Shown: positions 1 to 64,000 of the stretch, piece after piece | Layout: the number at the start of each line of letters is the position of its first letter | Numbering within the stretch: position 1 is the stretch's first letter | Source: Pedobacter sp. L105 | Lineage (GTDB): Bacteria > Bacteroidota > Bacteroidia > Sphingobacteriales > Sphingobacteriaceae | Assembly (NCBI RefSeq): GCF_009765875.1 | Contig: NZ_LMUP01000004.1 | Location: forward strand, 524,056-588,055 | Length of the DNA: 64,000 bases | Direction: 5' to 3' | Notes under the pieces: model-generated | Told to the model about the DNA's origin: nothing | What the model saw: the letters and a program-made list of their open reading frames with translations, nothing else | The model's database searches: none | Translations under genes and position numbers: made by a program

Positions 1-750
1 CCTCAGGTCATGCACACGTGGCCCTAGCCCTCTGCCCCGGTGAGGTATTCCTATTTTCCATAGGGCATCCCGAAAAAACGTATATACAGTATGCTGGCCA
101 CAAGGACTACCGTCATCCTTTGTAAAGAAGAGTCCTGAGCTTATCTGGCTGCCTTTTCTTGTCTTTCTATATCGATCGCAAACTTCAGCCAGTGAGCCAG
201 AGACGGGAACTATACGTTCCATTCCATTTTTACTTGCCCTGATTATAACATGTTTCTCAGCTGTATTTACGTCCTTATCGGCCAGAGCAAGTGCTTCACC
301 AAGACGCACCCCGGTTCCGTAAAGTAAGCGGAATAATGCCGGGATCATTTCATGAGCTCCCGTACCGGTTATTTTAGTAGGGATGTATCCATCACTAGCG
401 GCAATGATCTGTAGAATCTGTTCTTTTGTAAAGATGTACGGAGTAAAGTATTTGCTTCTCACCGGAATTTCAGGAATATAACAAGTGATATCTCTGTCGC
501 ATAAGAACCTGGCAAAGACAGCTACTATCGAGATTCTGACATGTCTGGTTCCTGAAGATTCATTAGGACGTTTTTCGCACCAGGCATCTGACAACTCTTT
601 TGTAATGCCTGGCGTTTTTTCATTACGTATAGTAGTTAGCTTATCGAACTGTCCGAATATATATTCTACATCCCTTAGCTTAAAGCCCAGGTTACGTTTG
701 AACTCCAGGTACTGTTCAATATAAGGCGTATAGATACCCTGCATTTTCAT
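1..750 (-). CDS. Tyrosine recombinase, second gene of a tandem pair (partial, runs off left edge)
   Basis: Reading leftward from the ATG at 750, the frame is open to the window edge. It has an N-terminal SAM-like core-binding region, then a catalytic region with the first arginine in a GTGVRLGEA motif and the box II motif VHDLR at the very edge. The catalytic tyrosine would lie outside. Its ATG overlaps the stop of the upstream recombinase by four bases (ATGA), so the two are translationally coupled. Overlapping tyrosine recombinases are typical of recombinase-in-trio (RIT) elements, which would predict a third gene to the left; a Tn554-like arrangement is the alternative. Family assignment is firm, element type is inference. 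Confidence 0.9.
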   Translation of the reverse strand, partial: MKMQGIYTPYIEQYLEFKRNLGFKLRDVEYIFGQFDKLTTIRNEKTPGITKELSDAWCEKRPNESSGTRHVRISIVAVFARFLCDRDITCYIPEIPVRSKYFTPYIFTKEQILQIIAASDGYIPTKITGTGAHEMIPALFRLLYGTGVRLGEALALADKDVNTAEKHVIIRASKNGMERIVPVSGSLAEVCDRYRKTRKGSQISSGLFFTKDDGSPCGQHTVYTFFRDALWKIGIPHRGRGLGPRVHDLR

Positions 751-2003
751 AGCGTATCCTCCTTTCCTTCCACTGTACAGTTCCCAACAACCGGTGGAAC
801 TTCAAGTGCGCACTTTTTTAAGGAAGTGATATCTACCCGGAGGTAATTCATGGTACTTTCCGTGCGTTTATGCCCGAGTATTCCAGAGATAACGGGCAGG
901 GAGGTCTCATTTTTCAGCAGACTGGTTGCCAGGCTATGCCGCAGTGAATGAGGACCATGCTGCCGCTCATCATAGTTAATACCTGAGCGGTTCATGTACT
1001 TCTTTATCATTCCATTTAAAGCTCCAGAATCTAGGCTATCAAAAGGCGCCAGTAAACGCAGAAATATAAATGGAAGGTCAGATTTCGGTCGGCCGGATTT
1101 AAGGTAGTCAACAATGGCATTCCCAACTTCGGCAAACAAAGGCAGTTCAAGTAACTGTTTCGTCTTGGTCTGGTTAATAGATATCAGTTGTCTTTCCCAA
1201 AGTATGTTGTCAAACTTCAGGTTAACAACATCCGAACTTCTCAGTCCTAACCTTGAAACGAGCAGCAACATTGCATAATCGCGTTTGCCGCATGGGTTTG
1301 CACGATCTATACTTGCTACAATCTGATTGACCTCTTCGGCAGAATAAAAAGAAGGCAGTTTAGGTTGATACACGAACTTATCTTTTGCAATTCTGGAGAG
1401 ATCGGCTGTCAATATTTGCTGGTCATACAGATAGCTTACAAATTGGCTCATTTTCAAAAGAATTAGGTGCCTGGTTGTCGGCGAATATTCACCCAAACTG
1501 TTCATGAAGTCCAGAATAAGGCCCTTGTTGAACAAAGCGAATGATATAATTTCCCGAGTGTTAAGGAATGCCAGAAAAACGGATAAGTAGGAATAATAAG
1601 TCTGGACCGTATCCTTTGCTAAGGAAAACAGTTTTTTCCTGTAAAGAATATAGGTAGTCATAACCGTTCCGATAGGACCTTCAAGAGATATTGGATATGT
1701 CCTGCTCTTGCTTTTCCTGATTTCTCCTGTTTCGGCAAAGTCTGATAAAGCATTTATTCCGCGAATCAGATCTCTTTTACCTCTTGGAAGTTTACTTTGA
1801 TCCTCATACCCCACATGTTCGGATATGAACTGCAAGCCCACTGTAGCAGTATAAACTTGTATGCCGTTTGTTGACATATAAATGCCAACCTGACGCCATA
1901 CTTCACAATACTTCTTAACGGAAGTGGGACTGTAAGATAGAGCGATGAATTTGACCATTGCAGCTGCGACAAGCTGATCGTAATTTCTAAATCGTTTAAA
2001 CAT
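747..2003 (-). CDS. Tyrosine recombinase (phage integrase/XerD family), first gene of the tandem pair
   Basis: A 418-residue DNA strand-exchange enzyme. The N-terminal half is a SAM-like core-binding domain. The C-terminal catalytic domain shows all key residues: the first Arg in SRLGLRSSDVV, the box II motif HGPHSLRH, a late His in GHKRTEST and the nucleophilic Tyr in the following MNYLRV. It therefore looks intact and active. The length fits the first gene (RitA) of RIT elements. It is transcribed away from a cluster of TTATGTAA/TTACATAA repeats at 2063-2155, presumed to be the element end where recombinase binds. It overlaps the next recombinase by ATGA. Confidence 0.92.
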   Translation of the reverse strand: MFKRFRNYDQLVAAAMVKFIALSYSPTSVKKYCEVWRQVGIYMSTNGIQVYTATVGLQFISEHVGYEDQSKLPRGKRDLIRGINALSDFAETGEIRKSKSRTYPISLEGPIGTVMTTYILYRKKLFSLAKDTVQTYYSYLSVFLAFLNTREIISFALFNKGLILDFMNSLGEYSPTTRHLILLKMSQFVSYLYDQQILTADLSRIAKDKFVYQPKLPSFYSAEEVNQIVASIDRANPCGKRDYAMLLLVSRLGLRSSDVVNLKFDNILWERQLISINQTKTKQLLELPLFAEVGNAIVDYLKSGRPKSDLPFIFLRLLAPFDSLDSGALNGMIKKYMNRSGINYDERQHGPHSLRHSLATSLLKNETSLPVISGILGHKRTESTMNYLRVDITSLKKCALEVPPVVGNCTVEGKEDTL

Positions 2004-2062
2004 GATAATTCTCCATATTAGTTAACGGGGCGACATTACCCACTAGCATTAAAACGGAGAAT

Positions 2063-2155
2063 ATTATGTAAACTCGTTATGTAAAAAACACAAGCATAAA
2101 TGGCCAATAAGGCCACTTCTTGAAAAGAGTTTACATAATCTTTTAGCTTACATAA
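2063..2155. repeat. Inverted and direct repeats at the right end of the recombinase element
   Basis: A perfect 13-bp inverted repeat lies at 2063-2075 (ATTATGTAAACTC) and 2127-2139. An 8-bp core occurs four times: TTATGTAA at 2064-2071 and 2077-2084, and TTACATAA at 2131-2138 and 2148-2155. The last copy ends exactly where an interrupted ORF6N-like reading frame resumes. This marks 2155/2156 as the probable junction between element and host gene. A role as recombinase binding or core sites is inferred from position. Confidence 0.65.
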
Positions 2156-2419
2156 ACAGAACATGGTGTACTCATGCTCTCCAATATATTGAAAAATGAA
2201 AAAGCAATTCAGATTAGTATTAGGATTATAGAAGTCTTTATAAAATTGAGGGAAACCCTATTACTGCATAAAGATGTATCCTTATTGGTAGAGCAGGTTG
2301 AAAAAAGACTTGGAAAACAAGATCAGAAGATCGAAGTTCTATTTACCTATTTAAACAAATTTATGGAAGAGCAGGAAAAACCACGTACAGCAATAGGTTT
2401 TAAAAGAAAGGGCGCCTAA
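2156..2419 (+). pseudogene. ORF6N-type protein, 3' fragment cut by the recombinase element
   Basis: From 2156 the frame reads TEHGVLMLSNIL, which closely matches the TEQGVAMLSSVL motif near the end of the ORF6N DNA-binding domain. It continues through the family's helical C-terminus and closing IGFKRKG motif. Immediately upstream in the same frame is TAA (2153-2155), which is part of the TTACATAA repeat. The N-terminal ORF6N domain is missing and is expected on the far side of the element, outside the window. An ATG at 2174 could still start an 81-residue peptide, so expression of the tail is possible. ORF6N proteins are phage or mobile-element antirepressor-like DNA binders. Confidence 0.75.
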
Positions 2420-2536
2420 TATTTTAAAGAATTATGAAAAAACTGGAAATTGAATAAATTATTTTACGATTCTTACTTGAAGCCGCAAATTGCTACTTCA
2501 AGAGGCGAAGGCCTGCATAGAATCAATCACAAAAAA

Positions 2537-2567
2537 GGGTATGCTAACTATTACAGTTTACATACCC
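2537..2567. repeat. Short inverted repeat, possible terminator or recombination site
   Basis: GGGTATG (2537-2543) pairs with CATACCC (2561-2567) around a 17-nt loop. The right arm is preceded by AGTTTACAT, which also occurs in the element-end repeat at 2128-2136. It lies between the convergent ORF6N fragment and a lipoprotein gene, so a weak bidirectional terminator is the simplest reading. A second recombinase site is possible. Confidence 0.35.
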
Positions 2568-2609
2568 CCTCATGAAGAACAGCTTCATCAAAAAATTGAT
2601 TAGGCTATC

Positions 2610-2828
2610 CTATTTCTTTGGACTGGCAGTACTATCAGGTTTAGTACCCATAGTTTTAGTAGTGTCTGTTTTACCGGCAGTGGTATCTGTCTTGCTGGCA
2701 GTACTATCTGTTTTAGTAGAATCTTTGGCTAAAGAATCATCTTTAGCACCACGTGCTTCCGGGCTATGACAGGCCTGAAAAGAAGCCGCTACGATTAGTA
2801 ATCCGAAGAATAAATTTAACTTTTTCAT
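2610..2828 (-). CDS. Small low-complexity lipoprotein
   Basis: A 72-residue protein with a type II signal peptide: a basic start MKKLN, a hydrophobic stretch, then the lipobox-like SFQAC with Cys at about residue 20. The mature part is almost entirely Lys, Asp, Ser and Thr in short repeats (KTDST, KTDTT), hydrophilic and probably disordered. Such tails usually tether or space at the periplasmic or outer-membrane surface; no enzymatic domain is visible. It is alone, with an AT-rich upstream region. The overlapping opposite-strand frame is its shadow. The specific function is unknown. Confidence 0.75.
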   Translation of the reverse strand: MKKLNLFFGLLIVAASFQACHSPEARGAKDDSLAKDSTKTDSTASKTDTTAGKTDTTKTMGTKPDSTASPKK

Positions 2829-2957
2829 AATGATTAGCTTAAGTGTGAATAATCTTCATAATGCACGCAAAGGCACATTACTCCAAATTTGTTTACTGAT
2901 AAGTCAATCAATTAACACTTATCTGGTTAAAAGGTTTGATCTGAGCACAGAAACCAC

Positions 2958-4664
2958 TTATTGAATGGCAGGCTTGAGGGCCTTCTTCCTAAAAAATTGC
3001 TGCAGTAATAGCGCTATGCCTACTACAAGCACACATCCGATCAGGTTAAGCCATAAATAAGCAACCACCTTTTGGTATCCGCAGATACAAACAATGATCT
3101 CAGTAAGGAGCGCAGCGTAAAACACCGCCTTCCCCTCTATTTGTTTAATATAAAACGCCACCAGAAACACCCCAAGGATAGTTCCATAAATATAAGAACC
3201 CAGGATGTTCACTGCTTCGAGCAAGTTTCCAATTTTACTGGCATATAAAGCCATTACAATGCAGACAGTACCCCAGATGACGGTAGACCAGCGAGAGGCT
3301 TTCAAATACTTTTCATCACTCGCCTCCTTATTGATCAGGCGCTTATAAATATCAATCACACTGGTAGAAGCCAGAGAATTCAAGGCGCTTGCCGTTGAGC
3401 CCATCGAAGCTAAAAAGATAATGGCTACCAGCAACCCGATCAGTCCCTTTGGCAGATACCGGGTAACGAAACTCAGAAAAATATAATTGTTATCATTGAT
3501 ATCGGCACCCTTATCATTTTGCTGCATCAGATCGGTCACCTTGGTACGGATAGCTTTGGTATGTTCATCTGCCTGCTGCAAAGCTGTCCGCTGCTGATCA
3601 ATACCCTGTTTATCCTTTGCTTCTAAAGCATTGTTTAATTTATTTATCTCTAATTGCTTAGCTGTAAACACCTGCTCATACTCCTTTTTCAGAACTGTCA
3701 GCTGCGGGTTATAACTGCTTTTTTCCAGCTTATTTAACTCAAAACTATTAAAAAAAATAGGCGGCCGGTTGTACTGGTAAAACGTGAAAACAAGCACTCC
3801 AATCAGCAGGATCAGGAACTGCATTGGTATCTTAACCAGTCCGTTCATCAACAATCCCAGCCGGCTCTGGCTCACGGATGAACCTGTTAAATAACGGCCT
3901 ACCTGGCTCTGGTCTGTTCCAAAATAGGATAACTGTAAAAAGAAACCGCCAATCAGGCCACTCCACACCGTATAAGGATTTTTCCAGTCGAACTTAAAAT
4001 CTATCGCATTGGTACGTCCCATTTTGCCGGCTATGCTGATGGCTTTCACAAAACCAATATTTGATGGCAGCAAATGGACCACCATTACCCCTGCTGCAAA
4101 CAGCCCTAAAAAAATAATGCTCATCTGCAGCATCTGGGTGTAAGAAACGGCTTTGGTACCTCCGTAAACGGTATATGCTACCACGATACTGCCAATACAC
4201 AAAGTTGTATAGGTGGTATTGATATTTAAAATGGTCGACAAAATAATTGAAGGCGCATAAATAGTAATCCCGGTAGACAAGCCCCTTTGTATCAAAAATA
4301 AAAAGGCAGTCAGTGCCCGCGTATTCAGATCAAAACGCTGTTCCAGGTATTCATAAGCAGTATATACTTTTAAGCGGTGAAAAATAGGCACAAAGGTGAT
4401 GCACAGGACAATCATGGCCAGCGGGAGGCCGAAATAAAACTGTACGAAACTCATTCCGGAAGAATAAGCCAGGCCGGGCGCCGCTAAAAAAGTGATCGCA
4501 CTGGCCTGTGTAGCCATCACAGAAAGACATACACTATACCAGGGCAGCGACTGGTTACCCAGCAGGTAGCCCTCAATATTCTGGGCACCGCGACTTTTAT
4601 AAACGCCGTAAGTAATGATCGCTATCAGCGTAAAAATTAAAACACCCCAGTCTGCACTACTCAT
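2958..4664 (-). CDS. Sodium:solute symporter (SSS family)
   Basis: A 568-residue inner-membrane transporter of the SSS/SLC5 family. The N-terminus shows a GAQNIEGYLLGNQSLPWY motif followed by ATQASAITFLAAPG. About 13 hydrophobic segments follow, with a late SALNSLASTSVIDIY region typical of the family. Such carriers import a sugar, amino acid or organic anion with Na+. Unusually, residues of about 300-395 are a long hydrophilic, Lys/Glu/Gln-rich probable coiled coil inserted between membrane helices. Its start overlaps the stop of the small membrane peptide gene by four bases (4661-4664), and it is last in an operon with a PIG-L deacetylase. This suggests import of, or coupling to, an N-acetylated or sugar-like substrate. 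The substrate cannot be read from the sequence. Confidence 0.92.
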   Translation of the reverse strand: MSSADWGVLIFTLIAIITYGVYKSRGAQNIEGYLLGNQSLPWYSVCLSVMATQASAITFLAAPGLAYSSGMSFVQFYFGLPLAMIVLCITFVPIFHRLKVYTAYEYLEQRFDLNTRALTAFLFLIQRGLSTGITIYAPSIILSTILNINTTYTTLCIGSIVVAYTVYGGTKAVSYTQMLQMSIIFLGLFAAGVMVVHLLPSNIGFVKAISIAGKMGRTNAIDFKFDWKNPYTVWSGLIGGFFLQLSYFGTDQSQVGRYLTGSSVSQSRLGLLMNGLVKIPMQFLILLIGVLVFTFYQYNRPPIFFNSFELNKLEKSSYNPQLTVLKKEYEQVFTAKQLEINKLNNALEAKDKQGIDQQRTALQQADEHTKAIRTKVTDLMQQNDKGADINDNNYIFLSFVTRYLPKGLIGLLVAIIFLASMGSTASALNSLASTSVIDIYKRLINKEASDEKYLKASRWSTVIWGTVCIVMALYASKIGNLLEAVNILGSYIYGTILGVFLVAFYIKQIEGKAVFYAALLTEIIVCICGYQKVVAYLWLNLIGCVLVVGIALLLQQFFRKKALKPAIQ

Positions 4665-4792
4665 TCAAAATATTTGGTAAAAAGATAAAAGATCACGATC
4701 AGGAAAACCAGCCATGCCACTAACAGCCTGTAAAACTGTTTCCAGCTTTTCACAAAAGGCGGCAATTCGCGGTTGGGCTGCTGCGGTTCCAT
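4661..4792 (-). CDS. 43-residue single-pass membrane peptide
   Basis: A short frame with an ATG at 4792-4790 and TGA at 4663-4661, giving 43 residues. It has a hydrophilic N-terminus rich in Pro and Gln and one strong transmembrane helix (YRLLVAWLVFLIVIFYLF), ending in TKYFE. It is coupled at both ends: its ATG shares a base with the PIG-L stop (TAATG) and its stop overlaps the symporter ATG (ATGA). This tight packing argues for a real gene. It could be a small accessory subunit of the SSS transporter, by analogy with small membrane proteins encoded beside symporters. That role is inference. Confidence 0.75.
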   Translation of the reverse strand: MEPQQPNRELPPFVKSWKQFYRLLVAWLVFLIVIFYLFTKYFE

Positions 4793-7242
4793 TATTTGGC
4801 GGGTTTTTTAGCCAGTAAATTCACAAACAAACGGTATGCTCCGGGCACACCTGCAGGCAATTCCCTGAAAAAGGACAGGGAGGTATATACAAATTTACCT
4901 TTACCATAATCCGTTACCAGCAAAGAACCCTTGCTGTTTTCTTCGCCAACATCATGCATACCTAATACGGCTGCGTAATGCGAATCGATGCTGCTGGCGA
5001 AATATAAACCGCGCTCCTGGATCCAGCCGTCGAAATCCTTACTGGTAATTTTATTCGGATAATTTAATACCTGATTACCAGGAACAAGGAAATCTACTTT
5101 AGCATTTTCATCCGTTACCCTGTCATTGCGTGTAAGCTGGAAAGGATAAGGCCCAAGATCATTGATGATCAGCGGGGCATTCACATTGTACTGCTCTACC
5201 AAAGTACCGCCATTTTTTACATAAGCCATCAGTTTTGGCTGCATAGCCGCTATATGGTCATTGATATTGTATAACCTTACACCAGTAATGATCGCATCGA
5301 AGCCAGAAAGATCTCCGCTGATTACCTGCTTTTCCGTTAGACGGGTTACCTGGTAGCCAATCTGCATCAGCGACTCCGGAATCAGGTCTCCTGCTCCGGC
5401 GATATAACCTACATTCATTCCCGCAAACTTCAGGTCTACCCTTTCTACCTTTGCTTCTGCAAAAGGAAACAAGGTTTGCGTAGGGATATGGTCGTAACTT
5501 ATCACCTTCAGTCCCTGGTGATAAGTAGCTCCATCAACGGTTACCTCCATTGATAAATCGCCACCAGAAACATCGCCAGCAGGTGTAACCGTAAACTCTA
5601 TATTTCTTTCATGCCCTTTGTGGGGAAGCCCGAAGGTGAGCCTTTCAGGGTTAACTTTCCATCCTTCAGGAACCTTTGCAACCAGTGTTCCTTCAATATT
5701 ATTCTTAAAACTCTGTAGCTGAACGGTAATTTTCTTTGGTGTATTATTGGTGAAGACATAAGCTTTTTCTGCGATCGTAGCCGTTATCGAAGGTGCAACA
5801 ACCAGGGGCTGGTACAGCTCTCCTTTTGCCGCATCTGTATGCTTATAAACTATCGGACGTGTTACATCAATAAACTGACTGCCAAAACTAATCCTGAATA
5901 CTCCTGCATGTGGTGCAGGTGCTTCTGGCATACCCAGATGGTTTAGAGAATCAATCATATAACTGCCTATCGGATGTTTTTTCAGCAGCCAGTAAGGCTG
6001 TGTAATCCCAATGGAATTGGTGCTGATGGTTCTGCTCTCTGTTACTAACTGATCAGGGAGCAGTTCCGTAATATGAGTACTATGTAATTCCTGCAAAGTG
6101 ATCTTTAGCGGAAAGCCAGCGCTCACGCGCGATATGGCGCTGATCATTACCGGTATAGAATCATTTAACGCATACGCAGGTTCCGGAGCGGTTGTTTCCA
6201 GCCATATTCCTGCACAGGCAAGAATCAGCTCATCGAGTTTCTCATGTTTAAAAGGCACGTTTTTAACTTCTTCTTTCAACTGAAGCAAAGCAGCTACAGA
6301 TTTCGAGGGATCAGCTGCATCATAACCTGCAATAATTTTATTCAGTAAGGCTTGTGCTTTTTCGGTACCAGGATTTCTGTCCAGTTTTAAATTTACCCCT
6401 TCAAAAAGATCTTTGTGTGCTGCCTCTCCACCTACCGGGCTAAAATATTCGATTACAGAACCACGTTGTCTTGCACTTCCAAATCCCTGTGTTCTATGAT
6501 TGGAACGGCTTAATGCGGCAATCTCTCCGTAACTCTCTCCCAGCAAGGGATTATATCCGCCAACATCCAGCTTCAGCTGATCATCGGACGTAGTATTTGT
6601 AGTTTCAAAATTGAAAGTATTCCAAACGATACGTTTCGCCTGCCATACTTTTACATATTGCAGCTGTTCAGGAAAACGTTTGGGATCTGCGGCGGCATAA
6701 AAAGCTTCCCTGGCTAAAATAGCCGATGCCTGGTGGTGGCCGTGTCCGGCACGTGCATCTTCGGGAAAACGGGTAATGATTACATCCGGCTGAAACTTCC
6801 GGATCATCCAAACTACATCCGAAAGGATCTGCTCTTTACCCCAGATGGTAAAACTTTCTGCAGAAGTTTTCGAAAAGCCAAAATCATTGGCCCTGCTAAA
6901 AAACTGTTCGGCACCATCAATATGTCTGGCTGCAAGCAGCTCTTGTGTACGGATCAATCCGAGCAGCTCTGCCTGTTCTGTACCGATTAAATTTTGTCCG
7001 CCATCACCCCTGGTGAGCGACAGGTAACCTGTACGCACATTCTTTTCCTTTGAAAGGTAAGCCAGCAGACGGGTATTTTCGTCATCAGGATGGGCTGCAA
7101 TATACAGCACACTGCCTGCCACATTGAGGCTGGCAAGCCCCTGCCTGATCTCTGCAGCATTTAGCTGCACAGTAGCCTGAGCCTGAAGAAAAAACGGAAC
7201 TACGATAAATAAACCAGAGAGGAGAGTTAAACGATACTTCAT
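4792..7242 (-). CDS. Secreted PIG-L family deacetylase with extra C-terminal domains
   Basis: An 816-residue protein with a signal peptide (cleavage near QAQA, residue 22). The PIG-L/LmbE zinc deacetylase domain occupies about residues 45-300: the metal-binding AAHPDDE at about 50-56 and the histidine-rich RAGHGHHQAS at about 165-175. These enzymes remove N-acetyl groups from GlcNAc-type substrates. The central 350-600 region looks beta-rich, and the C-terminal 200 residues resemble a ThuA/GATase-like fold, an arrangement seen in long Bacteroidota PIG-L proteins. It is first in an operon with a small membrane peptide and an SSS transporter. It probably acts in the periplasm on a glycan or glycoconjugate later imported. 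Confidence 0.88.
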   Translation of the reverse strand: MKYRLTLLSGLFIVVPFFLQAQATVQLNAAEIRQGLASLNVAGSVLYIAAHPDDENTRLLAYLSKEKNVRTGYLSLTRGDGGQNLIGTEQAELLGLIRTQELLAARHIDGAEQFFSRANDFGFSKTSAESFTIWGKEQILSDVVWMIRKFQPDVIITRFPEDARAGHGHHQASAILAREAFYAAADPKRFPEQLQYVKVWQAKRIVWNTFNFETTNTTSDDQLKLDVGGYNPLLGESYGEIAALSRSNHRTQGFGSARQRGSVIEYFSPVGGEAAHKDLFEGVNLKLDRNPGTEKAQALLNKIIAGYDAADPSKSVAALLQLKEEVKNVPFKHEKLDELILACAGIWLETTAPEPAYALNDSIPVMISAISRVSAGFPLKITLQELHSTHITELLPDQLVTESRTISTNSIGITQPYWLLKKHPIGSYMIDSLNHLGMPEAPAPHAGVFRISFGSQFIDVTRPIVYKHTDAAKGELYQPLVVAPSITATIAEKAYVFTNNTPKKITVQLQSFKNNIEGTLVAKVPEGWKVNPERLTFGLPHKGHERNIEFTVTPAGDVSGGDLSMEVTVDGATYHQGLKVISYDHIPTQTLFPFAEAKVERVDLKFAGMNVGYIAGAGDLIPESLMQIGYQVTRLTEKQVISGDLSGFDAIITGVRLYNINDHIAAMQPKLMAYVKNGGTLVEQYNVNAPLIINDLGPYPFQLTRNDRVTDENAKVDFLVPGNQVLNYPNKITSKDFDGWIQERGLYFASSIDSHYAAVLGMHDVGEENSKGSLLVTDYGKGKFVYTSLSFFRELPAGVPGAYRLFVNLLAKKPAK

Positions 7243-7321
7243 ACAGCAAAATTAGTCGCCTAAAATAATTAAAAATACCCGCTCCTTGCGCTATATCGGT
7301 TGTAACAATACTATAAATTGA

Positions 7322-7924
7322 CTATAGCAGTATTTTACTGCTTACTTCTTTGTTGATCGTGATAAATCCCGGATACTTGATCAGTACACCGCCCAGCATA
7401 AAACTTGGTCTCACCTTCAACGTGATCAACCCTGTTTTTTCTGGTCCGCCGCTCTTGCCGGCACGCAGAAAATCTGCAATCTCTGCCATTACTTTGGCGT
7501 TATTGATAAACTGGTAAACATTGGCATTCACGTCCAAAGGTACTACTACCGACTGTCCCGGGGCAATGCTCACCTGCTGATCCAGAAAACCATTGGCCAG
7601 TTCCACATCATTGATCAGAACCTTATATTCAAACTGATTTACCGAAGCGTCATTATTGGAAGGATTGGTTACTTCCATATTCAGAGTGGCATGTAAAGGC
7701 ACATCCCTTCTCAGCAAGCCAAAAGCCAGAGCGGGCAAACTGCCCAGGTTGAAACTCTGGTTGTTCATTATCTTTTTCACATCTGTACCTGCCACAGAAA
7801 TATTGGTGGCCGATACAACTTTATATTTGCACTTTTCCAGCGCTTTGATCTGCTGTGCCTGTTTGTTAACCCCGCAACCCCATAAAATGATTGCTGCAAA
7901 ACATATCGATACTATCTTTTTCAT
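7322..7924 (-). CDS. LEA type 2-like lipoprotein
   Basis: A 200-residue protein with a short signal and lipobox (ILWGC, Cys at about residue 17). The body matches the LEA14/WHy-type beta-sandwich: LNMEVTNPSNNDASV is followed by FEYKVLINDVELANG and a GQSVVVPLDV segment. In bacteria such domains are found on envelope lipoproteins and probably bind or stabilise partners under stress. The length fits one domain plus a linker. It stands alone, 80 bp from the PIG-L start, with no clear operon partner. The family is likely, the function unknown. Confidence 0.75.
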   Translation of the reverse strand: MKKIVSICFAAIILWGCGVNKQAQQIKALEKCKYKVVSATNISVAGTDVKKIMNNQSFNLGSLPALAFGLLRRDVPLHATLNMEVTNPSNNDASVNQFEYKVLINDVELANGFLDQQVSIAPGQSVVVPLDVNANVYQFINNAKVMAEIADFLRAGKSGGPEKTGLITLKVRPSFMLGGVLIKYPGFITINKEVSSKILL

Positions 7925-8017
7925 TAGGTGTATATTTTTTTATAGGTGATGAAGCTATCATGATCTCTTCAGTAATTTTCAGCTCTTTAAGAGCATGGCA
8001 GATTCATTTTTGTTTTT

Positions 8018-8455
8018 TTAATAACCTCTTCTTCTGCGTGCAGACTTTCGGCTGATGATTCGGTCTATACTAAACGCTCCGCTTCCAGCTAGTAACAACA
8101 CCACATAAACCAGTAAATAATGTAATCCGGCTTCCTGTTTCTCCAGCCCTGCATGGCCCATTACCACAAAGATAATGATCAGCATATTAAAGATCAGCGG
8201 TAATACGGCCAGTCGCGTGGCAAAACCAACCAGAACACACATAGAGCAGAAAACTTCTGCAAATATCACCAACATCAGTGAAACGGTAGGACTTACCCCC
8301 AACGGATCAGGAAAGGTTACTCCGCCACCGGCAGTGAGCAAATAGATTTTTTCACTCCCATGCGTAAGCATTAATGCCGCAATACTAATCCTTAAAATCA
8401 GCAGTGCAATATCCAGACTGCGGTGACTGTAATTCGTATTAAATAATCTTTTCAT
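8018..8455 (-). CDS. DoxX family membrane protein
   Basis: A 145-residue protein with four predicted transmembrane helices. It carries the DoxX hallmarks: ALLILRISIAALMLTHG near the N-terminus, a short loop with FPDPLG, then FAEVFCSMCVLVGFATRLA. It ends in a basic tail (RKSARRRR). DoxX-family proteins are small inner-membrane proteins associated with redox metabolism or thiol stress; several have no proven activity. Here it is flanked by an AlkB-type repair enzyme and a lipoprotein on the same strand, with gaps of about 80-90 bp, so co-transcription is possible but not shown. Confidence 0.88.
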   Translation of the reverse strand: MKRLFNTNYSHRSLDIALLILRISIAALMLTHGSEKIYLLTAGGGVTFPDPLGVSPTVSLMLVIFAEVFCSMCVLVGFATRLAVLPLIFNMLIIIFVVMGHAGLEKQEAGLHYLLVYVVLLLAGSGAFSIDRIISRKSARRRRGY

Positions 8456-8532
8456 GACGCAATGACAAAGGTTTACATTCGATTTGAGCCATAAAGATAA
8501 TAATTTAAATGTCTTACCCTAAAGAAGGGCTT

Positions 8533-9141
8533 TTAAGTCATTTTTACTGATCTGAAAGTTAAATTGATCCTTGGCGCTACCTGAACACTGGTTTTAGTAA
8601 CACGGTGCTCCCAGTAACGCTGGGTTTCGCCCTTCATCAATACCAAACTGCCATGCTCCAGCTCCAATGAAAGCACAGGCATCTTTTCCTCATATCTTCT
8701 AAACTGAAAAATCCTTGTTCCGCCAAAACTCAGCGAAGCAATTACAGGAACCTGACCCAGCGAACGTTCATTATCGCGGTGCCAGCCCATATGATCTTTA
8801 CCATCGCGGTAATAATTCAGCAGGCATACATTAAAAACAGTATCACACTTCGCTTCTACCTTTTCTTTGATCTGCAGCAGCGTATCCGTCCAGTTCCTCG
8901 CTTTCATTTGAATGCCGGAATAACTGTACTCCATTCCCGGATCACCATAAAATGCGGTCAGGCGTGGTTGCATTAGGGTTTTACCAAACATGATTATAGG
9001 TTCCTGTATCCAGGGGGTCTCCTCCTTTAAACGGGCCAGGTAACTATCGCTGGCTGCGGCAGAAAAAAAGTCATGATAAAACAAGGTCTCGCCCTGATGG
9101 GGCAAAACATTCACTTTATCACCGTAAGTTAAGTGTTGCAT
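8533..9141 (-). CDS. alkB: AlkB-like 2-oxoglutarate/Fe(II) dioxygenase
   Basis: A 202-residue DNA/RNA alkylation repair enzyme that oxidatively removes methyl groups from 1-methyladenine and 3-methylcytosine. The iron ligands are visible: HRDNERSLG (HxD, about residues 119-121) and the distal His in WEHRVTKT. The 2-oxoglutarate-binding Arg lies in RINLTFR near the C-terminus, and the substrate loop has QPRLTAFYGD. The length and order match the ALKBH2/3-like bacterial group rather than E. coli AlkB. The ATG at 9141 fits. It has no obvious regulatory partner. Any role in adaptive response here is inferred from the family. Confidence 0.93.
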   Translation of the reverse strand: MQHLTYGDKVNVLPHQGETLFYHDFFSAAASDSYLARLKEETPWIQEPIIMFGKTLMQPRLTAFYGDPGMEYSYSGIQMKARNWTDTLLQIKEKVEAKCDTVFNVCLLNYYRDGKDHMGWHRDNERSLGQVPVIASLSFGGTRIFQFRRYEEKMPVLSLELEHGSLVLMKGETQRYWEHRVTKTSVQVAPRINLTFRSVKMT

Positions 9142-9299
9142 ATTAACATCCTTTTACCTCTAACGGTTAATCCGGCATATTATTGAATTTTATGGAGTAT
9201 ATCTGTTATCAAAAACAAAAACCTGCAACAGCTTAAGCTCATAAAATGTTATGACTAAGCTGATGCAGGCTTTATTAAAATAAAAAATATATGAATTGC

Positions 9300-9743
9300 T
9301 TAGGCTGTTTCCAGCTTTACAATGTTCCTGTAAGGGAAAGAAGTGAAGATATGCCGACGTGCAAATCTACCTGGAGAATCTGCATTAACCAGTTTTACAT
9401 AAACTGCTCTTGGCACTTCAAAATACTCATAACCACTGCCGTCAGAAAAATGAACCGTCAGCACTAAGCCTGCCCAGTTATAATCAGTGATACCGCAGGT
9501 ACCAGTAGTATTGGTGTATTGTTCAATAGAGATAGCTAATGTTTCAGGAGCAATACTTACCAGGAAATGGTAAGCCTCAATGATTTCCTTACTTTTCGCT
9601 TCAGCAGCTAATCTGGCTTCATCTTCCTGAAATTTATCGGGGTGAAATTCCTTCATGAAATTTCTATAGATGGTTTTCATCTCTTTAAGTTCAGTGTTCT
9701 TCTGTACACCTAACAACTTTCTATAATCAGCAATCTTCTTCAT
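9300..9743 (-). CDS. J-domain/KTSC-domain fusion protein
   Basis: A 147-residue protein from the ATG at 9743; a longer frame would need an upstream TTG. Residues 1-65 form a compact J domain with the HPD motif (FHPDKFQ), which should stimulate an Hsp70 (DnaK) ATPase. Residues of about 80-147 match a KTSC domain: NWAGLVLTVHFSDGSGYEYFEVP, split by loops, then a PGRF segment and SFPYRN. KTSC is a small domain of unknown role, often found alone. The fusion suggests DnaK recruitment to a KTSC-bound partner, which is inference. A TACCTTTG box at 9825-9832 gives a leader of about 75 nt. Confidence 0.82.
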   Translation of the reverse strand: MKKIADYRKLLGVQKNTELKEMKTIYRNFMKEFHPDKFQEDEARLAAEAKSKEIIEAYHFLVSIAPETLAISIEQYTNTTGTCGITDYNWAGLVLTVHFSDGSGYEYFEVPRAVYVKLVNADSPGRFARRHIFTSFPYRNIVKLETA

Positions 9744-9824
9744 AATGTATTTAAAGGGCAATAATAGCTATAACTAACAGGCTGAATGGCAGTTCCAATC
9801 AATTTGTCAGCCAAACAATTTTTG

Positions 9825-9832
9825 CAAAGGTA
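9825..9832 (-). promoter_or_regulatory. Promoter -7 box for the J-domain/KTSC gene
   Basis: On the minus strand this reads TACCTTTG, a full match to the Bacteroidota -7 consensus TAnnTTTG, about 80 bp before the start codon at 9743. A TTG-type -33 element could not be placed with confidence. Confidence 0.5.
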
Positions 9833-10007
9833 CACTTTTTAAAAACAAATTTACATTAAGCTTTCAGTTACAATAAATTAAGCTGTTGTAAACTGATGAA
9901 TTCTCCTGATAATTTTTCACTAAATGAATAAACTTTAAACCAGTTAACACGAATGCAGAGCCAGGTAAAAACTCTGTAGAACTCACATTAAGCTTTTCTC
10001 ATTGTTA

Positions 10008-10064
10008 TTTAATCGGTTTTTAATAAGGTTTTAATTGGTCTTTAACCAGCCCGATTTAGCTTTG
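10008..10064 (+). promoter_or_regulatory. Promoter with four 11-bp phased direct repeats ahead of tatA and the two-component genes
   Basis: TTAAT-type sites begin at 10009, 10020, 10031 and 10042 (TTAATCG, TTAATAA, TTAATTG, TTAACCA), spaced exactly 11 bp. They are followed by a TAGCTTTG -7 box at 10057-10064. Phased direct repeats of about one helical turn just upstream of the promoter are how OmpR/PhoB-family activators bind. The regulator encoded 250 bp downstream belongs to this family, so autoregulation is the natural reading. A related array precedes the efflux operon (12364-12439). Confidence 0.7.
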
Positions 10065-10101
10065 TAACACAAACATTTCTAACCAACTGATAATTTTAAT
10101 T

Positions 10102-10263
10102 ATGCTAAATTCGATCATCCTTGGCGCACTCGGCACTCCCGAGATACTGGTCATCCTGGTTGTTGTCCTGCTTCTTTTCGGAGGCAAAAAAATCCCTGAA
10201 CTGATGAAAGGCTTAGGCCAGGGTATTAAAGAGTTTAAAGATGGTAAAGACGGAATTGGATGA
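10102..10263 (+). CDS. tatA: TatA/E-like twin-arginine translocase subunit
   Basis: A 53-residue protein with one N-terminal transmembrane helix starting [20 protein letters not shown], followed by the [16 protein letters not shown] amphipathic helix typical of TatA. The FGxKKxPEL hinge is present. TatA multimers form the pore that moves folded proteins across the inner membrane. It is short for TatA (usually 60-90) because the acidic tail is missing. It opens the operon with a two-component system, and its stop overlaps a possible ATG of the regulator (ATGA at 10260-10263). Why a Tat subunit heads a metal-response operon is not clear. Confidence 0.85.
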
Positions 10264-10280
10264 GTTTGGAAATAGATAGT

Positions 10281-10288
10281 TACCTTTG
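10281..10288 (+). promoter_or_regulatory. Internal promoter -7 box before the response regulator
   Basis: TACCTTTG matches TAnnTTTG, with a TTG at 10256-10258 at about the right -33 distance (22 nt). A transcript from here would start near 10293, after the ATG at 10260, so the regulator would be read from the ATG at 10314. This decides the chosen start. Confidence 0.45.
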
Positions 10289-10313
10289 CGACTCAACTAA
10301 CCAAAACCTGGAA

Positions 10314-10991
10314 ATGTTTAAGATAGGATTAGCAGAAGATGATGTCAAAATAGCCAGCCTGATCAAAGCCGGTCTGGAAGAGCACAACTACACCGTAACC
10401 ACTATTCCTGACGGGATTATGGCTTTATATGCCTTTCAGGAAGAAAAGTTTGACCTGGTCATTCTTGACGTGATGATGCCCGGAATGAATGGCATAGAAG
10501 TATGCCGACAGCTCAGGGAAACCAACAAGGATATTCCTGTTCTGATGCTTACTGCACTGGGTTCGGTAGACGATAAAGTGCTGGGCTTAAATTCAGGAGC
10601 CGATGATTACCTGGTGAAACCCTTTCATTTTAAGGAACTCCTTGCCCGGATCGAGGCCATGATGAGAAGGCATCAGCCCGCTTCCGGTCAGCAAAAAAAT
10701 GTATTGACTTTTGAAGATGTTGTTCTGGATACTTACAGCAAAACCGTTAAACGTGCCGGTAAAGACATCCTACTGACAGCCAAAGAATTTACTTTATTAG
10801 AAGTGTTCCTTAAAAACCCAAACAGGCTTTTATCCCGCCAGTATATTGCAGAAAATGCATGGGACATCAGTTTTGATACCGGAACCAACGTAATTGATGT
10901 TTACGTAAACTTTCTCCGGAATAAGATCGAAAAAGGTTTTGAACGAAAACTGATCCATACCAAAATTGGCATGGGTTATATCATGAAGTAA
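10314..10991 (+). CDS. OmpR-family response regulator (CusR/CzcR-like)
   Basis: A 225-residue cytoplasmic regulator. The receiver domain (1-115) has the acidic pair AEDD, the phospho-acceptor Asp in VILDVMMPGMNG (about 51), the conserved Thr in MLTALG and Lys in LVKPF. The winged-helix DNA-binding domain (about 130-225) ends in DVYVNFLRNKIE and IHTKIGMGY, typical of OmpR. An ATG at 10260 would add 18 residues unlike any family N-terminus, so 10314 is preferred. The kinase gene follows with no gap. Likely targets are the TTAAT-type repeat arrays ahead of tatA and the efflux operon. Confidence 0.93.
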   Translation: MFKIGLAEDDVKIASLIKAGLEEHNYTVTTIPDGIMALYAFQEEKFDLVILDVMMPGMNGIEVCRQLRETNKDIPVLMLTALGSVDDKVLGLNSGADDYLVKPFHFKELLARIEAMMRRHQPASGQQKNVLTFEDVVLDTYSKTVKRAGKDILLTAKEFTLLEVFLKNPNRLLSRQYIAENAWDISFDTGTNVIDVYVNFLRNKIEKGFERKLIHTKIGMGYIMK

Positions 10992-12356
10992 ATGAAGATA
11001 AAAGATCGCCTGGCGATATACTTCACCCTGGTCAGCACCCTGACCATGCTGTGCGTGCTGTGCGTCATCTATTTCACGTTCCAGAAAGTACTGGAATCAG
11101 AATTTTTTGAGCGCCTCACAGACCGCACCATGGTTACCGCCAAGCTTTATCTTAAAGCCGACGAAATTCCAAGTGATGCACTGAATAAAGTTAGGGCGGA
11201 GTACCTGGTGAAATTAAAAGGCGAAGTAATCCGCATTTACAACGAGCGTAACAGCGCCGCTTTTATTGGCGACGACCAGCAGTTCTGGGGCAGCGAAACC
11301 ATTAATCTGGTAAGGCAGCAGGGCAGGCTTCAGTTTGTTGAAGGCGACAGGCAAGTGGTAGGTATCTATTATAAAGACAACCAGGGCGCTTTTGTGATCC
11401 TGGCTTCAGCCATAGATTATGGCACCCAAAGCAGACTGCTCAAACTGCTCAAAGTAATGTCGGTAGTATTTGTAGTGATCTTTCTTGGCCTGCTCCTCTC
11501 CGGCAGATTTATCGCCAAAAGGATATTATCACCACTCAATGTATTTATCGATCAGGTAAAAATGATCAAATCCAGCAACCTCCACTTTCGGGTGGAAGAA
11601 GGTTCTAATAAAGATGAGATCTTCCTCCTCTCCCAGAATTTCAATAAATTGATGGAACACCTGGAACATTCCTTCATCCTCCAGAAAACATTTGTGGCCA
11701 ATGCTTCACATGAGCTGAGGACACCCGTAACCAGGATGGTGATCGGTGCAGAAATTGCCCTGTCTAAAGTGCGCAAAAGCGAAGATTATGAAAAAGCACT
11801 GCATTCTGTACTGGAAGATGCAGAAAAACTGGGTAACATCATCACTGCTTTGATGAACCTTGCCCAGGCCGACCTGGAGTACAGCTCCTCCCTGGCAGAA
11901 GACATCCGTATAGACGATCTCATCTGGCAGCTGCAGGCTGAATGGAACGAAAGAAAAGGAAAGAACAAACTCACGGTAGAGATGAAAAACCTGCCGCTTA
12001 CCGACGATTCTGCCCTGATCATAAAAGCCAATCCTACGCTCCTTCAAATTGCATTGGATAACATCATTGGCAATGCTTTTAAATTCTCCGACAACCAGCA
12101 AGTGAGCTGCGTCTTAGAATTAACCGATAAGGGAGTAACATTAAATATCAGCGATCAGGGTGTAGGCATATCTGAAGATAAAGTAGACCAGATATTTAAA
12201 CCTTTTTACAGCTCATCGGGAAAATTTGAACATGCCGGTAACGGAATGGGCCTTTATATGGCCCACAAGATCATTTCCCTTTTCGACGGAACCATCACCG
12301 TATCCTCTCCAAATGGCTCTGGAACGTCCTTCCATGTTCATTTTCATTCATTTTAA
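10992..12356 (+). CDS. Sensor histidine kinase of the efflux two-component system
   Basis: A 454-residue inner-membrane kinase. One helix at about 10-30, a periplasmic sensor of about 120 residues, a second helix at about 155-175, then HAMP (about 175-230). HisKA has the phospho-acceptor in NASHELRTPVTR (about 242). HATPase_c shows the N box (DNIIGNAFKFSD), the G1 motif DQGVGIS and a late GNGMGLYMA. The ATG abuts the regulator stop, so the two are coupled. The position directly upstream of CzcCBA-type genes suggests sensing of periplasmic metal ions. No metal-binding His/Cys cluster stands out in the sensor part. Confidence 0.93.
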   Translation: MKIKDRLAIYFTLVSTLTMLCVLCVIYFTFQKVLESEFFERLTDRTMVTAKLYLKADEIPSDALNKVRAEYLVKLKGEVIRIYNERNSAAFIGDDQQFWGSETINLVRQQGRLQFVEGDRQVVGIYYKDNQGAFVILASAIDYGTQSRLLKLLKVMSVVFVVIFLGLLLSGRFIAKRILSPLNVFIDQVKMIKSSNLHFRVEEGSNKDEIFLLSQNFNKLMEHLEHSFILQKTFVANASHELRTPVTRMVIGAEIALSKVRKSEDYEKALHSVLEDAEKLGNIITALMNLAQADLEYSSSLAEDIRIDDLIWQLQAEWNERKGKNKLTVEMKNLPLTDDSALIIKANPTLLQIALDNIIGNAFKFSDNQQVSCVLELTDKGVTLNISDQGVGISEDKVDQIFKPFYSSSGKFEHAGNGMGLYMAHKIISLFDGTITVSSPNGSGTSFHVHFHSF

Positions 12357-12363
12357 CTAGTTT

Positions 12364-12452
12364 TTAATTTCCATTTAATTTAGCTTTAATTTTCCCAAAT
12401 TAGATTTGAGTTAGATTTCAATTAATTTTTAATTAGATCCCAATTAGTTTTG
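12364..12452 (+). promoter_or_regulatory. Seven phased TTA(A/G)-type direct repeats and promoter ahead of the efflux operon
   Basis: TTAATTT starts at 12364, 12375 and 12386, then TTAGATT at 12400 and 12411, TTAATTT at 12422 and TTAGATC at 12433. Spacing is 11 bp apart from one step of 14. A TAGTTTTG -7 box follows at 12445-12452, and the tolC-like ATG is at 12471. The motif and spacing match the array before tatA, pointing to one OmpR-family regulator controlling both transcripts. Confidence 0.7.
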
Positions 12453-12470
12453 CCTTAAAACAATGTATAA

Positions 12471-13763
12471 ATGACTATCCCAAAACCGAAAATTTACAAG
12501 CTATTCCTCTGTTTCGCCCTGCTAGGTATCACAGAAAATGTTGCAGCCCAGTCTGCTGCTGACACCCTCCAGATTACCCTCCCCCAGGCAGAAAAACTTT
12601 TTCTTCAAAACAATTACCAGTTAATTGCGCAGAATTATCAAACTGACCAGGCGCGTGCGGATATCATTACAGCGAAACTGTTTGATAACCCACAATTGAG
12701 TGCAGAAACGCAGCTCTACAACCAGAATACTAAAAGATTTTTTGAAACCTCCAAACAAAACGGAGAATACCAGGCTTCCATTTCTCAGCTGGTTAAACTG
12801 GCAGGAAAAAGGAATAAGAATATTCAGGTAGCACAAGCTGGCGTAAAACTGGCAGAGTACCAGTATTTTGACCTGATGCGCACGCTGAGATACAATTTGA
12901 GATCCAATTTTTACAAAACTTATTATGCCCAGCAAAGTGCTAAATTGTATCAGCAGCAGATTAATTCCCTTCAGAAATTGTTATCCGCTTCAGAAGATCA
13001 GCTAAAAGCAGGTAATATTGCCGCGAAAGATATCATCAGGATCAAATCGCTGGTATATAGCCTGCAAACGGAATACAATAACCTGGAGAACAGCATCGAA
13101 GATATGGAGACCGACCTTAAATTGCTCACCAATATCAAACCTGATGCTGCCCTTGTATTGGTGATGGACCCGATAGAAGAACAAAACTACCAATTAGATA
13201 AAACAGTATATATCAACCTGCTGGATTCTGCACGAAACAACCGTGCCGACCTTAAACTGACCCAAACGGGGATCGTTTATGCAGAAAAGAACCTGAAACT
13301 GCAGAGAGCTATGGCAGTTCCGGATGTACAGTTCTCCTTAACCTATGATTTACAGGGAAGTTACCCAATGAATTATACCGGTTTGGGATTAAGCATTCCA
13401 TTGCCCCTGTTTAACAGAAACCAGGGAGAAATTAAAAAAGCAAAAATTGCTATTGATGCGGGAAAAACCTTGTTGAACCAACAGGAAGCCACCCTGGAGA
13501 ATGAAGTGAATAACAGCTATAAATCGGCTTTAAGAACGGAAAATCTCTACAATGGCTTCGATAAGAATTTCAATTCAGACTTTGACAAGCTGATCAGTGA
13601 AGTTATCAAAAACTTTAAGAGCAGAAACCTGAGCTTAATCGAGTTTATGGATTTCTACGACTCTTACAGAACAAACACACTTCAGATGAATGATATGAGA
13701 TATCAGCGTATGAACTCCAAAGAAGAAATCAACTATGTTACTGGTTCCACAATTTTCAAATAA
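12471..13763 (+). CDS. TolC/CzcC-family outer-membrane efflux protein
   Basis: A 430-residue outer-membrane channel with a signal peptide ending near NVAAQ (about 27). Two long helical repeats contain the family's LPQAEKLFLQNNYQL start and repeated Ala/Gln/Leu-rich coiled coils. It has a central beta segment (GLGLSIPLPLFNRNQGEIKKA) typical of the CzcC/CusC branch. It forms the exit duct of the tripartite pump. It is first in the operon with the adaptor and RND pump, seven bases before the adaptor's start. The promoter array at 12364-12452 lies 20 bp upstream. Confidence 0.92.
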   Translation: MTIPKPKIYKLFLCFALLGITENVAAQSAADTLQITLPQAEKLFLQNNYQLIAQNYQTDQARADIITAKLFDNPQLSAETQLYNQNTKRFFETSKQNGEYQASISQLVKLAGKRNKNIQVAQAGVKLAEYQYFDLMRTLRYNLRSNFYKTYYAQQSAKLYQQQINSLQKLLSASEDQLKAGNIAAKDIIRIKSLVYSLQTEYNNLENSIEDMETDLKLLTNIKPDAALVLVMDPIEEQNYQLDKTVYINLLDSARNNRADLKLTQTGIVYAEKNLKLQRAMAVPDVQFSLTYDLQGSYPMNYTGLGLSIPLPLFNRNQGEIKKAKIAIDAGKTLLNQQEATLENEVNNSYKSALRTENLYNGFDKNFNSDFDKLISEVIKNFKSRNLSLIEFMDFYDSYRTNTLQMNDMRYQRMNSKEEINYVTGSTIFK

Positions 13764-13770
13764 TAGACAC

Positions 13771-14874
13771 ATGCAAACCCAAATCAAAAACTTCAGTAAG
13801 CTTACGCTCAGCATCCTGACGGCTGTTTTCCTATTACAGGGCTGTTCAGAACACCCGAAAGAAGCGCCAAAAGAAGAAAAATTCGCCGTTACAGATTCCC
13901 TGTTGAAAAGACTATTAGTTGATACTGTAAAAAACCCAAATAGTGAAACCGATTTAAGCTTCTCTGCCAAGATAGCTCCTAATGAAGATGCCACTGCAAG
14001 AATATTCCCTATGGTGAGCGGAAACGTACGCAGCGTTCCTGTAAAATTAGGCGATAAAGTATCCAAAGGACAGGTACTGGCCGTGATGGGCAGTGCCGAA
14101 ATGGCCAATTTTGATAAAGAAGCCATCAGTTCTTCTGCCGACCTTAGAAATGCAACCAGAGCTTTAAAAGTAGCACAGGACATGTATAACAGTGGTTTGT
14201 CTTCTGCAAGGGACCTGGAAATTGCTAAAAATGATTTGCTGGTAAAAGAAGCAGAAAATAAACGTACTACCGCAGTGCTCAACTTAAACGGCGGAAGCAC
14301 TACAGGAAGTTATACACTGAAAACACCGATCTCGGGATTTGTAATTGAGAAAAATGTGAACAGCAATATGCAGCTGAGACCAGATAACAGCCAGAGCTTG
14401 TTTACTGTAGCTGATTTGTCTACCGTATGGGCGGTGATCAATATCTATGAATCAGATATCTCCAGCATTCAGCAGGGAGATGCAGTAAAAATCTCTATCC
14501 TTTCTTACCCTGATAAAACCTTTACCGGTAAAATTGATAAGATCTACAATATCCTTGATGCAGACAGCAAGGTGATGAATGCACGTGTGAGTATCGCCAA
14601 CCCGGGTTACCTGTTAAAACCAGGAATGCTGGCAACGGTACAGATCGCTGCCAAATCGTCTAACGACCTGCCTTCCATCAATGCCAATAATATTGTTTTC
14701 GATGAAAATAAAAATTATGTGCTGCTGCTTGATCCGGTAAAAAAAGTACGGATACAGGAAGTAACGATCGAAAGGAAGTCTGGTGACAGAGCCTATATCA
14801 GTAATGGACTAAAAGCAGGCGACCGTATTGTTGCTTCGAAACAGGTATTCCTTTACGAAAGCCTTAAAGACTAA
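13771..14874 (+). CDS. Efflux RND periplasmic adaptor lipoprotein (CzcB/CusB-like)
   Basis: A 367-residue membrane-fusion protein starting at the ATG at 13771; a longer frame would run into the tolC-like gene. The signal and lipobox read VFLLQGC with Cys at about residue 23. Next come a lipoyl/barrel-sandwich half (VSGNVRSVPVKLGDKVSKGQ), a helical hairpin, the second lipoyl half (LKTPISGFVIEK), a beta-barrel and a membrane-proximal domain. It bridges the RND pump and outer-membrane channel. The extended His-rich metal-binding N-terminus of some CzcB/CusB proteins is absent, so the metal is not evident. Confidence 0.92.
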   Translation: MQTQIKNFSKLTLSILTAVFLLQGCSEHPKEAPKEEKFAVTDSLLKRLLVDTVKNPNSETDLSFSAKIAPNEDATARIFPMVSGNVRSVPVKLGDKVSKGQVLAVMGSAEMANFDKEAISSSADLRNATRALKVAQDMYNSGLSSARDLEIAKNDLLVKEAENKRTTAVLNLNGGSTTGSYTLKTPISGFVIEKNVNSNMQLRPDNSQSLFTVADLSTVWAVINIYESDISSIQQGDAVKISILSYPDKTFTGKIDKIYNILDADSKVMNARVSIANPGYLLKPGMLATVQIAAKSSNDLPSINANNIVFDENKNYVLLLDPVKKVRIQEVTIERKSGDRAYISNGLKAGDRIVASKQVFLYESLKD

Positions 14875-14904
14875 TTTTCAGGACATCAGATTAAACCCAT
14901 TATA

Positions 14905-17900
14905 ATGAATAAATTCATTAAGACGATCATAGGTTTTGCCTTAAAAAATAAATACTTCATATTCTTTGCCACGCTCATTATGATCCTGGCAGGCTACCTC
15001 AGCTTCAAGAATACCACCATTGAAGCATTTCCCGATGTAACCAATACCAACATCACGATCATTACCCAATGGCCGGGACGTAGTGCCGAGGAAGTAGAAC
15101 GATTTGTAACCAGACCGCTCGAAATAGCGATGAACCCTACCGAGAAAAGAACCAGTATCCGTTCTTCTTCCCTATTCGGTTTATCCATTGTTAAGATCAC
15201 CTTTGAAGACGATGTAGATTATGCCTTTGCAAGGGTACAGGTAAACAACCATATCGGCGATGCAGATCTGCCGGCAGGTGTAAATCCGGGAGTTGAACCT
15301 CCATACGGACCAACGGGAGAGATTTTCCGTTATACATTGAAAAGTGATAAAAAATCTGTAAGGGAATTAAAAACCCTGCAAGACTGGGTAGTACAGCGCG
15401 AATTGCTTTCTGTACCCGGCATAGCCGATGTAGTGAGTTTTGGAGGGGAAGTAAAAACCTACCAGATTACTGTAGACCCGCAGAAATCTATCCAATACGG
15501 TGTTACCGCTACGCAGATTTTCGATGCCGTTTCTAAAAGTAATATCAACGTAGGCGGTGATGTTATTGTACAAGGCGGACAAGCTTATGTGGTACGTGGT
15601 ATCGGTGTATTGAACAATATCGACGAGATCAAAAATGTGATTGTAGACAATGTTAACGGAACCCCGATCTTTGTTAAAACCATTGGCGACGTAACCGAAA
15701 GTGCACTGCCCCGCCTGGGACAGGTGGGCCGCGATAATGACCCCGACGTAGTTGAGGGCATCGTGGTGATGCGCAAAGGTGAAAACCCGAGTGAAGTACT
15801 GAAACGACTAAAAGAAAAAATTGCGGATATCAATGACAATATCCTGCCTTCAGATACAAAGATCAGTACTTTCTATGACAGGGAGAACCTGGTAAACTTT
15901 GCTATCCATACAGTAATGCATAACATGATGGAGGGGATTATCTTCGTTACGGTGATTGTATTCCTGTTTATGGCCGACTGGAGAACTACTGTTATTGTTT
16001 CCATCATTATCCCGCTGGCACTGCTCTTCGCCTTTATCTGTTTGAAATTAAAGGGAATGTCTGCCAACTTATTATCGATGGGGGCGATTGACTTTGGTAT
16101 CATCATAGACGGGGCCGTGGTGATGGTAGAGGGTATCTTTGTAGCCCTCGACCATCGTGCCGAACAGGACGGAATGGAGAAATTTAATAAACTGAGTAAA
16201 CTCGGTATTATTAAACGTGCCTGCATGGAAAACGGTAAAGGTATCTTTTTCGCCAAACTGATCATTGTAACTGGTTTACTGCCAATTTTCACTTTTGAAA
16301 AGGTAGAAGGTAAAATGTTCTCGCCCTTGGCCTGGACCTTGAGTTTTGCCTTACTGGGTGCCCTGATCCTTACTTTTACACTGGTACCTGCCCTGGCAAG
16401 TGTATTGTTGAAAAAGGATGTAAAAGAAAAACATAATTTCTTCCTGAGGGCTATTACCAACGGAACGCTTAAAATTTATAACGGTGCTTTCAAAGCACGT
16501 CAGGTGGTGTTTATTTCCGCCATGGTTATCCTGATAGTAGGTTTATTCAGCTTTAAGTTCCTCGGAACAGAATTCCTGCCCTCACTGGATGAAGGGTCTA
16601 TCTATGTAAGGGCAAGTGCACCTTTGAGTATTTCACTGGATGAAACCAAAAAGGTATCCAATGAGATGCGGAAGATCTTCCTTCATTTTGATGAGGTGAA
16701 ACAGGTAGTTTCACAAACAGGAAGACCGAATGATGGAACAGATGCCACAGGTTTTTACAATATGGAGTTCCTGGTAGACATTTATCCAAAAGATGAGTGG
16801 AAACGTAAGGAAACCAAAGAACAACTGATAGACCGCATGCAGGATAAACTGAAAGGTTTTCCGGGTGTGAGCTTAAACTTCTCCCAGCCGATCTCGGATA
16901 ACGTGGAAGAAGCCGTATCAGGGGTGAAAGGATCTATCGTGGTGAAGATGTTTGGAGACAACTATGATTATATCGAGAAGGAGGAAGAGAAAATCCAGAA
17001 CATCCTGAAAACAGTAAACGGTATCGAAGATTTAGGTATCCTGCGCAACTTAGGTCAGCCGGAACTACAGATCGATCTTGATCAGACTAAAATGGCACTC
17101 TACGGTGTAAGAACTGACGACGCCAATGCAGTGATTGAGATGGCTATCGGTGGAAAGGCCGCTACCCAGATCTTTGAAGGTGAACGTAAGTTCGACCTGA
17201 GGATCAGGTATCCGGATTCTTTCAGACAAAGTGAAGAATCTATAGGTGCACTGAGGATACAAAGTATTTCTGGTGCCAAGGTTCCGTTAAGCGAAATCTC
17301 GACGATCAAAAAAGTAACCGGTCCGAGTATCATTTACCGCGATGCACATAAACGTTATGGAGCTATCAAGTTCTCCATCAGGGGAAGGGATATGGGTAGT
17401 ACCATTGCTGAAGCACAGGCTAAAGTAAATGCTGCGATCAAATTACCTAAAGCTTATAAATTACAATGGGCAGGAGATTTCGAGAATCAGCAAAGGGCAA
17501 CAGCCAGGTTATCACAGGCAGTGCCGATCAGTTTATTGCTGATCTTCTTTATCCTTTTTGTACTGTTCGGAAACATCAAAGATTCACTGCTGGTATTGAA
17601 TAATGTTCCTTTTGCAATGGTGGGCGGTATTTTAGCCTTACTGATCTCAGGGGTTAACTTCAACATCTCGGCAGGTATCGGTTTCATTGCCTTATTCGGT
17701 ATCTGCGTGCAGAACGGGGTAATCCTGTTAACCAGGTTTAAAACCAATATTGCCGACCTGAAGTTTCATCCAAGCTGGACATTTATAGATGCGCTGAGGG
17801 ATGGTATCGCTACCCGTCTGCGTCCTGTAATCATGACCGCAATGATGGCTGCAATCGGTTTAATGCCAGCAGCTTTATCAACCGGTATCGGTTCTGAAGC

Positions 17901-18057
17901 ATCAAAACCACTGGCTATCGTAGTGATCGGGGGACTGATCACCAATACCATATTTAGTCTTTTTGTTTATCCCATTGTATTTTACTGGGCATATCGTAAA
18001 AAAGCAGATCATATTGTTGATACAAGAGATCTGTCAAGAGAAACTGGAAACGTCTAA
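14905..18057 (+). CDS. Heavy-metal efflux RND pump (CusA/CzcA family)
   Basis: A 1050-residue inner-membrane proton/metal antiporter with 12 transmembrane helices and two large periplasmic loops. The heavy-metal (HME) signature is clear at about residue 395: GAIDFGIIIDGAVVMVEG, containing the DFGxxxDGA proton-relay acids. The N-terminus FPDVTNTNITIITQWPG and later NVPFAMVGGILAL also fit the family. It exports cations such as Cu+, Ag+, Zn2+, Co2+ or Ni2+ from the periplasm, with the adaptor and channel encoded upstream. Paired Met residues define Cu/Ag pumps, but I could not assign them reliably here. Confidence 0.95.
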   Translation: MNKFIKTIIGFALKNKYFIFFATLIMILAGYLSFKNTTIEAFPDVTNTNITIITQWPGRSAEEVERFVTRPLEIAMNPTEKRTSIRSSSLFGLSIVKITFEDDVDYAFARVQVNNHIGDADLPAGVNPGVEPPYGPTGEIFRYTLKSDKKSVRELKTLQDWVVQRELLSVPGIADVVSFGGEVKTYQITVDPQKSIQYGVTATQIFDAVSKSNINVGGDVIVQGGQAYVVRGIGVLNNIDEIKNVIVDNVNGTPIFVKTIGDVTESALPRLGQVGRDNDPDVVEGIVVMRKGENPSEVLKRLKEKIADINDNILPSDTKISTFYDRENLVNFAIHTVMHNMMEGIIFVTVIVFLFMADWRTTVIVSIIIPLALLFAFICLKLKGMSANLLSMGAIDFGIIIDGAVVMVEGIFVALDHRAEQDGMEKFNKLSKLGIIKRACMENGKGIFFAKLIIVTGLLPIFTFEKVEGKMFSPLAWTLSFALLGALILTFTLVPALASVLLKKDVKEKHNFFLRAITNGTLKIYNGAFKARQVVFISAMVILIVGLFSFKFLGTEFLPSLDEGSIYVRASAPLSISLDETKKVSNEMRKIFLHFDEVKQVVSQTGRPNDGTDATGFYNMEFLVDIYPKDEWKRKETKEQLIDRMQDKLKGFPGVSLNFSQPISDNVEEAVSGVKGSIVVKMFGDNYDYIEKEEEKIQNILKTVNGIEDLGILRNLGQPELQIDLDQTKMALYGVRTDDANAVIEMAIGGKAATQIFEGERKFDLRIRYPDSFRQSEESIGALRIQSISGAKVPLSEISTIKKVTGPSIIYRDAHKRYGAIKFSIRGRDMGSTIAEAQAKVNAAIKLPKAYKLQWAGDFENQQRATARLSQAVPISLLLIFFILFVLFGNIKDSLLVLNNVPFAMVGGILALLISGVNFNISAGIGFIALFGICVQNGVILLTRFKTNIADLKFHPSWTFIDALRDGIATRLRPVIMTAMMAAIGLMPAALSTGIGSEASKPLAIVVIGGLITNTIFSLFVYPIVFYWAYRKKADHIVDTRDLSRETGNV

Positions 18058-18136
18058 TAGCTTTCAGTTGGTTAGGGTTGTGTTTGCACCCGTGCAAAAG
18101 GATTGGCAGATCTTTGAAGCACAATGGTCAGGCACT

Positions 18137-18167
18137 AAAAGGGGCTCCGCGAATTGGAGCCCCTTTT
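18137..18167. terminator. Bidirectional rho-independent terminator between the RND pump and hipA
   Basis: GGGGCTCC (18141-18148) pairs perfectly with GGAGCCCC (18156-18163) around a 7-nt loop. The stem is extended by AAAA/TTTT and followed by a T run on the plus strand and one on the minus strand. It serves both the efflux operon and the convergent hipBA operon, whose stop is at 18168-18170. Confidence 0.9.
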
Positions 18168-19415
18168 TTATTTAAAAGCTCCGGCCATTAATTCCCTTTC
18201 AGCCCTAGGGATACCAATCCTTTTGGCCACTTTTTCCCAGCTATTCACGGCCGACCGGACCTCTTCAATAATCTTGTCCATTTGCTTGTCATCAAGCTTA
18301 AAATATTCTCCAACACTTTTTGCCAAATCATAACTCAGTGCATTATTATTGGCATCTATATTTAAAGCAAGACCATTTTTATCAATAGAAGGATTGATGT
18401 CAAATGCGGGTGATAATACCCACCCCTTATCGCTCAATAAAAATCCATGATTGCGCAGGTGATCATCTGTATTGGATATCGATATATTAAATATAATCCT
18501 TCGCCAGAGCTGATGTAAATCTTTTTCTATAGCAGCTCCTCTAAACTGTATAAACTCTGCCAGATCCAGATAACCTACATTTTCTTCTTTGATCGTATCT
18601 TCATTATGACCTGTCATGGTCATAGCAGAAGAAAAATGTATACGTTCTTTACTTTTACGATCAAACCTTCTGGTGAAAAAAGTATCATGCGGCCCGTGGA
18701 TTTTTTCTATCCGGCATTCCGACATTTCTATACCGGTTTTCAAGGCAAGTTCATAAGCAAGATATTCCCATGCAGCTTTATTGATCGTATCATTTTTAGA
18801 GGGAAACTTGGCGATCCACAGCTCTCCGTTATGATCCAGGATATTAGCCTTAGACCTCGCTCCTCCCAACGAGGAGCCCGGAGATAACAACAGGTTAAGC
18901 CATTTTTCTGAATCTTTGCTGCCCGAATTGTTTTCCAGCATTTTTGCAGCATGCTGCAGCTCCCGGATACTTGTCCAGGGAGGAGTACGATGATCAGGTT
19001 CATTATTCAAAAAAGGTTCTTCAGGATCAAGCTTAAAACGTAAAGCGCCCATTCTTCCTTCATCATTTACACCCAATAAAAAATTGAGCTCATACAAATT
19101 CGGAGAAACTGTCCCACGCTCTGCAGCCCGTTGTGCGGCCTGTCTTTTCATCAATGTGCGGCCCCATGTATCAGGCATTGAATCTATGAACACGTCAAAA
19201 TTTTCTTTGCCATTTGGAAACTGGATTCCAGAATACCACTCAATATCCGGATCCAGTAAAAACTGTTCCTCACTATCAATCCACTCGGCACTATATTCAA
19301 AGCTGAACGTTTTTCTTCCTTTGCCATGATGGGCAGAAAGAATTCCTATGATTTTAGGCAGCTCCATTCCAACCCAATGCGCATATACCCAGATGTCCGT
19401 TTTATCCGCTGCCAT
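18168..19415 (-). CDS. hipA: HipA-family serine/threonine kinase (type II toxin)
   Basis: A 415-residue protein beginning at the ATG at 19415; a GTG lies one codon upstream. HipA_N comes first, then a kinase-like core with SSLGGARSKANI and LWIAKFPSK (ATP-binding). The catalytic Asp lies in ISNTDDHLRNHGF and the metal-binding Asp in LSPAFDINPS. HipA kinases phosphorylate aminoacyl-tRNA synthetases such as GltX, slowing growth. It lies two codons after the hipB stop, forming an antitoxin-first operon. No frame damage is seen and it is likely functional. Confidence 0.93.
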   Translation of the reverse strand: MAADKTDIWVYAHWVGMELPKIIGILSAHHGKGRKTFSFEYSAEWIDSEEQFLLDPDIEWYSGIQFPNGKENFDVFIDSMPDTWGRTLMKRQAAQRAAERGTVSPNLYELNFLLGVNDEGRMGALRFKLDPEEPFLNNEPDHRTPPWTSIRELQHAAKMLENNSGSKDSEKWLNLLLSPGSSLGGARSKANILDHNGELWIAKFPSKNDTINKAAWEYLAYELALKTGIEMSECRIEKIHGPHDTFFTRRFDRKSKERIHFSSAMTMTGHNEDTIKEENVGYLDLAEFIQFRGAAIEKDLHQLWRRIIFNISISNTDDHLRNHGFLLSDKGWVLSPAFDINPSIDKNGLALNIDANNNALSYDLAKSVGEYFKLDDKQMDKIIEEVRSAVNSWEKVAKRIGIPRAERELMAGAFK

Positions 19416-19418
19416 CAC

Positions 19419-19712
19419 TTATTTACCCAATAACTTAAGATCCTGAAGTTTCCTACCAAATAGATCATCTGCCGCTATTTTATACACATCATCCTGAAGG
19501 TTCAATACCCTGAGCACATTGAAATATGCCCCCAGGGATACGCTGGGGCTACCCTTCTCAATGTTCGAGAGGGTACCTCTGTCTATACCTGCACGCTCTG
19601 AAACCTGTAAAGCAGTAAACTTCCTTCTTTTTCTTGCCAGCCTGATGTTCTCTCCTAAAACATCCAGGATTTTCTGATGCTTAGGAAAAATGATATGTTT
19701 TTTGCTTTTCAT
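19419..19712 (-). CDS. hipB: HipB-like XRE-family antitoxin/repressor
   Basis: A 97-residue protein starting at the ATG at 19712 (a longer frame would use an upstream TTG). The HTH_3 domain spans about residues 15-75: LGENIRLARKRRKFTALQVSERAGI, split by the first turn, then TLSNIEKGSPSVSLGAY. HipB binds operator DNA and neutralises HipA. The perfect inverted repeat at 19716-19726/19752-19762 sits just upstream of the start, where autorepression would act. The Lys-rich tail ends with a Leu-rich DLKLLGK. Confidence 0.9.
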   Translation of the reverse strand: MKSKKHIIFPKHQKILDVLGENIRLARKRRKFTALQVSERAGIDRGTLSNIEKGSPSVSLGAYFNVLRVLNLQDDVYKIAADDLFGRKLQDLKLLGK

Positions 19713-19715
19713 GGC

Positions 19716-19762
19716 GCTGTATATTAAGAGCAAAAATAATAAAAATGCAGATAATATACAGC
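19716..19762. promoter_or_regulatory. Inverted-repeat operator upstream of hipB
   Basis: GCTGTATATTA (19716-19726) is the exact reverse complement of TAATATACAGC (19752-19762). The half-sites lie 36 bp apart centre to centre and immediately flank the hipB start region. This geometry fits two HipB dimers or a dimer bridging a promoter, as in E. coli hipBA. The role is inferred from position and symmetry. Confidence 0.75.
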
Positions 19763-19932
19763 ATCAATTACTGAACCTTACAATATTGAAATCATAATTA
19801 TCCCTACAAAGGCAGCTTTGGCCAATTTTAAGCTTTAAACAAAACCTTAAATTCAGGGATTTAGACATCAATTGGCGATAAGCTAAAACACTCTGCCTTT
19901 TGAGCTGTTACCTATTTATAAACCTAGAAAAC

Positions 19933-20178
19933 ATGGCAGATTTAGAAGAAAACAACCCGGGATTTGACATCAGCGTTCAGCTGGATGGAGAAAACAAAAA
20001 TATCACTGTACAGCCTGATGAAACGAGCGATGGCGTAGAATATTTTATCTGCAAGGTGGGCGATGACCAGATTACCCAGGTAAGATTTGACAATGGCAAG
20101 TGGGACCAGCTTTGGGGTGAACTGAGCCAGGAAGAGGTAGATGCAATTGGCCACGAAATTGAACAAGAACAGCAATAA
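19933..20178 (+). CDS. Small acidic protein of unknown function
   Basis: An 81-residue protein starting at the ATG at 19933. It is acidic, with no signal or membrane segment, and looks like a small beta-rich cytoplasmic domain: FDISVQLDGENKNITVQP, then FICKVGDDQITQVRFDNGKW. The tail is acidic (IEQEQQ). I do not recognise a named family. Its stop shares a base with the ATG of the next gene (TAATG), so the two are coupled and may act together. A longer frame starting at 19900 is not favoured because the MADLEENN start is more natural. Confidence 0.75.
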   Translation: MADLEENNPGFDISVQLDGENKNITVQPDETSDGVEYFICKVGDDQITQVRFDNGKWDQLWGELSQEEVDAIGHEIEQEQQ

Positions 20179-20870
20179 TGGAAGCACCTGAAACACATAT
20201 GAAATTACGCTCCGGTAAGTTCTCTATAGAAAAAGAGCATATAGAGAATGTAGGCCTGACAGAACGTTTTGTTTCCGTCTTTGCCGGAGCAGTACTGATG
20301 AGCAAATTTCAGAATCCTTTAAAACCCCGTTTCCTATATGGGGCATATTTAACCTACAGAGGTTTTACCGGGCATTGTTTGGTTTATGACCAGCTGGGTA
20401 TAGACAGTAAAAAAGCACAGGCTATTAATATCCGCGGTGAATATATCATTGATAGGCCTGCGAAAGAAGTATACAGCTATTGGCGAAACCTGAATAACCT
20501 TCCGGTAAGTCTTAACCGCCTGCTGGATGTGAAGATGATCGACGAGCATTTGTCACACTGGAAAACAAAGGTACTGGGCAACCTGCTCCCAATAGACTGG
20601 AAAGCAGAAATTGTAAAAGATGAACCCGGACATTTAATTGGCTGGAGTGCTACTTCAGATTCTGCGATTAAACATACAGGAAGGGTAGAATTTGATGAAA
20701 CTGCCGATGGCCGGGGTACAACACTCAAAATTGTGCTTTCCTACCATCCACCTGCCGGCGGTTTGGGCATTGGTGTAGGCAGGTTATTAACACCTTATTT
20801 TGAATTGCTCCTAAGCAAAGAAATCAATACGTTTAAAGACCAGATAGAAAGTCCTAAACGTTCATTTTAA
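20178..20870 (+). CDS. SRPBCC-family protein with N-terminal membrane segment
   Basis: A 230-residue protein. Residues 25-75 resemble a DUF2892-type membrane-proximal hairpin (ERFVSVFAGAVLMSKF). Residues of about 80-225 are an SRPBCC/START-like helix-grip domain: IRGEYIIDRPAKEVYSYWRN at its start, WKAEIVKDEPGHLIGW in the middle and a GRGTTLKIVLSY strand. The SRPBCC cavity binds hydrophobic ligands or lipids. Similar proteins occur in polyketide cyclase-like or coenzyme Q-binding groups. It is coupled to the 81-residue protein upstream. The ligand is unknown. Confidence 0.8.
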   Translation: MEAPETHMKLRSGKFSIEKEHIENVGLTERFVSVFAGAVLMSKFQNPLKPRFLYGAYLTYRGFTGHCLVYDQLGIDSKKAQAINIRGEYIIDRPAKEVYSYWRNLNNLPVSLNRLLDVKMIDEHLSHWKTKVLGNLLPIDWKAEIVKDEPGHLIGWSATSDSAIKHTGRVEFDETADGRGTTLKIVLSYHPPAGGLGIGVGRLLTPYFELLLSKEINTFKDQIESPKRSF

Positions 20871-20878
20871 TATCATAG

Positions 20879-20900
20879 CGGGGTAGCTTATGCTGCCCCG
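20879..20900. terminator. Hairpin between convergent genes
   Basis: CGGGGTAGC (20879-20887) pairs with GCTGCCCCG (20892-20900), including one G-U pair and a 4-nt loop. It overlaps the stop of the minus-strand DUF5362 gene and lies eight bases after the SRPBCC stop. It lacks a clear U-run but fits a shared terminator. Confidence 0.55.
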
Positions 20901-21385
20901 TGTCCTGCTACAGCTACTCCTGCGACTACTACAAAAATCATCATCATTAAGTAGAAAGCGATAAAAGCTATCGTTAAGATGCCCCAGAATTTAAAGAAAG
21001 ACTTTAACTTGCTCATGGCTTCGCTTAAAGTTGCCTGTTCTCCAAATAAGATGGCCTGGTTAGCGGCTGTAGAAAATTTATACAACTGAAAACTCGGGTA
21101 AAATTGTATCACGGCCAGCAATAAATAAACAATGGTAATGCCTGCTGCACCAACTTTTAACAAAGGGCTATCAGGACTTGCCGCAGCGATAGTGCTTAAA
21201 AAAGCATTAGCACCAAACGCTGTTAAAGCGGTTAAGGCAGAAAATATAAACCCTACAATAGACAAAAACTTGGTCCATTTAGCTGTCTCATAGAGATAAC
21301 TGCGCACATCTTCAGAAATATATAAGGCTTCCACCTCTTCTTCTTCCTGCTGAAAATCCGGTTTTATTTCTTCAAAGTCGTCCAT
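20888..21385 (-). CDS. DUF5362-like membrane protein
   Basis: A 165-residue protein with an acidic soluble N-terminus (about 30 residues, QQEEEEVEAL), then about four hydrophobic segments. The motif YLYETAKWTKFLSIVGFIFS at about 32-50 matches the start of DUF5362, a family of Bacteroidota membrane proteins without known function. A segment FSTAANQAILFGEQATLSEA follows the second pair of helices and is a common feature of this family. It stands alone, opposite to ychF and sharing the intergenic region. The assignment is from recognition, with moderate certainty. Confidence 0.75.
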   Translation of the reverse strand: MDDFEEIKPDFQQEEEEVEALYISEDVRSYLYETAKWTKFLSIVGFIFSALTALTAFGANAFLSTIAAASPDSPLLKVGAAGITIVYLLLAVIQFYPSFQLYKFSTAANQAILFGEQATLSEAMSKLKSFFKFWGILTIAFIAFYLMMMIFVVVAGVAVAGHGAA

Positions 21386-21481
21386 GATATTGTGCTGTTA
21401 AAATTATTTTTTTAGTTTTTAAACATAAAGAATATTTGGCTGAAGCGCAAGTTTATTCCCTCCATGATTTAAAAAATTTGA

Positions 21482-21489
21482 TACCTTTG
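21482..21489 (+). promoter_or_regulatory. Promoter -7 box for ychF
   Basis: TACCTTTG, a full match to TAnnTTTG, 26 bp before the ychF start at 21515. The transcript leader would be short, about 15-20 nt. No clear -33 TTG was placed. Confidence 0.5.
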
Positions 21490-21514
21490 CGGCAAATAAA
21501 GAAAATAATCATTC

Positions 21515-22609
21515 ATGGCATTACAATGTGGTATAGTTGGTTTACCAAATGTTGGAAAATCTACCTTATTTAACTGTTTATCAAACGCAAAAGCTCAGGC
21601 AGCTAATTTTCCTTTTTGCACGATTGAACCTAATATCGGTGTAATTACCGTACCTGACGAAAGACTGAACAAGCTTGCTGAGCTGGTAAAGCCTAACCGT
21701 GTAGTACCGAATACGATTGAGATCGTTGATATTGCCGGTTTGGTAAAAGGCGCATCAAAAGGTGAAGGACTGGGCAACCAGTTCCTGGGAAACATCAGAG
21801 CTACCAATGCTATCATTCATGTACTGCGTTGTTTTGACGACGGCAATGTGATCCACGTAGACGGTTCTGTTGATCCTATCCGCGATAAAGAGATCATCGA
21901 TACAGAATTACAGCTGAAAGATCTGGATACGGTTGAAAAACGCATTCAGAAAGTAGAGAAACTGGCTAAAACAGATAAAGAAGCAAAACGGACTTTCGAA
22001 ATTCTGAGTGTGATCAAACCTCACCTGGAAAGCGGAAAATCGGTACGTTCTGCAGCACTGGAACAAGAAGACTTCGAGTTTATTGAAGGACTGGGACTTT
22101 TAACACAGAAACCAGTAATGTATGTATGTAATGTAGATGAGAATTCCGTGATTAACGGTAATGCCTACGTTGACAAAGTTAAAGAGGCCGTAAAAGGTGA
22201 AAATGCAGAAGTGTTAATTATCTCTGCTAAAATAGAATCTGAAATTGCCGAACTGGAAAGCTATGAAGAGCGTCAGGAGTTTTTATCTGACCTTGGACTG
22301 GAAGAATCGGGAGTAAATAAACTGATCCTTGCGGCCTACCGCTTATTGGATTTGTATACCTATTTCACTGCTGGTGTACAGGAAGTAAGGTCATGGACTA
22401 TTACCAAAGGTTTTACTGCTCCGCAGGCTGCCGGTGTGATCCATACAGACTTCGAAAAAGGATTTATCCGCGCAGAGGTGATCAAGTATATCGACTTTGT
22501 AACTTTAGGTTCTGAGAACGCTTGTAAAGACGCAGGAAAACTAAATGTTGAAGGTAAAACCTATGTGGTAGAGGATGGTGATATCATGCACTTCCGTTTC
22601 AACGTATAA
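21515..22609 (+). CDS. ychF: Redox-regulated Obg-like ATPase YchF
   Basis: A 364-residue protein, the usual length. P-loop [12 protein letters not shown] at about 8-19 and G3 motif [10 protein letters not shown]. The G4 region reads NVDE rather than NKxD, the known reason that YchF/OLA1 prefers ATP over GTP. A coiled-coil insertion follows, and a C-terminal TGS domain ends in [14 protein letters not shown]. YchF binds ribosomes and modulates stress responses. It has its own TACCTTTG promoter and a hairpin terminator at 22619-22651. This is a core gene and helps anchor the window in the chromosome. Confidence 0.97.
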
Positions 22610-22618
22610 TTCATATTG

Positions 22619-22651
22619 AACTGCGGTTTGCCTATCTGGTAAACCGCAGTT
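22619..22651 (+). terminator. Terminator hairpin after ychF
   Basis: AACTGCGGTTT (22619-22629) pairs perfectly with AAACCGCAGTT (22641-22651), with an 11-nt loop, ten bases after the ychF stop. A short T-rich stretch follows at 22660-22666. Confidence 0.8.
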
Positions 22652-23375
22652 ATTCAATGTTTTTTGAAAACGATAAAAACATTCGTATTATAGTTTTGTT
22701 ATCTGATAATGAGAACGCTATCTTGCGCTCGAACAGCAATCCCCTGCTGAAAAATAACATCCGTTTATCAATTGCATTTATTTCAAGCACATGAATTGGG
22801 TACCACCCGGGTTACAGTCGGAAACGGTTCGGAAACGGTTCGGAAACGGGTTTGTAGAAAATCCTGTTGAAGCCTAAATGTAGCTTTATTGCAGCCCTAC
22901 CATGTATACCCCATCTGTACCTTATCCGTACTCCATCTATACCCCATGTATACCCCTATGGGTATACATGGGGTATAGTTGGAGTACTTTTCGGGTATAT
23001 TTAGGGTACAGGTGGTAGGACTTCAACAGGAATAAATCAAAGCTTCTGGAAAACTTTCTCTGCATCCGTTTCCGAATCGTTCCCGACCAGGGTCCGGCAA
23101 AAAGTAAATAAGTATTTGGGGATGGAATTAAAAAGGAGACAAGGAATGTAATTTAATTATATTTTTCAACAATTATTGTATTTATTTAAAATAATATTTA
23201 ATTTTATTGGAACACTATTTATTAAAGATCCGACTGTATTTATGAATGTATTAATCCTACGCTGAATTATAATTTGCCGGTATTCGCATTAAGATGATCA
23301 CCAGATAATTTAAAGAGGCGTAATTGAATTGTTAAATAAACAAATAATTAATTATAAACCTAAATTATCAAAAAA
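22652..23375. other. Intergenic region between ychF and DUF6266 genes
   Basis: About 720 bp without a supported gene. Positions 22817-23087 hold the nested palindrome described separately. The rest (22652-22816 and 23088-23375) is AT-rich, especially the last 200 bases, and shows no ORF or tRNA I can support. No clear TAnnTTTG box was found near 23376. Confidence 0.6.
22817..23087. repeat. Large nested imperfect palindrome with internal tandem repeats
   Basis: Several inverted pairs are nested around one centre. Outermost, 22817-22838 matches the reverse complement of 23066-23087 with two mismatches; the left arm holds three 11-bp CGGAAACGGTT units (22819-22851, last one ending GG). Next, TCCTGTTGAAG (22862-22872) pairs with 23021-23031. 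Then CCTACCA (22896-22902) pairs with 23013-23019. The core is 22928-22987: two 28-bp arms with one mismatch around a CTAT loop. The core and flanks repeat a CCATnTATACC theme. A MITE-like element or a long structured RNA are the main options. Confidence 0.8.
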
Positions 23376-24023
23376 ATGGCAAATGTAGTAAGCGGCCCGG
23401 CAACGGGCTATTCAGGAACAGTAGGCGGCGTTACTTATAGTCAGCAACCCAACGGCGCGCCAACCACAGCAAAGCAAAAAAACAAAAAGAGCGACAAGCC
23501 ACTTACGCCAGGTCAGCTATCGGTATGTATGGATACGGCGATCACCGCTGCATTCATCAAATCAATTGAAAACTTCGCTAAAGCTGGTTATGCAATTCAG
23601 GCAAAAAAGGACAGGATGAACCAGCACAATTCTATGGTACGTTATATGCGGGCAACAGCATTAACCGGCGTATATCCTGAACGCAAAATTGATTTCCCTA
23701 GATTACTGGTGAGTAAAGGGGAAATGCCTGCACCAAGAGATGTAACAGTTACAGTAAATGAATTTGGGTTCGTCTTTACCTGGAATCCTGAAACCAATAT
23801 TAAAGCTGTACATTATAGCGATCAGATCATGTTGTTGGCTTATTTCCCGGAGTTAAACTCAGGAGAATCCCATATAGGCGGTGCACAAAGATATATTGGT
23901 AAAGATTTGTTAGCACTAAGTGGTGTTGAACATGGTTATGTAGCAGAAATCTATATTTCATTCATCGCCAATGACCGCAGCAGCGTATCAAATAGTATTT
24001 ATCTTGGACAATTAACCTGGTAA
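23376..24023 (+). CDS. DUF6266 family protein, first copy
   Basis: A 215-residue protein. The N-terminus has the family pattern, GPATGYSGTVGGVTYSQQ followed by a Lys-rich linker (KQKNKKSDKPLTPGQLS), then an alpha-helical middle and a beta-rich C-terminal half with FVFTWNPETN. DUF6266 proteins are common in Bacteroidota, often several per genome, with no known function. There is no signal peptide or membrane segment. The next gene, two bases downstream, is a divergent second member, so the pair is an operon. The large palindrome lies 290 bp upstream. Confidence 0.8.
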   Translation: MANVVSGPATGYSGTVGGVTYSQQPNGAPTTAKQKNKKSDKPLTPGQLSVCMDTAITAAFIKSIENFAKAGYAIQAKKDRMNQHNSMVRYMRATALTGVYPERKIDFPRLLVSKGEMPAPRDVTVTVNEFGFVFTWNPETNIKAVHYSDQIMLLAYFPELNSGESHIGGAQRYIGKDLLALSGVEHGYVAEIYISFIANDRSSVSNSIYLGQLTW

Positions 24024-24025
24024 TT

Positions 24026-24691
24026 ATGGGAATCAGAACGAAAGCCCCTATTATTGGGGATATCAGCGGAAAAGTAGGAACAGTGGTACTGAGTACCTGG
24101 AGAGGGCTAAACATCATAAAAGAAGTTCCATCAACAAGAAAAAATAAAAAAGTACCCGAGAAGGTGGCACAGCAAAATGGTCTTTTCAAGATAGTCAGCC
24201 AGTTTTTGGAATTTTCTGGGAATGATATTATAAAAAGAGGATACCAGCTTCGGAAAAAAGAGAACATGACTGCTTTTAATTTTGCTACTTCTTATCATAT
24301 GCTGAATGCCGTTACAGGTACATTTCCTAACTTTAGTATAGATTTGAGTAAGGTAAAATTTAGCCGTCCGCTTAATTCAACACAGAAAGGATGGAATGCC
24401 GTATTTATCGAGGATGAAAACGGAGATCTGAAAGTAAAATGGGAGCTTAATCCTTTTCCTAAAAAAACTACTCAGCTGGATGACGAGGCTGTTGTAATTT
24501 TTTACAATGCAACACGTGGAAATTTTAGAATAAGTTATGATGTGCAAAGGAGTTCGCTTGGTTATATTTATCCTGTTAAACGTCAGCCGTCATTGGTGGG
24601 ACACGAGATCTTTAGCTGGTTATTTTTTATTTCCGCGGATGGGAAATTGGTCTCAGAGACAACGTATTTGGGTATGCTAAAAATGATTTAA
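24026..24691 (+). CDS. DUF6266 family protein, second copy
   Basis: A 221-residue paralogue of the preceding gene, two bases after its stop. The N-terminal motif is better conserved here: PIIGDISGKVGTVVLSTWRG, then IIKEVPSTRKNKKVP. The pattern of hydrophobic strands later in the protein (WNAVFIEDENGDLKVKWELN; VVIFYNATRGNFRISYD) parallels copy one. The two share architecture but little sequence beyond the first 60 residues, indicating old duplication or independent acquisition. A hairpin at 24754-24803 could end the transcript. Function unknown. Confidence 0.8.
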   Translation: MGIRTKAPIIGDISGKVGTVVLSTWRGLNIIKEVPSTRKNKKVPEKVAQQNGLFKIVSQFLEFSGNDIIKRGYQLRKKENMTAFNFATSYHMLNAVTGTFPNFSIDLSKVKFSRPLNSTQKGWNAVFIEDENGDLKVKWELNPFPKKTTQLDDEAVVIFYNATRGNFRISYDVQRSSLGYIYPVKRQPSLVGHEIFSWLFFISADGKLVSETTYLGMLKMI

Positions 24692-24753
24692 CAAATGAAG
24701 GTTTATTTACGGAAAGATCATTTTTAGCGCAATCTATGTTGTCGTATCTTCAA

Positions 24754-24803
24754 GATTAAGGGTGATATCACGCACAGCGTCGGTGTAGATTTCGCCCTTA
24801 ATC
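24754..24803 (+). terminator. Terminator-like hairpin after the DUF6266 pair
   Basis: GATTAAGGG (24754-24762) pairs perfectly with CCCTTAATC (24795-24803), with further partial pairing inside (TGATATC against GATTTCG). It lies 60 bp after the second DUF6266 stop and before the convergent toxin-antitoxin remnant. There is no strong U run on either side. Confidence 0.55.
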
Positions 24804-24829
24804 ATAAATGAATTAGGTTAAATTGATTA

Positions 24830-25170
24830 TTATTCACCTAATATACCTTCAATTTCCGACTTAAGAAGAGGAAGATGCTGAAAAAAAGATAGACCAAATG
24901 ATTTCATCGGAGACCGTATCATATCCGTGTATGATTCTATTACGAGTGTTCACCATTTGCCTTGTATTGCTTAATGATATATCTGGTTCGACTTGAAGTA
25001 TACGATTCATGGCTTCACCAATGATCTCAATATTACGTTCCACAGCTCTTTTTGTTTTCCCATCCCGTTCGTATATTTCAAATTCAACAGTGTCTTCTTC
25101 AAAAAAAACTTTCAATTTCAACAATTGCGTTTAGCATGTCATAAAGCCAAACTTGTATTTTTTCATCCAT
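24830..25170 (-). pseudogene. hepT: HepT-like HEPN toxin gene with two homopolymer frameshifts
   Basis: Starting at ATG 25170, the protein would read DEKIQVWLYDMLNAIVEI, then SFFEED and on to NTRNRIIHGYD, which contains the RX4HxY ribonuclease motif of HepT, and end in LLKSEIEGILGE. The actual sequence needs two single-base deletions. An A8 run at 25101-25108 should be A7, and an A7 run at 24881-24887 should be A6. As it stands, no full-length product is made. Its start overlaps the end of the mntA remnant. Two +1 slips in homopolymers may be real decay or assembly error. Confidence 0.8.
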
Positions 25171-25462
25171 ATACTAACTTTCGCTGTTTTTCCAATGACC
25201 TTTTAAAGTAAGGATTTTTCAGTGCCTTTTCCTCCAATAGATCAACAGGCCGTTTAAAGATATCCTCCAGAGAAAATTTCAGATTATAATAATTGTTAGC
25301 GTAGTCATTAATTTTAATCTTATCAAAATTGACAATTAGATCAATATCGCTAGAATCTTTAAACTGATCAGTGAGCACTGAGCCAAATGCGTACAATTGA
25401 TCCACATTATATTTAATACAAAGCAGTTGTATATCATTTTAATATTTTTCTAGCAGATTCAT
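25163..25462 (-). pseudogene. mntA: MntA-like nucleotidyltransferase antitoxin with an early nonsense codon
   Basis: The natural start is the ATG at 25462: MNLLEKY, then TAA (25439-25441), then in the same frame NDIQLLCIKYNVDQLYAFGS. The product continues with the minimal-nucleotidyltransferase signature GSX10DXD (GS, then DID in SSDIDLIV) and ends RSLEKQRKLVYG. MntA AMPylates the HepT toxin to silence it. The stop at codon 8 removes the normal start. A GTG at 25405 could begin a version lacking the first helix. Together with the hepT frameshifts this indicates a decaying module. Confidence 0.78.
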
Positions 25463-25601
25463 ACGTTTAAGATCTCTGCACAAAAATACGTTATTTCTAA
25501 TTGAATTCTTATAAAGTGCATCGATTCTATTTCTGACTAAAACTAATTTCAAGTTCCTTGCGGTTATTTTTAAGTGTGCAGGATTAAGACTACTTCTCCG
25601 T

Positions 25602-25748
25602 TTAAGAGCAATAAACAAAAAGCCCCGGATCAGTAGGTCCAGGGATAAGCCCGTCCCACCTTTGATAGACTTCATTTAAGGCAAGCTCATTTTTACTAGC
25701 TATATAAGCAGATGAAATATATTCAGAGGCAACTATTCCGAAGTTCAT
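25602..25748 (-). CDS. Small protein or gene remnant of 48 residues
   Basis: ATG at 25748, TAA at 25604-25602. It has a soluble, balanced composition and the distinctive C-terminus RWDGLIPGPTDPGLFVYCS, which reads like real protein sequence rather than noise. I cannot name the family. It may be the 3' remnant of a longer gene, as it lies between a decayed toxin-antitoxin locus and YceI. The frame at 25439-25675 on the same strand is a shadow of it and of mntA. Confidence 0.4.
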   Translation of the reverse strand: MNFGIVASEYISSAYIASKNELALNEVYQRWDGLIPGPTDPGLFVYCS

Positions 25749-25963
25749 ATTAATATTTGCCCTGTAAAAACATTAAGACTTATACTTGTTCTCTCTATAA
25801 TTGGATATCACATGTTGTGATTTCCATTCTCACAGCCCCCGGCTGAAACAAGAGATCAATTGGAAAGCGCCTGAACAACCTTACACTTTGGCAACCTTAT
25901 TGCCCAGGCATTCGTAACCTAAGCGAACCTGCTATCCAAGTCAGGTTTGCTAAATCCTACGTT

Positions 25964-26488
25964 ATGAAAAAGAACATATTTCCCGCACTGATCACAGCCC
26001 TCATCTGCCTCTCAGCTTTTGCTATTTTTACAGGTAACTGGAAAATAAAAGACAATGAATCACAGGTAAAATTTACCAGTGGAAGAATAAACGGCACCTT
26101 TTCGGGCTTGAAAGCTGATATACAGTTCGACAAAAAACATCCGGAACAGGCAAAAATAGCTGCATCTATAGACGCAGGCACTGTTGCAACCGGGTTTTTC
26201 TTAAAAAACGACCATGCTAAAGATGCTTTAGGGGCCGATAAATATGCAACTATCCGATTTGTAGCTACATCAGTAACAAAAAATGCCGATGCTTTTGATG
26301 CCGTTGGTAAGCTGACCATGAAGGGTGTGACCAAACCGGCTACAATTCATTTTACCTTTGAGGATAAAGAAACGCAGGGCATATTTAAAGGTACTTTTAA
26401 AGTGATCCCTAAAGATTTTGGTATTGACAGAAATGGCACACCAGATCATGTAGACATCGAATTAACAGTACCAGTAACCAAATCCTGA
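25964..26488 (+). CDS. YceI-family periplasmic protein
   Basis: A 174-residue protein with an N-terminal signal or anchor (hydrophobic residues of about 5-20). The YceI lipocalin-like beta-barrel follows: WKIKDNESQVKFTSGRINGT at the start, the family's LKNDHAKDAL and ADKYATIRF segments in the middle, and FKVIPKDFGI plus HVDIELTVPV at the end. YceI proteins bind polyisoprenoid or other amphiphilic molecules in the periplasm. It is a single gene convergent with DinB, four bases apart. Confidence 0.9.
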   Translation: MKKNIFPALITALICLSAFAIFTGNWKIKDNESQVKFTSGRINGTFSGLKADIQFDKKHPEQAKIAASIDAGTVATGFFLKNDHAKDALGADKYATIRFVATSVTKNADAFDAVGKLTMKGVTKPATIHFTFEDKETQGIFKGTFKVIPKDFGIDRNGTPDHVDIELTVPVTKS

Positions 26489-26492
26489 TGAT

Positions 26493-26993
26493 TTATTCCA
26501 TCGCAGCCATTCCCATTGATTCCCACTCTTCTTTAGAAGGGCCGTAGATACCTGGAACAGGTAAACCTACTACACGCATAATAGTGCTCATTTGGCTTCT
26601 GTGATGAGATTCATGACCGATAAGGATAGACAATAGTTTACCTCTTTTCCATTGCTGTCCGTACATATCCAGCATATCTTCGAGTGAAGAATCAGTCCAG
26701 CGGCTAACCACCGCTTTTCCCAGCAATTCTGCGTATTTCTGGTATACAGGGATGATTTCGGCAAAGGTTGACGGAATGGGTTCATCTTTAAGGGCATCCT
26801 GATCAAACAATCCGGCGGCAGAACCCATTTCAGTTAAGGTATGTGTAATATGCCATGCCAGACGTTCAAGACTGCGGACATTTTCACTGACCCTGATCGA
26901 TTTGGTTTCTTCAGTGACCATAGAAAACATCTTTACGGTGTAACCTTGCTCCTCTTTCCACTCCTTAGTGAAATCTTCAATCCTTCTGTACAT
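26493..26993 (-). CDS. DinB-family putative metal-dependent protein
   Basis: A 166-residue four-helix bundle. Three family metal-ligand histidines are placed as expected: AWHITHTL (about 46-50), and IGHESHHRSQMSTIMR near residue 125-140. In the DinB/YfiT superfamily these bind a divalent metal, and members act in bacillithiol transfer or have no assigned role. The C-terminus GIYGPSKEEWE matches Bacteroidota members. It is alone, on the minus strand, with an AT-rich upstream region. Confidence 0.88.
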   Translation of the reverse strand: MYRRIEDFTKEWKEEQGYTVKMFSMVTEETKSIRVSENVRSLERLAWHITHTLTEMGSAAGLFDQDALKDEPIPSTFAEIIPVYQKYAELLGKAVVSRWTDSSLEDMLDMYGQQWKRGKLLSILIGHESHHRSQMSTIMRVVGLPVPGIYGPSKEEWESMGMAAME

Positions 26994-27068
26994 AGCGTTA
27001 TATTTTACCTATAAAAATCAAAAAATATTATAGTATTATCAAAATTTAGAATAATAAAAATTTAGCCT

Positions 27069-28442
27069 TTACAGCAGCACTCCCGTAAGGAACATCACCG
27101 CTACGGAAAAATAAATGATCAGTCCTGTTACGTCTACCAGGGTGGCCACAAAAGGGGCCGATGAAGTTGCCGGATCGGCACCTAGTTTTTTAAGCAATAA
27201 CGGCAGCATAGAACCTGCAAGGGAACCCCATAAAACTACGCCTACCAATGCAACGCCTACGGTAATGCCAATTAACATCCAGTGAGGGCCGTACATATTG
27301 GAAAACAATGTCCATGCAAAGATCCTGATGAAACCAATGGTGCCCAGCACCAGGCCTAGCAGCAAACCTGAGATCAATTCCCTGCGCATCACCCGCCACC
27401 AGTCGCCTATAGTAATTTCTCCCAGTGCCATTGCCTGTATAATTAAAGTAGAAGCTTGTGAACCACTGTTACCCCCACTGGAAATAATCAGCGGGACAAA
27501 CATTGCCAATACCACAGCTTTTGCAATATCTGCTTCAAAATGCGCCATTGCGGTAGCAGTTAGCATTTCTCCCAGAAAAAGTACCACCAGCCAGCCGATA
27601 CGTCTTTTAAACAGGCCAAAGATGGGCATATCCAGATAGGGTTCATCCAGTGCCTGGGTACCCCCTATTTTATGCATATCCTCGGTATATTCCTCATTGG
27701 CTATCCATAGAATATCATCTACGGTGACAATACCGAGTAATACATTACTATCGTCGGTTACCGGCAGGGCAACCCTGTTGTTCATTCTGAACACATTGAT
27801 CGCTTCTTCCTGCGGATCGTTTGCATTGAGTGCGATAGACCTGTTATCGGTCAATTCAACAATGGGTACTTCGGGATTGGCCAGCAGGATTTCCCTGATC
27901 CGTATGTCATCCAGCAAGACGCCATTTTCGTCTATGACATAGATTACATCAATCGTTTCAGAGTCTTTGCCGTAACGGCGGATATGATCCAGAACGTGTT
28001 TAACGGTCCAGTCTTTTTTAACAGCGATATAATCTGGCGTCATTAAACGACCAACGCTATCTTCTTTATAACCTAGCAAAGACAGGGCTTCTACCCTATC
28101 TTTTGCCGGTAATAATATAATGAGTTTTTTTACAGCGTCTCCTTTGAGTTCCGAGAACAGCGAGGTCCTGTCATCGGGAGGGAGCAGGTTGATCAGCTCA
28201 GCAAGCTTTTCTCCGGGAAGTTTTTTAATGATCTTTTCCTGGGTTGGAAAATCCAGGATCCTGAAAACATTAACCGCTCTTTTTACAGATAAGGTATCGA
28301 TAAAAGTAACAGCGTATTGGGGAAGATCATCAATCAGATGTTCTACATCCGAGATATTGAGTGCATCTAAATAATCTTTTAATTCGCCTTCAATGTTACG
28401 CTCAATTAATTCGATAACCTCTTCAATAACCTTTTCTTCCAT
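27069..28442 (-). CDS. mgtE: Magnesium transporter MgtE
   Basis: A 457-residue dimeric inner-membrane Mg2+ channel. Order: an N-terminal superhelical MgtE_N domain (about 10-130, with LLPPDDRTSLFSEL), two CBS domains (about 135-255, GRLMTPDYIAVKK), a connecting helix, then five transmembrane helices with the conserved GNSGSQASTLIIQ pore segment and a late VATLVDVTGLIIYF. Cytosolic Mg2+ bound by the N and CBS domains closes the pore. The length matches the family. No Mg2+ riboswitch is evident in the short upstream region. Confidence 0.95.
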   Translation of the reverse strand: MEEKVIEEVIELIERNIEGELKDYLDALNISDVEHLIDDLPQYAVTFIDTLSVKRAVNVFRILDFPTQEKIIKKLPGEKLAELINLLPPDDRTSLFSELKGDAVKKLIILLPAKDRVEALSLLGYKEDSVGRLMTPDYIAVKKDWTVKHVLDHIRRYGKDSETIDVIYVIDENGVLLDDIRIREILLANPEVPIVELTDNRSIALNANDPQEEAINVFRMNNRVALPVTDDSNVLLGIVTVDDILWIANEEYTEDMHKIGGTQALDEPYLDMPIFGLFKRRIGWLVVLFLGEMLTATAMAHFEADIAKAVVLAMFVPLIISSGGNSGSQASTLIIQAMALGEITIGDWWRVMRRELISGLLLGLVLGTIGFIRIFAWTLFSNMYGPHWMLIGITVGVALVGVVLWGSLAGSMLPLLLKKLGADPATSSAPFVATLVDVTGLIIYFSVAVMFLTGVLL

Positions 28443-28564
28443 AAATAACGCTTTTATTTTTACATCGATAAATTGCTTTTACAAGATTGCAAAAGTGATG
28501 TTTTATTTCCGAAAACGCATTACATAAAGAACAAAATAAAAGAGAATTTCAGCGGCTTAAAAGA

Positions 28565-29188
28565 TTATTGAAAAGTCCAGTCAACAATCTGTTCAATAGA
28601 CTGCAGGAGCTCTTCCTTACGGCCAGAATCATCATCCTCAATGTCCAGGGCATTCACTTTTTGACCTCCAAAAATAAGATGGTCTGTGCCTGCCACGAGC
28701 AAAGTAGAAATAACATCTACATAAGTAGTATATACCGCAGGGTTCTTCTTTTTGTCTGCATGCAGGTACCTGTTTTGCATACGGTCATCAGAAATGGTTT
28801 TGGCCAGTTCATTATGGTTTGACAGTTCGCCTAACAGGATGGCCTGCATTTCACAATGGTTATAAAACAGCACAAACTGCTCGCTGAGTAATTTGTTGAG
28901 CGTATCACGCATAGAAAAAAGGTTACATTCTTTATCCAGATCTTCAGTTGAATAGTTCATCCAAAAATCCTTTTCCATGATGTATGTTCTGATCAGCTGG
29001 TCAAAACTTCCAAAATAGCGATAAATCAGGATTTTTGAAACACCGGATAGCTTGGCTATTTTGTTAACACCTAAGCAGGAAAATCCTTCCTTTTTAATAA
29101 TTTCACCAACGGCATCTAATAGCTTCCTTTTTGTTTTTCCCTTGTTTTTCATAAGCATATATTGTTTTTTTTCATGGTGATCCGCCAT
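28565..29188 (-). CDS. TetR/AcrR-family transcriptional regulator
   Basis: A 207-residue repressor starting at ATG 29188; an ATG further in (MKNKGKTKRK) is also possible. The TetR_N helix-turn-helix runs over about 20-65, with VNKIAKLSGVSKILIYRYF, then a helical ligand-binding domain. It is divergently placed from the LytTR regulator of the RiPP locus, 230 bp away. It could control that locus, or itself, but nothing in the intergenic sequence shows a clear palindrome. The ligand is unknown. Confidence 0.85.
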   Translation of the reverse strand: MADHHEKKQYMLMKNKGKTKRKLLDAVGEIIKKEGFSCLGVNKIAKLSGVSKILIYRYFGSFDQLIRTYIMEKDFWMNYSTEDLDKECNLFSMRDTLNKLLSEQFVLFYNHCEMQAILLGELSNHNELAKTISDDRMQNRYLHADKKKNPAVYTTYVDVISTLLVAGTDHLIFGGQKVNALDIEDDDSGRKEELLQSIEQIVDWTFQ

Positions 29189-29416
29189 CAGTTGAGCTAT
29201 CAAAAAGCGAATATTGATGATGGCATGATCGGTTTATATTTGGTTATTTAATGATATCAAGTTATCACACAACCCATGAGAGTGAAAAAACCTTATATGA
29301 AAGGGGTAAAATATTATATGAAAACGCAATTTTTAGGGTAAAAATCTGCATTTTGCAATAATGGCTGTATATTTACACCACCAAATTAAACTTTTTCTTA
29401 TTTAACGAATATCTGT

Positions 29417-30142
29417 ATGACAATGAGCTGTATTGTAATCGATGATGAACCGCACGCTATTGAAGAGCTGGGAGAGTTGATTGGTCAGGTACCTCATCTA
29501 ACCCTGATGCAAAGTTTTCCGGATGCCAAACAGGCGATTGCTTATCTCCAGGAAACTGGTCATGCTGACATTATATTTTCCGATATCAGCATGTCTGTAC
29601 TGAATGGAATTGATGCCGCAGAGATACTGAATAATTACTGCCATTTCCTGGTTTATGTAACAGCTTATCGGGAGTATGCCCCCGAAGCGTTTGAAGCCAA
29701 AGCAGACGGATACCTGCTTAAACCTGTGAGTTATCTTTCTTTCCGGCAAAAGATAGAAGACCTGACCAATAAGTTTCAGGACATTATCCGTTTACAAAAA
29801 GATGAACATCAGTTTTTGTTTATTAAAGGCGGACAGAAAAGTAGTTATATCAAAATAAAGTATAGTGATATCGTTTACATTGAAGCCATGTTAAATTATA
29901 TTATGATCCATACCACTACAGGACATGAAATCACTTATATCGGTCTTAAAGCAATGGAGGATATGCTGCAATCAAAAGATATATTTTTTAGGATTAATAA
30001 ATCGATTATTATTTCATTGAATTATCTGGATCGCGTAGATGGGAATATAGCGAGGTTGGCCAATGGACAGAGTTATCAGGTTGGGGAGAAGTATAAAAGT
30101 GTGTTTCTTGAGTTTTTGAAGAAACACACTTTGAGGCCTTAA
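29417..30142 (+). CDS. LytTR-family response regulator of the RiPP locus
   Basis: A 241-residue protein. The receiver domain (1-115) has the acidic DDE at about 10, the phospho-acceptor Asp in FSDISMSVLNG (about 54-58), and Lys in LLKPVSY. The LytTR DNA-binding domain (about 140-240) has IKYSDIVYIEAMLNYIMIHT and RINKSIIISLNYLD. Its partner kinase is encoded downstream at 30380, with the RiPP precursor gene on the opposite strand in between. LytTR/LytS-type systems often control bacteriocin production, as AlgR/AgrA relatives do, so control of the locus is likely but inferred. Confidence 0.93.
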   Translation: MTMSCIVIDDEPHAIEELGELIGQVPHLTLMQSFPDAKQAIAYLQETGHADIIFSDISMSVLNGIDAAEILNNYCHFLVYVTAYREYAPEAFEAKADGYLLKPVSYLSFRQKIEDLTNKFQDIIRLQKDEHQFLFIKGGQKSSYIKIKYSDIVYIEAMLNYIMIHTTTGHEITYIGLKAMEDMLQSKDIFFRINKSIIISLNYLDRVDGNIARLANGQSYQVGEKYKSVFLEFLKKHTLRP

Positions 30143-30163
30143 AATCATAATACTTCTGGAGAA

Positions 30164-30310
30164 TTAGAATAGTGATTGACCTGTGTTCGTAGTTGTAATT
30201 GTTGTACCACTGGGATCACCTGTTGGAACAAAACTTTGAACATTTAATTTCTTCCCAAAAGAAAACAGAGTTTTCTTTGTTAGTTTGAGGTTTTTTCTGG
30301 TTAATTTCAT
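30164..30310 (-). CDS. Class I lanthipeptide-like precursor peptide, cysteine-free
   Basis: A 48-residue peptide, too short for routine calling, with ATG at 30310-30308 and TAA at 30166-30164. The leader KLTRKNLKLTKKTLFSF matches the LxLxKKT(I/L) leader of Bacteroidota class I lanthipeptides. Residues 26-48 form the likely core with 10 Ser/Thr of 23, including the stretch SGTTITTTNTGQS. There is no cysteine anywhere. A LanB dehydratase is encoded 1.2 kb away. Without Cys it cannot form lanthionine rings, so the product would be a dehydroamino-acid peptide or be modified otherwise. It lies opposite to, and between, the response regulator and kinase genes. Confidence 0.75.
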   Translation of the reverse strand: MKLTRKNLKLTKKTLFSFGKKLNVQSFVPTGDPSGTTITTTNTGQSLF

Positions 30311-30379
30311 AACAATGGTTTTTTAAATGACGCCCAATGTTATCCCAGAAAAAAAAGGCTCGCACCTTTATTATATTAC

Positions 30380-31435
30380 ATGGTTAAAATATTATACAAA
30401 GGCCCTTTAAAGCTCAAAAAAGCCCTTTTTATCCACATTATTTGTTGGATGGTTTTCATTATTTATGAAGTTAGTATTGTAGGATATATGTCTGGATTTC
30501 GCCCATTCATACATTATCTATTATTCTATATTATTAATATCAGTATCTTTTATTTTCACTCTTTGTTTCTCCTTAACTATTCGTCCGCAAACTTCACAGT
30601 TAACCTTTGGCGTATCCCTCTCTTCGTAGTTTTAGAAATTTTTGTATATACTATAATATCTTTATTCATAACTTTCCTTTTAAATAAATACCTGTATCAC
30701 GACTCTTCACAAGAAAAATTACTAAATTATCAATACGTACCAACCTCAATTTATAGAGGCACATATTTCGTTTTATATGGAACAGGTTACTATTTTTTAA
30801 TCAATTACGTCCGTAAGAAAGAAAAAACACTTACCCAAGCCATAGAAAATGAAAAACTCCAAAACGAAGTCCTTCGTGCAGAACAGGATTTCCTGAGAGC
30901 CCAAATCAATCCTCACCTGCTGTTCAACACCTTAAGTTTCATTAAATACGCCGCTAAGAAAAAACCTGAAGAAGCAGATGAAGCTGTGATGAGATTATCC
31001 TCAATTATGAGTTTCGCACTCGATAACAATAGTCAATCTATATTACTCAATAAAGAGATAGACCAGGTAGAAAATATCATTGGGTTAAATCAGCTACGTT
31101 ATAACCGAACACTGAATATCAAATTCAAACAAAACCTGGAGAATGACCAGGCCACCATTATTCCCATTATATTGCTCACGCTGGCAGAAAATGTTTTTAA
31201 ACATGGCAACCTACTGGACGGCAATCATCCGGCAGAAATTAATGTAGAAGCTACACAGGAATATGTGTTATTGCAGACCAGGAACCTACCCTCTCAGGAC
31301 AACAAAATCAAAAGTCACCATACAGGATTAACCAATATGCGCTCAAGGCTGGAACAGTTTTATAAAGATAAGTATCATTTCGACTACGGTCAGGATGGAG
31401 ATATATTTAAAGTCGATATAAAAATATATCTATAA
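30380..31435 (+). CDS. LytS-type sensor histidine kinase of the RiPP locus
   Basis: A 351-residue membrane kinase. The N-terminal 150 residues carry four hydrophobic segments (helices near 15-35, 42-65, 75-100 and 125-145) with short loops, so the sensor is mainly membrane-embedded. The His_kinase domain (PF06580) has AQINPHLLFNTLSFI, with the phospho-His at about residue 179. The ATPase part is reduced and ends HHTGLTNMRSRLEQFY. Base composition is visibly AT-rich compared with flanking core genes. It probably senses an extracellular or membrane-inserted peptide, perhaps the RiPP product, which is inference. Confidence 0.9.
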   Translation: MVKILYKGPLKLKKALFIHIICWMVFIIYEVSIVGYMSGFRPFIHYLLFYIINISIFYFHSLFLLNYSSANFTVNLWRIPLFVVLEIFVYTIISLFITFLLNKYLYHDSSQEKLLNYQYVPTSIYRGTYFVLYGTGYYFLINYVRKKEKTLTQAIENEKLQNEVLRAEQDFLRAQINPHLLFNTLSFIKYAAKKKPEEADEAVMRLSSIMSFALDNNSQSILLNKEIDQVENIIGLNQLRYNRTLNIKFKQNLENDQATIIPIILLTLAENVFKHGNLLDGNHPAEINVEATQEYVLLQTRNLPSQDNKIKSHHTGLTNMRSRLEQFYKDKYHFDYGQDGDIFKVDIKIYL

Positions 31436-31506
31436 CAATTAAACATTAACGCTAAAAAAGTATCTTTATTAAGTAATATATATGTTATTACACATAATAT
31501 AGATTT

Positions 31507-34326
31507 ATGAAGTTAACTCTCTCCGCGCAAGGCATTTGCCGTACGCCAATATTTTCTATTAACGAAGAACTGGAAACAGTATGGAATGAACTTAAAGGGT
31601 ACATTCATGAATCATCCCCCGTCTTTTTTGAAGTGATTAAAAACTTAGCTTATGAAGAGCTGCAGCTTGCAGAACCTAAAATCAGGTTTACCATCTGGAA
31701 GTATTTTAACCGGGCGAGGTTCAGGGCTACTCCTTATGGTAATTTTGCAGCATTCACTCTTGTGCCTGTGAGCAGGGAGAACCATACAGATCCTATCGTT
31801 TTACAAAAAAAAACTATAGAACACCGTTTCGCCAACTGGCAGGAAAAAGAAAATGTAAGCCTTGACCCAAGATGGCTGAGCCTCCACGCAAATTACTTCC
31901 GTTCGAATACAACTTCTTACCGCTGCGGGGATGAATTACGTTTTGTGAATATCGCTGACGGATCTTTTGAACTATCTGCTGTAGAGATTGAAGATACAAC
32001 AATGGCCACCCTGGATTTTTGCCTTTCTAAACGTACTTTAAAAGAGCTACAGACCTTCTTACAGGACAATTATAGATTAAGCCGTGCTATTACAAATTTC
32101 CTGCTGGAACAGCTGATTGGCCTTCAGCTGCTGCTCACTGATTTTCAACCTAATATTATTGGCACAGACTACTTCAGCAGGATCGCCTATCCCTCTGCCG
32201 AAAAGAAAAATGATTATATCATTGCCGAACGCAGCAGGATAAACGGTCATTTGTCTGAAAAAAATCTCCAGGTATTAATCGAAGTGACAGATTTTCTGTG
32301 TAAACACAGCTTTGTTAGCGGTAATCCGGCATTAAAAGATTTCATGGAAAACTTTATCAAAAGATTTGACAATAAAGAAGTCCCTTTATTGGTTGTTATG
32401 GACCCGGAAATTGGTATTGGTTACAAATCACTGGCGCATGATAAAGAAGAAGATCAGTTGGTACAAGATTTAAAAATATTCAGGAAGGAATCAGAAACGG
32501 CCATTAGAAACCTCAAATATTCTCCATTATATCAGTTCATTTTAAATGAAATGGTGCAGCATCAAATTGTACAGCTTATTGATTTTAAAGACAGTACGCT
32601 CCTCAATAAAATCCCTGTAGCCAATACGATGAGTGTGATGTTGCAATACACGGATGAGCACCTGATCATTGAACAGATTGGCGGCTCAACAGCCAATTCT
32701 CTCTTAGGAAGGTTTTCTATGGCTAGTGATGAGATCACACAGATGGGAATACAGTATGCAGACCTGGAACGTTATGCCAATCCGGGAGTGATGTTCTTTG
32801 ATATCGCTTATCAGATTGAGAAGAATACGGATAATATCAACCGGAGAAAATCTATATACAATTGTGAACTTCCCATTTTAAGCTGGCCGGAAAGTGAGCA
32901 GGTATTGGATCCAAATGATGTAATGGTGAGTGTGAAGGGTGACGAAATCATCCTCCATTCGGTAAAATATGGTAAACGCCTGGTTCCAAAATTAGCATCG
33001 GCATACAATTATGCAAGGTCTGACCTGGCCATTTATCGTTTTCTCTCAGATCTTCAGCACCAGAACCTAAATTCCAACATAGGCATCAACATAGTAGATG
33101 TGTTTCCAGGCCTTTCACATTATCAAAGAATACAGTACAAACACGTTGTCCTCTCTGCAGAAAAATGGCTGGTTCCAAAAGCTGTCTGCATGGAAACAAA
33201 TACAGACCTCTCCTATTCTACCTTAAAGCGCTGGTTGATTGATATTCAACTAAATAAGCTTTTCAAGTGTGGTTTTGCAGATCAGACACTTATTTTTAAT
33301 CCGGATGCGGAAGAAGATTTACGTTCTTTCCTGTTATTCTGCAGAAATAAAACTGGACTGTATATTGAAGAGGCCTTCATTCCTGATCGTCCTTTGGTAA
33401 ATGACGAAAACCATCAAGGTTATGTAGCTGAATTTATTGTGAACCTGGAACATGAGAATCAATTGTACCAGGCTTATCCCCTAAAGGGCAGTGATCATAA
33501 AAAAGTTACGGATACCTATTTACCCGGAGCTGAGTGGCTCTATTTTGAAATCTATTGCCATCCTTCAAAGAGTGATTTTATCCTGCTTTATCTATTGGAA
33601 AAATACCTTATTCCGCTAAGAAAAAAGTTGAAAAACTGGTTTTTTATCCGTTATAACGACCCTTCCTACCATATCAGGTTAAGACTTCGCTTAACAAGCA
33701 TTACAGACATTAGCGCATTTATTTCCTGTCTTTCCACCCTGCTGGAACCCTATGTTAGGATCGGCATCATTGCCGATATGCAACTTAAAACTTACCGCCG
33801 GGAAAATGAGCGCTACGGACCTTCAAGAATAGAATTGGTAGAAAAATGTTTTGGTGTAGACAGTAAACTGGTGCTTAACCTGATCAGGAAACCTGCTGCG
33901 GTTAACTGGCTGTATAACTTTTCCCTGAGCTTGCTGGAAAACGTTTGCGAAGCAGCCGGATACAGTATTCATGAACAGCTGTTTTTTGCAGAAAATATGG
34001 CCGGCTATTTTATTGAAGAAATGAAGATCTCTACGGAAGGGTTTAAAAAAATCAACCAGGTATACAAAGATTTCAGCATTGATAGCGCCAGAATGCATTT
34101 GAACAAATCGCAGAAAAAAAAACTCTCCCAAACTGCACAAAGCTTTTTGAATGTTTTAAACGCCAGTCTGCCAGAGGAAAAAAACACGCTTTTATCTGAT
34201 CTTTTCCATATGCACACCAACAGGCTTTTCAGTGACGACCAGCGCATCCACGAAATGGTCATGTACCATTATCTGACCAGAAAGTTAAAGATGAAAATAG
34301 GCAGACAACAGCAAAAAAAAGAATAA
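31507..34326 (+). CDS. lanB: Full-length lantibiotic dehydratase (LanB) with elimination domain
   Basis: A 939-residue enzyme. The LanB N-terminal glutamylation domain includes the hallmark FRATPYGNFAAF at about residue 76-87 and runs to about 640. The C-terminal thiopeptide/SpaB-type elimination domain (about 655-920) has EWLYFEIYCHPSK, WFFIRYNDPSYHIRLRLR and the typical RYGPSRIELVE. LanB uses glutamyl-tRNA to activate Ser/Thr of a precursor and then eliminates glutamate to make dehydroalanine/dehydrobutyrine. Both domains are fused here, as in NisB. There is no LanC in the window. The only precursor seen is the Cys-free peptide at 30164-30310. Confidence 0.93.
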   Translation: MKLTLSAQGICRTPIFSINEELETVWNELKGYIHESSPVFFEVIKNLAYEELQLAEPKIRFTIWKYFNRARFRATPYGNFAAFTLVPVSRENHTDPIVLQKKTIEHRFANWQEKENVSLDPRWLSLHANYFRSNTTSYRCGDELRFVNIADGSFELSAVEIEDTTMATLDFCLSKRTLKELQTFLQDNYRLSRAITNFLLEQLIGLQLLLTDFQPNIIGTDYFSRIAYPSAEKKNDYIIAERSRINGHLSEKNLQVLIEVTDFLCKHSFVSGNPALKDFMENFIKRFDNKEVPLLVVMDPEIGIGYKSLAHDKEEDQLVQDLKIFRKESETAIRNLKYSPLYQFILNEMVQHQIVQLIDFKDSTLLNKIPVANTMSVMLQYTDEHLIIEQIGGSTANSLLGRFSMASDEITQMGIQYADLERYANPGVMFFDIAYQIEKNTDNINRRKSIYNCELPILSWPESEQVLDPNDVMVSVKGDEIILHSVKYGKRLVPKLASAYNYARSDLAIYRFLSDLQHQNLNSNIGINIVDVFPGLSHYQRIQYKHVVLSAEKWLVPKAVCMETNTDLSYSTLKRWLIDIQLNKLFKCGFADQTLIFNPDAEEDLRSFLLFCRNKTGLYIEEAFIPDRPLVNDENHQGYVAEFIVNLEHENQLYQAYPLKGSDHKKVTDTYLPGAEWLYFEIYCHPSKSDFILLYLLEKYLIPLRKKLKNWFFIRYNDPSYHIRLRLRLTSITDISAFISCLSTLLEPYVRIGIIADMQLKTYRRENERYGPSRIELVEKCFGVDSKLVLNLIRKPAAVNWLYNFSLSLLENVCEAAGYSIHEQLFFAENMAGYFIEEMKISTEGFKKINQVYKDFSIDSARMHLNKSQKKKLSQTAQSFLNVLNASLPEEKNTLLSDLFHMHTNRLFSDDQRIHEMVMYHYLTRKLKMKIGRQQQKKE

Positions 34327-34475
34327 AAGCCAAAGAAGTCAATCAGCTGAATTTCTAAAATTAATTTGCAAAATAAGCTTGAGATTCAACAAAATTACTA
34401 TTTTTACAAAGTGGTAACATTGCATTGTCGGTTATATTAAATATTTAGCCGGTTTTTGCACGCTAAAGATGATTT

Positions 34476-35048
34476 ATGAAACCTTTGATCAAAAATTATT
34501 TTAACGCTCCATCATTATTGATGTCAAGCTTAGAAGCCATTGAACGCTTCCAATTGGCACATAAGAATTATCTGAAAGCAGATAATGAGGAGTCAAGAAA
34601 GTCAATGGCACAGGCACTCCAAACAGTAAAGCTGCTGCAAACAGAGTTGTCCACCCCCGATCCTTCGGCAGACAAAATAAGGTTAGCCTTTATTCAGCAG
34701 GTCACGACACTGGAAGCAAATATCGATCATATTCATTTGGATGGCTTGTACCCCGATCTGTACCGGGACAGCGAGTCAAATTTCCGGTTACTAATCGATA
34801 TTCTGGATAGTTTTAAAATAACGCTTTTATCTAAAGGAGAGTCTGTTCCATTTGTAGAACTCTCTTCCAGCAGCAATGAGTGGAAAGATCATGGTGTGGT
34901 GGCTTTCTGCAGGGATGTGAGAAATCATTTACAGCCCTCTAAGTTTAACAGCCTGTGGGATGCACTACAGTGTTTTCAGAAAAACAAATCACAGCTTACC
35001 TATACTTTTGAAATCCTTTCACTGACGGGAAATCTGGGTAAGCATTAA
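34476..35048 (+). CDS. Unknown protein of the RiPP locus
   Basis: A 190-residue soluble, mostly helical protein with no signal or membrane helix. I do not recognise a family. Visible features are a helical first half (LEAIERFQLAHKNYLKAD), an acidic middle (DLYRDSESNFRLLIDILDSF), and a C-terminal FCRDVRNHLQPSKFNSLW. Two Cys (about 143 and 166) are isolated. It lies on the same strand 150 bp after lanB and 80 bp before tRNA-Arg, so it probably belongs to the locus. It is not a LanC cyclase: no zinc-ligand pattern is seen. A role in transport, immunity or tailoring is possible but not supported by sequence. Confidence 0.7.
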   Translation: MKPLIKNYFNAPSLLMSSLEAIERFQLAHKNYLKADNEESRKSMAQALQTVKLLQTELSTPDPSADKIRLAFIQQVTTLEANIDHIHLDGLYPDLYRDSESNFRLLIDILDSFKITLLSKGESVPFVELSSSSNEWKDHGVVAFCRDVRNHLQPSKFNSLWDALQCFQKNKSQLTYTFEILSLTGNLGKH

Positions 35049-35128
35049 ACAAACACAGGATATTTCTAATTTTTAATTTATTGATTAAATATGGGATTCA
35101 GCATTTGAATTCCTATCTTCGCCGAACT

Positions 35129-35200
35129 GTCTCCGTAGTTCAATGGATAGAATTTTGGTTTCCGGTACCAACGATGGGGGTTCGAATCCCTTCGGGGACA
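35129..35200 (+). tRNA. tRNA-Arg (anticodon CCG)
   Basis: A complete 72-nt cloverleaf without an encoded CCA: acceptor stem GTCTCCG/CGGGGAC with one G-U pair, D arm GTTC/GAAT, anticodon stem TTGGT/ACCAA with loop TTCCGGT (anticodon CCG), 4-nt variable region, T arm with TTCGAAT loop and discriminator A. It decodes CGG arginine codons. A perfect terminator follows 12 bases later. Degenerate copies of tRNA 3' ends occur downstream, suggesting use as an integration target. Confidence 0.92.
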
Positions 35201-35211
35201 CATAAAGATTG

Positions 35212-35243
35212 AAAGTGCCTTTAAATATATTTAAAGGCACTTT
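35212..35243. terminator. Terminator after tRNA-Arg
   Basis: AAAGTGCCTTTAAA (35212-35225) and its exact complement at 35230-35243 form a 14-bp perfect stem with a TATA loop, followed by GTTTTT. It is rho-independent and works in both directions. Confidence 0.9.
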
Positions 35244-35261
35244 TGTTTTTAAGCATATTTT

Positions 35262-35843
35262 TGATGTGCCTTATTTTGTAATTTGAGACGGTTTTTGTGT
35301 TCGAATCCCGTAGCGTCACCCTTAAGGGACAAACTACTAAACCATGTTTTCTAACAGTAAAACATTCCTAAACAAACGTATACAGTTTGATCAACCAACT
35401 TGGTAGTCAATATTTTCAGTAGGAAAAATTGCAATTGAATATATTCCATTCCCTTGATTGTTTCCGAACCACACGGCCCTCACCAATTGAATTTTACGAT
35501 CTGGAAATTCCAGATAGCACTGGTTTTTAGGAAGGTCATTGGTATTGATCATAAATGGCTGACCTGATTTTAAAGTTCTCCCTCTAAGACGTAATATTGC
35601 TGAAGAAGCTACGTTTTTTAATTCACTAATTTCTCTTATCATAAGAATTTTGTAATTATATGAATATACGATAATTATGCCAATTATCCTAAAAGGTTTT
35701 CGGATTAACCAAATTTTATGGCCTTCTAAAAGCTAAATATTATTACAATTCTCTATAAAAGTGTTCGACATCTGACTCTTCGGGACACCATAAAACCTAC
35801 TCTTGATATTCCTTATTTTGCCTTCTAAGGTGGTTTTTGTGGT
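35262..35843. repeat. Degenerate tRNA 3'-end copies flanking a small ORF
   Basis: GTTCGAATCCC of the tRNA-Arg T arm (35180-35190) recurs exactly at 35299-35309 followed by GTAGCGTCACC, a foreign tRNA 3' end. A worse copy lies at 35763-35788 (GTTCGA, later CTTCGGGACACCA). The upstream flank also repeats: CCTTATTTTG at 35269-35278 and 35811-35820, each about 14 bp before a GGTTTTTGTG (35290-35299, 35832-35841). The pattern is that of attachment-site scars from tRNA-targeted integration. The interval between them holds only the ORF at 35391-35642. Confidence 0.55.
35391..35642 (-). CDS. Hypothetical protein of 83 residues
   Basis: A small protein with ATG at 35642 and no signal. It is probably beta-rich: LRLRGRTLKSGQPFMI, then CYLEFPDRKIQLVRAVWFG. 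I do not recognise a family; a PilZ-like or small cargo domain could fit but is not supported. It lies between the two degenerate tRNA 3'-end copies, so it may be cargo left from an integrated element. The protein-like composition supports it, nothing else does. Confidence 0.5.
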   Translation of the reverse strand: MIREISELKNVASSAILRLRGRTLKSGQPFMINTNDLPKNQCYLEFPDRKIQLVRAVWFGNNQGNGIYSIAIFPTENIDYQVG

Positions 35844-35860
35844 AAAAATGAAGTTACAGG

Positions 35861-36604
35861 TTATTTCGTTGCGTAATTAAGGTAACCACCATCCACAACG
35901 ATCTCTGTTCCTGTAATAAAACTTGCGGCATCAGAAGCCAGGAACAACACGGTTTTTGCAACTTCATCAGGATCACCTATCCGTTGCAACGCAGTAGCAC
36001 CAGCCAAGAAATCTTTTGCTTCTGCGGGTACCGCGTTTTCTAAACCAGGGGTTAAAATAGGTCCTGGGCTAACGATGTTTACTCGAATTTTTCTTCCCGC
36101 CAATTCGTTTGCTGCAATTTGGGCAATTTTATTCAACGCTCCTTTAGTTGCAGAATATACGCTGGCTCCTGAATTTGAAGCTGTGGCAACCGTTGAAGAT
36201 GTGAACACTACTGCTGCCCCGTCTGCCAGGTAGGGAAGTAATTTTTGCAATGTGAAAAAATGCCCTTTGACGTTGGTGTTGAATTGTGCGTCGAAATTTG
36301 CCTCAGTAACTTTTTCTATTGGCTCGAAGGTCGCAATTCCCGCATTCAGAAAAAGGACATCTAATTTGTTTCCACTGTCTGCAACTGCCTTTTCCAGGAT
36401 CGAAATCTCTTCGAGTTTTGAAGTGTCTGATACGACAGTAAACAATTTCGGATTGTTTATTTCTGCGCTTGCTTTTTGCAGATTGCCGGCATTTCTACCC
36501 GTAATCCAAACGTTTGCTCCTGCGCTGATAAATGCTTTTGCTGTTGCTAAGCCTATTCCGGTAGTTCCACCTGTGATAACGACGTTCTTATTTGTAAAGT
36601 CCAT
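35861..36604 (-). CDS. SDR-family oxidoreductase
   Basis: A 247-residue classical short-chain dehydrogenase. Cofactor motif TGGTTGIGLATA at about 11-22, NAG at about 87 (LNAGIATF), active-site Ser in TSSTVATA (about 138) and YSATK (about 151-155), and C-terminal ITGTEIVVDGGY. It reduces or oxidises a small alcohol or carbonyl with NAD(P)H. It is divergent from an HxlR regulator across 100 bp packed with GTAAC repeats, a typical regulator/target pair in which HxlR responds to an electrophile or aldehyde. The substrate is unknown. Confidence 0.92.
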   Translation of the reverse strand: MDFTNKNVVITGGTTGIGLATAKAFISAGANVWITGRNAGNLQKASAEINNPKLFTVVSDTSKLEEISILEKAVADSGNKLDVLFLNAGIATFEPIEKVTEANFDAQFNTNVKGHFFTLQKLLPYLADGAAVVFTSSTVATASNSGASVYSATKGALNKIAQIAANELAGRKIRVNIVSPGPILTPGLENAVPAEAKDFLAGATALQRIGDPDEVAKTVLFLASDAASFITGTEIVVDGGYLNYATK

Positions 36605-36657
36605 GATTAGATTTTAAATGTTTATGACGCAAAGTTAGAATAGGTAAATTAATTTAG

Positions 36658-36705
36658 GTTACTTTGTAACGAAAAGTAACAGTAACTTTTGGGTAACCAA
36701 GTAAC
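36658..36705. promoter_or_regulatory. GTAAC repeat operator between SDR and HxlR genes
   Basis: GTTACTTTGTAAC (36658-36670) is a symmetric dyad. Further GTAAC copies occur at about 36676, 36682, 36693 (GGTAACC) and 36701. They lie directly before the HxlR start at 36708 and 55 bp before the SDR start. They are likely HxlR binding sites controlling both divergent genes. Confidence 0.6.
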
Positions 36706-36707
36706 TT

Positions 36708-37058
36708 ATGACAGAATATGAATGCCAATCAGGGCACAAAACAGAAATTATGGCCGTTCACGATGCGATGGACGTGTTGAACGGAAAATGGAAAGTCTCC
36801 ATCATTTCTTCCATTTGCTATTATAGCAAAAGAAGATTTTCTGATATTTTGAATGATGTACAAGGAATATCAAACAAAATGTTGAGTAAAGAATTAAAGG
36901 AGCTGGAGATCAACAAACTGGTAAAGCGGACTGTACTAGATACACAGCCTATATCTGTTCAATATCAATTAACAGAATATGGCATGACGTTACAGACTAT
37001 CATCAGCAACCTGGCAGAATGGGGAATACAGCACCGTAAGGTAATTATTGGTAAATAG
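36708..37058 (+). CDS. HxlR-family transcriptional regulator
   Basis: A 116-residue winged-helix regulator with the HxlR core: AMDVLNGKWKVSIISSI at about 18-34, RRFSDILNDVQGISNKMLSKELKEL containing the recognition helix, split by loops, and the wing (VKRTVLDTQPISVQYQLTEYG). Cys residues at about 5 and 37 could sense thiol-reactive compounds as in HypR/YodB, which is inference. Divergent from the SDR gene and sharing its operator. Confidence 0.92.
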   Translation: MTEYECQSGHKTEIMAVHDAMDVLNGKWKVSIISSICYYSKRRFSDILNDVQGISNKMLSKELKELEINKLVKRTVLDTQPISVQYQLTEYGMTLQTIISNLAEWGIQHRKVIIGK

Positions 37059-37209
37059 GATTGACTGTAAGATGAAGAGCATGCGTCCTTATCATCTTTA
37101 TAAAATCAGTGGAGCTTAGGGGCATTCCTACACGACAATCTACTAAAACAACAGTATTACAATGCAATATTTGTTTACAGAAAAAAATATCCAGTAATTT
37201 TAAACTGTT

Positions 37210-38409
37210 TTATAATCGGGAATTAGTAGCCCGCACAAGTAAGTTGATGATTTGAGTTTTGTCTGCTAAATATTTATCACACAAAAATACGCCTCCCTGG
37301 CCTGTCTTAGTATTGAAGAACAGAAAGGAGCTCACACCGGGATCATCGCCGTCATGACCGATCGTGCCGTCAGTATAGAGATTCCAGAATATCCCTCTGT
37401 TCCGGTGCAACAAACTAATACCTTCAGGCGGGTGCTCTTTGGAAAATTGTGGACTGAACATTGTTTGGTATGATTGACTACTCAATAAGCTTTGGTCGCC
37501 ATTGTAGCCCTTGATCAGGGCAATTATATATTTGCTCAAATCAGCCGTATTTGATCTGAGCCCACCGTCTGGATAAGTAACACTATGATAGAATGGAAAT
37601 GATGATACCAGATCATAATACGGTTTGGCATATTGATCTAATTTTTTGGCATTCAGGAACCATCCTGAATTGTACATTTTAAGTGGTTTTAAGATATATT
37701 TTTCCGTGAATTCAGCATAGCTCATGCCGGATTTGACTTCGATCAGATACGCTGCAAGTGCCGATGCGATATTGCTGTAATGCGATGAACCACCTGGTGC
37801 AATACTACCAAAGTTATTTGGGTAGTAATATTTTCCATTAACCGAAAGATAGTCTTTCAGGAATATTTTAAGAGGAGTGTCGCTCACCTTTTTTCGATAG
37901 CCAAGGTTTTGTAATAGCTTGTAGGCGGTAGTGTCATATGGCGCAAATCCTTCATCAAATTGAATAGTGTTGGGATAAATATCAGGATTGTCAAGGATGC
38001 TGGAGGAATGATTAGCCAACTCCCTTACCGTAATTATATTTTCTGGATATTTTGAGTTCAATACTTTAAAAGGAAGAATGGTATTGATATCGGTTTCTAA
38101 ATTGAAATATCCCAGCTCAATTGCTTTCATCAGCGCGATAGCAATGAATGTTTTGCTTACAGAACCAATACTCTGTATGGAGGATGATGTATAATTGATT
38201 TTTCTCACAACATCAGCATAGCCAAAATTGCGTTCATAAACGATGCGATTCGCATTTACCAAAACAACTGACATCCCAGGTAATCTCTCTTTTTTGATAA
38301 TTTCCTGTAATGACGTGGTGAGTGAATCAAATCTGGATTGGCCTATAGCAGGCTGTCTACAAAAGCACAATACCAGGGTTCCAATTATAAAATAAATACT
38401 TCTTTTCAT
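37210..38409 (-). CDS. Beta-lactamase-fold serine hydrolase
   Basis: A 399-residue periplasmic protein with a signal peptide ending near AIGQS (about 24). The SxxK catalytic motif is at SIGSVSKTFIAIALMK (about 80-85) and the YxN motif is HYSNIAS (about 205). A late HDGDDPGVSSF replaces the KTG box with HxG, as in class C/esterase EstB-like members. Such proteins are esterases or DD-peptidase-like rather than true beta-lactamases. It stands alone between HxlR and a TlpA-like gene. Confidence 0.88.
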   Translation of the reverse strand: MKRSIYFIIGTLVLCFCRQPAIGQSRFDSLTTSLQEIIKKERLPGMSVVLVNANRIVYERNFGYADVVRKINYTSSSIQSIGSVSKTFIAIALMKAIELGYFNLETDINTILPFKVLNSKYPENIITVRELANHSSSILDNPDIYPNTIQFDEGFAPYDTTAYKLLQNLGYRKKVSDTPLKIFLKDYLSVNGKYYYPNNFGSIAPGGSSHYSNIASALAAYLIEVKSGMSYAEFTEKYILKPLKMYNSGWFLNAKKLDQYAKPYYDLVSSFPFYHSVTYPDGGLRSNTADLSKYIIALIKGYNGDQSLLSSQSYQTMFSPQFSKEHPPEGISLLHRNRGIFWNLYTDGTIGHDGDDPGVSSFLFFNTKTGQGGVFLCDKYLADKTQIINLLVRATNSRL

Positions 38410-38704
38410 GATAACAGGATTTTAAATGTATTGCTTATAAAAATCTTTAGTTAGAATCCCGCTATAGAATTCATTCATCTTGTCGGTTACTTAGGCTATA
38501 TTAATAAAAATATTCTTTATAACGGAAACTTTATCAGCAGGACCAAACAAATACTTTACAATTATTTTATGGTTATTATCATTAGCGTTCGGTGCATAAA
38601 GTATATCTTTTTTGCATGCATCTGTATTCTAAGTATCAAAAAACGAACGCATTAAAACTTTACTTATCTTCACCGCTAATCCTACAAGTCAAATAGAATA
38701 TTTT

Positions 38705-39886
38705 ATGCTTAAAAAGTTTAGTTTTCTCTTTTTATTTGTGTTGATCTTCATGAACTTTTGCATGCCTGGTTATGGCGAAACAAAAGGAAATCCCGATTAC
38801 ATCAGATTATTTGAGAAGGTGGCCAGGGAATTAAAGTCATTGACAACAATCAGCTACCAGTACACTCAGGAATTCTCCTATCCTTCCGAAAATTATCATT
38901 TAAAATCCGGAGGGGTAATGTATGTTGATTTTGGGAGAGAAAATGATTTGGTTGGTTTTAAATACCAATATAAAACCGCCGATGAATTCTCAATTTTTAA
39001 TAATACATCGCTACTGAAGGGTGATATCAGAAAGAAAACGATCAGCACAACCAAACTTCAGAAATCAAGTTTCGAAGGTCAAACAGCTTTATACAATTCC
39101 ATTATAACGCTGCGGAATGTACTGCCCTTGATTATTACAGATACGAGTATAGTAAAAGGACTAAGTGATACCCTGATCAATAAAAAAAAATTTTATATGC
39201 TGACGTTTGAGTCACATAACAAACTCCCAAACTATTTAGGTACTGGATTTACGGCAACCACTAAGGAATTAACATTTTATAATAAATTAATAGTCGACGA
39301 GTCGACATTATTACCCGTTATAATGCTTCAAAATACCAGGGGCAGTGCAGACTTAAATCGTACTGATTTTACAAAAATCCATATTAATCCACCACCTCCC
39401 GAAGAAACTTCATGGTACTACTCGAGTTATTTAAATTCATACCATCCAGAAAAGAAAAGTTCGATTACGATTTTAAAACCCGGCACAATCGCTCCTGAAT
39501 TAAGTCTGAAAAACTATTCAAATGGTTCACAAGAGACCTTATCAAAATACCGCGGTCGTTTAATCTTACTGGAATTCTGGATAAAAAACTGTGGTCATTG
39601 CATCGAGGCTGTCTCGGAATTGAATGATCTCAGTAAACGTTATACTGCTGATACCTTCCAAATTTTTGCAATTAACACGGAGGACAGTGACGAATCAATC
39701 AAGTCGTTCATCAATAAAAATCAAGTAAATTATACAGTCTTATGGGGAGATGATAAACTTGTAAATGCGAACTATGGAATTGCGGCTTTTCCAAAGGTCG
39801 TTTTGATCGATAAGGCTGGACAGGTCATATATTCTGGCGATTTAAATGTTCAAAAAATTACTCCGTTCATAGAAAAAAATCTATAG
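38705..39886 (+). CDS. TlpA-like thioredoxin-fold protein with N-terminal lipoprotein-type domain
   Basis: A 393-residue exported protein with signal peptide (hydrophobic residues of about 5-22). Residues of about 30-250 form a beta-rich DUF typical of Bacteroidota lipoprotein-like OM proteins, with no catalytic motif visible. Residues of about 260-393 form a thioredoxin/AhpC-TSA domain with CGHC in LEFWIKNCGHCIEAV and the cis-Pro in FPKVVLID. It probably reduces disulfides of periplasmic proteins. The CGHC motif is more PDI-like than classical TlpA CPxC. Confidence 0.85.
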   Translation: MLKKFSFLFLFVLIFMNFCMPGYGETKGNPDYIRLFEKVARELKSLTTISYQYTQEFSYPSENYHLKSGGVMYVDFGRENDLVGFKYQYKTADEFSIFNNTSLLKGDIRKKTISTTKLQKSSFEGQTALYNSIITLRNVLPLIITDTSIVKGLSDTLINKKKFYMLTFESHNKLPNYLGTGFTATTKELTFYNKLIVDESTLLPVIMLQNTRGSADLNRTDFTKIHINPPPPEETSWYYSSYLNSYHPEKKSSITILKPGTIAPELSLKNYSNGSQETLSKYRGRLILLEFWIKNCGHCIEAVSELNDLSKRYTADTFQIFAINTEDSDESIKSFINKNQVNYTVLWGDDKLVNANYGIAAFPKVVLIDKAGQVIYSGDLNVQKITPFIEKNL

Positions 39887-39892
39887 TCTGGA

Positions 39893-40804
39893 TTAGCCTA
39901 AAAAATCTATCATGAGGTCAAGAACTTCTGCTGGTTTTTCCTCCAAAATGAAATGTCCACAGTTTTCCAGTTCTACCGTTTTTAAATTCGGCGCCTTTTT
40001 AGAAAGGGACATTTTAAGTGTTTTTCCACCGATATTACCGCCAATACCCAACACTGGCATTTCCAGCGGGCCGTAGGCAGATTCATCTTCAATATCCTGC
40101 GTAAACGTTTGGTACCACCCGTTACTTGCACGGATCGCATCGGCATTATTATAAGCTGCGGCGTAAACCTGTCTTTCAAAAGGCTCCATCGCGCTGGGAT
40201 CGATCATCACATAGTTATAAAGCCAGTCTTGCAATAGATAGAAACGGTCTTCTAATAACTGTTCCGGTAAACCTTTCACCTGGTTGAAGGACATCCAGAA
40301 CCCGTAAGGTGCCTGAGGATTCATCTTTTCAGTGAAAGTTCCTTTTGCAGGTATCATCGGCATCTTTAACATCATTTCTGATGGATGTGTCGCATCCATT
40401 AATATTAATTTGATGGTCGCAGCAGGGTAATTGGCAGCAAAACTATAGGCAACCATCGCCCCGATATCATGACCTGCAATGTACACTTTCTCATAGCCGA
40501 GGTATTTTATTAACTCGTAGATGTCTCTCGCCAGTGTCTTTTTGTCGTACCCATCTTCTGGTTTACCGCTTGTTCCCATCCCCCTGTAATCTACCGCGAT
40601 CACCTCATATTTTTTAGCCAGTTGCGGCATAATGCGATGAAAAGAATACCAGTTTTGAGGCCATCCGGAAAGCAGGATCAGCGGAGTACCTTGACCTCCT
40701 TCCACATAGTGGATGTTAACGTTATTAACCATAGCATATTTGTTGCTAAAATCTTCCATTGAACCAACTAAAGATTCGTCTGAGTACTGATTGTGTTTTT
40801 CCAT
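39893..40804 (-). CDS. Alpha/beta hydrolase
   Basis: A 303-residue hydrolase from ATG 40804; a longer frame begins 14 codons upstream. The oxyanion region is PLILLSGWPQNWYSFHRIMP. The motif GHDIGAMVAYSFA has Asp in place of the nucleophilic Ser (GHDIG, as in haloalkane dehalogenases and epoxide hydrolases) and the catalytic His is in CGHFILEEKP. This suggests an epoxide hydrolase or dehalogenase. It is divergent from an HxlR gene and a small ORF, with two CATTAATG palindromes upstream of its start. Confidence 0.9.
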   Translation of the reverse strand: MEKHNQYSDESLVGSMEDFSNKYAMVNNVNIHYVEGGQGTPLILLSGWPQNWYSFHRIMPQLAKKYEVIAVDYRGMGTSGKPEDGYDKKTLARDIYELIKYLGYEKVYIAGHDIGAMVAYSFAANYPAATIKLILMDATHPSEMMLKMPMIPAKGTFTEKMNPQAPYGFWMSFNQVKGLPEQLLEDRFYLLQDWLYNYVMIDPSAMEPFERQVYAAAYNNADAIRASNGWYQTFTQDIEDESAYGPLEMPVLGIGGNIGGKTLKMSLSKKAPNLKTVELENCGHFILEEKPAEVLDLMIDFLG

Positions 40805-40813
40805 GTCATAAAT

Positions 40814-40851
40814 CATTAATGTCTTATAATTACAAATATAAAACATTAATG
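40814..40851. promoter_or_regulatory. Paired CATTAATG palindromes upstream of the alpha/beta hydrolase
   Basis: CATTAATG at 40814-40821 and 40844-40851, both perfect 8-bp palindromes with ACATTAATGT flanks, start to start 30 bp (about three turns). They lie just before the hydrolase start at 40804 and are candidate sites for the neighbouring HxlR regulator. Confidence 0.5.
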
Positions 40852-40895
40852 TTTAATATATTTCATTTATATTTTTAAACCATAATAATGGTCAA

Positions 40896-41060
40896 ATGAA
40901 TGGACAGGAAACGATGGGTACTGTTTATGACGATCTCTATTACGATATGCCCAACAGAGTCGTGATGAATTGCTTAAAAAACCTCAAACCGTTATCGAAC
41001 AGGATCACGCAGAAATGGAATAAGCTGAAGAAATTTGAGCAGGTGGTAAAAGATGAATAA
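40896..41060 (+). CDS. Small unrecognised ORF, possibly a gene remnant
   Basis: A 54-residue frame with ATG at 40896 and TAA at 41058-41060. Composition looks coding: TVYDDLYYDMPNRVVMN, then a basic helical tail NRITQKWNKLKKFEQVVKDE. No family is recognised. It lies between divergent promoters and ends 14 bases from the HxlR stop on the opposite strand. It might be the surviving 3' part of a lost gene. Confidence 0.35.
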   Translation: MNGQETMGTVYDDLYYDMPNRVVMNCLKNLKPLSNRITQKWNKLKKFEQVVKDE

Positions 41061-41074
41061 CCTGTGCCGGTGTA

Positions 41075-41440
41075 TTATTTTCTAATGATATTCTTTTGCC
41101 GGTGACCGACACCCCAGGCAACCATTTCCATAATGATAGGCACCAGTTCTTTTGCAGAATCGGTGATGCTATATTCGATAGTAACTGGTTTAGTATCATA
41201 CATCGTTCTTTTAACGATACCATTCAGCTCCAGTTCCTTTAATTCCCGGGACAACATGCGCGGGCTAATTTCGGGTATCAGTTTTTGAATGACGCTAAAA
41301 CGCAGCTTGTCCTGCTGTATAATACAGATCAATACCATTTTCCATTTTCCCGACACCACATTTAAGACATCAAGAAATGCTAATCCCCGTTCCGTCTCAC
41401 ACGATTTGGAATCCAATGCAGCCTTTATATCCTTAATCAT
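41075..41440 (-). CDS. HxlR-family transcriptional regulator, second
   Basis: A 121-residue winged-helix regulator with LDVLNVVSGKWKMVLICI, RFSVIQKLIPEISPRML and the wing VKRTMYDTKPVTIEYSI. Cys residues at about 14 and 39 are present. It is divergent from the ketopantoate reductase-like gene with a TATACTTTAGTATA dyad between them, and close to the alpha/beta hydrolase. It likely controls one or both neighbours in response to an electrophile or quinone. Confidence 0.92.
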   Translation of the reverse strand: MIKDIKAALDSKSCETERGLAFLDVLNVVSGKWKMVLICIIQQDKLRFSVIQKLIPEISPRMLSRELKELELNGIVKRTMYDTKPVTIEYSITDSAKELVPIIMEMVAWGVGHRQKNIIRK

Positions 41441-41452
41441 ATTTTTGGTTGC

Positions 41453-41466
41453 TATACTTTAGTATA
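41453..41466. promoter_or_regulatory. TATACTTTAGTATA dyad between HxlR and the reductase gene
   Basis: A symmetric 14-bp sequence (TATAC/GTATA arms) 13 bases before the HxlR start and 60 before the reductase start. It is a likely HxlR operator by position; the symmetry is similar to the GTTACTTTGTAAC site of the other HxlR gene. Confidence 0.55.
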
Positions 41467-41525
41467 CTACTGCTTATGATACAGTTGGACAAAGCTATCG
41501 TATTTTTGTGCCATATCTAAAAGAA

Positions 41526-42467
41526 ATGAAAATACTGATGTTTGGCAGAGGCGTAATCGCAACACTTTACGGGTGGGCGCTGGAAGGTGCGGGAAATAAA
41601 GTTGATTTCTACGTCAGACCCGGAAGGGCGGCACAGCTGGGCCCGGATGTAAAATTGAACATCTACGACCTGCGCAGGAAGGATGAGCAGGATCAGTTTA
41701 TCAGGCAGGACTGGAACATTCACATGCGTGAGGATCTGCCTGCAGATCACGATTATGACATGATCATTGTTAGTGTACCGCATTATCGCTTGAGCGAAGT
41801 TGTGAATTTTCTGTCAACAAGGACGAGCCGGGCGACAATATTGATATTGAATAATTTTTGGGAAGACCCGCAAATAGCTACTGCTGATCTTCCGCAAGAT
41901 CAACTGGCCTGGGGCTTCCCGGCAGCAGGCGGCGGATTTCAACCAAACGGCAAACTCTTTGGAGCGCTGTTTCCCAAACTGGAGTTCGGCACTTTTGGCA
42001 CAGAACCTACCGGGCGCGAACTCAGTACCCGTAAAGTATTTACTGATGCGGGCTTTACATTTGGGGAGCACCGTAATTTCCGCGAATGGCTTTGGGTGCA
42101 TTTTGCTGTAAGTGCTGCTGTAACCGCCGAACAGCTCCGTGCCGGAACGCCGCGAAGAGATGTTTATAAGAATAAAGACCAAAGTATGGAGAAAGCGGTT
42201 CGTGTAGTTCGGGAGATCATGCCTGTGCTCTCGGCCCGCGGTGTAGTCATTGAAGATCACCCCGAGCTAACTTTCTTTAGCCAGCCAGAAGCGGCAGTAG
42301 CAAAAGCCTTGAGCGAGATGCTGGGCAACACCGCTTTTCAAGCTGCTATTGACGGGCACGCCAATCCGGAAGAACTTAACAGGATGTTTAAGGACGTCCT
42401 TGAGGAAAGCCACCGGCTTGGCATCGTTACGCCGCTATTGGATGCAGCTAAAGACAAACTAATTTAA
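41526..42467 (+). CDS. Ketopantoate reductase-like (ApbA/PanE family) protein
   Basis: A 313-residue NADPH-dependent reductase starting at ATG 41526. The nucleotide-binding start MKILMFGRGVIATLYGWAL has GxGxxA in place of the usual GxGxxG. A short VSVPHYRLSEVV loop follows, then a C-terminal helical ApbA_C domain from about 180. The family reduces 2-dehydropantoate, but this divergent form may act on other substrates. Regulated probably by the divergent HxlR. Confidence 0.82.
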   Translation: MKILMFGRGVIATLYGWALEGAGNKVDFYVRPGRAAQLGPDVKLNIYDLRRKDEQDQFIRQDWNIHMREDLPADHDYDMIIVSVPHYRLSEVVNFLSTRTSRATILILNNFWEDPQIATADLPQDQLAWGFPAAGGGFQPNGKLFGALFPKLEFGTFGTEPTGRELSTRKVFTDAGFTFGEHRNFREWLWVHFAVSAAVTAEQLRAGTPRRDVYKNKDQSMEKAVRVVREIMPVLSARGVVIEDHPELTFFSQPEAAVAKALSEMLGNTAFQAAIDGHANPEELNRMFKDVLEESHRLGIVTPLLDAAKDKLI

Positions 42468-42548
42468 AAACCGTCAATTGATAGGTATTTCTGTATTGCG
42501 AAGCATTTTTTAAACGGGATCCAGGATACTTTCAGCCATATATAAGTC

Positions 42549-43085
42549 CTAAAAGGATACTGTTTGCCTATCCTTGAGTGCAGGCTGTTCAAAATATTCT
42601 GAAAGCTCCAAAGAATAAATGACACTGGTGATCTTCCACTTCCCGTCTTTTTTGATCAGTGTTAGATATTTACCGCCCCAATTGGTCATTTTGTGATCTG
42701 CCCAGAAACTGTAATCCATCGTTACAGTTGCAACGGTTCCGTCTTCAACAATGCGGATATTGTCAAACTTATCTTCAGTTGAGACATACCGGAACAGAGA
42801 CCTGAAAAATCCTTTGTAAGTACTGGAAAAATAATTACTTCGCACTTTCGCTGCGCCCCTTTTTTCAAGTTCTTTTGCCTGAGACCTGTCTTTCAGTGCC
42901 GCGCACCAGGTAACTGTGCCGGAGTTGAAGAGATCATAAAATGTAGCAGAGTCTTTTTGAATGACGCTTCGGCTATAGCTATCGATGATGTTCCTGATCT
43001 CCTTTTTATGATCTGCAGCCTGCTGTGCACGCACCTGCTGCAGCGAGATCACTGAAATGAATAAAAGTAGTTTTGTAGTTTTCAT
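42549..43085 (-). CDS. Secreted NTF2-like (SnoaL-type) protein
   Basis: A 178-residue protein with a signal peptide ending near VRAQQ (about 22). The NTF2-like fold has the helix-plus-cone pattern DHKKEIRNIIDSYSRSVIQK, then FYDLFNSGTVTWCA, and strands VATVTMDYSFWADHK and LTLIKKDGKWKITSVIYS. NTF2-like domains bind small molecules or serve as small enzymes. It is followed six bases later by a tautomerase-like gene on the same strand, so they are an operon. Confidence 0.85.
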   Translation of the reverse strand: MKTTKLLLFISVISLQQVRAQQAADHKKEIRNIIDSYSRSVIQKDSATFYDLFNSGTVTWCAALKDRSQAKELEKRGAAKVRSNYFSSTYKGFFRSLFRYVSTEDKFDNIRIVEDGTVATVTMDYSFWADHKMTNWGGKYLTLIKKDGKWKITSVIYSLELSEYFEQPALKDRQTVSF

Positions 43086-43091
43086 GGCAGC

Positions 43092-43493
43092 TCACTTCTT
43101 CTGGTTATGGATATATTTATGTTCTATCGTTAATCCATTATATCCATACGCATCCGCTTTCATTTCCTGAATAGCCGTATAACTAACCGGATGGATCGTG
43201 CCGAGAATAGCAGCCAGGGATTTGTGTACGCTATCAATGTAATTTGCTTTATCGATCTTCAGATTAGTGGAATCTGATATTTTGATAGTCAAATGGAAAC
43301 TTTTTGTTTTTAATTCGGCCAGTGATTGGGAATCTACAAACCAGAGATGATCTGGCAGGAAGGATATGGTGACTACAGTAACCTCCGGTTTTTTTCCTAA
43401 AACGTCTTTTGTCAGACGGCCAATTTCTTTAGCCAATTTTTTAGCCAGGGCGGCATCTTCCTGGCCGCTTACCTTTAATTCAATGATGGGCAT
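43092..43493 (-). CDS. Tautomerase-superfamily protein
   Basis: A 133-residue protein from the ATG at 43493; starting there puts Pro directly after Met (MPIIELKV), the catalytic base of 4-oxalocrotonate tautomerase enzymes. Then KKLAKEIGRLTKDVL and a strand VTVVTISFLPDHLWF. It is longer than the roughly 62-residue 4-OT and may be a fused or MIF-like form. It probably isomerises a keto-enol substrate. It is downstream of the NTF2-like gene in one operon and upstream of a Crp regulator. Confidence 0.8.
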   Translation of the reverse strand: MPIIELKVSGQEDAALAKKLAKEIGRLTKDVLGKKPEVTVVTISFLPDHLWFVDSQSLAELKTKSFHLTIKISDSTNLKIDKANYIDSVHKSLAAILGTIHPVSYTAIQEMKADAYGYNGLTIEHKYIHNQKK

Positions 43494-43537
43494 ACTCAAT
43501 GGGTTTAATGATTGCGAAGTTCAATCTATTATTGCCC

Positions 43538-44113
43538 TTATTTATTGATGTATGTTAAGAGTTTTATGCGGCTCAGGGATTCGGGCTTGACGCCTAAGTA
43601 AGAGGCGATATGGTATTGTGATACCCGCTGTTCGATTCCAGGAAATATTTCAGAAAGACCGTCGAGTCTTTCAGCTGCCGAATACCTTAAAAAAGAAGTT
43701 TCCCGCTTGCATTTTCTGATGAAGAAGGAATCTGAGATGTATTTACCGAGTTTAAGAAAATTGCTGTCCTGAGCAACCAGATCATTGAGTTTATCAAAAC
43801 TGATATAATAAACCGTGCTGTTAGTTAGCGCTTGTATATTACAATTGGTGGGCAATCGTGTAAGAAAACTTGTGTAAGCGCTAACCGGATCATTGTCGAA
43901 ATAAAAATCGTTGTTAAACTCATCTTTGTCATTCATCACATAAGAACGAAGGGTTCCTGAAGCTACAAATCCGATAAAGTCACAAACTGAGCCCTCACGG
44001 ATTAAGTGCTCATTTTTCTTGATGTTCTTTGTCTTCAGCCGTGTACTGAACGCTTCGTAGTGACCGGTAGTCAGGCCCAATTTGTCAGTGAATAAAGCTA
44101 GCAATGATTCCAT
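43538..44113 (-). CDS. Crp/Fnr-family regulator
   Basis: A 191-residue protein with an N-terminal cNMP-binding-like beta-barrel (EHLIREGSVCDFIGFVASGT, about 35-55) and a C-terminal winged helix (ISQYHIASYLGVKPESLSRI, split by short steps). No Cys cluster for FeS or complete cAMP-binding pocket is evident, so it may not bind cAMP. It starts eight bases after the sialate esterase stop, so the pair is an operon. Members of this type control local operons in Bacteroidota. Confidence 0.85.
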   Translation of the reverse strand: MESLLALFTDKLGLTTGHYEAFSTRLKTKNIKKNEHLIREGSVCDFIGFVASGTLRSYVMNDKDEFNNDFYFDNDPVSAYTSFLTRLPTNCNIQALTNSTVYYISFDKLNDLVAQDSNFLKLGKYISDSFFIRKCKRETSFLRYSAAERLDGLSEIFPGIEQRVSQYHIASYLGVKPESLSRIKLLTYINK

Positions 44114-44121
44114 AAGGTTGT

Positions 44122-44964
44122 TTATAAATTATCAGCTAACTGCCGCTCAAGTTCATTAACTGAGATTTCGCCTCTCGCAAAACTGATTTCTGACAATGTC
44201 GCCTTTTCAGCATTTGTTAAGGGTCTGTCCTGAATGATATTGACCAGCTCCGTTTCATTATTAACCGGATCGGGAATGCTTTTCTTTTCCTGGAACGCTT
44301 CGAAATAACGGATACCGAATTTTCGCTGTGAAACTGCATCAAAATGAATGCAGTCGGCATTAGCCGTCAGGCCGGTTGCCGTTACGAAATAGCAATTCGG
44401 AGTTTCTCTGGCAAATCTTATCAATTCCTGATTGACCAGGTTATATTCTGCAAAATATTTGCCATACCGGCCACTGGGTAAATAATCCCCGAGACCGCCG
44501 GCAATAAAAGGAATATCAGGAGCATTCAGCTCTCTGCGAATGGAATCAACGATAACTCTCAATTTATCAAAATAAAGGTCGGAACGACCACCAAAGCTGT
44601 CATTTTCTCCCTGATGCCATAAAATTCCGCTCAGTATGCTTGTCCTTTGGGCAAGTTTCGCCTGAAATATTGCATTTTCAAAAAGCACCCCGTCTACAGC
44701 CCAGTCGTCAAGACTGGTTCCGCCATCGGCACAGGGGATTAATCCGATCTGCTCATTATCGTTTTTCAACCGCCAGGCTCCAGCAAAAGACGCAGCCAGT
44801 CCGACACCCGATACAGGCCTGTCTAAGTTGACCGGTTCCATCATTGTTTGCCAGCGTCCATTCACCTGCATTTTGATCTGCTCGTCATAAATTTGCTTAA
44901 CATCTTTCAAATATCCGCGGCCCGCCATATTTGACTGGCCTATCATTAAAAAGGAATTGATCAT
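44122..44964 (-). CDS. Sialate O-acetylesterase-like SGNH hydrolase
   Basis: A 280-residue cytoplasmic esterase without signal peptide. The nucleophilic Ser is in LMIGQSNMAGRG (about 10), the Asn/Gly oxyanion motif ILWHQGENDSFGG and the C-terminal DAVSQRKFGIRYFEAF (where the Asp-His pair is expected) fit the SGNH/DUF303 group. It deacetylates sialic acid or other acetylated sugars. The C-terminal 50 residues are an extra helical tail. It is first of a two-gene operon with a Crp-type regulator. Confidence 0.88.
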   Translation of the reverse strand: MINSFLMIGQSNMAGRGYLKDVKQIYDEQIKMQVNGRWQTMMEPVNLDRPVSGVGLAASFAGAWRLKNDNEQIGLIPCADGGTSLDDWAVDGVLFENAIFQAKLAQRTSILSGILWHQGENDSFGGRSDLYFDKLRVIVDSIRRELNAPDIPFIAGGLGDYLPSGRYGKYFAEYNLVNQELIRFARETPNCYFVTATGLTANADCIHFDAVSQRKFGIRYFEAFQEKKSIPDPVNNETELVNIIQDRPLTNAEKATLSEISFARGEISVNELERQLADNL

Positions 44965-45258
44965 ACTAAATATTAAAAAATCTCTTGAATTATATAAATC
45001 AAAATTGGTTAATCACTAATGCACTCCGCTCAAAAAAATCAAGATTTTAATAAAGGCTAACTCGGGCGAACAAGTATAATATAATTCTTGATTCCTATCT
45101 TAATCCAACATAAATGTACCAATTTACACTACAAAGGAATTAAAAAAAACTTTTATGTAATAAATAATTCTATATTTTATCTTTGACGCATTAAATGACC
45201 CATGTTAGGTTCAATCAATAACTAAATTTTAATCGTACTTGATTTTCAACCGTTCAAT

Positions 45259-46746
45259 ATGAAAAACTATCTTTTCACCTTGATTGCCTTAGCTGCATTT
45301 TTGTCCGGTAAGGTTCAGGCACAGGAGGCTCAGCTCAATTACGATCTCACCTGGAATGGCACATCATCTTATATAGATGTCAGATTAATTTATACACCCT
45401 CCACATCAGACAGCACAGCATTTACCTTTGGGAAACCAGGTTTCGGCGGACAAAGCAGTTTATTTTCGGTAGTGAGTAATTTAAAGGGAAGTGCAGGAGA
45501 TCAGTTAAAGATCGACAGTAACAGAAGCAGGGTAATTGTCATTCATAAAAAGAACGGTTTACACTACCTGACCTACCGGATCAACGGACGCGTTAATACC
45601 GACAATAAGGAAAAAGCCATTACGATGGAATTGTTCAGGCCGGTTATTACGCCAAATAATTTATACCTGACCCCAGCCGTCTTTATGATGAATCCCGAAC
45701 ATCATCTGGCGAAACAAACCGGCATATTATTGCATGGATTAAGTGCAGCCACACCGGTTTTCTTTTCATGGTCGCCAAAAGCTAAACCCGGCCAGATGTG
45801 CTTTATTCCCAAAGAGAAAAGTGGTCAGTTTCTGATCGCAGCAGGTAAAAACATCCAGATTGAAAATCTTAGTGTAGGAGGTGCCTCTTATTATAGTGTG
45901 ACCACTAAGGGAGATAGCTTAAACAACATCAGCGCTGAACTTGTGCCTTACTTCAGGCAATACTTTCCTTCCATTAAAAATTATTGGAAAGATGACGATC
46001 ATTCAGGTTACTTTTTATACCTGGCACAGCTGCAGTCAGCGCATAGACCTTTTGCCGGCGGGATTAATATCGGTGACGGTTTCATTATGAAATACTTTGG
46101 AAAGTTTGATACCTGGGACAAAGAGATCGTTGCGCACGAAACCTCACATACCTGGATCGGCAGCAAATTATTGCTTGACCAGAGCAAAGCTGACCATCAG
46201 TGGTTTGCAGAGGGTTTTAACGATTACGTTTGCCTTGCTAATCTCTACCATTCCGGGATCTTTACCCAGGATACCCTAATCAAGTTTTTTAATGATCGAA
46301 TCCTGAACCTACATTATAGCAGTAATATAAAAGCTGTGCCTAATGATTCTATTCCTCCAAATTTCTGGAAAGATCCGGCTTACAGAAAACTCCCCTATAG
46401 AAGGGGAGCTTTATATGCTTTTTATCTGGATAACCAGATACAATTAGCTTCTGGCGGCAAGTTTGCTTTGAGGGATATGCTGCTCCAATTATTGAAAAAA
46501 GTACAAGCCGCAAGAACTTCTGAAGGGTATAACCCGCTTACTCTTGAAGACTTTTATGCCGCAGCCGCAACCTATCTTCCCAAAGAAACTGTTCCCGCAC
46601 AGGTAGAACGGTACATGATCAGGGGCGAACCGATCAATTTTAAAGAAGTTAAATTGTGTCCTTTATTTAAATTTACTTTTAACGATGACGTGCCGGTCTT
46701 GAGCCTGTCAAATCAATATAAACTAAGTGATTTTTTCAGGTGGTAA
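45259..46746 (+). CDS. M1-like metallopeptidase (gluzincin), secreted
   Basis: A 495-residue protein with a signal peptide ending near VQAQ (about 21). The zinc motif is HETSH in VAHETSHTWIG (HExxH, about 293-297), with a downstream Glu in WFAEGFNDYV as the third ligand (about 319). The N-terminal half is beta-rich. No GXMEN-type aminopeptidase motif is present, so it resembles the Bacteroidota group close to M1/M61 rather than classical PepN. It probably cleaves peptides in the periplasm. It lacks nearby partners. Confidence 0.85.
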   Translation: MKNYLFTLIALAAFLSGKVQAQEAQLNYDLTWNGTSSYIDVRLIYTPSTSDSTAFTFGKPGFGGQSSLFSVVSNLKGSAGDQLKIDSNRSRVIVIHKKNGLHYLTYRINGRVNTDNKEKAITMELFRPVITPNNLYLTPAVFMMNPEHHLAKQTGILLHGLSAATPVFFSWSPKAKPGQMCFIPKEKSGQFLIAAGKNIQIENLSVGGASYYSVTTKGDSLNNISAELVPYFRQYFPSIKNYWKDDDHSGYFLYLAQLQSAHRPFAGGINIGDGFIMKYFGKFDTWDKEIVAHETSHTWIGSKLLLDQSKADHQWFAEGFNDYVCLANLYHSGIFTQDTLIKFFNDRILNLHYSSNIKAVPNDSIPPNFWKDPAYRKLPYRRGALYAFYLDNQIQLASGGKFALRDMLLQLLKKVQAARTSEGYNPLTLEDFYAAAATYLPKETVPAQVERYMIRGEPINFKEVKLCPLFKFTFNDDVPVLSLSNQYKLSDFFRW

Positions 46747-46797
46747 TCTGTTGATTACTTTCATGCGATTTTTGTTTTTAGGAAAATTCCAAGGTGT

Positions 46798-47766
46798 TTA
46801 CGACAGCTGTGGTAAATGAAGAACTGCCTTCCCGGTAAATTCACGGTCTATTAGTGCTTTGGCAACAGTTGCGATTTCCGTCCAATTTGCTTCTGCACCA
46901 ATATTTATTTTTAATTTACCTTGTTTCACCAAATTCAGCAAAAGCGCAAGATCGTCAGCCATTGATCCGGCAGCAGAAATCTCGTCAAATACGACCATTG
47001 ATCTCAAAGATGCACCCGGCGAGCTAAAGAATAATACGTTACTGTCAAAAGTTACAGATGAACTTTCAGAAGCACCGATAGTAATACATGTCCCATTTTT
47101 CTTAAGCATACCCAGGGCAGCTGATAAAGCCGCCCCACCTAAAGAATCAAGGATAAAATCAAAAGGACCGTATTGTTTTGCTTCATCGAGTGAATCTCCA
47201 ATGATAACGGCCCCTGTGCTTGCCCCTGCCACCAAGATCTTTTGATTTGCCTGCCTGATATGTGAATACACCACTGCACCAGCGGCAGATGCCAGCTGAA
47301 TGGCCATTTGACCCACTCCTCCGCTTGCTCCATTAATCAATACCTTTTTACCGAGAAGAAAACCGCCCTTACGTATGGCATGCAGTGCCGTTAAACCCGC
47401 CAGTGGAAGGCAAACCGCCTGTGCATTAGTAATCCCCTCCGGAATGACTGAAATTGAACTTAATGGAGCATGTACCCGCTCGCACCATGATCCGACTGCC
47501 AGCAGACCAACAACACGGGTTCCTATGGAAGGCGCACCTGCTACACCATTCGTATCTTCAACTATTCCCGAAAAATCCCAGCCAGGACGGGTTCCGGTTA
47601 CGCTGGTAGTTAATGCCCTCCTGGTTTCTCCACGGTTTAGTGAAATTGCAGTAACACGGATTGTAATCTCACCTTGCAAGGCAGGAACAAGATCAACAGT
47701 TCTAATGGCGAGACGGTGCTCATCAGACTCATTTACAGTAATAGCTTTTATTTGCGTTATAAGCAT
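46798..47766 (-). CDS. Zinc-type quinone oxidoreductase-like MDR dehydrogenase
   Basis: A 322-residue medium-chain dehydrogenase. The catalytic GroES-like domain (about 1-130) starts VDLVPALQGEITIRVTAISLNRGE; zinc ligands are not evident, so it is the non-zinc quinone-reductase group. The Rossmann domain has GASGGVGQMAIQLASAAGA (about 145-163). It reduces quinones or enones with NADPH. It is divergent from a Crp-type regulator, and the intergenic region (47767-47921) carries an AT-rich stretch without a clear palindrome. Confidence 0.9.
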   Translation of the reverse strand: MLITQIKAITVNESDEHRLAIRTVDLVPALQGEITIRVTAISLNRGETRRALTTSVTGTRPGWDFSGIVEDTNGVAGAPSIGTRVVGLLAVGSWCERVHAPLSSISVIPEGITNAQAVCLPLAGLTALHAIRKGGFLLGKKVLINGASGGVGQMAIQLASAAGAVVYSHIRQANQKILVAGASTGAVIIGDSLDEAKQYGPFDFILDSLGGAALSAALGMLKKNGTCITIGASESSSVTFDSNVLFFSSPGASLRSMVVFDEISAAGSMADDLALLLNLVKQGKLKINIGAEANWTEIATVAKALIDREFTGKAVLHLPQLS

Positions 47767-47921
47767 AATTGTCTTTTTTCTACGAAGGTGACCAATATCG
47801 GAACGTTATGCCAAGGAGATTTGACACCAGTTTTCGGTGATATTTATCACTGGTTTTTCAGGTTTTCGACCTACTATAGCCAGCGATATGTAAATTGATT
47901 TTTATAACTAAATTTGAAGAA

Positions 47922-48485
47922 ATGTTTGAAGTCTTTATAAACTATATTACCAACCAGATAAAGTTGACTGCTGACGAAATAGAAATGTTGCGAAAAGCGC
48001 ATATCTATAGAAAAATCAGGAAAAGGCAATTTGTTCTCCACGAGGGAGATGTTTGCAAATATAGTTGTTTTGTCTTGAAAGGCTGCCTTCGCTCTTATCG
48101 CATTAGTAACGATGGCAACGAACACATACTTCGCTTCGCGGTAGAAAACTGGTGGGTAAACGATAATGAAAGTTACAATACGGGCGAACCGGCAAAAAGT
48201 AACATTGATGCGCTTGAAGACACTGAAGTAATTTTGATATCAAAGGAAAACCTCGATCTGCTCTTAATAAAAATACCAAATTTACAGAAGCTTATTGATA
48301 AACTTCTTGCCAGAAGTTATGATGCCAGTCAACAAAGAATTTATTTAAATATAAGTTCCACAGCAGAAGAAAAATATCACCACTTCATTGAAACATACCC
48401 CACATTACTTGCCCGCTTACCATTAAGGACAATTGCTTCTTATCTTGGTGTTTCCCGCGAAACTTTAAGCAGAATCAGAAAATAA
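47922..48485 (+). CDS. Crp/Fnr-family regulator, second
   Basis: A 187-residue protein from the ATG at 47922; the upstream TTG is less likely. cNMP-binding-like region KRQFVLHEGDVCKYSCFVLKG at about 25-45 and a C-terminal winged helix (LRTIASYLGVSRETLSRI) at the end. It appears to control the divergent quinone-type oxidoreductase. No Cys set for an iron-sulfur cluster is seen beyond isolated residues. Confidence 0.87.
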   Translation: MFEVFINYITNQIKLTADEIEMLRKAHIYRKIRKRQFVLHEGDVCKYSCFVLKGCLRSYRISNDGNEHILRFAVENWWVNDNESYNTGEPAKSNIDALEDTEVILISKENLDLLLIKIPNLQKLIDKLLARSYDASQQRIYLNISSTAEEKYHHFIETYPTLLARLPLRTIASYLGVSRETLSRIRK

Positions 48486-48503
48486 CCCGCGATATTATAA
48501 CAA

Positions 48504-49151
48504 TTATACAATTCCATTTTTAACCGCAAACATCACCAGGCCTGCGGTATTGCGCACACCAATCTTTTCAATCAACCGCTGCCGGATACCTTCTACAGAA
48601 CGGGGACTCAGAAATATCTCTTTACCAATTTCAACCGCAGTTTTTTCATTGCATATCAATTTTAACACTTCCAGGTCGCGTTCCGTAAATTCTATTTGCT
48701 GATTGAAGGAAGGTTTTATATTTCCTTTGAGAACCAGCTTTTTCAATAAGGCCTTATTCACAATGTCATTAAAATAATAACCATTTCCATGCACGGTATG
48801 GATGGCTGCGCGTATTTCTTCGGGTTCGGTATTTTTTAATAAATACCCGTTCGCCCCGCTTTCCATCAGATGGATTATGAACTTATCATCATCGTACATC
48901 GTTACCGCTAACACCTTAATCGATTCAAATCTTTTTTTCACTTCCCGGGTTGCTTCTATACCATCCATAACGGGCATTTTCAGGTCCATCAGGATCACAT
49001 CCACGGGTTGTTTCTCCAGTCCGGCAATTAATTCTTCCCCATTTCCGGCTTCCAATACAACCTGCAGGTTCTTATCGGGTTTTAAACCAACCTTTAACCC
49101 TTCACGAAAGATGGCATAATCATCAGCTATGGCAATTTTTATCTTTTCCAT
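48504..49151 (-). CDS. NarL/FixJ-family response regulator
   Basis: A 215-residue regulator. The receiver domain has the acidic pair IADDYAIFREG, phospho-Asp in VILMDLKMPVMDG (about 56) and a Thr in AVTMYDDD; LuxR HTH: FTERDLEVLKLICNEKTAVEIGKEI, then SPRSVEGIRQRL. Its ATG shares bases with the kinase stop (TAATG), so the two are coupled. In this genus such NarL pairs often control local envelope or stress genes; the target is not evident. Confidence 0.94.
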   Translation of the reverse strand: MEKIKIAIADDYAIFREGLKVGLKPDKNLQVVLEAGNGEELIAGLEKQPVDVILMDLKMPVMDGIEATREVKKRFESIKVLAVTMYDDDKFIIHLMESGANGYLLKNTEPEEIRAAIHTVHGNGYYFNDIVNKALLKKLVLKGNIKPSFNQQIEFTERDLEVLKLICNEKTAVEIGKEIFLSPRSVEGIRQRLIEKIGVRNTAGLVMFAVKNGIV

Positions 49152-49954
49152 TACTCATTTATTATAGGAATGTTAATATCAATATGATAACCTTCTGCAT
49201 TCATAAAAAATTCAATATTTCCCTTTAACAGGTTAATCCTGTTTTGAATATTTTTAAGACCCAACCCTTCGTTTTTGTACCTCAGGTCTTCAAAATCGGG
49301 CTGCGTTAAGCCTTTTCCATTATGGGAAATAGTCAGTTTTAACAGGTGGTCTGAATAGACCGAGCCAATACGGATCTGATCTGCGCCGGCATGTTTTAAA
49401 ACATTGTTAAACAGCTCCTGGATAATCCGGTAAATGCTTACATCTTTCTGCGGTACCTGCGTATTGTAGCTATAATCCAGATCAGTCGTGATATTCATCA
49501 CCGAGCGCTGCGCAATTTTTTCTGTAAAATGTTTAATGGCTTCATTTAGTCCAAACTCCTGCAAAATATAAGAATGAAGCGCATGGGAAATACCTCTTAC
49601 TTTATTGATGGCATCTTCCAGTAGTTCATTGCCCTTTGTATATAACAATTGATTGTATTCGTCGGCCCCGCTTATTTTAAGGCTTCGGAAATGTAATTTT
49701 GAAGAGGATAATAAGGCCCCTACTTCATCGTGCAGCTCTTCCGCAATGCGATGACGTTCTGTTTCTTCACTACGTACAGCTGCTTCGATTAATTGATCGC
49801 GCTGCACCTCCTGCAGTACATTAAGGGATGTCTGATACTGCAGTTTTTTACGCTGTGTAAAAATAAAAATAAGCAGAATACTTATAAACAGCATTAACAT
49901 AGCGGCAATACCGCCAACTAATAAAAGCCGAATATCATTATTTGGCGGATTCAT
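49151..49954 (-). CDS. NarX-type sensor histidine kinase
   Basis: A 267-residue kinase from the ATG at 49954 (an earlier frame start lies inside the upstream gene). One transmembrane helix at about 8-30, then HisKA_3 with phospho-His in RHRIAEELHDEVGALLSSSK (about 74) and HATPase_c with RYKNEGLGLKNIQNRIN. It has no periplasmic sensor, so input probably comes from the membrane partner encoded upstream. It overlaps the membrane protein by 17 bases and the regulator by one base, all in one operon. Confidence 0.9.
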   Translation of the reverse strand: MNPPNNDIRLLLVGGIAAMLMLFISILLIFIFTQRKKLQYQTSLNVLQEVQRDQLIEAAVRSEETERHRIAEELHDEVGALLSSSKLHFRSLKISGADEYNQLLYTKGNELLEDAINKVRGISHALHSYILQEFGLNEAIKHFTEKIAQRSVMNITTDLDYSYNTQVPQKDVSIYRIIQELFNNVLKHAGADQIRIGSVYSDHLLKLTISHNGKGLTQPDFEDLRYKNEGLGLKNIQNRINLLKGNIEFFMNAEGYHIDINIPIINE

Positions 49955-50594
49955 AAAAGGCTTTAGATAAAAATAAATTAAATATGATGTATGAAATATT
50001 ATGAACATTCCACAGGCTAATGGCAAATTCCTGCAAACGAATAGTGAGTTCGTTGTATAGCAAAAAAATGAAAAAATTAATGGTCATGTATATACCCAAT
50101 CCGGTAACGATCCAAAAATCAGGTGTGAATATGTCCACTTCTACATTTTGTTTGATCTTAAACAGATAATATTGCAGGGTATAGAACAGCAGTATAAAAG
50201 CCTCTACAGCCAATAGCCTGCTGCTGAAGAACCGGTAATTGAAGAAATTTTCATACCATCCAAAGTTGACAATCAGAAAAACATCAAAAAACAATGGTAC
50301 GGCCTTTTTCACTTTTTCCAGAAAAGGTTGTTTCAAACTAATGAAAAAAGCGCTGAACAAAAAGAGCCGTACAATTGAGTGCAGATTATATAGATAGTTA
50401 TTTGAATTAAAAGCGACGGGGAACTGTGTCCTGAATTTCCAGGTAAAGTCTATTAACAGATTAATGAGCAATGCAATCCATACATAGTAAACAACCGGTT
50501 TATACAATAACGGCTGTTTACGGATAAAACCGATAGGAATCAGCAAAGCCCAAACTTCCGACCAGTCGAGCATTAATTGTATAAAATTACGCAT
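49938..50594 (-). CDS. Multi-pass membrane protein of a two-component operon
   Basis: A 218-residue protein with about six hydrophobic helices and little periplasmic loop, ending FLSKAFYESAK. I do not recognise a named family. Its last 17 bases overlap the kinase start, so expression is linked. It probably serves as the sensory or signal-transmitting partner for the single-helix kinase. This is inference from the operon alone. Confidence 0.75.
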   Translation of the reverse strand: MRNFIQLMLDWSEVWALLIPIGFIRKQPLLYKPVVYYVWIALLINLLIDFTWKFRTQFPVAFNSNNYLYNLHSIVRLFLFSAFFISLKQPFLEKVKKAVPLFFDVFLIVNFGWYENFFNYRFFSSRLLAVEAFILLFYTLQYYLFKIKQNVEVDIFTPDFWIVTGLGIYMTINFFIFLLYNELTIRLQEFAISLWNVHNISYIIFNLFLSKAFYESAK

Positions 50595-50598
50595 GCAT

Positions 50599-51075
50599 TT
50601 ATACCAGGTAAGGACTTGAAACGGTCATCGTTGCCGGTGGGGATGGATTGGTAGAATCGCCAGGAGTTTTTATTTCTCCTACTTCTGTTAATTTATGTGA
50701 GGCCAAATCGTAATAAACATGTTTATTGTCGTTTAAAACCGGAGTGAAAACCACGTAACCAACACCCCGGTTATTGGGATAATCAATCAGGTCTTTCACG
50801 GCTTCGATAGGAATAAAGTTGTTGCTCATGATAACAGGACCATTTACTTCCAGTACACTGTGGCCATGAGCAGCTAAAAGATTAATTTCAGCGCTGTAAC
50901 TAAGTACACCTCCATTATTGGTTCTTGCATAGGCGACAAGCTGTAACGGCAAGCCCGGCTCCGCAGAATAAAAAGAAAAAACGAAATAGTCGATTCCGTC
51001 ATTACTAAGTATCATGTTATTAATATCAGAAATCTGATACGCCAACTGATAAAATTTTAAAGGGTGGTTTTCCAT
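50599..51075 (-). CDS. Hypothetical protein of the NarL operon
   Basis: A 158-residue soluble protein with no signal peptide. It is probably beta-rich: VFSFYSAEPGLPLQLVAYAR, then GYVVFTPVLNDNKHVYYDL, with a Pro/Ser-rich tail (TNPSPPATMTVSSP). It lies four bases before the membrane-protein ATG on the same strand, so it is the first gene of the operon. I do not recognise a family. The start is the ATG at 51075. Confidence 0.7.
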   Translation of the reverse strand: MENHPLKFYQLAYQISDINNMILSNDGIDYFVFSFYSAEPGLPLQLVAYARTNNGGVLSYSAEINLLAAHGHSVLEVNGPVIMSNNFIPIEAVKDLIDYPNNRGVGYVVFTPVLNDNKHVYYDLASHKLTEVGEIKTPGDSTNPSPPATMTVSSPYLV

Positions 51076-51435
51076 GTTGATTACTTTAGGTGAATAAATA
51101 ATTTAGATACAGGATTTAAAACAATCCCTTCCTGGGGACATGTTCTATCACAAATATAAAGTCGGACGCAGAAATTTTTGTACGTAGAAATACGCATTTT
51201 ACATCATAAGTAGATATACATACACATAAAGTTACACAAAATTCAACAGGTTATTCTTCTGTCAGAATAAAGAAAAACTTAAACCAGACATTAATAACAA
51301 TGAGTTATAAAATTAAAAGAAGTATTAATACGCATCTTTTACAATGCGTACTAATGCGCTTATAAACAGACTACTATTGCCTTAATTTAGATCCACAGTC
51401 AATCTTATAATTTTAACGCCCTAAAAATAATTGAT
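51076..51435. other. Divergent intergenic region, nothing clear
   Basis: About 360 bp between the NarL operon and a GH18-like gene. It is AT-rich. I see no RNA gene, strong palindrome or reliable TAnnTTTG box. Confidence 0.5.
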
Positions 51436-52020
51436 ATGAATACCAATAAAATGTTCAACGGATACTGGATGAGCTATCAGCCTTCAGGAATTTTCCCCAG
51501 CGAGACACTGGGCGAAAACAACAAAGTGACCCTTTTTGTAGCTAACCCGACCAGGGAGGGAGCTATCAATATAAATTATTTGTATAAAGAATATACAAAA
51601 CAAAAGCAGATCAGATGGGCTAAACAATTGCAGAACCAGGGGACAGAGGTTTTGATGTGCCTGACAGATTCTCCTTCAGCACCCTGGAACGATGTCAACA
51701 TTCCCGCTTTCGTCAGGAATTTTAAGCGGGAGATCATAGATGGCGATTGGGGCCTTAACGGTGTTGATATCGACCTGGAATCAGGCATGAACGGGAATGT
51801 ATCCGCGTGCACTTTTATCAGGCTGATCAGGGAATTTCGCGCCGTACTTGGTCCTATCGATACCACTAACTCAAATGGCCGGTATGTTTCCCGGATCTCG
51901 GTAGCGGCCTACTGGCCAACACTTGATCAGTCTATACTGGAAAACGTGGGTAATGAGCTCGACTGGCAAAATACAATGGCTTATGGAGACGAGCTTAGCA
52001 GTTCCTGTTATGTCCAATAA
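51436..52020 (+). CDS. GH18-like glycosidase, short (probably C-terminally truncated)
   Basis: A 194-residue protein without a signal peptide. It starts with FNGYWMSYQPSG and contains the GH18 catalytic motif NGVDIDLES (DxxDxDxE; Glu at about 117), so the catalytic acid is present. GH18 enzymes hydrolyse chitin or N-glycans and are usually 300-400 residues as a full TIM barrel. This one ends after about five of eight strands (ISVAAYWP, then WQNTMAYGDEL), right at a decayed alpha/beta hydrolase on the other strand. Truncation by recombination is likely. Confidence 0.65.
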   Translation: MNTNKMFNGYWMSYQPSGIFPSETLGENNKVTLFVANPTREGAININYLYKEYTKQKQIRWAKQLQNQGTEVLMCLTDSPSAPWNDVNIPAFVRNFKREIIDGDWGLNGVDIDLESGMNGNVSACTFIRLIREFRAVLGPIDTTNSNGRYVSRISVAAYWPTLDQSILENVGNELDWQNTMAYGDELSSSCYVQ

Positions 52021-52450
52021 AATTTACCAAAATCGCCTGTAATATCTGCTATGATAATTTTCAGAAAATGCCGATGGGATTCCAGATGTGGAAAACGGGC
52101 AACATCACCAAAGGTGTAAAAATTCATGACCGGAGCAATCAGATTTTTGCCATACTGCTGTGCCTGAGCAGGAAAGGCCTGCCGGTCATGTTTACCCTGG
52201 AACAGATATAACGGGATATATTGTCCGCCGAATAAAAGACTGATATCGTTAGCTATAATTGCGGGCCATAACTTCAATAAACTTAGCCTGGCTCCTTTGA
52301 TATATCTGGCGTTCCGGGCCCTCCATAAACATACAAAAGAACAGGTAAAGCAGAAGATGCTCCTTTTATAATGATGGCTTGTTTGACCCCTTTTATTATA
52401 GGCCATTCTATTTCCGATATACTTTTATTCGTCGATGCACCAAGCTTCAT
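52008..52450 (-). pseudogene. Alpha/beta hydrolase remnant with internal deletion and frameshift
   Basis: From ATG 52450 the frame reads KLGASTNKSISEIEWPIIKG, then QAIIIKGASSALPVLLYVYG and GPGTPD, the N-terminal beta/oxyanion region (HGGPGTP type) of a prolyl-aminopeptidase-like hydrolase. It stops at TAA shortly after. From about 52325 a second frame gives a C-terminal segment of the same family: LLKLWPAIIANDIS, then YIPLYLFQGKHDRQ and a late FPHLESH, ending at 52008-52010. The nucleophile elbow and lid (about 200 residues) are missing. This is a deletion plus frameshift relic. Its 5' end overlaps the PTPS-like gene end. Confidence 0.7.
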
Positions 52451-52793
52451 CACTGCCGGCAACCAGCCTTACTTTATGCAGAGAGGCATTGATCTCCAGC
52501 AAGCCGGGCTTGATCAGTTTAAAGATTTCCAGCGTCAGCATTTCGAGCGAGATCACTTTCCCTAACAAAAAATCAACCTCGGTATTCAGATTTTTAAAAC
52601 TGATCTTTTGAACCAGTTTTTCTTCGAGCAGCTGACTCAGGATTTTTAAGTCCAGCAGGTAGCCATTTTCCGGATTGATATTTCCTTTTAGCGTAACAAA
52701 AAGCTCATAATCATGCCCGTACCATTTAGACTGGGTTTTAAAATGCATCTGGTGAACCGCTGTAAATTTTATCCTCCGGGTAATATAAATCAT
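52425..52793 (-). CDS. PTPS/QueD-like protein lacking catalytic residues
   Basis: A 122-residue protein from the ATG at 52793. The fold pattern is that of 6-pyruvoyl-tetrahydropterin synthase/QueD: FTAVHQMHF, GHDYELFVTLKGNINPENGY, LDLKILSQLLEE, NLNTEVDF. However, the catalytic Cys and first His of the C...HGHNY motif are missing (only GHDY remains), and the DHKNLN position reads SFKNLN. Thus zinc binding is incomplete and catalysis unlikely. It may be a degenerate paralogue or a structural form. It directly precedes the hydrolase remnant. Confidence 0.65.
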   Translation of the reverse strand: MIYITRRIKFTAVHQMHFKTQSKWYGHDYELFVTLKGNINPENGYLLDLKILSQLLEEKLVQKISFKNLNTEVDFLLGKVISLEMLTLEIFKLIKPGLLEINASLHKVRLVAGSDEAWCIDE

Positions 52794-52895
52794 AGCGCAA
52801 TATAATATAAACTGGAACAGAAGCACCGTTCACGATCGGCCACAGGCTATTATTAATAATAATTTGTTAGTCATAATAACAAACAGACAATCAAA

Positions 52896-52920
52896 AGCAA
52901 CACTGTTGCTTATATATTTG
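52896..52920 (+). promoter_or_regulatory. MerC promoter with a palindromic site
   Basis: AGCAACACTGTTGCT (52896-52910) is a 15-bp inverted repeat (arms AGCAAC/GTTGCT) immediately before the -7 box TATATTTG (52913-52920), five bases from the merC start. A Fur/Zur- or MerR-like regulator could act here; the regulator is unknown. Confidence 0.6.
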
Positions 52921-52924
52921 CGGA

Positions 52925-53320
52925 ATGAAATTACTTCCTAAATCCGAAAGGTTGGATCACCTGGGCATGGTTGCTTCTATTGCATGTGCCATACATTGTG
53001 CTGCACTACCATTGATTATTACCGCACTGCCCTTACTAGGCCTTGAGTTTTTAGCCAATAAATGGGTGGAAATTTTTATGATCTGCCTTTCCCTGGCAGT
53101 AGGTATTTCTGCGTTAGCTTCTTCGTATCCGATCCATAAAAAAGTATTGCCTGTAGTAGTGCTGATCTCGGGATTTATTTTAATTGCTGCAGGCCATTTT
53201 GTCTTCAAAAATGCGGAAGCTATCATTGTTCCACTGGGAGGTTTTACCATTGCTGCAGCCCATTTGATCAACTGGAACTATAACCGGGTATGTAAACATG
53301 GCCCCGGGTACCATCACTGA
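52925..53320 (+). CDS. MerC-domain membrane protein
   Basis: A 131-residue protein with four transmembrane helices. The MerC signature CAIHCAALPL (two Cys in the first helix, positions about 21 and 25) is present, and the C-terminus has YNRVCKHGPGYHH with a further Cys and histidines. MerC proteins transport Hg2+ or, in Bacteroidota, probably another soft metal. A palindromic operator and TAnnTTTG box precede it. Single-gene transcription unit. The substrate is inferred from the Cys/His set. Confidence 0.88.
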   Translation: MKLLPKSERLDHLGMVASIACAIHCAALPLIITALPLLGLEFLANKWVEIFMICLSLAVGISALASSYPIHKKVLPVVVLISGFILIAAGHFVFKNAEAIIVPLGGFTIAAAHLINWNYNRVCKHGPGYHH

Positions 53321-53578
53321 CCCTCTCGGTTTGTGGGGATGACGCCACAATTGCGTTTTTAGGATTTTAAACAGAAATTATTGATTTTCAGCAACTCCAC
53401 AACGAATCTTGTCCCTTTATCTAATAATATTAAAGGCGATAAGTGATAGCAGGTATAAACACACGATGACAATCTCGCTATTCCCCGTAAAAAAAGCATA
53501 ACAGACAGGAAAAAGTTCTAAACAGCATAAACCAGTTAACGTTTAAAATTTTTCTCGCTATATCAAAACGACTTTGCC

Positions 53579-53788
53579 CTATTGTTCTCTTTTACCCTTG
53601 GGAAGATCTTTGGGAGAGACACCGCCATCCATCAACGACTGTGCATACCCATCTTCAAATCCTCTTTTTAACAAGCAGCTTTCTTCATCTGAATGCTCTT
53701 CGCGCACTTTATTGAAGTAATATGATGATATAGAATGCATCGGGATCATACGCACCTTTACCAGGTGCCAGTTTTTAAAAATTTTCAT
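53579..53788 (-). CDS. Hypothetical protein of 69 residues
   Basis: ATG at 53788. Basic N-terminal half with KIFKNWHLVKVRMIPMHSI, then an acidic stretch and a Lys/Pro tail (PKDLPKGKREQ). No signal or membrane segment and no recognised family. The composition is protein-like and the surrounding 250 bp on each side hold no other ORF, so it is plausible as a small gene. Confidence 0.5.
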   Translation of the reverse strand: MKIFKNWHLVKVRMIPMHSISSYYFNKVREEHSDEESCLLKRGFEDGYAQSLMDGGVSPKDLPKGKREQ

Positions 53789-54292
53789 AGCTTTTGGTTG
53801 TATAAGTTTATACGTAAATCATAGCAATAGGGTTTTCTTAATCCATTATTTTATTGCCATTGTATATTTAAGCTTTTTTAATTTCTGTGTTATTATTATC
53901 ATTCTTAGTTCATCTTTTCTGGAAGGCATCTATATCGTATTGGTGTAAATAATAGGACGTGTAAAACGATGTCTTCCTGTAGCATAACTCAATTATGGTC
54001 TTTTAATCTGATATTTTACAATACTCCAATTCGCTATTAATTGTTTTCTTTTTTTAATTTATTTATACTTTTAAATCAAAAAAGCTTCCAGTTAATAATT
54101 CATATTGTTTTCTTTAAACGGTTCATAATAAGCAATACCGATGAAAACTCAAAGAATTCCCAATTAAAAATCCCATTTATTTCAAAATAAGAACTTAATT
54201 ATTCTAAATTAGATAATAAATGAAATTTATATCACAGTGAATAGTTATTCACCTTAGCTCAATGGTATAAAAAAATAAAAATTAATTTATAG
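53789..54292. other. AT-rich non-coding stretch
   Basis: About 500 bp of strongly AT-rich sequence with many stop codons in all frames. I see no RNA gene, repeat or promoter that I can support. Confidence 0.5.
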
Positions 54293-54421
54293 CTAATCAT
54301 TTGGAATTAACTCAACTCCAGGAATCTCAAAATCAGGTTTTTTAACCGGAAGGGTTAGGGTAATATCCTAGCCATTATCTGTCATCTTTAGCTCTGAACT
54401 ATCATGCAGGAATTGGGCATA
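54293..54421 (-). pseudogene. Possible 3' remnant of an alpha-L-fucosidase-like gene
   Basis: In one minus-strand frame the sequence reads YAQFLHDSSELKMTDNG, TAG (54368-54370), DITLTLPVKKPDFEIPGVEL, then a stop at 54293-54295. This resembles the LLxDxSEVKMT...TLTLP..KPD..VPVIEL tail of GH29 fucosidases. About 43 codons survive with one nonsense codon; upstream the frame is closed. I rate it as a likely decayed fragment, without certainty about the family. Confidence 0.4.
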
Positions 54422-54488
54422 TTTATACGATTATCACCATCTTATTCAAGAACGATCTTTGTTCAAACAGATTTATGACCTAAAGATT

Positions 54489-54496
54489 TATCTTTG
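54489..54496 (+). promoter_or_regulatory. Promoter -7 box for the AsmA-like gene
   Basis: TATCTTTG matches TAnnTTTG. It overlaps a TTG at 54494 that could otherwise be read as the start, so the transcript (from about 54503) must use a later start, TTG at 54521. Confidence 0.55.
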
Positions 54497-54520
54497 CAGA
54501 TCTTCAATCCTATCAACACC

Positions 54521-57500
54521 TTGAAAAAAGCGCTCAAAATCACCGGAATTATCATTGCCTTTGTAATCCTGCTGTTATTAACAGGACCTTATCTTTTCCC
54601 GGGGACGATTTCCAGGGAGATCAATCAGGCGATAAATAGAAATATTAAAGGAAAGGCCAGCTTCGAAAGCAGCAAATTATCTTTCTTTACCCATTTCCCC
54701 TCACTCACCCTTACACTGCATGATTTTACGCTCAAAGGTTCTGCACCATTTGAGAAAGACACCCTGCTGTATAGTAAAGACCTCGCTTTCCGTGTAAATT
54801 TAAGCACCATTTTTTCCGAGCAGGTAAAGATCGACCAGGTCTTTATCGATCAGGCAAAGATCCATGTGCTGGTAGATGAAAAAGGAAATGCGAATTACAA
54901 TATCTATCAGAGCGCCGCAAATGCCCCATCAAAAAAGGACAGCAGCTCAACTGCGATTAAGATTGAAGGCATATTTATCAATAAAAGTGACCTGGTTTAT
55001 GACGATCATTCTGTCCCCCTATTGTTTAGCGCCAAAGGCTTAAACTATTCTGGAAAAGGTGATCTGAGCAAAGCGATTTTTGATCTGGAGAGCTTGCTTC
55101 AGGTAGAGTCGGTAGACGTGTATTATAACAAAACACCTTATCTGCTAAATAAGAAGATAAACGCCAGACTGGTTACCAAGATCAATACCAATTCACTGGA
55201 CCTGATGTTCAATGAGAACGACCTGAAGATCAATTCCCTCCCTATCCGGTTTACAGGAAGGTTTTCTTTTATCAAAGATGGTTATGATATCAACTTTAAA
55301 ACATCTGCCAAAGAAACCGATTTGCACAATATTTTCACAGCCCTGCCTCCGGATATTGTAGCCCGTATGGAAAAAACGAATATTAAAGGTTATGCAGAAA
55401 TCAATGCTTCCCTGATTGGAAAATATCTGGCAAAACAGAACATCATGCCAACGCTCGCGTTTAACATGAAGATACGCGACGGTTCGATCTCTAATCCAAA
55501 GGCCCCGCAGCCTATCAGCCATTTATTCCTTAACCTTCAAACCAGGTTACCCAGCTTAAATATGGATAGCTTATCCATCAATATGGACAGCCTGTATTTT
55601 AATATGGGTAAGAGTTATGTCAGTTCAGTAATTAAACTCAAGGGGTTAAAAGAACCTGAAATCTATATCAAAACACGTGCTGATATTGATCTGGACAAAT
55701 GGGGGAAAATATTCAGTATGGCACAGCTGAGGGGACAGTATACACTCAACTTAAAAGCGGACGGCAAATACACGAAAAAAATAGTACACAGTGGGATCAG
55801 GCAAGTAGACACTGTTATTGCTACGATACCTATTTTTACTTTAACCTCTTCGCTGACCAACGGATATATTAAATATGGTTCACTGCCTGCTGCCATCGAC
55901 AAGATTAGTTTTAACCTCAATGGACACAATAACGACGGTAATTATAAAAATACAGAACTGGACATCTCCGATTTAAATGTACAGGCTTTATCCAATTACA
56001 TCAGGGGTTTTGCCAAACTTAAAACCTCAGGCAGCACCCCTATTGATGTACAATTAAAATCAATGATCAACCTGGCAGAGATTAAAAACTTTTATCCGCT
56101 GAAAGGACTGGATTTAAATGGAAACCTGAACCTCGATGTACAAAGTAAAGGTGGGTATGATAAAGCGAAGAAGCTTTTTCCGGTAACGCAGGCTACAATT
56201 AAACTGATGAATGGACGTATCAAAACTTCCCATTTCGATCAGCCTTTAGAAAAGATCGTGATCGATGGAACACTGGTTAACAGCAACGGTCAGTTAAAGG
56301 GTACCCAGCTTTTTATCAAACCCATTTCCTTTCAGCTGGACGGACAGCCTTTTGTACTGAAAGCCGACCTTAAAAACTTTGACAACGTATCTTATGACGT
56401 GACTTCAAAAGGCCGGATTGATGTAGGTAAAATGTACCGTCTTTTTGCTATAAAGGGATATAATGTAAAAGGATCTGTCTATACCGATGTAACTTTTAAA
56501 GGATTGCAGAGCGATGCCACCAGTGGTAAATATAATAGACTGAACAACAAGGGTAAGATGCTGATCAATGACCTTACGCTGTCTACTGATCTTTTTCCAA
56601 AATCATTCCTGATTAAGAGTGGCATTTTCACCTTTATTCAGGATAAAATGAAGTTTGAAAAGTTTGATGCCAGTTATGGAAAATCTGATGTGGTAATGAA
56701 TGGTTATCTGGGGAATGTGATTAACTATGCCTTGTCTTCAAAAGCAAAACTGACTGGAAATTTCAACCTGCAGGGTAAAAAATTATTCGTCAATGAATTT
56801 ATGGTTTACCATGATTCAACAGCCACAGCAACTGCCCCGGCTGCAGGTAGCGGAGTGATCCTGATTCCGGGCAACCTGAATGTAACGGTATCTGCCAATG
56901 TTGGTAAAGTGTACTATAGCGGCCTGGAACTTAAACATGCAAAAGGCACTTTAATCCTCAACAATGGTACTTTAGCACTTCAGCAAACAGGCTTCAATTT
57001 AATTGATGCACAGGTAAACATGGATGCCAATTATAAGAGTTTAAGTACTAGGTCGGCCAGTTTCGATGCGCATTTAACTGCAAAGGAATTTGACATTTCC
57101 AAAGCCTATAAGCAAATTAAACTGTTCAGGGACTTAGCTACTTCAGCGTCCAAAGTAAAAGGTGTTGTTGGGCTGGATTATCAGTTATCCGGCAGGCTGA
57201 ACCAGGATATGTTCCCTGTTTTCCCTTCTTTAAAAGGTGGTGGTGTACTCTCACTTAAAAAGATCAGTCTAAGCGGATTTCAGGTGATGAATGCAGTAAG
57301 TCGTGCTACCAAACGGGATAGCTTATCCAATCCTGATCTTTCTGAAGTGAATATCAAAACTACCATTAACAACAATATCATTACGATTGAAAGGTTCAAA
57401 ATGCGCGTAGCAGGTTTCAGACCACGTTTTGAAGGCCAGGTAAGTTTTGACGGGCGATTAAACCTAAGCGGACGACTGGGCTTGCCGCCATTTGGAATTA

Positions 57501-57604
57501 TTGGTATTCCTTTGAGCATTACCGGAACACAGGAGAAACCAATAGTAGCATTAAAGAGAAACAAAGAGGGGAAACTGGATGAGACAGAGAATAAAGACCT
57601 TTAA
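54521..57604 (+). CDS. AsmA-like outer-membrane biogenesis protein
   Basis: About 1027 residues. The start is placed at a TTG (54521) because the -7 box at 54489-54496 lies over the earlier TTG. An N-terminal transmembrane anchor (ITGIIIAFVILLLLTGPYLF) is followed by an AsmA N-terminal domain (REINQAINRNIKGKASFESS) and a long beta-rich repeat body, and a C-terminal AsmA/DUF3971-like region near LSGRLGLPPFGIIGIPLSI. AsmA-type proteins form hydrophobic-groove bridges for phospholipid transport between membranes. It stands alone, with no nearby partner. Confidence 0.88.
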   Translation: MKKALKITGIIIAFVILLLLTGPYLFPGTISREINQAINRNIKGKASFESSKLSFFTHFPSLTLTLHDFTLKGSAPFEKDTLLYSKDLAFRVNLSTIFSEQVKIDQVFIDQAKIHVLVDEKGNANYNIYQSAANAPSKKDSSSTAIKIEGIFINKSDLVYDDHSVPLLFSAKGLNYSGKGDLSKAIFDLESLLQVESVDVYYNKTPYLLNKKINARLVTKINTNSLDLMFNENDLKINSLPIRFTGRFSFIKDGYDINFKTSAKETDLHNIFTALPPDIVARMEKTNIKGYAEINASLIGKYLAKQNIMPTLAFNMKIRDGSISNPKAPQPISHLFLNLQTRLPSLNMDSLSINMDSLYFNMGKSYVSSVIKLKGLKEPEIYIKTRADIDLDKWGKIFSMAQLRGQYTLNLKADGKYTKKIVHSGIRQVDTVIATIPIFTLTSSLTNGYIKYGSLPAAIDKISFNLNGHNNDGNYKNTELDISDLNVQALSNYIRGFAKLKTSGSTPIDVQLKSMINLAEIKNFYPLKGLDLNGNLNLDVQSKGGYDKAKKLFPVTQATIKLMNGRIKTSHFDQPLEKIVIDGTLVNSNGQLKGTQLFIKPISFQLDGQPFVLKADLKNFDNVSYDVTSKGRIDVGKMYRLFAIKGYNVKGSVYTDVTFKGLQSDATSGKYNRLNNKGKMLINDLTLSTDLFPKSFLIKSGIFTFIQDKMKFEKFDASYGKSDVVMNGYLGNVINYALSSKAKLTGNFNLQGKKLFVNEFMVYHDSTATATAPAAGSGVILIPGNLNVTVSANVGKVYYSGLELKHAKGTLILNNGTLALQQTGFNLIDAQVNMDANYKSLSTRSASFDAHLTAKEFDISKAYKQIKLFRDLATSASKVKGVVGLDYQLSGRLNQDMFPVFPSLKGGGVLSLKKISLSGFQVMNAVSRATKRDSLSNPDLSEVNIKTTINNNIITIERFKMRVAGFRPRFEGQVSFDGRLNLSGRLGLPPFGIIGIPLSITGTQEKPIVALKRNKEGKLDETENKDL

Positions 57605-57724
57605 ACGAAACATCATCAGAAAATAAATGTTAACCCTAAGCCTACAAATAACATCTTTAAAAATAAATATTAAATTATTTAAGTAATTTATTTTGTTTTA
57701 GTATAATCTTAATTACTTTTGAGA

Positions 57725-58219
57725 ATGAACTATGACAAATATGCTGATATTTCCATATCTCCAGACCGGCTAGATTATCTATTTTTAAGTAATGGCACAA
57801 AGGGCAATTTGAATAAACTCATTCATTTTCATCCTTTCTCCAATAATGATCAGATTTATAATTTATCCCTGGGCACAATTAAAGAAAATGGTAATGTTGA
57901 TTTTATTACACTATCGAAAAATGGAGATAGGAACAAAATTTTAGGTACAATTGGAAGTGCGGCCCATGCATTTAGTGAAAACTATCCTGAAAAAAAGATC
58001 TTTCTAAAAGGTGACACCGCAGTAAAGACACGACTGTATCAAATGGCCATCAACCATGCTTACAATGATATCAGTGAAACATTTGTAATTAGCGGACTGC
58101 AGATGGTAAATAAAAAATATATAGTTTATCCCTTTTTGCAAGGGACAAACTATGATGCCTTCTTATTCGAAAGGAAGAGTAAAAAGAATTGGGTAAAAAA
58201 ACTAGAAGTTGAAAACTGA
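57725..58219 (+). CDS. DUF6934 family protein
   Basis: A 164-residue protein from ATG 57725 (an upstream TTG is two codons earlier). It matches the DUF6934 pattern in Bacteroidota: DYLFLSNGTKGNLNKLI, IYNLSLGTIKENGN, then NKILGTIGSAAHAFSENYP and TRLYQMAINHAY. The function is unknown, but the family commonly sits beside a small basic protein and has been suspected as part of a toxin-antitoxin-like unit. Here the neighbour is encoded convergently and overlaps its last 18 bases. Confidence 0.78.
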   Translation: MNYDKYADISISPDRLDYLFLSNGTKGNLNKLIHFHPFSNNDQIYNLSLGTIKENGNVDFITLSKNGDRNKILGTIGSAAHAFSENYPEKKIFLKGDTAVKTRLYQMAINHAYNDISETFVISGLQMVNKKYIVYPFLQGTNYDAFLFERKSKKNWVKKLEVEN

Positions 58220-58357
58220 GTTTCCTATACTTTCATTGCTCTCTTCCATTTTCTCTGGAACTATCTTAGCATACTTGCTTAGAGTTTTGTCTACAGTAAA
58301 ATTAACACCTAGTAATTTTCCTATTTCTTTGATTTTCTTTTTTGATGTAGTTTTCAT
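58202..58357 (-). CDS. Small protein (51 residues) convergent with the DUF6934 gene
   Basis: ATG at 58357, TAG at 58204-58202. KIKEIGKLLGVNFTVDKTLSKYAKIVPEKM, split across the middle, has the GKLLGxxxxVDKTLxKY pattern I associate with small proteins found next to DUF6934. Basic N-terminus (MKTTSKKKIKEI). It overlaps the end of the DUF6934 gene by 18 bp on the other strand. A perfect 20-bp palindrome lies 45 bp upstream (58402-58421). The opposite-strand ORF of 61 residues is its shadow. Confidence 0.65.
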   Translation of the reverse strand: MKTTSKKKIKEIGKLLGVNFTVDKTLSKYAKIVPEKMEESNESIGNSVFNF

Positions 58358-58401
58358 ATCAGTACAATTTACAAGAAGTACAAATATAGAATAAACACCT
58401 T

Positions 58402-58421
58402 AATATTCTTTAAAGAATATT
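58402..58421. promoter_or_regulatory. 20-bp perfect palindrome upstream of the small DUF6934 partner
   Basis: AATATTCTTTAAAGAATATT, fully symmetric, 45 bp before the ATG at 58357. It is a candidate operator for autoregulation, or a weak AT hairpin. Confidence 0.5.
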
Positions 58422-58485
58422 TTTATTTCATTAAAATAAAAACAAAATAACAAACCTTCGCCAATTGCAGGTTTCCCAGTTTAAT

Positions 58486-58653
58486 TTACGCTGGGGTGTT
58501 CCGCATCATTAACATTGCCTTTACTGGGTTTTCTTTTTTAACTTCATCAGGAATCTCATCGCTCTGCCCTTTATAAAACATAACAATGGCCTGACCACCG
58601 GTTAAAGCATAAATAAAATATCTTTGATCTATCAAATAATTTATAGAGATCAT
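58486..58653 (-). CDS. Hypothetical small protein of 55 residues
   Basis: From ATG 58653: [18 protein letters not shown], then [20 protein letters not shown] and an MLMMRNTPA end. Composition looks coding, but no family is recognised. Its ATG (58651-58653) shares bases with the ATG (58652-58654) of the divergent DUF1348 gene, leaving no room for a promoter or RBS for one of them. It may be a remnant or use a leaderless transcript. Confidence 0.4.
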
Positions 58654-59062
58654 GGAACAGAGACTTCCTTTACCACCGTTCAATTTCGAAACCGCAACAA
58701 AAAAAGTACAGCTGGCAGAAGATGCATGGAATAGCCGCGACCCGGAAAGAATTGCATTAGCTTATACCATTGATACAGAATGGCGCAACCGCGACCAGTT
58801 TATTCATGGCAGAGCAGAGGCTATTCAGTTTTTAACCGGCAAGTGGAAAAAAGAACTGGATTACAAACTAAAGAAAGAACTTTGGGCTTTTACAGACAAC
58901 AGAATTGCCGTAAGATTTGAATATGAATACCATAATGAAAAGGGTGAATGGTTCCGTGCTTATGGAAATGAGAATTGGGAGTTCGATGAAAATGGATTAA
59001 TGCAAAAGAGGTTTGCCAGCATCAACGATCTTGCCATTAAAGAAGAAGACAGGTATTTATAG
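58652..59062 (+). CDS. DUF1348 (NTF2-like) family protein
   Basis: A 136-residue cytoplasmic NTF2-fold protein. The family pattern is complete: [20 protein letters not shown] at the start, [19 protein letters not shown], a strand [11 protein letters not shown] and a [12 protein letters not shown] strand. It is related to nuclear transport factor 2-like enzymes with an unassigned substrate. The single-gene unit ends at a terminator at 59085-59114. Confidence 0.92.
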
Positions 59063-59084
59063 GATTTAGCAGAGCGCTTTATGA

Positions 59085-59114
59085 AAAGGGTGAAACCAAA
59101 TGATTTCACCCTTT
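59085..59114. terminator. Terminator between DUF1348 and M13 peptidase genes
   Basis: AAAGGGTGAAA (59085-59095) pairs perfectly with TTTCACCCTTT (59104-59114) around an 8-nt loop. It serves both convergent genes. Confidence 0.85.
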
Positions 59115-59122
59115 ATTGAAAA

Positions 59123-61171
59123 TTACCAGATCTGTACCCTTTCACTTACAGGTTTATAGAGTTTATCACCTGGCTTGATATCAAAAGCTTTATACCAGGC
59201 ATCTGTATTCGATACAGAGCCGTTTACACGATATTTCTCCGGGGAATGTGGGTCAACACCAATCAGCATTCGGGTGCCGGCTTCAGTATATTTAATTCTG
59301 TAGATCTGCGCAAAAGAAAGGAAGAAACGTTGATCCGGTGTAAAACCGTCAATCTTTTGATCACTTTTACCTTCTGGTGTGTTTTTAAATGCCTGGTAGG
59401 CAATGGCCACACCGCCATTGTCTGCGATATTCTCTCCCATCGTCAGGTTACCGTTTACATGCAAATCATTCAGTACGGTATACTGATCGTATTGTTTTGC
59501 TATTCCGGTTGTTTTGCCTTTAAATTTGGTTACATCGGCGGGCGACCACCATTCTTTCATATTGCCATTTTTATCATACTGGCTGCCCTGATCATCAAAT
59601 CCATGTGTCATTTCGTGACCAATTACTGCGCCGATAGCCCCGTAATTAATGGCATCATCTGCGTCCTTGTCAAAAAACGGAAACTGCAAAATACCGGCCG
59701 GAAATACAATCTCATTAAAACTTGGATTGTAGTAAGCATTTACGGTAGGCGGCGTCATTCCCCATTCGGCTTTATCCACAGCCTGATCAATCTTTTTAAG
59801 ACTTTCACGATAGTCATGCTGAGCAATAGCCTGCATGTTATCGTAGTAAGTATCCTTATTGACCGTTACATCATCATAAGATTTCCATTTATCGGGGTAA
59901 CCGATTTTTTTGGTGAAGGCAGCCAATTTTTCAATCGCTTTCTTTTTCGTATCGGCACTCATCCAGTCCAGCTTTTCGATACGGTCTTTATAAACGCTTT
60001 GCAGGTTATTCACCAGGTCGAGCATTCTTTTCTTCGCGTCAGCGGTGAAATACTTATCTACATACAACTGGCCTAATAATTCACCAAGACTTCCGTCTAC
60101 TTCTTCCGTAATACGTTTCCAGCGTGGCTTCTGCTCTTTTTGTCCATTTAAAGTTTTGCCGTAAAAATCAAAACTTGCTTCTTCAAACGGCTTGCTCAGG
60201 TATTTGGCATGTCTGTTTAAAACCATAAACTGCAGCTTAGTTTTCCAGTTATCAACCGGCTGAGATTTTAACAATCCGGCCAGGGCAATAAAATATTTAG
60301 GCTGCCCTACCAATATTGTATCTGTTTTGAAGCCCATACGGCTAAAAACAGCATTAAAATCTATATCCTTGGCATCTTTCTGTATAGCTGTAACTGCAAT
60401 TTTGTGGTAATTCTTAACCGGGTCGCGCAGTTCCACAGGCGTAGCATGTGATTGGGCAATAGCGGTTTCGAGCTTTAAGATATCAGCCGCATTTTTAGCT
60501 GCCGTTTTTTCGTCAACACCAGTAAGCGTAAATAGCTTTGCGATGTATTTTACATATTCTGTCCTTATTTTTACCGAAGCTGAATCCGTTTTAAAATAAT
60601 AATCACGATTAGGCAATCCTAATCCTGTCTGGCTAAATTTCACCATATTTTTGGTGCTGTTGCGGTCATCAGGTTCAACAGTAAATCCCAGCAGGTAACC
60701 GTCTCCATCTTTAAAACCATCGGCACAAAAATTAACGATGTCTTTTAAATCTTTTAGTGTTTCAATTTTAGCGAGTATAGATTTTACAGGCGCATCTCCT
60801 TTTTTGTCAATCGCTATGGTATCCATGCCACTGGCATACAGATCACCGATCTTTTGTTCTTTACTTCCCTTGTTATTGTTCTCGTTCTTTAAACCATCCA
60901 GCAGGTGATGAAGATTTTTAACATTATCGTCGTTCAGCGAATAAAATGAACCCCATCCCATTTCACTGCCAGGTATTTTTGTCCTTTTTGTCCAGTTGCC
61001 GTTAACATATTTAAAAAAATCGTCTCCCGGTTTAACCGTGGTATCCATACCTGTTTTATCAAAAAATACAGTACGTTTTGGAACATCATCAGCTGATGGC
61101 TGCGATTTGCCTTTACAGCCTGCCGCCAGTATAGCGGGAACTGCAAGCCATATCAAAATATTAAATTTCAT
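59123..61171 (-). CDS. M13-family (neprilysin/PepO-like) metallopeptidase, lipoprotein
   Basis: A 682-residue zinc endopeptidase with a lipoprotein signal (LAAGC, Cys at about 19). M13_N occupies about 40-400; the catalytic domain has HExxH in VIGHEMTHGFDDQG (about 518) and the third ligand in GENIADNGGVAIAY (about 577). The NAYYNPSFNEIVFPAGILQ substrate region is present, split by short steps. It cleaves peptides of up to about 40 residues in the periplasm. Terminator at the end; single gene. Confidence 0.95.
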   Translation of the reverse strand: MKFNILIWLAVPAILAAGCKGKSQPSADDVPKRTVFFDKTGMDTTVKPGDDFFKYVNGNWTKRTKIPGSEMGWGSFYSLNDDNVKNLHHLLDGLKNENNNKGSKEQKIGDLYASGMDTIAIDKKGDAPVKSILAKIETLKDLKDIVNFCADGFKDGDGYLLGFTVEPDDRNSTKNMVKFSQTGLGLPNRDYYFKTDSASVKIRTEYVKYIAKLFTLTGVDEKTAAKNAADILKLETAIAQSHATPVELRDPVKNYHKIAVTAIQKDAKDIDFNAVFSRMGFKTDTILVGQPKYFIALAGLLKSQPVDNWKTKLQFMVLNRHAKYLSKPFEEASFDFYGKTLNGQKEQKPRWKRITEEVDGSLGELLGQLYVDKYFTADAKKRMLDLVNNLQSVYKDRIEKLDWMSADTKKKAIEKLAAFTKKIGYPDKWKSYDDVTVNKDTYYDNMQAIAQHDYRESLKKIDQAVDKAEWGMTPPTVNAYYNPSFNEIVFPAGILQFPFFDKDADDAINYGAIGAVIGHEMTHGFDDQGSQYDKNGNMKEWWSPADVTKFKGKTTGIAKQYDQYTVLNDLHVNGNLTMGENIADNGGVAIAYQAFKNTPEGKSDQKIDGFTPDQRFFLSFAQIYRIKYTEAGTRMLIGVDPHSPEKYRVNGSVSNTDAWYKAFDIKPGDKLYKPVSERVQIW

Positions 61172-61259
61172 TCGTTATCATTTAGTTAGACGATAAAAAT
61201 AATGTAATTTTCATTCATCTGTATTTCTTTAACTTTTATTAATTGCGAAGAAAGCTTTA

Positions 61260-64000
61260 TCATAAGGTTACCCATTTATGAAGCACCTTAGACATCGTTT
61301 CTTCCAGAAAAGGTTTGGTAATAATATCATCCATACCGGCATCCAGGCACCTGTCTTTTTCACTCGACAGGTTACCCGCAGTTAATGCAATGATAGGTAC
61401 ATGGCTCATGTTTTCCAGCGCCCGTATTCTCATGGTGGCTTCATAACCGTTCATATCGGGCATCTGGATATCCATGAAAATTAAGTCGGGAAATTTCGCT
61501 TCACAGTACTCCAGGGCTTCCCTGCCATTGAAGGCCTCCAGTAAAAATGCATTTGGAATGATCCGCCTGATCACAGTTTTTGCCAGTAACATATTCACCA
61601 GGTTATCTTCTGCAATCAGAATGGTTAAGGAAGGTGTTTTAAGCTCCACAGCAGGGGTGTTAACCGGTGCAGCCGGCAATTGATCTTTCTTTTTATATAT
61701 TTTTGACAAGACATTATAAATGTCCTGTATTTTAACCGGTTTTACCAGACGATGATAAACCTGTAATTCTTCACAGGCTTTGATCACCTCCTCATCTTCA
61801 GGAGAGCTAAACAACAATACTATTGGCTGTTCTTCGGCAGTGGGATAGAAGTTCTCCCTTATTCTTCTGGTGGTATCCAGACCATCCATATAAGGCATCT
61901 GATAATCCATCAGGATCACATCATAGTGTTCGCCCGCGGCCATTTTTTTCAGCACATCAAATCCATTTTTAGCTTCCGTGGATTTGATATTTTTTAACAG
62001 TAGCATCTGGTTGAGGATAAATCTATTGTTTTCATTATCATCTACCACCAGTATATTTTTGATAAGATTGATATCTCCCCACTCAATTACTTCTCCCTGT
62101 TCTGATTTAAAGTCTACATCAAAATAAAACAAGCTTCCTGCTCCGGGTTTGCTTTTTAACTGAAGCTGGCTGCCCATGAGGCCTAGCAGTTTATTGGAAA
62201 TGGTTAACCCCAATCCAGTTCCCCCATATTTTTTAGTAACAGAACCATCTTCCTGGGTAAACGCCTCAAATATTTTGCTCTGTTTATCCAAGTGAATACC
62301 AATACCGGTGTCGCGCACGCCAAAGCGCAGCGTGCTGTACCCGGTTTCGGATGTCAGTACATCAATTTTCAATTCTATCTCCCCGCTTTCGGTAAACTTG
62401 GCTGCATTGCCCAGCAGGTTGATCAGGATCTGTTTCAGACGTACTGCATCAGACCAGATAAACCGCGGAAGACCGGATGAGATATTTAACAGCATCTCTA
62501 AGCCTTTGCTCTGTACCGTATACGTGATAATATCTGTAGCCTGACAGGCCATCTCATAAAGATCAAATTTCTCAATCTCCAGTTCCAGTTTACCTGCCTC
62601 AATTTTTGAAAAATCAAGGATATCGTTGATGATACCCAATAGCGTATTAGCTGACTGATTAACGATAGAAAGATATTGCGCCTGTGTTTCATTCAATTGG
62701 GTTTTTAAAACCAGATCTGTAAATCCGATCACTCCGTTTAAGGGAGTACGGATCTCGTGACTCATATTCGCCAGAAATTCAGATTTAGCAATGCTGGCCT
62801 GCTCGGCCTGCTCTTTCGCTGTAATCAATGCATTTTCTATGCTTTTTCTTTCTGTAATGTCGACAGCTATACCCAGGTAACCTGTGATTTCGTTTTTAGC
62901 ATCCCGAATAGCTGTACCGATCAGGGAAACCAGTCGCTGGGTACCATCTTTTCTGATATAGGTAAATTCCCTGCGGTCTGAATCTACATGATCTAACCGC
63001 GAAGCATACAATGTACCCCTGCCTTCCTCTTCACTGCGGATGGTAAATTCCCTGGCCAGCTGGGCCATTTCCTCAGGTAAATGAAAAATTCCTACCCGCT
63101 GTTTACCAATGATTTCCTTTGCTGAATACCCCAATAACCTTTCCGCTCCGCTATTAAAAGAGGTGATATAGCCCTGAAGATCAGTGGCAATAATACTCAC
63201 CTCCGAAGCCGCATGTAAAATGTCGCCCATTAATTTCCTGGAAGCAATAATTTCCATTTCGGCAGTTTTCTTCTCATTGATATCCTGAAAAGTGCCAAAT
63301 ATTCTTTTGCACTCCCCGTTTATCATTTCTGATTGACCAATCACCCTTACCCACACTTCTTCTCCCACCTGGTTGATGATCTGCAATTCCAGATCAAAGG
63401 GTATTCCTTTTTCTATGGCCAGCGCTACAACTTTACTAACCACCTCACGGGTTTCCCCTTCTTTGTAAAATTCAATGGCAGTATCCTTATCCAGCTTAAC
63501 ATCCAAACCAATACCGTGGATTTCTCTGGTAACAGCTGTCCAGTATAATTTCTCTGTTCTGAGATCAAGCTCCCATCCGCCTACCCTGGCTACCTTGTTA
63601 GTGTCTTCAAGCATTTCTTTGGTACGCTTAAGGTCGTTGATCAGCTGATAACGCTCATCAACATCTATGGCATTACAGATTACATAAGCACTGCTGTCGG
63701 AATGACGTGCCAGCACATTGTTAAATGTCCAGACCCTGGTAGAGCCATCTTTATTTCTCAATATCATTTGCCCTTTGAGGTGGCCGGTTTCGTGTAAGCC
63801 GTTCAGGTAATCAGTCAATTCATCGGCCCTGTCTTCCGTAACCAGATCAAACAGTGTCAATTTTAGCATTTCTTCCTGCGTATAACCCAGCATATCAGCC
63901 CCCGAATGGTTGAAGGTCAGAAACCTCCCTCTCAGGTCGTGCGTGCACATTAGCCCCTGTGAGTTTTCAAAAAAGGCACTCAGCTTTTCTTCGCTGATCG
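61260..64000 (-). CDS. Hybrid sensor histidine kinase with several PAS domains and two receivers (partial)
   Basis: The frame is open to the right edge (ISEEKLSAFFENSQGL before MCTHDL), so the start lies outside. Visible order: PAS (NHSGADMLGYTQEEM), two or three further PAS/PAC units (including VSIIATDLQGYITSFNSGAE), HisKA with phospho-His in LANMSHEIRTPLNGVIGF, HATPase_c (LINLLGNAAKFTE, GVRDTGIGI, YGGTGLGL), receiver 1 (VVDDNENN; VILMDYQMPYMDGLD) and receiver 2 (IAEDNLVN; LIFMDIQMPDMNGYE). No periplasmic domain is seen. A phosphorelay role is expected from the two receivers; the input signal is unknown. Confidence 0.93.
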   Translation of the reverse strand, partial: ISEEKLSAFFENSQGLMCTHDLRGRFLTFNHSGADMLGYTQEEMLKLTLFDLVTEDRADELTDYLNGLHETGHLKGQMILRNKDGSTRVWTFNNVLARHSDSSAYVICNAIDVDERYQLINDLKRTKEMLEDTNKVARVGGWELDLRTEKLYWTAVTREIHGIGLDVKLDKDTAIEFYKEGETREVVSKVVALAIEKGIPFDLELQIINQVGEEVWVRVIGQSEMINGECKRIFGTFQDINEKKTAEMEIIASRKLMGDILHAASEVSIIATDLQGYITSFNSGAERLLGYSAKEIIGKQRVGIFHLPEEMAQLAREFTIRSEEEGRGTLYASRLDHVDSDRREFTYIRKDGTQRLVSLIGTAIRDAKNEITGYLGIAVDITERKSIENALITAKEQAEQASIAKSEFLANMSHEIRTPLNGVIGFTDLVLKTQLNETQAQYLSIVNQSANTLLGIINDILDFSKIEAGKLELEIEKFDLYEMACQATDIITYTVQSKGLEMLLNISSGLPRFIWSDAVRLKQILINLLGNAAKFTESGEIELKIDVLTSETGYSTLRFGVRDTGIGIHLDKQSKIFEAFTQEDGSVTKKYGGTGLGLTISNKLLGLMGSQLQLKSKPGAGSLFYFDVDFKSEQGEVIEWGDINLIKNILVVDDNENNRFILNQMLLLKNIKSTEAKNGFDVLKKMAAGEHYDVILMDYQMPYMDGLDTTRRIRENFYPTAEEQPIVLLFSSPEDEEVIKACEELQVYHRLVKPVKIQDIYNVLSKIYKKKDQLPAAPVNTPAVELKTPSLTILIAEDNLVNMLLAKTVIRRIIPNAFLLEAFNGREALEYCEAKFPDLIFMDIQMPDMNGYEATMRIRALENMSHVPIIALTAGNLSSEKDRCLDAGMDDIITKPFLEETMSKVLHKWVTL

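Follow-up and report, generated by a model that had tools for sequence, protein, structure and literature searches.

REPs, which one account describes as 20-40 bp long (PMC3733652), carry a GT(A/G)G head, and a RAYT gene has inverted REPs on either side of it (PMC2817692). The centromere-like parC sites of plasmids, which ParR binds, consist of 11-bp (R1) or 10-bp (pB171) repeat arrays that stand 5' of the operon and are system-specific in sequence (PMC9426499). The window analysed here, a 64,000-nucleotide stretch of a Pedobacter sp. L105 contig, contains a locus that recalls both. An intergenic palindrome of about 270 nt (22817-23087; whole element 22817-23096, no strand assigned, centre near 22957) precedes two tandem genes, both of which belong to the DUF6266 family (PF19781); the array upstream of them appears to be undescribed.

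The palindrome has two arms of 137 nt (22819-22955 and 22960-23096) that are 70% complementary. Its innermost helix is 27 bp long with one mismatch (22929-22955 with 22960-22986) and, with a 4-nt loop, makes up a core hairpin (22929-22986, no strand assigned) that is evident from both sequence and fold and is common to all four copies in the genome. The RNA folding energy of the palindrome is -137.7 kcal/mol, compared with -70.2 +/- 4.6 for shuffles (z = -14.7). The palindrome reported in the earlier note, with its arms around a single centre, is thus real. The outer left array (22818-22850, plus strand) holds about three CGGAAACGGTT units (Tandem Repeats Finder: period 11, 2.9 copies, 100%), and the outer right array (23066-23087) carries CGGAAACGATT/CGGGAACGATT units on the minus strand, as an inverted repeat 91% complementary to 22817-22838. 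The inner left array (22900-22956, plus strand) has five units with the consensus CCATCTATACC (period 11, 5.2 copies, 73%), in which TAC recurs every 11 nt; the inner right array (22960-23023, minus strand) has the same units on the opposite strand (period 33, or 3 x 11). The earlier note had placed 11-nt tandem units in the outer arm, where they do occur, but they are not restricted to it, since the inner arms consist of 11-nt units of the TACC type as well. Alignment of the four copies from this genome shows that TAC is invariant in each inner unit while the rest is variable.

Besides the window copy, the genome contains three others (L002, L003 and L005), which are 78-83% identical to it across the matched parts, so that the possibility of a unique sequence, raised at the outset, can be dismissed. 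Judging by the neighbouring genes, named by reading their sequence, L002 is flanked by putA and a catalase gene, L003 directly follows a tRNA-Thr gene and L005 follows an acyl-CoA dehydrogenase gene. None of the three adjoins a DUF6266 gene. A strict unit pattern recovered no copies beyond these four in the genome, convergent pairs are not favoured among the genes flanking the palindromes, and the search against phage DNA, phage proteins and plasmids gave no match. Between ychF and mgtE, this genome has about 4.4 kb (22610-27069) that relatives lack and that holds the window copy of the palindrome, the DUF6266 pair, a HEPN/MNT pair and other genes; many relatives have a convergent mgtE-like gene directly after ychF. 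The apparent HEPN/MNT toxin-antitoxin pair (24861-25405, minus strand), 3' of the DUF6266 genes, comprises adjoining ORFs for a HepT-like protein (PF01934) and a Polbeta/NTP_transf_2 nucleotidyltransferase (PF18765/PF01909). Elsewhere in the window, reading of the translations revealed a HipA-kinase-like ORF with an adjacent HTH ORF (18168-19733, minus strand).

The two DUF6266 genes lie on the plus strand and encode proteins of 215 aa (gene 1, 23376-24023; PF19781 E 4.5e-22, 79.0 bits) and 221 aa (gene 2, 24026-24691; E 6.7e-27, 94.7 bits), both exceeding the Pfam gathering cut-off of 23.4 bits. The AlphaFold model of gene 1 has a pLDDT of 95.7, and its C-terminal half matches the FN3 fold with a VIA-align Z of up to 10.4 (residues 116-215, 89 aligned, 2.0 A); on this model, we are confident that the C-terminal domain is FN3-like. 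The N-terminal domain has no Foldseek match in the PDB (best VIA-align Z 3.6), and neither a DNA-binding fold nor a nuclease fold can be recognised in the predicted structure. A sequence search of the PDB yielded a weak FN3 match alone (neogenin, E 0.065), and PHROGs and NCBIfam returned nothing significant for the two proteins. In our literature search DUF6266 was named in no paper, and its function is undescribed. The family is found in 105 of the 145 genomes searched in the genus, and a single genome can hold as many as 20 copies or more. What follows the pair is catalase or unrelated genes. In Pedobacter hartonius (L287, 2001-2645), a relative of gene 1 has two in-frame stops, and the upstream array is absent.

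Upstream arrays are a general feature of DUF6266 loci. We surveyed 71 DUF6266 operons, comprising all listed loci except a few fragments, and scored as arrays a lag of 10 or 11 within 450 nt upstream. In the eight genomes surveyed, which were selected partly for holding arrays, these precede 48 of the 71 operons, compared with 4 of 144 control genes and 2 of 355 shuffles (p = 1.6e-25), and the four positive control genes themselves lie within DUF6266 loci. Lag 11 is dominant (42/71), with lag 22 at 23/71 and lag 10 at 10/71; about one third of the operons have no array within 450 nt upstream. Because of the way the eight genomes were picked, samples from outside them matter. There, with an array called at a lag 10/11 score of at least 21/33, arrays are present at 7 of 10 further Pedobacter DUF6266 loci and, in a class-wide draw, at about 9 of 19; in several other families, DUF6266 genes with high scores mostly have none. 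In another clade, an array stands 5' of DUF6266 in seven genomes, in one of which (G133) this is the sole DUF6266 gene detected; G136 has a second copy. At the level of whole genomes, TAC-type arrays are found in 39 of 72 genomes with DUF6266 and in 5 of 33 without (p = 2e-4); two genomes (G110 and G148) have arrays and no detected DUF6266. Strict TAC-type arrays are concentrated in the subfamily of gene 1 (39-47% identical), at 6 of 9 loci versus 1 of 64 other DUF6266 operons (p = 3e-6), which speaks for co-inheritance. Several gene-linked palindromes precede either a single DUF6266 gene or a tandem pair. The unit sequence varies from one DUF6266 locus to another. A hairpin is found in 26 of 42 arrays of 11-nt units but in only 1 of 7 arrays of 10-nt units, and the two kinds occupy the same position 5' of DUF6266. 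Six operons (L181, L231, L232, L237, L242 and L246) have 10-nt direct arrays that, unlike the 11-nt arrays, are mostly hairpin-free. Of the identities that had been proposed for the palindrome, an intergenic repeat family linked to DUF6266 is therefore the one that the survey bears out, as a pattern that recurs outside the surveyed genomes. In our judgement, the association is statistically secure and firmly established, and the 11-nt (sometimes 10-nt) arrays 5' of DUF6266 in Pedobacter and its relatives apparently represent an undescribed class of DNA element.

Equivalent palindromes with other unit sequences are present in further genomes of the genus, and a loose pattern, in which TAC appears four times 11 nt apart, matches 112 of 399 genomes from the family and is commoner than its reversed control. 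Protein searches returned records from Pedobacter westerhofensis, Pedobacter sp. MC2016-15 and a Sphingobacteriales MAG. In six genomes (G000, G129, G087, G143, G018 and G062), solitary palindromes match a DUF6266-linked palindrome of their own genome. Three species share the gene order putA-palindrome-DUF6266-DUF6266-catalase; in the window's genome, the putA locus has orthologous sequence on either side (about 80% DNA identity) and keeps the palindrome but not the DUF6266 pair. In sequence, the palindrome at this locus resembles the others of its genome more closely than its orthologues, suggesting that palindromes are copied or homogenised inside a genome. Palindromes near rpsL in P. westerhofensis (G018) and in G062 are each missing at the other's orthologous place, and both the number and the sequence of units change fast between orthologous loci. 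In genome G019, five places (L252-L256) carry repeats that are about 500-800 nt long and 88-93% identical and that contain TACTGTCCGGG-type 11-nt units as well as an inner palindrome; a DUF6266 fragment is near one of the five. Two contigs (C249 of G129, at L239, and C5 of G022, at L241) stop just 5' of a DUF6266 gene, as would be the case if assemblies broke at long hairpins.

Periods of 10 and 11 nt both lie near one turn of B-DNA. We consider that the palindrome may well be a cis-acting DNA array, helically phased and bound by protein, that belongs to the DUF6266 pair following it and whose copies disperse or are homogenised within the genome, and we give this interpretation roughly even chances. 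In its favour are the association with DUF6266, the match between solitary and gene-linked copies, the concentration of strict TAC-type arrays in the gene-1 subfamily and the hairpin-free 10-nt arrays; against it stand the DUF6266 model with no recognisable DNA-binding fold, the N-terminal domain that matches nothing in the PDB, the operons with no array and the two array-bearing genomes in which DUF6266 was not detected. The array would be a run of units, one per helical turn, often arranged as two inverted blocks able to form a hairpin or cruciform and placed 100-450 nt 5' of most DUF6266 operons. Unit sequences that are specific to the locus suggest a cognate protein, either DUF6266 itself or a partner, which would align along one face of the helix and bind cooperatively, with the array serving as an operator or as a nucleating site and so possibly affecting DUF6266 expression. 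Gene-free copies of the array would spread to, or be homogenised at, other intergenic sites of the same genome and could persist after the gene pair is lost.

The main rival is a mobile hairpin element of the REP/RAYT or MITE kind, in which a gene-linked master gives rise to solitary, non-autonomous offspring whose spread is driven by DUF6266 or another protein. Several genomes do have linked and solitary cognate copies, the window copy lies in the stretch missing between ychF and mgtE of relatives, and the rpsL palindromes are mutually absent at orthologous places. We nonetheless find this explanation doubtful. The Y1 (HUH) transposase PF01797, detected in 5 of 14 control genomes, is absent in all six genomes searched (G000, G129, G018, G087, G019 and G062), and no nuclease fold is recognised in the FN3-like DUF6266 protein. 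Copy number is low, about 4-12, and the palindrome-free 10-nt arrays stand where the palindromes do. No target-site duplication is evident by eye at the four copies, and in the L009/L257 empty-site comparison the sequences have diverged too far to show a clean one. The outer ends of the element share a TGGTCGG-like sequence, for which no matching IS was identified. The earlier suggestion of a MITE is accordingly not supported, as no target-site duplication, known-IS terminal repeat or cognate transposase was seen, though the presence of solitary copies differs between species.

A long structured RNA, the array being transcribed into an A-form hairpin that is bound by DUF6266 or that acts as its leader or antisense regulator, would fit the strong folding of the palindrome. 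One turn of the A-form helix is 11 bp, equal to the unit length. Compensated pair changes number 39 against about 23 in shuffles (summed over six hairpin comparisons), and the four copies have 7 double-change pairs against 0-1 when slid. Compensatory changes between arms, which the earlier note had proposed looking for, are thus in modest excess but are not arm-specific, and since arms from different copies pair as well as a copy's own arms, they are weak evidence of selection on pairing. The same equivalence of chimeric arms favours a DNA site over an RNA. So do the hairpin-free 10-nt arrays, which do not fold and hold the same position, making a long-hairpin RNA unnecessary. The long palindromes, moreover, lie about 400 nt from the gene on its upstream side, and the element belongs to no Rfam family (Rfam 15 gave only miRNA look-alikes, all below threshold). 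We regard an RNA as unlikely. Alternatively, the array could be a functionless by-product, hairpin-prone intergenic DNA near DUF6266 that expands by 11-nt slippage. The rapid turnover of unit number and sequence between orthologous loci and the DUF6266 loci lacking an array are what this would produce, but arrays from several bacterial families agree in their two periods, in their position and in the gene family that they accompany, and TAC is retained in every unit despite the variable rest, making a by-product highly improbable.

Returning to the phased protein-binding array, we tentatively propose, as a possibility held with less than even confidence, that DUF6266 loci are a new class of two-part locus, in which one FN3-type protein, or often two, goes with a locus-specific helical-turn array that can be spread or homogenised without a classical transposase. 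For a family of undescribed function, the array is a first handle, namely a candidate DNA partner whose sequence is specific to the locus. If binding is confirmed, this would add a new type of locus that pairs a repeat array with a protein, it would account for the dispersed long palindromes in Sphingobacteriaceae, and the spread of palindromic repeats with a non-transposase partner would become testable.

Among described systems, the locus resembles REP/RAYT in having dispersed intergenic palindromes, one of them gene-linked and matched by solitary copies elsewhere in that genome. It differs in that the element is about 270 nt long, is made of 11-nt units and was seen on the upstream side only, and in that no Y1 transposase was found in the six genomes searched, and on these grounds we rejected a REP/RAYT identity. 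Like MITEs, the palindromes are short, non-coding, intergenic, lineage-specific and few in copy number; unlike MITEs, they are built of helical-turn units and tied to DUF6266, and neither a target-site duplication nor a transposase end was recognised in them. With parC they share tandem 10- or 11-bp repeats that stand 5' of an operon and are locus-specific. ParM or ParR genes are adjacent at none of the loci examined, where the neighbours are DUF6266 genes. By analogy, the DUF6266 locus may be pictured as working in the manner of ParR sites, yet it is not a ParMRC locus: its arrays are chromosomal and often form inverted blocks, and their putative partner is DUF6266.

Follow-up and report, generated by a model that had tools for sequence, protein, structure and literature searches.

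Signalling by peptides is well documented among Gram-positive bacteria, and in agr the peptide and its sensor are variable while the kinase and response regulator are conserved. Linaridins are dehydrated peptides without lanthionine. No pheromone system based on dehydrated peptides is known to us from Bacteroidota, and the searchable literature yielded none. Class I lanthipeptide clusters (nisin, with NisB and NisC, and those of Bacteroidota) share with the Pedobacter cassette described here a full-length LanB, the NisB residues, a leader and a Ser/Thr-rich core, and the cassette's histidine kinase (HK) and response regulator (RR) genes lie beside the precursor, as in nisin autoinduction. Unlike those clusters, the cassette has no LanC, no Cys and no transporter, protease or immunity gene, and it has a LytS/LytTR pair, satellites that lack LanB, and LanBs that fall outside the LanC-linked clade. 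In agr, ComCDE and streptococcal sil, as in the cassette, a peptide gene stands beside genes for a polytopic HK (predicted here) and a LytTR RR and is preceded by LytTR-type direct repeats (putative sites here); the agr pattern also recurs, the peptide and the sensor varying and the kinase and RR being conserved. In sil, transcription of the peptide opposes that of the SilA-SilB pair (PMC2766830), and the cassette peptide gene likewise runs against its two-component genes. The cassette differs from the LytTR pheromone systems in its Gram-negative Bacteroidota hosts, in its LytS-type PF06580 kinase, and in having a lantibiotic dehydratase as modifier and no AgrB/ComAB-like processing or export gene beside it. 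Cyanotins with Cys-free cores (PMC7268733) and linaridins also combine a RiPP-type precursor that is poor in or free of Cys with a homologue of a dehydratase or synthetase; however, they have other enzymes, occur in other phyla and lack a peptide-HK-RR cassette. A literature search for LanB without LanC found nothing relevant, the primary papers on P. lusitanus lanthipeptides (Caetano 2020; Bothwell 2021) being outside its scope. The parts are known; their combination is not described in the searchable literature, and overlap with the P. lusitanus lanthipeptide work is possible.

The window analysed is a 64,000-nucleotide stretch of the Pedobacter sp. L105 genome. Open reading frames and Pfam searches recovered, in place, all five genes of a preliminary description of this DNA, including the complete LanB, LytTR regulator, LytS-type kinase and extra protein that it had named:

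29293..29323, plus strand: direct repeat TTATATGAAA-N11-TTATATGAAA, 21-bp period, putative LytTR site, 93 bp before the RR start
29417..30142, plus strand: LytTR response regulator (RR), 241 aa; Pfam Response_reg and LytTR; acceptor Asp at about residue 56
30164..30310, minus strand: precursor peptide MKLTRKNLKLTKKTLFSFGKKLNVQSFVPTGDPSGTTITTTNTGQSLF, 48 aa, no Cys; frame, place and strand kept in relatives
30369..30396, minus strand: direct repeat TATAATA-N14-TATAATA, 21-bp period, putative LytTR site between precursor and HK, overlapping the HK start codon
30380..31435, plus strand: LytS-type histidine kinase (HK), 351 aa; Pfam His_kinase PF06580; His179 in INPH; N-box ENVFKH
31507..34326, plus strand: full-length LanB dehydratase, 939 aa; glutamylation and elimination domains; Pfam Lant_dehydr_N (1e-48) and Lant_dehydr_C (5e-53)
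34476..35048, plus strand: 190-aa protein, clade-specific; 3' of LanB in 13/13 window-clade loci

The gene order of the window clade is RR, precursor on the opposite strand, HK, LanB and the 190-aa gene. As had also been stated, the locus is without LanC: PF05147 is absent from it, and the single PF05147 match in the genome lies ~0.57 Mb away on the same contig. The 190-aa protein is accessory at best, since it is confined to the window clade (13 loci) and its three distant homologues lie beside none of LanB, HK or RR; it has no Pfam match, and its AlphaFold model (pLDDT 54) is uninformative. A second LanB cassette is present in the same genome (L051, 9020-14082 on contig C19), with a LanB of 1004 aa, an RR, an HK and a divergent, Cys-free precursor, MKKSLEKSLKLEIKPVFQFSKSENSRQNFSDPITTTTATTTGVFQKPDAR.

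Both the glutamylation and the elimination sites expected of a class I LanB are intact, as judged from Pfam and aligned NisB residues. The window LanB matched NisB in the PDB with an E value of 3e-14 over query residues 243-925, its C-terminal two thirds, and its N-terminal glutamylation motif aligns with NisB only in a weak second segment. Equivalents of NisB K79, R83, R87, T89, R784, R786, E823, R826 and H961 are kept, and R83, R87, R784, R786, E823 and H961 (NisB numbering) are invariant across 79 aligned LanBs. In NisB, R83 and R87 mutants are impaired and H961A abolishes dehydration (PMC4341554). Two named relatives, P. westerhofensis and Pedobacter sp. MC2016-15, have LanBs 57-58% identical to that of the window. 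At L083 (6001-8807, genome G020) LanB is broken into two ORFs near 7240, with HK, RR and precursor in the same region, several kb from the split LanB.

A 48-codon ORF in a 240-bp gap arises in 5% of shuffles and is by itself unremarkable. The preliminary description had made its reading depend on conservation of the 48-residue frame, and a related minus-strand ORF indeed occupies the same place in every RR-HK gap of 12 close relatives. Selection on the precursors is purifying, with a pN/pS of 0.20 for between-locus pairs at 70-95% identity and of 0.16 for copies within an array, and third codon positions carry 62% of the differences within the family; conservation and codon-position bias together rule out a spurious ORF. 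The window precursor was matched by precursor HMMs at E values of 1e-13 and 1.5e-12, the window peptide itself being among the seeds. Constraint in the window clade falls on the leader (ratio 0.29) far more than on the core (0.64).

The proposed Ser/Thr-rich core without Cys was borne out: the window precursor lacks Cys, and Ser/Thr make up 41% of its C-terminal 22 residues, compared with 12% in the large ORFs of the window. Cys is absent from 112 of the 118 distinct precursors (127 copies in total). A Cys-containing precursor in relatives had been named as evidence against the proposal; the few Cys found there are mostly single and not conserved, and do not in substance amount to one. The "class I lanthipeptide leader" stood in part. 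The family has a common leader motif, L-x-K-K-T-x-F-V-Y/F-K, and the resemblance holds, but membership in a known leader family does not, since among 42 precursors none matched an NCBIfam model at E<=1 and the Pfam matches were scattered and attributable to chance; we therefore speak of resemblance to class I lanthipeptide leaders only.

LanB relatives were found in 115 and precursors in 107 of 145 Pedobacter genomes. Precursor, RR, HK and lanB stay together in relatives, as the preliminary description had wished to see established, with HK and RR close to LanB in 78 of the 80 LanB loci read. The HMM detected a precursor in 65 of these 80, and most HMM-negative loci have a candidate peptide visible divergent from HK; in all, a precursor-family peptide divergent from HK is present in nearly all of the 80 loci. 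The peptide gene thus adjoins an HK and a LytTR RR across genomes, as in pheromone systems. In the wider genus LanB is oriented towards HK, and the gap holds one to eight or nine precursors. At L185 (349-1305), an array of five near-identical 49-aa peptides, MSKLNLFKTAKNSANKNVRNFSAAAAPDQNQLEGGVIVGTDEWYVVVSW, lies beside another biosynthetic cluster. Several unrelated genomic neighbourhoods harbour the cassette, and around the LanB loci no transporter, protease, LanC or immunity gene is conserved beside it, which answers the question of flanking LanC, transporter and protease genes that had been raised at the outset. Precursor matches were obtained in 4 of 25 genera sampled within the family; a sparse class-wide sample placed precursors in Pedobacter only, although the family search shows that a few other genera also carry them.

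Precursor copies far from LanB, here termed satellites, are numerous and occur in many species, and they define what is conserved. All 18 that were read show RR, precursor on the opposite strand and HK without LanB; by orthology they amount to about ten types rather than to 18 independent events. The RR is intact in 16 and 5'-truncated in two, and the three ortholog groups measured are under purifying selection. Because every satellite keeps the same arrangement without LanB, the conserved unit is the peptide with its HK and RR. This minimal unit replaces the "compact RiPP locus" of the preliminary description, and its occurrence without LanB points to signalling rather than to an ordinary RiPP product. 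Among the 145 genomes, 106 have both precursor and LanB, 1 precursor only, 9 LanB only and 29 neither (Fisher p 2e-21), a co-occurrence that may be favoured by an HMM seeded partly from LanB loci; the sole precursor genome without LanB is an 80%-complete MAG. The simplest reading of these sequences is that one LanB would serve several peptide-HK-RR units through the common leader motif.

The top direct-repeat spacing upstream of precursors is 21 bp in the window clade (z 4.9), in the wider LanB loci (z 6.0) and in satellites (z 3.2), and 21-bp repeats are also enriched upstream of RR genes (z 5.0 and 6.0). A general promoter feature is ruled out by 268 control upstream regions from the same contigs, which show no 21-bp peak (z 1.4). 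The repeats bound by LytTR domains are 9 bp long and separated by 12 bp, and those bound by SilA are 10 bp long and separated by 11 bp (PMC2766830); the 21-bp repeats match this rule. Since LytTR-type repeats precede both precursor and RR genes, autoregulation by the RR through these putative sites is likely. Upstream of LanB, a 21-bp peak is present in the wider loci (z 5.5) and absent in the window clade, where LanB may be co-transcribed with HK. The window RR site is a perfect 10/10 TTATATGAAA repeat with no other exact match in the genome. Genome-wide searches gave 6 matches to TATAATA-N14-TATAATA (loose) against 1 in the control, and 9 matches to TTATATGAAA-N11-TTATATGAAA (<=3 mismatches) against 8, so that no regulon could be called.

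The HK N-terminus (~1-137) appears helical and membrane-embedded, and hydropathy and a low-confidence AlphaFold model (pLDDT 63) are consistent with a polytopic HK that has no extracytoplasmic domain. Across the 13 window-clade loci, the core averages 25% identity and the HK sensor 45%, against 71% in the kinase part and 86% in the RR. With kinase and RR removed, core distance tracks HK-sensor distance among 79 cassettes (partial Mantel r 0.26, p 0.001); leader distance does not (r 0.05, p 0.11). This co-variation fits a peptide read by the HK sensor, with shared ancestry not fully removed by the Mantel test. Sensor domains in the membrane often change faster than kinase domains do, and fast-evolving parts combined with shared ancestry can mimic co-variation of core and sensor.

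The gene set probably makes an altered, Cys-free peptide and senses it by its own two-component switch. The explanation that we favour, and consider rather likely, is a peptide-signal cassette that regulates itself; its LanB would dehydrate the peptide, leaving it uncyclised, and would serve the satellites in trans as well. Its basis in the sequence is gene content, layout, conservation, catalytic residues, repeats, co-occurrence and co-variation; from these we infer dehydration, trans action, export, peptide sensing and autoinduction. A short precursor would be made from the gene divergent from its sensor kinase. LanB would bind the common leader motif and then glutamylate and eliminate core Ser/Thr, and the product would be a linear, electrophilic peptide rich in dehydrobutyrine and dehydroalanine. 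With no Cys and no LanC, lanthionine cyclisation is not expected, and the LanB-only, Cys-free, dehydroamino-acid-rich product foreseen in the preliminary description gains support as a prediction. The peptide would be exported and sensed by the membrane-embedded domain of its cognate HK, which would phosphorylate the LytTR RR; the RR would then bind the 21-bp repeats that precede the precursor gene and the RR gene itself, allowing autoinduction. Peptides of LanB-less cassettes would probably be modified in trans by the one LanB. Export is the weakest link, as the cassette encodes neither an exporter nor a leader protease and no secretion signal is evident in the peptide.

More specifically, the products may be linear, Cys-free, LanB-dehydrated pheromones for dedicated LytS/LytTR pairs, several private channels per genome sharing one LanB, and would then represent a new kind of communication among Bacteroidota, a proposal that we put forward tentatively. 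Four loci (L069, L084, L089 and L091) have ~930-aa LanBs beside which peptide candidates end in SKTC, STCCP, STCCH and SKTCG, and no LanC was found near them; these single or paired C-terminal Cys count against the signal-cassette explanation.

That satellites have HK/RR and no LanB, that the core co-varies with the HK sensor, and that immunity, transporter and protease genes are not conserved, all make it unlikely that LanB makes a dehydrated antimicrobial or surface-active peptide whose production the HK/RR only regulates on another cue. This effector would nevertheless be in keeping with the usual products of LanB clusters, with tandem arrays of up to eight or nine near-identical precursors, which suit a bulk product, and with the lantibiotic-like loci with their own HK/RR in the genus (L052). 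Alternatively, the peptide, modified or not, might act on the HK inside the cell and never be exported, as its strict pairing with HK and the lack of an exporter or signal sequence would allow. We regard this as quite improbable, given that HK variation is concentrated in the membrane part, not the cytosolic part, and that the Ser/Thr-rich tail and the link to LanB suit a modified product.

LanC is present in 52 of the 145 genomes and absent from the entire genome in 58 of the 107 with precursors. LanC-linked LanBs (~1032-1049 aa) form a separate clade with support 1.0, which includes the LanC loci L178 (left half), L179, L180, L182 and L183 and also L052. The LanC clusters read mostly have GG-leader precursors with Cys-rich C-terminal cores, usually with a C39-type transporter, and the missing Cys and LanC of the window system are therefore not simply a habit of the genus. 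An exception is L052 (602-13354, contig C23 of the window's own genome), which holds the genome's only LanC, a 1049-aa LanB, an ABC transporter of C39 type, an HK/RR and two small ORFs with GG leaders and putative cores that lack Cys. Cys-free peptides of 51-53 aa are found in LanB clusters of the LanC-linked clade at L180 (4-1367), L182 (15646-15801) and L185 (12958-13119); that of L180 is divergent from HK, which suggests separate signal and effector peptides. A LanC nearby in relatives had also been named as evidence against the preliminary reading. One relative, G067, has LanC within 10 kb of a cassette (L178), but that LanC is part of a separate cluster, which has its own LanB and a Cys-containing precursor of its own. 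In substance, none of the three refuting observations that the preliminary description had listed was made.

An ordinary class I lanthipeptide with split genes (a distant LanC, or free thiols) is scarcely credible: LanB is a true class I dehydratase, LanC occurs in part of the genus and a few precursors have one Cys, but the window peptide and nearly all distinct precursors have none, LanC goes with its own LanB clade and Cys-rich precursors, and the 58 LanC-free precursor genomes together with the missing Cys rule out a LanC in trans. The cassette product is not a lanthipeptide by definition, as the two defining features tested, LanC and Cys, both fail.

The cassette may be an unrecognised peptide signalling system in Pedobacter, one missed by genome mining on LanC and Cys-containing precursors (such as PMC7268733). 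If so, the role of LanB would extend beyond lanthionine rings, and many "class I lanthipeptide" annotations in Pedobacter would have to be changed. The genus would then also supply natural families of peptides matched to their receptors, in which specificity could be studied.
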